DNA from: Planctomycetaceae bacterium
GTDB lineage: Bacteria; Planctomycetota; Planctomycetia; Isosphaerales; Isosphaeraceae
Direction: 5' to 3'
Assembly: GCA_019232645.1 (NCBI GenBank)
Contig: JAFANO010000551.1
Coordinates: forward strand, 1 to 12,397
Length of the DNA stretch: 12,397 nt
Under the pieces are notes generated by a model, which saw nothing but the letters and a program-made list of their open reading frames with translations, made no database searches and had not been told where the DNA came from. A program made the translations under genes and the position numbers. Of the stretch, positions 1 through 12,397 are shown in pieces. Position 1 is the stretch's first letter. The number at the start of each line of letters is the position of its first letter.

Positions 1-1
1 C

Positions 2-190
2 TTCCAGGAGGGCACGGGTCCCCGGTTTGTCCTGCTGCTCGCCTCCGAGTTCGAGCACTGGCCCAAAGACGCCCCCGCCTTGATCCCCGTGGCCAGGTTC
101 CAGGACGAACGCGGTGGGACCCGGGTGCTGGCTCGCACCGAGGGTGAGTTCTCCTGGAAATTCCTCGACCGCCAGAAGCCCGAGGATTGA
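2..190 (+). CDS. 3' end of an unidentified protein (partial)
   Basis: The open frame enters from the left edge and ends at the TGA at 188-190, giving 62 C-terminal residues. The visible part contains a hydrophobic stretch (RFVLLLASEF) followed by a mixed charged tail ending KFLDRQKPED. I do not recognise a family. No in-frame start is visible, so the gene begins outside the window. It points the same way as the kinase-like gene but is separated from it by 448 bases, so an operon is unlikely. Codon use, with G or C at most third positions, fits a real gene of this genome, but no motif allows a functional call. Confidence 0.55.
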   Translation, partial: FQEGTGPRFVLLLASEFEHWPKDAPALIPVARFQDERGGTRVLARTEGEFSWKFLDRQKPED

Positions 191-638
191 TCAGGTCGCC
201 CGCGCCGCCCTCGGGATCGCGCCGGGCCGACTTGGGTCCGGAAACGTGCCACGTGGCTCGGCGGAAAACTCCTCAAATTCATCGTCTCTTCAGTTGCGAC
301 CATTCGATTGGCACATGGCGCATCTACCTCCAGCTTCGAAAATTCTCACCGCCCGAGACGTCCCCTCGCCCGTGGGACTCCCAAGAAAGAATTTCGCCGA
401 CCCCGTCTCGATGGTGCTTTTTTGTGAGTGCATCGTCGGATGCACGCACATGCGACCTTGCCTTTCCCGATCTTTCACGGAACAATGATCTATTTCATGC
501 GTGGGTCCGAGGAAATCGAGGATTTAGAAAGCTTCTGCGCGGTCGCCCCGATCTTCCGGACCCGGATATCCGCCCTTGAGGACCCTGGATCATCGCGCGG
601 ACCATCCCCAGCGCGTCACAGCAGTAAGGTCAAGGCCG
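191..638 (+). other. Intergenic stretch without a supported gene
   Basis: Short open frames here overlap one another, show no family motif and lack good start sites, so no gene is called. The stretch holds a perfect 7-bp hairpin at 428-445. It also holds a possible weak promoter for the kinase-like gene: TTGCCT at 458-463 and AACAAT at 481-486 with a 17-base spacer, each matching the sigma70 consensus at only four of six positions. The base composition is more AT-rich than the flanking genes, as expected for a regulatory spacer. Confidence 0.5.
428..445. repeat. Perfect 7-bp inverted repeat (hairpin)
   Basis: GTGCATC at 428-434 pairs perfectly with GATGCAC at 439-445 around the loop GTCG. 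A run of T lies just before it on the plus strand, which is the wrong side for a plus-strand terminator, and on the minus strand it is followed by A. It could be an operator or a structured mRNA leader; the function is unknown. Confidence 0.5.
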
Positions 639-1529
639 ATGCTCAAGAAATTGAGTGAGCTCTTCGGACCGAAGAAGCCGGGCGTGTCGCGACCGCGCAA
701 GTCCCTGGTGAACTTGAAGCGCCGGTTCACGATCATCGCGGAGGCTGGGCAAGGGAGCATGTCGAAGGTCTATCGTGCGATCGACAACCAGGCCGGCCGG
801 ACCGTCTGCCTGAAGGTTCAGAACCCCGACAAGAATGCCGCCGCCGCCTCGCGCTCGGCGAAGCAAGAGCGTCCGTCCGAGGGGGAGGTCGGGATGAAGA
901 TCACTCATTCCAACGTCGTGCGGACCTACGACTGGGGCGAGTCGACCCTGCACGAGCACTTCGTGGTCATGGAGTTCATCGAGGGCGTCAGCCTCCAGTT
1001 CATCCGCCAGGCACACTCGACCACGATCACGGAGAAGCTCGAGCTGTTGGCGCAGGCCGCCGAGGGGCTGGCCGCGGTCCACGCCGCCGGGTTCATCCAC
1101 CGCGACATCGGGCCGCAGAACTTCCTGATCAACCGCGGCCGACAGGTGAAGCTGATCGACTTCGGCCTGTCCGTCCCCAACACCCCGGCCTTCCGCCGGC
1201 CCGGCAACCGGACGGGCACGCTCCAGTACATGGCGCCCGAGCTGATCCGCCGCGAGCCCACCGACGAGCGGCTCGACATCTTCTCGTTCGGCGTGATGGC
1301 GTTCGAGCTCCTGACTGACCGGCTGCCCTACGACGCCGAGGTGACCGACTCGATGGCGGTCATGCTCCAGCGGATCAACACCAGCCCGCTCGACCCCGCC
1401 CTGGCCAACCCCACGCTCTCCGAGTCGCTCTGCGACATCCTCCGCAAGCTGATCGCCCGCCATCCGGACGACCGCTGGCGGTCGACGAGGAACCTGGCCG
1501 AGGTATTCCGCTCGTCGATATCGGCCTGA
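639..1529 (+). CDS. Ser/Thr protein kinase-like protein with altered catalytic loop
   Basis: A 296-residue soluble protein that is almost entirely one Hanks-type kinase domain, with no membrane segment or sensor domain. The landmarks appear in order: glycine loop GQGSMSKVY (37-45), VCLK with the ATP-binding Lys59, a probable alpha-C Glu83, HRD at 154-156, Asn161, DFG at 174-176, APE at 199-201, and the F-helix pattern DIFSFGVMAFE. The catalytic loop reads HRDIGPQN: the Lys normally at position 5 of HRDxKxxN is Gly158, so activity may be reduced or atypical. ATG 639 was chosen over the in-frame TTG at 576 because it has an AAGG four bases upstream and places the kinase domain at a normal distance from the N-terminus. 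The gene converges on prmC with one base between the stops. Confidence 0.9.
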   Translation: MLKKLSELFGPKKPGVSRPRKSLVNLKRRFTIIAEAGQGSMSKVYRAIDNQAGRTVCLKVQNPDKNAAAASRSAKQERPSEGEVGMKITHSNVVRTYDWGESTLHEHFVVMEFIEGVSLQFIRQAHSTTITEKLELLAQAAEGLAAVHAAGFIHRDIGPQNFLINRGRQVKLIDFGLSVPNTPAFRRPGNRTGTLQYMAPELIRREPTDERLDIFSFGVMAFELLTDRLPYDAEVTDSMAVMLQRINTSPLDPALANPTLSESLCDILRKLIARHPDDRWRSTRNLAEVFRSSISA

Positions 1530-1530
1530 G

Positions 1531-2478
1531 TCAGATCCGGGTCGCGCGGACGACGCGCGGGTGGTTCGCGTGGTCCCGGACCGTCGGCACCAGCTTCAAC
1601 TGGGGCTGTGCGGCGATCAGGGAACGGACCGGGACTTCCTGGTCCGAGCCGATCTCCAGGATCAGGTGGCCGCCGGGTTTTAACAGCGGCACGGACTCCT
1701 CGATCAGGGGGGCGACCACGCGGAGGCCGTCCTCGCCGCCGTCGAGCGCCTGGTGGGGCTCGTAGAGCCGGACCCCGGGCTCGAGCGTCGGGATGATGGC
1801 GGTCGGGACGTAGGGGGGGTTGGAGAGGATCACGTCGAAACGGCCTTCGCTGGCGACCGGCTCGAGTCGGTTCCCCTGCCGGAACTCGACGCGATCGGAC
1901 AGGCCGAGCGCCTTCGCGTTCGAATCGGCCACGGCCAGTGCCTCCGGGCTCAGGTCGATCGCCACGAACCGCGCCGACTTGTGCTGGTGGCAACAGGCCA
2001 GAGCCAGGTTGCCCGACCCGGTCCCGACGTCGACGGCATGGGGGGCGTCGAGCCCCTTGGTCAGGGACAGGAACTCGACGACCACGAACTCCGAGTCGGG
2101 CCGGGGGATCAACACGGCGGGTGAGACGCGCAACGGCAGCGAGTAGAATTCCTTGCGCCCGACCAGATAGGCCACCGGCATCCCCTCGGCGCGTCGGCGG
2201 ATCAGGTCACGGAACGCGCCTCGGGACCGCACGCCGACGTCCTCCTCGAAGTGGGTGTAGAGCTGCACCCGCTCCCAGCCAAGCACGTCGGCCAGCAGCA
2301 CCTCGGCGTCGAGCCGGGGGCTCTCGGCCCCTCGTCGCTTGAGGAAGTCGGCCGTCCAGGTCAGGAGCCGGCCGACCGTCCAGCGCTCGTCCGGGTCGGG
2401 CGGGGCCGGGGGGGACGGCGGGGGCTGACCATTGGCTCGGGGACGGGACCGGGATCCATCCATATCTCGGGGCTTCAT
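1531..2478 (-). CDS. prmC: Release factor glutamine methyltransferase PrmC (HemK)
   Basis: 315 residues. PrmC uses S-adenosylmethionine to N5-methylate the glutamine of the GGQ motif in release factors, which speeds peptide release. The alpha-helical N-terminal recognition domain (about 33-100) is followed by a LIPRPDSE motif (123-130), the AdoMet-binding motif I (VDVGTGSGNLAL, 149-160), an acidic motif II near AID (173-175) and the diagnostic NPPY at 220-223. The first 30 residues are a Pro- and Arg-rich extension beyond the usual N-terminus, and an alternative start at Met6 is possible. ATG at 2478 lies four bases after the prfA stop, with GAGG in the prfA end as a likely ribosome site, so the enzyme is probably co-expressed with its substrate RF1. 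Confidence 0.96.
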   Translation of the reverse strand: MKPRDMDGSRSRPRANGQPPPSPPAPPDPDERWTVGRLLTWTADFLKRRGAESPRLDAEVLLADVLGWERVQLYTHFEEDVGVRSRGAFRDLIRRRAEGMPVAYLVGRKEFYSLPLRVSPAVLIPRPDSEFVVVEFLSLTKGLDAPHAVDVGTGSGNLALACCHQHKSARFVAIDLSPEALAVADSNAKALGLSDRVEFRQGNRLEPVASEGRFDVILSNPPYVPTAIIPTLEPGVRLYEPHQALDGGEDGLRVVAPLIEESVPLLKPGGHLILEIGSDQEVPVRSLIAAQPQLKLVPTVRDHANHPRVVRATRI

Positions 2479-2482
2479 GGCG

Positions 2483-3550
2483 TTAGACCTCGCCGAGCTG
2501 CTCGCGGCGGTCGTGATCGATCAGGGCGGTCGTCAGCGGGGCGAGGTCGCCCTGGATCACACGGTCGAGGTTGTAGAGGGTCAGGCCGATCCGGTGGTCG
2601 GTCACGCGGTTCTGCGGGAAGTTGTAGTTCCGGATCCGCTGCGAGCGGTCGCCCGAGCCGATCAGGGTCCGCCGGGTCTGGTCGCGCTCGGAGCGGGCCT
2701 TCAGCTCGATCTGGTCGAAGAGCCGGCCGCGGAGGATCCGCATCGCCTTGGACTTGTTCTTGTGCTGGCTCCGCTCGTCGCGGCAATTGACGACGGTCCC
2801 GGTCGGGAGGTGGGTGATCCGGACGCCGCTCTCCGTCTTGTTCTGGTGTTGGCCACCGGGCCCCCCCGAGCGCATGACGTCGACCTGGAGGTCCTCGGGG
2901 CGGATGACGATGTCCAGCTCCTCGGGCTCGGGCAGGACGGCGACGGTGGCGGCGGAGGTGTGGATCCGGCCCTGCGTCTCGGTCACGGGGACGCGCTGGA
3001 CGCGGTGGCCGCCGCTCTCGAACTGGAGGTGGCGGAATGCCCCCTCCCCCTTGATCCCGAAGGAGACCTCGCGGAACCCGCCGAGCTCGGTCGGGACCAT
3101 CTCCAGCGGCTCGAACGACCAGCCCCTCTGGTCGGCGAAGTGGTGATACATCTCCAGGAGGTCGCGGACGAACAGCGCCGCCTCGTCGCCGCCGGTGCCG
3201 GCGCGGATCTCGACGATCAGGCCGGCGTGGTCGGCGCCCGCCTTCTGGTCGTAGATCAGGTCGCGCAGCGCGTCGCCGATTTCTTTCCGCCGCGCGCGGA
3301 GCACCTCCAGCTCGGCCTCGGCGTAGGAGCGCATCTCGTGATCGGCCTCGGCCTCGCGGAGCGACTCGGCCTCGGCGATCTGGCGGCCCAACTCCAGGTA
3401 GCGGGAGTATGGGATGGCGACCTTGGCCAGCGCCCCACGCTCCTTCGCCAGCGTCATCAGCCGCGCACGGTCGGCCGTGACCGCCGGGTCGACCAGCTCG
3501 GCCTCCAGCTCCTGGAACCGTTGATAGTCAGCCTGCAATTTCTCGAACAC
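2483..3550 (-). CDS. prfA: Peptide chain release factor 1
   Basis: 355 residues, close to the 360 of E. coli RF1. It recognises UAA and UAG stop codons in the ribosomal A site and triggers hydrolysis of peptidyl-tRNA. The helical domain 1 spans about 1-105. The codon-recognition tripeptide PVT at 188-190 corresponds to the RF1 PxT motif; RF2 would carry SPF. The catalytic GGQ is at 232-234 within [14 protein letters not shown], followed by the conserved RITHLPTG and DERSQHKNK stretches. ATG 3550 gives the usual MFEKL start. The gene is second in the rpmE-prfA-prmC cluster; its Gln234 is the expected methylation target of the PrmC encoded immediately downstream. Confidence 0.98.
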
Positions 3551-3619
3551 AGAAGACCTCTGCCGCAGGCGCGGAGTCGTCCTCGGCTGGTGGCGGACTC
3601 CTTTGGGCTTCTAACGACC

Positions 3620-3664
3620 GACGGCCCGACCAGGCCGCATCGCTCTGCCGCCCGGCGGGCCGTC
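3620..3664 (-). other. Hairpin between rpmE and prfA
   Basis: Perfect 9-bp arms, GACGGCCCG at 3620-3628 and CGGGCCGTC at 3656-3664, enclose a 27-base loop. The structure begins 22 bases after the rpmE stop in the direction of transcription and is not followed by a T tract on the minus strand. It may stabilise the rpmE mRNA or attenuate read-through into prfA rather than act as an intrinsic terminator. Confidence 0.5.
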
Positions 3665-3686
3665 CTTCGCGATTCGCACAACGAAG

Positions 3687-3932
3687 CTAGGTCTTGGCCG
3701 GGGCCTCGGCCGCAGTCTTCTTGCCCTTGCCGTAGGTCCCCTGGAACTTCTTGTTGAACTTGTCCACGCGGCCGGCCGCGTCCACGAACTTCACCGAGCC
3801 GGTGTAGTACGGGTGGCACCGCGAGCAGACTTCCACGATGATCTTCGGCTTCGTGCTGCGCGTCCGGAACGAGTTGCCGCAGCCGCAGGTCACGACGCAG
3901 TCTTGATACTTGGGATGGATTCCGTCTTTCAT
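3687..3932 (-). CDS. rpmE: 50S ribosomal protein L31 (zinc-binding form)
   Basis: 81 residues starting [10 protein letters not shown], the typical L31 opening. L31 bridges the large subunit central protuberance to the small subunit head. Four cysteines (16, 18, 36, 39) in a CxC...CxxC arrangement mark the zinc-ribbon C+ form, as opposed to the zinc-independent paralogue. The C-terminal tail is Lys- and Ala-rich and ends AEAPAKT. An in-frame TTG at 3944 would add four residues, but ATG 3932 matches the family start. There is no strong Shine-Dalgarno. It is first in the rpmE-prfA-prmC cluster, an arrangement also known in other phyla. Confidence 0.96.
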
Positions 3933-3948
3933 GATGGTAACCAACCGA

Positions 3949-3965
3949 CCCGCCGCGACGGCGGG
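3949..3965 (-). promoter_or_regulatory. Leader hairpin upstream of rpmE
   Basis: CCCGCCG (3949-3955) and CGGCGGG (3959-3965) form a perfect GC-rich 7-bp stem with a 3-base loop, ending 17 bases before the rpmE ATG inside the inferred leader. Structured L31 leaders that allow autoregulation are known in several phyla. Whether this hairpin has that role is inference from position only. Confidence 0.4.
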
Positions 3966-4010
3966 AGATTTCCGGAAGGGAAGAGGGACCGCCTCGACCC
4001 GAACCGGATG

Positions 4011-4019
4011 ATTTTAGCA
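4011..4019 (-). promoter_or_regulatory. Extended -10 promoter candidate for rpmE-prfA-prmC
   Basis: On the minus strand the sequence reads TGCTAAAAT, an extended -10 element (TGn followed by TAAAAT, five of six matches). No good -35 box lies at normal spacing, which is tolerated for extended -10 promoters. The predicted start would give a leader of about 70 bases before rpmE. Confidence 0.45.
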
Positions 4020-4097
4020 GATCCCGTGGCCCGCGACGAGAAGGGCCTCCGATCATTCTCACGAAGGTCCGCGACGCTCCGCATCCGGAATCCGGGC

Positions 4098-4811
4098 TCA
4101 TTTGTGCTCAGGGTTTCCGTCGAGCAGGGCGACCACCGCCTTCTCTACTTCGTCGTAAGTGAACTGATGGTTCGGGTCGTCCATGGTGAATCGCTTCACC
4201 AGCTTGCCGCCGGGGCCGTAGAGGAAGACGGCCGGGATCGAGTTGATGTCGAGCTTCTCGAACCCGACGCCCTGCTCCTCGTCGAGCAGGAAGTTGGTGA
4301 AGACGGCCTTCTTCTCGGCGAGGAACTGCCGGGTGTCGCTGACCTGCTTGGCCACGGCCGGGTCGTCGAACGAGAGCGAGACGACGGCCAGGCCCTTGTC
4401 GCCGTACTTCTTATGCATCTCAACGACGTGCGGGAAGTTCTCCTTGCACGGGCCGCACCAGGTCGCCCAGGCGTCGACCATCGTGTACTTCGCCGCTTTG
4501 TCGGCGGCGATCCGGGAGAGGAACTCGTCGAAGTTGACCTTCTCGAGCTTGACGTCCCCCTCACCCTCCGAGGCTACTGGCTTGCCCACGCCCCCGCCTT
4601 TCGCGGGCTGCGAATCTCTCTGCAAGACGTCGGCTGGCAGGTTCGCGGCCGGTACGGGTTTGACTGACTCGGCCTTCCTCTCCGCGAGCATCGCGCCGGC
4701 CGAGGGCTCCGCGCCGGCCGTCGGCGAGGTTGGCACCTCGGCTGGCTGGTCGCAGCCGAATCCGACGAGGGCGAGAACGGCGAGCGAGATGGGGCGGGCC
4801 ATAACAGGCAT
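4098..4811 (-). CDS. TlpA/ResA-like thioredoxin-domain lipoprotein
   Basis: 237 residues. The N-terminus (MPVMARPISLAVLALVGFGC) looks like a lipoprotein signal with Cys20 as the lipidation site, although the residues before it (GFG) depart from the standard lipobox. A low-complexity linker rich in Pro, Ala and Glu (about 21-85) leads to a thioredoxin fold with WCGPC at 118-122 and the cis-proline in SIPAVF (Pro193). This is the build of TlpA/ResA-type membrane-tethered thiol-disulfide oxidoreductases acting outside the cytoplasmic membrane. ATG 4811 was preferred to the upstream ATG at 4895 because the signal sequence starts there and GGGGGA lies about eight bases upstream. It follows a second thioredoxin-fold gene on the same strand, probably in the same transcript. 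Confidence 0.88.
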   Translation of the reverse strand: MPVMARPISLAVLALVGFGCDQPAEVPTSPTAGAEPSAGAMLAERKAESVKPVPAANLPADVLQRDSQPAKGGGVGKPVASEGEGDVKLEKVNFDEFLSRIAADKAAKYTMVDAWATWCGPCKENFPHVVEMHKKYGDKGLAVVSLSFDDPAVAKQVSDTRQFLAEKKAVFTNFLLDEEQGVGFEKLDINSIPAVFLYGPGGKLVKRFTMDDPNHQFTYDEVEKAVVALLDGNPEHK

Positions 4812-4890
4812 GGTTGAGTCCCCCTGGGTTGGGTGTGCGGGAAGAGGGAGGGTGATCCGGGAGTGATCGGCGAGTCCATTCATCGTGACG

Positions 4891-4930
4891 GGCATCCCGG
4901 CTCCCGGTTTCGAGGGAGTCTCGGGATGCC
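4891..4930 (-). terminator. Long hairpin between the two thioredoxin-fold genes
   Basis: GGCATCCCG (4891-4899) pairs with CGGGATGCC (4922-4930), and an inner CTCCC (4901-4905) pairs with GGGAG (4914-4918). It is a strong two-part stem. No T run follows on the minus strand, so it may be a processing or partial-termination structure that changes the ratio of the upstream to the downstream gene. Confidence 0.4.
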
Positions 4931-4976
4931 GTGGTGACAGGCGGGAATCGATCAGTCAATGAGGATTAGGAGGATT

Positions 4977-4992
4977 CGGCGGAGGACCGCCG
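4977..4992 (-). terminator. GC-rich hairpin after the peroxiredoxin-like gene
   Basis: CGGCGG (4977-4982) and CCGCCG (4987-4992) form a 6-bp stem around AGGA, 23 bases after the stop of the upstream gene on the minus strand. It lacks a T tract, so intrinsic termination is uncertain. Confidence 0.3.
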
Positions 4993-5015
4993 CCGGCGGG
5001 ATGGCTCGGCCCGGA

Positions 5016-5621
5016 TCACTTCTTTAACTTGATGGCGCAGCCGATCGGGCGGGTCTCGGTCACCTCGGGGGTCTTGCCCGCGAGGAGGGCGTCCACCGCG
5101 TCGCGGAGGTAGGTCTTCTTGACCTTGGACTCGTCCAGCGGGCTGTCGTCCTGGGCGCCCATGTAACGGATCACGCGATCCTTGTCCAGGACGAAGAACT
5201 GCGGGGTGTTGGTTGCGCCATAGGCCCGGCCGATCTCCTGGGTCTCGTCGTAGCCGTAGACATAGTTCGCGCCCTTCTTCTTGACGTGCTCCCTGATGGC
5301 GGGGAGGCGGTCGGAATCCCTGTCGTTGACGCTCACGGCGACGAGCTTGACGTTCTTGCCCTTGTAGTCGTTGTCGAAGTCGATGAGCCGGTCATCGGCG
5401 GCCACGACGTAGGGGCAGTGGTTGGCGAGGAAGACCAGGACGACCACGTCTTCCTTGATGTCGCCGAGGCTCAGGCTGGCGTCCTGTCCGCCAATGGTTG
5501 CGGGGATGCCGGAGAAGATCGGGGCCTTCTCGCCCACGCTAACGACCTTGTTGTACTTGCCGGCGACGGCGGGGCCGGCAATCAGGGCCAGGCCTGCCAG
5601 GGTCAGAAACAGCTTGCGCAT
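5016..5621 (-). CDS. Exported peroxiredoxin-like (AhpC/TSA, PRX_like1 type) protein
   Basis: 201 residues with a clear signal peptide (MRKLFLTLAGLALIAGPAVA, likely cleavage after residue 20). The domain follows the PRX_like1 group of AhpC/TSA proteins: FLANHCPYV with Cys69, DETQEIGRAYGA, the cis-proline region TNTPQFFV (Pro140) and the hallmark tail RPIGCAIKLK with Cys195. Many members read CNHCPY; here the first Cys is Ala67, leaving Cys69 and the distant Cys195 as the only cysteines of the mature protein. A periplasmic thiol-based redox role is inferred; the substrate is unknown. ATG 5621 has AGGAG nine bases upstream. It is the first gene of a likely unit with the TlpA-like lipoprotein. 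Confidence 0.88.
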   Translation of the reverse strand: MRKLFLTLAGLALIAGPAVAGKYNKVVSVGEKAPIFSGIPATIGGQDASLSLGDIKEDVVVLVFLANHCPYVVAADDRLIDFDNDYKGKNVKLVAVSVNDRDSDRLPAIREHVKKKGANYVYGYDETQEIGRAYGATNTPQFFVLDKDRVIRYMGAQDDSPLDESKVKKTYLRDAVDALLAGKTPEVTETRPIGCAIKLKK

Positions 5622-5870
5622 CAGTGCGAACTCCTGGAAGAGCTAGGTAGGATGGGTGGGGCCATTGTGACCCTCCCCGCAAAGGCCGAACAGATCCCCG
5701 AATGGAGCCCTGACCATCTCCAGGGCCCCCTCCACCAAGTGGCTCACTCTCCACAAGGTGACTCACTCCCTCCCGGCTCCGAGGTTGATCGGGAGCAGCG
5801 AGTCCCGCAGGAAAAAGAGCGCCTAAAGCGCCGACCCAGTCCCTATTTTTCTCGGCGGACCCCGTGGTTT
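5622..5870 (-). promoter_or_regulatory. Long 5' leader of the thioredoxin-fold unit
   Basis: About 250 bases separate the predicted transcription start from ATG 5621, with no supported gene on either strand. On the minus strand near 5810-5830 a short GCGC...GCGC stem is followed by CTTTTTC, resembling a weak attenuator. An imperfect direct repeat of CTCACTC type lies at about 5736-5772. No known riboswitch was recognised. Confidence 0.35.
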
Positions 5871-5877
5871 CCGCCCG

Positions 5878-5905
5878 ATTATAAGGGAGAGCCCCGTTGA
5901 GTCAA
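5878..5905 (-). promoter_or_regulatory. Near-consensus sigma70 promoter
   Basis: On the minus strand TTGACT (5905-5900, five of six matches) and TATAAT (5883-5878, perfect) are separated by 16 bases. It points to the peroxiredoxin-like gene and is the best promoter sequence in the window. The -35 box sits within a 15-bp dyad at 5894-5908. Confidence 0.75.
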
Positions 5906-5908
5906 CGG
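5894..5908. promoter_or_regulatory. 15-bp operator-like dyad over the -35 box
   Basis: CCGTTGA and TCAACGG flank a single central base, giving a perfect 7-bp dyad that covers the -35 hexamer of the promoter at 5878-5905. This placement suits a repressor site. The regulator is unknown. Confidence 0.4.
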
Positions 5909-5975
5909 CCCGAGGGGCGTCCCGATCCTCCTCATCATCCGCCGCGCCTTGCCGATCACCAGACCATCGGGCTCT

Positions 5976-6069
5976 CAAATTTCAAATTTGAAATCTTGAA
6001 ATTTTAAATCTCAAATTTTTTAAATTTAAAATTTTGAAATTTGAAATCTTGAATTTGCGATTTCAAACC
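5976..6069. repeat. AT-rich palindromic intergenic repeat, copy 1
   Basis: A 94-bp stretch almost free of G and C inside GC-rich DNA, built from TTTGAAAT and ATTTCAAA units. A 17-base direct repeat, AAATTTGAAATCTTGAA, occurs at 5984-6000 and 6037-6053, and ATTTCAAATTTGAAAT at 5979-5994 is a perfect palindrome. It lies between the thuA-like stop and the upstream region of the peroxiredoxin-like gene. A related block occurs at 11378-11435. Confidence 0.8.
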
Positions 6070-6099
6070 TTGAACGACCGATGGAATTTGCGGGGCGGC

Positions 6100-6873
6100 T
6101 CAGGTCCGACGCGCGGCCCAGAGGGCGGCGTTGGCGAGAACCCGGCGGACGGCCGGATGGAACAGGACCGGGAACGCGTCGTGCCCGGGCCGAAGATAGA
6201 CGACGCGGCCGCGCTCGATCGTCCAGGTCAGGCCGCTCCGCATCGTCTCCCCCCGGTCCCAGTGCGAGACCAGGACGACCGACTCCGGCTTGGGGACCGC
6301 GAACGGCTCGGCGAACATGTCGGTCCTGGAGATGGTGAACGGCGCGACTCCCCGGGCGACCGGATGGTCGGGATCGTTCACCAGGATGTGCTCGGGACGG
6401 CCATCCTCGCGCCAGCCGCTCGGTTCGCAGGACATCCCCATCAACCCCCGGAACGGCTTGCTCGCGCACGATGCGTGCAGCGCGACGAAGCCGAGCCGCC
6501 CGGCCCTGACCCGCGCGATCACCTCCGCGGCACGATCGGCGGGCACCTCGTCATGGCGGAGCCGGCCCCACCAGACTAGGACGTCGGTGGCGTCGAGCGC
6601 GGCGTCGGACAGCCCGGCCTCCGGCTCGCTCAAGCGTGAACGCGCGATGCTCAGCTCGGGCCGGCGGCCCAGGTGCTGGGCCAGCGCGCCGTCGATGTCA
6701 TCGGGGTAGACCGACCTCCGCGCCGTCCCCTCGCACCAGACCCGGACCCGGACTCGACTCGCGGCGGCGATCGGCTCGCCCCGGACTGTGGCCGTCCGGG
6801 TCGGGCGATCGAGGGCCGACACGACCCCCGACCAGGCCGTCCGGCGCACAAATGATCGACGATTCAGTGGCAT
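6100..6873 (-). CDS. ThuA-domain protein (trehalose-utilization-like)
   Basis: 257 residues. The core (about 41-255) is a class I glutamine-amidotransferase-like fold of the ThuA type. It contains VRVWCEGT...VYPDDIDGALA (44-65), DVLVWWGRLRHDEV (97-110), LHASCASKPFRGLMGMSCEPSGWRE (132-156), DMFAEPFAVPKPE (185-197) and RPGHDAFPVLFHP (228-240). ThuA proteins are linked to sugar metabolism, but the reaction in planctomycetes is not settled. The N-terminus MPLNRRSFVRRTAW has a twin-arginine look but lacks a long hydrophobic core, so export is uncertain. ATG 6873 was chosen over an upstream start at 6933 because a GGGGGAG sequence lies about eight bases before it. No obvious operon partner. Confidence 0.85.
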   Translation of the reverse strand: MPLNRRSFVRRTAWSGVVSALDRPTRTATVRGEPIAAASRVRVRVWCEGTARRSVYPDDIDGALAQHLGRRPELSIARSRLSEPEAGLSDAALDATDVLVWWGRLRHDEVPADRAAEVIARVRAGRLGFVALHASCASKPFRGLMGMSCEPSGWREDGRPEHILVNDPDHPVARGVAPFTISRTDMFAEPFAVPKPESVVLVSHWDRGETMRSGLTWTIERGRVVYLRPGHDAFPVLFHPAVRRVLANAALWAARRT

Positions 6874-7038
6874 CGCGATCAACTCCCCCTGACCGTCCAT
6901 CACTGACGAAGACCCCGCAGTGGGAAATCTCAACTCATTTGGGTGGGTCCGGCACCTCGTCGCGTCCGGGTTTTAAGGAATGTTTTCGCAGAGAAGTGAT
7001 GTTAACCCGACGTTTAACGGGCGGCAAGGGGTCCAGCT

Positions 7039-7527
7039 TCACTCGCGCGAGGGTCTTCGCGGGGAGGCGGGTGTGGGCCCGGCAGCTCCAGCTCCCCCAC
7101 CCCGAGACTCAGGACAACCTTCACGGAGGCGAAAGGCCATCGGCAAGAGCTCAACGAGCGTGAAGATGCCCGCGCGATCGACGACGATCGGGGTCTCGGG
7201 GCCGGCGAACTCCGCGAGGACCTGGCGGCAGGCGCCGCAGGGCATTGCCAGGGAGGGGTCGGCGCCTTCGGGGATGTCGGCGCATGAGATGGCCACGGCC
7301 TCGATCCGGCTCGCCCCGGCCAGGACCGCGGCGAACGCCGCGGTCCGCTCGGCGCAGATGGTCAGGCCATACGAGGCATTCTCGACATTCGCCCCGGTGA
7401 AGACCCGCCCCCCCGCCCGAACCGCCGCCCCCACGTGGAACTTCGAGTAGGGGCAATAGGCCGACCGGCTCGCCGCGCGGGCGGCTTTCAGCAGTTCATC
7501 GAGGGGTCCGGGCTTGGATCCGGGCAT
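7039..7527 (-). CDS. cdd: Cytidine deaminase
   Basis: 162 residues. It hydrolyses cytidine and deoxycytidine to uridine and deoxyuridine in pyrimidine salvage. The family signature is complete: AYCPYSKFHVGAA (23-35), NVENASYG (47-54), CAE at 58-60 (zinc ligand Cys58 and proton-shuttle Glu60) and PCGAC at 96-100 (zinc ligands Cys97 and Cys100). The usual homotetrameric enzyme ends near LLPMAF (about residue 132). This one continues for 30 residues rich in Gly, Pro, Arg and Ser, with no recognisable domain. The three Cys ligands point to the tetrameric class. ATG 7527 gives the normal distance to the motifs, with only a weak Shine-Dalgarno. Confidence 0.95.
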   Translation of the reverse strand: MPGSKPGPLDELLKAARAASRSAYCPYSKFHVGAAVRAGGRVFTGANVENASYGLTICAERTAAFAAVLAGASRIEAVAISCADIPEGADPSLAMPCGACRQVLAEFAGPETPIVVDRAGIFTLVELLPMAFRLREGCPESRGGGAGAAGPTPASPRRPSRE

Positions 7528-7650
7528 GGCAGGGCACTCTCGGAAGGCAGGGGAGGACGTCGCCCGCGACGGCGAGCGACCCGATCGGCATTGTCGCCCC
7601 TTCAGGGCTCGCCGGCGACGGCCTGCCCCCCGACTCTCCCAACATCCAGG

Positions 7651-8376
7651 TCACTCGAACTGGCTGTCGAGCGGCTTGCCGTCCTTGATCTCGTCGTCGG
7701 GCGTATGCTCGACGAAGTGCCACGAGATCTGAGCGGCGACGACCTGGAGGAACCGGTTCTTGAAATGCGCCCGGCTGTTGGCCGACGTCTCGGGGATTGG
7801 CCCGCGGACCGGGAAGTTGGTGTCCTGGTAGTCGTCGTAGATCTTCTCCCCCTCCTTGGGCTGGTCGTAGAGCACCTTGCCCTTGCTGTTCTTGGGATGC
7901 GCCATCTCAAAGACCTGGATGTGCGTCTTGGCGACCCCTTCGAGCAGCCCGGGGCTGGACGGGCTCGCGACCTGGAACGATTCGACCTCGAGAAAGATCG
8001 CCATGTCGGCCTCGAACGCCTTGGCGGCCTCGGATGGGTCGGACCAGCTCGGATGGCCCTCGATCCATTCCCAGACCTTGTCGGGGTTGACAACGTCGAT
8101 CCTCTTGACGTTCTTGCGCAGGCTTGTGACGAGCGCGCGGGCGAGCTCGCGGTCGATGGCCTGGAAATCGCCCTGCGTGCCGGTGACGGCGTGGGCGAGC
8201 ACGACGACCCGCTTGCCCTTGAGCGACGGCCCCGGCGGGGGGATCGTCGGCTCGAAGGGCTGAAGGAAATAGAGCAGGGTCCGGGGATCACAGCCGGCCG
8301 TCGCCAGCAGCCCAACGGCGGCGATCACGATCAAGGCGGCGGCGCGTCGCGTCCTTGCGGGCGGCCGAGGGGTCAT
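7651..8376 (-). CDS. Conserved-looking lipoprotein of unknown function
   Basis: 241 residues. An Arg-rich N-terminus and hydrophobic segment end at a lipobox-like TAGC with Cys29 as the lipidation site. A proline-rich linker (PFEPTIPPPGP, 40-50) precedes a mixed alpha/beta domain: strand KRVVVLAHA, helix IDRELARALVTSLRK, strand RIDVVNP, helix, then ADMAIFLEVESFQV. This order resembles small periplasmic domains such as those of CsgG- or LpoB-like lipoproteins, but the resemblance is only in secondary-structure pattern and no family is claimed. It starts three bases after the DUF2752 gene and is very likely co-transcribed and translationally coupled with it. Confidence 0.75.
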   Translation of the reverse strand: MTPRPPARTRRAAALIVIAAVGLLATAGCDPRTLLYFLQPFEPTIPPPGPSLKGKRVVVLAHAVTGTQGDFQAIDRELARALVTSLRKNVKRIDVVNPDKVWEWIEGHPSWSDPSEAAKAFEADMAIFLEVESFQVASPSSPGLLEGVAKTHIQVFEMAHPKNSKGKVLYDQPKEGEKIYDDYQDTNFPVRGPIPETSANSRAHFKNRFLQVVAAQISWHFVEHTPDDEIKDGKPLDSQFE

Positions 8377-8379
8377 CTT

Positions 8380-8826
8380 CTACGCCCTCCCGAGAATCAG
8401 GCGAAGGGTCCAGGACACCAGGCTCAGCGCCACGGTGGCCACCACCAGGCCGATCAGGGGCCGGTCGAGCGACCGGAACCCGGGCGGCCGTCCCCGCGCC
8501 GCCCCCGCGAGCAGCCAAGGGATCAGCGCGACACACGTCAGGGCCAGCACGCTTCCGGCGGGATTGGCCCGCCACGAGCGATCGAACCGGCCCCGAGCGA
8601 ACCAGGCGAATGACGTCGTCATCCCGCAAGTCGGGCAGGGATGACCCGTCACCAAGGCGAACGCGCAGGGGGCCAGCCCGAGTTGCGTGTGCGTCCCGAA
8701 GCCCCGGGGGTCCGGCTCGAGCTGGCGGGCCACACCCAGGACTCCGACCAACCCCAGCGCCGCCAGGACCAGGGCGCGGCGGGTCGGCCATCCCAACGTC
8801 CTCTCGAATTCCTGACGCGAAGTCAT
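8380..8826 (-). CDS. DUF2752 family membrane protein
   Basis: 148 residues. DUF2752 proteins are small, uncharacterised membrane proteins marked by a Cys-x-x-Cys-Gly motif, seen here as HPCPTCGMTTSF (62-73). Hydrophobic segments at about 16-33, 90-110 and 122-145 are likely membrane helices, with the Cys motif between the first two. The ATG at 8826 lies at the edge of the PilZ relict on the other strand, leaving almost no spacer. The three-base gap to the downstream lipoprotein suggests the two act at the same membrane, but the function is unknown. Confidence 0.85.
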   Translation of the reverse strand: MTSRQEFERTLGWPTRRALVLAALGLVGVLGVARQLEPDPRGFGTHTQLGLAPCAFALVTGHPCPTCGMTTSFAWFARGRFDRSWRANPAGSVLALTCVALIPWLLAGAARGRPPGFRSLDRPLIGLVVATVALSLVSWTLRLILGRA

Positions 8827-9182
8827 GATGTGGCGATCATCAATCGAGGTGATCCCGGGACGGGTGGCGACACCTTACCCCGACACCCCGGACAAGACAA
8901 GGCCAGGCCACTCAGACTCCAAGTCCACTGCCCGAATGATCAACATCAGCGAGGGCGGTGCCCTGCTCGATGTCGAGAGCGCGCCGCCGCTGCATCAGGC
9001 CGACTGGTGCCGCCTGAAGGGGCCTGCGCCGACCGATTGGATCAAGGCGAGGGTCGTCCGGCATGGCGGATTCCGGCAGGTTACCCCTGGCGTTCCTGTC
9101 CTCGTGGCCGTTCGACTTCACCCTGGCGGCCACCCAGGGCATCAACTTCGACGCCCTCTATCACGACGCGGGATGGCGGTGA
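8825..9182 (+). pseudogene. PilZ-domain protein relict (frameshifted)
   Basis: Frame 2 encodes a PilZ-like segment with ARMINISEGGALLDVES, containing the NxSxxG core of the cyclic-di-GMP-binding fold, continuing to DWIKARVVRHGG (about 8927-9069). The expected C-terminal part then appears in frame 3: LPLAFLSSWPFDF and AATQGINFDALYHDAGWR, ending at TGA 9180-9182. It resembles the end of small PilZ proteins of planctomycetes. The frame change lies at about 9060-9090, so one base is missing or two are extra. The N-terminal PilZ Arg-rich motif is not evident, and the putative ATG overlaps the divergent DUF2752 start. The cause could be decay or a sequencing error. Confidence 0.6.
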
Positions 9183-9190
9183 GGAGGAGT

Positions 9191-9536
9191 GTCAGATACC
9201 CACCCCTCAAGGGTGTGGGCTTGCCAGTAGTCTCCGATGGCTTACGAGGTCCATCTTCCACGACTCCGACACGAGGCCGTCTGACGCGACATCCCTGCCT
9301 TTCGGCCCGGTCACAAGCGTCTCGACTGAGAGCTGTTGCTCCCGAGGGGAGTGCCTTGAGAGACTCGTGCTTTCGTAGAGGCCACGCTTTTCCGGAAGGG
9401 CCATTCCCCTTCCAACCCGGCATCCTCGTTGCCCAGCGTAGTTCCGATGACTCAACGGGACAGCGTTGTACAAGGATCTCGCCGAGGTCTCACGCGATTC
9501 CTCCCACCCCTGAAGGGGGTGGGCTTCCTCGCTAGT
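9191..9536 (-). ncRNA. HEARO / IscB-type omega RNA-like solo element
   Basis: An approximately 345-bp non-coding block lies between two near-identical hairpins: CCCACCCC...GGGGTGGG at 9503-9523 and CCCAC...GTGGG at 9199-9219, each followed on the plus strand by CTT. Such subterminal hairpins in one orientation are typical of IS200/IS605-superfamily ends. Read on the minus strand the order is hairpin, TGAGAC, GGAACT, GCAACGAGGATGCC, GTTGG, a GGAAGGG/CCCTTCC hairpin (9394-9413), and GGGCCGAAAGG near the 3' side. This resembles the conserved blocks of HEARO RNAs, the omega RNAs of IscB, as I recall them. No IscB or TnpB gene is present, so it would be non-autonomous. Exact ends are uncertain, and a tnpB 3' remnant is the alternative. 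Confidence 0.5.
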
Positions 9537-9581
9537 TTTTTGTGACCTCGGCGCACTGCGACCGGGAGGGTCACCGAGGTC
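9480..9581. repeat. Competing inverted repeats at the element edge
   Basis: GACCTCGGCG at 9544-9553 is perfectly complementary to CGCCGAGGTC at 9480-9489, enclosing the element's left-end hairpin. Its first eight bases can instead pair with CCGAGGTC at 9574-9581, around a nested GACC/GGTC stem. The two pairings exclude each other. One arm lies inside the omega RNA-like element and two lie in flanking DNA, just after the DUF374 gene stop on the minus strand. Confidence 0.55.
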
Positions 9582-9591
9582 GAGCCGCCGA

Positions 9592-10257
9592 TCAGAGCTG
9601 CTCGACCCAAGCCTCGGCTTCACGCATGGCCGCCTGCATCCGGCGTTCGACTTCCAGGCGGCATGCCTCGATCGTGTCGCGGTCGGCGTCGGGGGGGACG
9701 CTCACGGCCTCGGGCACGACGCAGGCCGCGGCGCGGAACGGCCGGGGCACGGCGAAGCGGTCCCAGCTCCTGGCCCGCCTGGGGCCTCGGAACGCCATCC
9801 CCGCGCCGACGATCGGCAGCCCGGTCCGGCTCGACAGGTAGGCCAGGCCCTGGTGGACGTGCCGCCGAGGCCCCTTGGGGCCGTCGGGGGTGACGCACAG
9901 GTGGCCCCGATCGACCCGCTGCGCCATCTCGCGCAACGCCCTGGCCCCGCCCCGGGTCGTCGAGCCCCGGACGACCCCGAAGCCCAGCCTCCGGACGACC
10001 TGCGTGATCAGTTCGCCGTCGCGGTGGTCGCTGATCAGGATTTGCATCTCGGGCCAGGCCCAGAAATACGCCGGGAAGAGCATCACCTCGTGGAAGAAGG
10101 CGTAAATGTAGCGTCGCCCGGTCCGCCGCGCCACTTCGGGGTTGACCATCGGGTCGGCGTATCGGAAGTGGAACCGGCACGTCCCCACGAGGCAACGGAC
10201 CATCCACGCCCCCGTGACGCCGACGGCGCGGACCAAGAGCGGGTGCTGGATCTTCAT
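9592..10257 (-). CDS. DUF374 lysophospholipid acyltransferase-family protein
   Basis: 221 residues, nearly all one LPLAT-type DUF374 domain. Visible motifs are FFHEVMLFP with the likely catalytic His56, ILISDHRDGELI (73-84), GSTTRGGARALREM (98-111) and the strongly conserved TPDGPKGPRR (123-132). Family members are membrane-associated acyltransferases related to PlsC and thought to act in lipid or lipid A-type synthesis; the acceptor is not predictable here. The N-terminal hydrophobic part (about 8-27) may be membrane-embedded. ATG 10257 has GGGAGG five bases upstream. The gene is divergent from efp, with 319 bases between the starts. Confidence 0.9.
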   Translation of the reverse strand: MKIQHPLLVRAVGVTGAWMVRCLVGTCRFHFRYADPMVNPEVARRTGRRYIYAFFHEVMLFPAYFWAWPEMQILISDHRDGELITQVVRRLGFGVVRGSTTRGGARALREMAQRVDRGHLCVTPDGPKGPRRHVHQGLAYLSSRTGLPIVGAGMAFRGPRRARSWDRFAVPRPFRAAACVVPEAVSVPPDADRDTIEACRLEVERRMQAAMREAEAWVEQL

Positions 10258-10576
10258 GGCCCCTCCCTGGCCTGTCCCGGTGCCGGCCCGTCAGCCCGTC
10301 CCCTCGGGTCGGGCCGCCTCCCGGTTCATCGCATGGGGCGATCTTATACATCCGGCCGCGATCCGCTTCCAGCGCGAAAGCGCGGTCCACTTCGCACGCG
10401 CGACCGGCAAGTGATCTAGCCAGACGGACCCGCTTCGGGTACCTTCACGGATAGTCACTGCACTACAGTCGCGGCGGAAGTCTGCGCCCGTACTGTCATC
10501 CCGCCCGGCGCGAGGGCCGGGCTGGAGAGGAATTCAGACGGCTCCGCACGCAATCCCGGGGGCAACACGCACCGCC
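10258..10576. promoter_or_regulatory. Divergent intergenic region (DUF374 gene / efp)
   Basis: This 319-base stretch carries the control regions of both genes and no supported ORF. On the minus strand TATAAG at 10348-10343 is a possible -10 for the DUF374 gene, about 86 bases before its ATG; its -35 (TGGAAG, 17-base spacer) is weak. On the plus side there is a short ACCCG/CGGGT hairpin near 10428-10440 and a stronger hairpin at 10503-10522 before efp. Confidence 0.4.
10503..10522 (+). other. GC-rich hairpin in the efp leader
   Basis: GCCCGGC (10503-10509) and GCCGGGC (10516-10522) form a perfect 7-bp stem with a 6-base loop, 54 bases before the efp ATG. It may be a leader structure affecting efp expression; no T tract follows. 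Confidence 0.45.
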
Positions 10577-11140
10577 ATGATGATCAAGGCCACCGACATC
10601 CGCCGAGGGATGGTGATCACGATCGAAGGGACCAACTACGTTGTGGTCGATTTTGCCCACCACACCCCCGGCAACCTCCGCGCCAAAGTCCAGACCAAGC
10701 TCCGCAACATGAACACCGGCACCCTCATCGACAAGCGGCTCCGCTCCGTCGATGAAGTCGAGGTGCCCTATGTCGAGACCAAGGAGTACGAGTACCTCTA
10801 CTCCTCGGGCGACGAGCACGTCTTCATGGACACCGAGACCTTCGACCAGCTCAGCTTCCCCCCCGAGGTCCTGGGCACGGCGATGCAGTACATCCTGCCG
10901 AATCACAAGGTCCAGGTGATGTTCGTCGACAACAAGCCGGTCTCGGTCGACGTCCCCGCCTCGATCGACCTCACCGTGGTCGACACCCCTCCCTCGATCA
11001 AGGGGGCGACCGCGACCAACCAGTACAAGGAAGCGACCTTGGAGAACGGCCTGAAGGTCCAGGTCCCCCCATTCATCGGCCCCGGAGAGAAGGTCCGGAT
11101 CGATACCCGAACGGGCGAATATATCGAGCGGGTCAAATAA
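10577..11140 (+). CDS. efp: Elongation factor P
   Basis: 187 residues, the normal EF-P length. EF-P binds next to the ribosomal P site and relieves stalling at consecutive prolines. The three beta-barrel domains are visible: the KOW-like N-terminal domain (about 1-65), the central OB domain with TKEYEYLYSSGDEHVFMDTETF, and the C-terminal OB domain ending GEKVRIDTRTGEYIERVK. The tip of domain I, where E. coli has PGKG with the modified Lys34, reads TPGNLRA: the equivalent residue is Asn33. This form therefore cannot carry the known Lys or Arg modifications at that position. ATG 10577 was chosen; Met2 at 10580 is equally possible. Shine-Dalgarno is poor. Confidence 0.97.
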   Translation: MMIKATDIRRGMVITIEGTNYVVVDFAHHTPGNLRAKVQTKLRNMNTGTLIDKRLRSVDEVEVPYVETKEYEYLYSSGDEHVFMDTETFDQLSFPPEVLGTAMQYILPNHKVQVMFVDNKPVSVDVPASIDLTVVDTPPSIKGATATNQYKEATLENGLKVQVPPFIGPGEKVRIDTRTGEYIERVK

Positions 11141-11377
11141 TACGACGCATTCCAGAGATTTTGTGTTCTCTGTCCGATGTGAAACTTCGGATTTCGAAAT
11201 CAGGAACATTTCGGATCGGCTCTTCCTGGGTTTCGGGGACCTAATATTCACCCTATGTCCGTCATAAATCTTTGAAATTGAAAAGGTTAAGCTGGAGGGC
11301 AAGGTTACTCGCTTCCTCCGCCACGAATCCGTGTCTATTGATAACTTAAGATAAATAGCGAGAGCACACGGATTATA

Positions 11378-11435
11378 GATTTCAGATTTGAAATTTCAAA
11401 TCTGAAATGTGAAATTTCAAATCTGAAATTTCAAA
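11378..11435. repeat. AT-rich palindromic intergenic repeat, copy 2
   Basis: A perfect 30-bp inverted repeat spans 11379-11408: ATTTCAGATTTGAAA is followed directly by its reverse complement. The 19-base unit GAAATTTCAAATCTGAAAT at 11390-11408 is repeated at 11411-11429, a 21-base period. It shares ATTTCAAA/TTTGAAAT units with the block at 5976-6069, so both probably belong to one dispersed family. Confidence 0.85.
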
Positions 11436-11554
11436 ACGACAGACCAGGTGCGCGAAATCCCTCGAACCAGGACAAGTCGCGTACTCTGGCGGTTGCGACC
11501 ACCCCACCTGCCCTCGCCCCTCGGCTTCCGAGGGGATCCAGGGCACCGCGTTCG

Positions 11555-11565
11555 GGAGGATCGTC
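11555..11565 (+). promoter_or_regulatory. Ribosome-binding site that supports a GTG start
   Basis: GGAGGA (11555-11560) lies five bases before GTG 11566. It is the strongest Shine-Dalgarno in the window and fixes the non-ATG start of the SGNH hydrolase gene. Confidence 0.7.
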
Positions 11566-12162
11566 GTGGAGTGGTATGAAGACGAGGTCCGGTCCATGGA
11601 GCGGACGCGCGATGCCGCCCCTCCACCGCCTGGCTCCGTCGCCTTCTACGGCGGCTCCTCGATCCGGCTTTGGAGCACCCTCGCCGCCGACTTCTTGGGC
11701 GTCGACGTCATGAACATCGGCTTCGGCGGAGCGACCCTGGAGTCCTGCGTCTACTTCTTTGACCGCCTGGTAGCCCCGACGCGGCCGCGCTCGCTCGTCG
11801 TCTATGCCGGCGACAACGACCTGGGGGATGGACGGTCGCCCGAGGACGTGCTCGCGTCGTTCCGAGCCCTGCTGCGGAAGGTCCCGGGGCGCGTCGGCCC
11901 GATCCCCTTCACCTTCCTCTCGATCAAGCCGAGCCCGGCGCGGTGGTACCTCGATGAGCGGATCCGCCGCGCCAACACGATGGTCCGCGCCGAGCTCGAC
12001 GGCCGGTCGTGGTGCCATTATCTCGACCTCTATCCGAAGATGATCGACGGCGACGGCCGGCCCCGGCCCGAGCTCTACGTGGAGGATGGGCTCCATCTCA
12101 GCCCCACGGGCTATCGCCTCTGGGCCGAAATCCTCTCCTCGCACTCCGCCACGATTTATTAA
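11566..12162 (+). CDS. SGNH/GDSL-family hydrolase
   Basis: 198 residues without a signal peptide, so probably cytoplasmic. The SGNH blocks are present: block I FYGGSSIRLW with the likely nucleophile Ser32, block II NIGFGGATLE with Gly55, block III GDND with Asn84, and block V VEDGLHLSPTGY with Asp174 and His177 completing the triad. These enzymes hydrolyse esters of lipids or acetylated sugars; the substrate here is unknown. GTG 11566 is chosen for its strong ribosome site. The gene lies upstream of an esterase gene on the same strand, with 173 bases between them; whether they share a transcript is not clear. Confidence 0.9.
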   Translation: MEWYEDEVRSMERTRDAAPPPPGSVAFYGGSSIRLWSTLAADFLGVDVMNIGFGGATLESCVYFFDRLVAPTRPRSLVVYAGDNDLGDGRSPEDVLASFRALLRKVPGRVGPIPFTFLSIKPSPARWYLDERIRRANTMVRAELDGRSWCHYLDLYPKMIDGDGRPRPELYVEDGLHLSPTGYRLWAEILSSHSATIY

Positions 12163-12335
12163 CACGCCCTTCAACAGTGCTTCGAGGGGGAATGCTAGCC
12201 TCTCCTCTCGGAGGCCGGTCCCGATCGACGTCCGTCCCCCTCGCGACGAACGTGCCCGGGGACCGTTGCCCTCACGCCAGGCCCTTTCCTCGTCGAGAAG
12301 GGATTCGGGTCGCGCTCCGGGTGCGAACGTCGTCC

Positions 12336-12397
12336 ATGAACCGGGAATACCATAAGTGGTTCAGCCCGAACCTCGGGCGCGACATGGAGCTGCTCGT
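12336..12397 (+). CDS. N-terminus of a putative alpha/beta-hydrolase esterase (partial)
   Basis: ATG 12336 opens a frame that runs off the right edge after 20 full codons. The start MNREYHKWFSPNLGRDMELL matches what I recall of the opening of a bacterial esterase-family (alpha/beta-hydrolase) protein common in planctomycetes and other phyla, in which GRDMELL is followed by a conserved hydrophobic strand. The catalytic residues lie outside the window. The assignment therefore rests on a short N-terminal resemblance only. Confidence 0.6.
   Translation, partial: MNREYHKWFSPNLGRDMELL

Follow-up and report, generated by a model that had tools for sequence, protein, structure and literature searches.

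Minus-strand positions 9191-9541 of the planctomycete sequence analyzed here (the window, 12,397 nt in full) hold a 351-bp mobile element with IS200/IS605-type ends and no nuclease gene. On balance we favor reading it as a non-autonomous, PATE-like element that has kept both transposition ends and a structurally intact minus-strand TnpB-type omega RNA, its tnpB having been lost or never carried, and whose RNA is used in trans. The anatomy of the element and of its RNA we put forward with high confidence. Since the element has no nuclease gene, its guide could work solely with a nuclease made elsewhere. The features are collected in Table 1.

Table 1. Features of the element and its flanks in the window, with the basis of each assignment.
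Feature	Positions	Strand	Basis
Whole tnpB-less IS200/IS605-type element	9191-9541	minus	copies on contigs C685 and C753; ends by eye
Target/TAM-like tetranucleotide TCAC (GTGA on plus), adjoining left end	9542-9545	minus	by eye
Left-end (LE) subterminal hairpin	9503-9526	minus	same-orientation repeat of RE hairpin
M1-like hairpin GGAAGGG..CCCTTCC, flanked by GTTGG and GGAAAA	9394-9413	minus	sequence; likeness to M1 by eye
M2 module AAGGCA-CTCCC..GGGAG-CAACAG	9333-9357	minus	sequence pattern
TnpB-type omega-RNA core	9191-9312	minus	covariation, pair listing, model R1 at 105.8 bits (window among R1's 10 training sequences)
Stem 1 (9308-9303 with 9279-9274); loop has GTCAGA, 9285-9280	9274-9308	minus	pair listing, covariation
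Stem 2 (9271-9262 with 9232-9222) enclosing stem 3 (9255-9251 with 9240-9236)	9222-9271	minus	pair listing, covariation
Right-end (RE) hairpin, stem 4 of the omega RNA	9199-9222	minus	hairpin comparison, pair listing
3' terminal TCTGAC, pseudoknot with stem-1 loop 9285-9280	9191-9196	minus	pair listing, covariation
Predicted guide, flank read downward from 9190	9171-9190	minus	TnpB geometry as given in the available portion of PMC10097598

A preliminary description of this DNA had noted a non-coding block of about 345 bp between near-identical, same-orientation hairpins. This arrangement was confirmed: the hairpins at the two ends are 24 nt each, like-oriented and 92% identical at a spacing of 304 bp, and the block has two copies elsewhere in the genome. 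Like-oriented subterminal hairpins are a hallmark of IS200/IS605 elements, and the window element displays them together with a recurrent target tetranucleotide. On the minus strand the element starts directly after TCAC (TCAC/AAAAAACTAGCGAGG, in short TCAC/A..GCGAGG, the slash marking the junction) and finishes with ..TGAC/; these bounds are the likely ones given the copies and relatives, with the ends read by eye.

The block was compared with the window's own genome (G000; an assembly 81% complete in 777 contigs), a check that had been proposed, and the near-full copies found there helped define the ends. The 18 matches, the window included, comprise a copy on contig C685 (87% over 328 nt, E 1.7e-109), another on C753 (84% over 279 nt, E 5.4e-80), and 15 others, 11 of which cover the end hairpins and 4 of which cover parts of the 3' core. 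An exact-pattern scan of a set of genome contigs to which the window's own genome possibly does not belong gave 0 matches. With the left end of a tnpB element (L026) in Singulisphaera sp. GP187 (G009), a member of the same family as the window's genome, the LE region shares 88% identity over 50 nt. Left ends of the other copies were likewise read by eye: TCAC adjoins the window element and six others (C753, C406, L031, L090 and the tnpB-bearing L057 and L037), CCAC adjoins three (C433, C665 and C366 of G006), and TTCAA two (L026 and L034). Five Y1-transposase loci in G000 exceed the Pfam cut-off; the single one tested further, on C159, also passes the IS200/IS605 equivalog cut-off, so a TnpA is present that could act in trans.

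The surroundings of the element offered some observations of their own. A plus-strand gene at window positions 8825-9182, PilZ-like by eye, has an apparent frame change near 9070-9110; its reading stops at 9180-9182, leaving 8 nt between stop codon and element. At the LE hairpin and an associated T run, three overlapping terminator-like sites occur on the plus strand (9514-9533), against 0.4 expected from shuffles. The window is otherwise GC-rich, and AT-rich near-palindromic repeats of the AAATTTCAAATTTGAAA type stand at 11374-11434 and at about 5975-6060; the former palindrome accounts for six of the eight Rfam matches in the window (mir-737 and other miRNA families), and a comparable repeat lies within M1's hairpin in the C83 element (L092).

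The 3' part of the element's minus strand (9312-9191) aligns with the 3' ends of tnpB genes at L035 (a 152-aa 3' part of tnpB in G016), L053 (G009) and L054 (G030), the homology taking in both the tnpB 3' end and the right end of the element. L053 encodes a full TnpB that scores above the NF040570 cut-off and has the catalytic motifs GVD, VED and AAD and a zinc ribbon; GP187 carries, besides this full tnpB element, the gene-less L031. In G016, the core shows 74% identity to C114 (L035), C164 and C193 over 87-93 query nt. Searching for relatives of the L053 TnpB turned up three loci, among which R1, our covariance model of the core, matches just the GP187 one. Open frames traverse the block on both strands, and the minus frame finishes in ..RRLLASPHP, similar to the tnpB C-terminus ..RPRLLASPAL of L035. 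Such a likeness is expected, since the omega RNA of a TnpB element and the tnpB 3' end overlap; "non-coding" remains true in substance. The finding that had been named as fatal to the preliminary reading, a block that is the coding 3' end of a tnpB, is half borne out: the last ~120 nt are homologous to a tnpB 3' end plus right end, yet this segment is itself the omega RNA.

A single structure, consisting of stem 1, the pseudoknot, stem 2, stem 3 and the RE hairpin, was named on an alignment of 10 sequences (alignment A2 leaves out the diverged tnpB loci L056-L059 and L004, which was too short). Pairing is found in 92.9% of 295 cells, and for 16 of the 30 pairs at least one sequence has both partners changed. 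The stem 1 helix is paired in 100% of the 10 sequences, with both-side changes at three of six pairs; for the pseudoknot, 95% of cells are paired and two of six pairs have changed on both sides. None of 500 shuffles, a control that destroys sequence relatedness, reached any of five measures. Sliding the structure by 1-3 columns reduced pairing to 32-47%, a control that leans toward the structure because this was partly derived from the same sequences. Taken by itself, the folding energy of the block stands out only slightly (z -1.99, with one shuffle in 100 reaching it).

All 30 tested pairs are kept in the window, 27 as Watson-Crick and 3 as G-U pairs. When the window is set against the C753 copy, 7 of the 30 pairs differ on both sides and still pair, while C753 has three broken pairs and one gap; recombination that swapped in the 3' module of C753, rather than compensatory point changes, could explain part of this difference. 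Non-pairing cells number eight in L054. The complete tally of 300 cells is 235 Watson-Crick, 39 G-U, 5 A-C, 16 other and 5 gaps. A G-U pair on one strand is an A-C mismatch on the other, and the excess of G-U over A-C cells therefore places the omega RNA on the minus strand.

This architecture is that of the ISDra2 TnpB omega RNA (reRNA), for which the available portion of PMC10097598 reports a cryo-EM structure: a stem 1 whose loop forms a pseudoknot with the last bases of the RNA, stems 2 and 3, and the RE hairpin. There, too, the 3' end of the RNA is the end of the element and the 3' flank supplies the guide. Since TnpB RNAs carry their guide 3', the guide of the window element would come from the flank below 9191, and not from beyond 9536 as had been proposed.

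In G000 the window element is one of many without a nuclease gene. Under strict filters and with 86 candidates scored per genome, R1, trained on 10 sequences, matched 28 loci spread over 4 of the 44 genomes (G000 14, G006 and G009 5 each, G016 4). In tblastn searches with nine TnpB proteins, six of the 28 loci had a tnpB, which at L074 was no more than a 33-aa stretch; the window locus had none in cis, and neither did any of the 14 G000 loci, nine of which have at least 500 nt upstream and five 53-256 nt before the contig ends. Searches of G000 found no intact tnpB, though they did find a partial tnpB-like frame on C184 and a below-cut-off fragment at the end of C154; because the assembly is incomplete and fragmented this is no proof of absence, and an intact tnpB may lie in its missing part.

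We also compared the region upstream of the core. A pattern termed M2 (AAGRCA - stem - CAMCAG) precedes the core at 8 of the 15 loci labeled solo (six in G000, two in G006). It was missing from all seven tnpB-bearing loci, all seven unclear ones and the one cut locus, and 9 of 3000 shuffles contained it; both the pattern and the locus labels had been set after the sequences were seen. The window element differs from the ISDra2 type in lacking tnpB in cis; its stem-1 loop is about 15 nt longer than in the tnpB-bearing relatives in A2, and its 5' region has the M2 pattern, which is absent from the seven tnpB-bearing relatives checked. A second subfamily (C433, C90, C675, C406 and C83 in G000, L090 in G009 and L076 in G006) has permuted M2-like pieces together with M1, a GGUUG hairpin within a stem. 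In six sequences from three genera, the 12 pairs of M1 hold in 70 of 72 cells, with both-side changes; trial stems for M2 and M3 pair poorly, leaving M1 alone well supported in that listing. Among 45 genomes, model R2, built on the 5' modules of six second-subfamily sequences, has 10 matches in G000, one each in G006 and G009, and nothing in the remaining 42. The window gives no R2 match at E up to 1, so the M1-like hairpin there is a resemblance only, and the 5' part at 9320-9440 folds no better than shuffles (z -0.27).

These modules allow a tentative proposal, which we think somewhat unlikely to hold as a whole: rather than simple deletion products, the gene-less elements would be a class of mobile elements consisting of RNA only, where additional conserved modules (M1, and M2 as an AAGRCA/CAMCAG internal loop whose order is permuted in another subfamily) took the place of the nuclease gene and are joined to a TnpB omega-RNA core. 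Such elements would have spread in the Isosphaeraceae as long guide RNAs exploiting TnpA and TnpB in trans, beside solo HEAROs exploiting IscB. In G000, the second gene-less subfamily at L005, L010 and L017 (C433, C90 and C675) has a right end, ..GGGAAACTTAA, that by eye resembles the right end of other G009 tnpB genes (L059), which suggests that gene-less offshoots in this genome stem from more than one TnpB lineage. L013 and L014 (C455 and C747) represent a third element type with like hairpins and an M1-like module (R2 match at C455, E 8.6e-05); they end in GTGTCA, outside the TGAC pseudoknot rule.

The preliminary description had read the block as a solo HEARO, the omega RNA of IscB. Part of that interpretation survives: the IS200/IS605-type character, the missing nuclease gene and the minus-strand guide RNA stand, and service in trans is plausible; the RNA family and the side of the guide do not. 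The minus-strand motifs on which it drew are all present in the order given, namely TGAGAC (9492-9487), GGAACT (9445-9440), GCAACGAGGATGCC (9432-9419), GTTGG (9416-9412), a 7-bp hairpin GGAAGGG/CCCTTCC (9413-9407/9400-9394) and GGGCCGAAAGG (9308-9298). The HEARO model (RF02033), however, found no match in the whole window at E up to 5 or in 9140-9600 alone at E up to 10, while the positive control L009 scored 136.9 bits with the same library; the core instead is homologous to tnpB 3' ends and has a TnpB omega-RNA fold. The resemblance that makes a HEARO conceivable is real. G000 has eight HEARO matches, three of them above the gathering score, at loci including L009 (1501-1729), L041 (998-1243), L043 (299-533), L044, L045, L046, L047 and L048; these occur in the same genome, are also nuclease-less and have similar terminal hairpins. 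They read the opposite way, the HEARO 5' end (GTCAgcgaCCC..GGGCTTG) resembling the reverse complement of the window 3' end. The likeness of the ends, which does not extend to the insides, may come from one TnpA serving both. At seven HEARO loci R1 also matches the reverse strand of the 5' end weakly (E 4.6e-4 to 0.027), which we ascribe to this common end hairpin. The likeness of the ends would demand a plus-strand RNA, and a HEARO-like RNA on that strand was suspected and ruled out by the G-U and A-C counts and the tnpB homology. HEARO differs, besides, in its fold and in a guide that lies 5' of the RNA. IscB gave 0 matches in G000, an 81% complete genome, and was present in 2 of 59 genomes (G006 and G009); a PF14239 search had no match in any genome, positive controls included. 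Taken together, we regard the HEARO reading as extremely improbable. As a side observation, the right ends of the seven G000 HEAROs in which they are readable adjoin ATG(A/G); in four of them (C236, C348, C415 and C328) the frame starting with this ATG has at least 240 codons and in three it has 31-48, and in the G006 HEARO (L042) the frame has 393 codons, so several HEAROs seem inserted right at start codons.

The main rival is a passive PATE or MITE moved by TnpA alone, in which the omega RNA would be baggage whose function is gone. Its appeal lies in the failure to find an intact tnpB in G000 or a promoter-like site in 9100-9700, in the broken pseudoknot pairs of some gene-less copies (one of six in L006, two of six in L008), and in precedent, some Haloquadratum PATEs being IS605-type elements that lost their core according to the available portion of PMC3119063. 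Mere baggage is harder to reconcile with the fully intact pairing of the window and the doubly changed pairs that still pair between copies, or with extra modules common to gene-less elements, the M1 pairing holding in three genera and the strict M2 pattern in two; we consider this explanation possible but doubtful. A structure kept without a nuclease gene, with extra conserved modules that suggest an added function, might instead be a guide RNA captured by the host. TldR is a nuclease-dead TnpB relative, and the captured RNA would direct such a TldR-like or another protein in gene regulation. The copies, however, are numerous, stand at unrelated sites and differ in the flank that would serve as guide, which looks like mobility rather than a fixed regulatory role, and searches for the TnpB and IscB families brought up no candidate effector; we consider host capture very improbable.

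If the element is, as we favor, a non-autonomous carrier of a usable omega RNA, an IS200-type TnpA encoded elsewhere would move it as single-stranded DNA, inserting it 3' of TCAC. A minus-strand transcript ending in the flank below 9191 would acquire that flank as its guide, and a TnpB from elsewhere in the cell or from a visiting element would take up the RNA. TnpB might then cut insertion-free alleles (TCAC plus guide), whose repair would copy the element back, making the element a guide-RNA-only parasite of the TnpA/TnpB system. For whole elements, the available portion of a preprint (PMC11870625) describes TnpB cutting sites that lack the element. The missing promoter-like site and the failure to find TnpB in G000 were counted against active use.

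Derivatives of IS605 elements without tnpB are already known: the available portion of PMC3119063 describes the PATEs of Haloquadratum, which, like the window element, are too short for a gene, multicopy, and have near-terminal palindromes and IS605-related ends. The present case differs in being bacterial and in its conserved omega RNA, guide RNAs being absent from that portion of the description. Among the matches listed in a search of open-licence PMC literature by titles and abstract starts, none was evidently on omega-RNA-only elements. Because G000 has many copies with different natural guides as well as solo HEAROs, the use of omega RNAs in trans is directly testable. TnpB is an ancestor of Cas12, and TnpB and IscB are thought to hold transposons in place by cutting empty sites. 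If guide-RNA-only elements are real, they would be parasites of this TnpB/IscB retention system, and they would show that guide and nuclease can be inherited apart, like crRNA and Cas12 in CRISPR.
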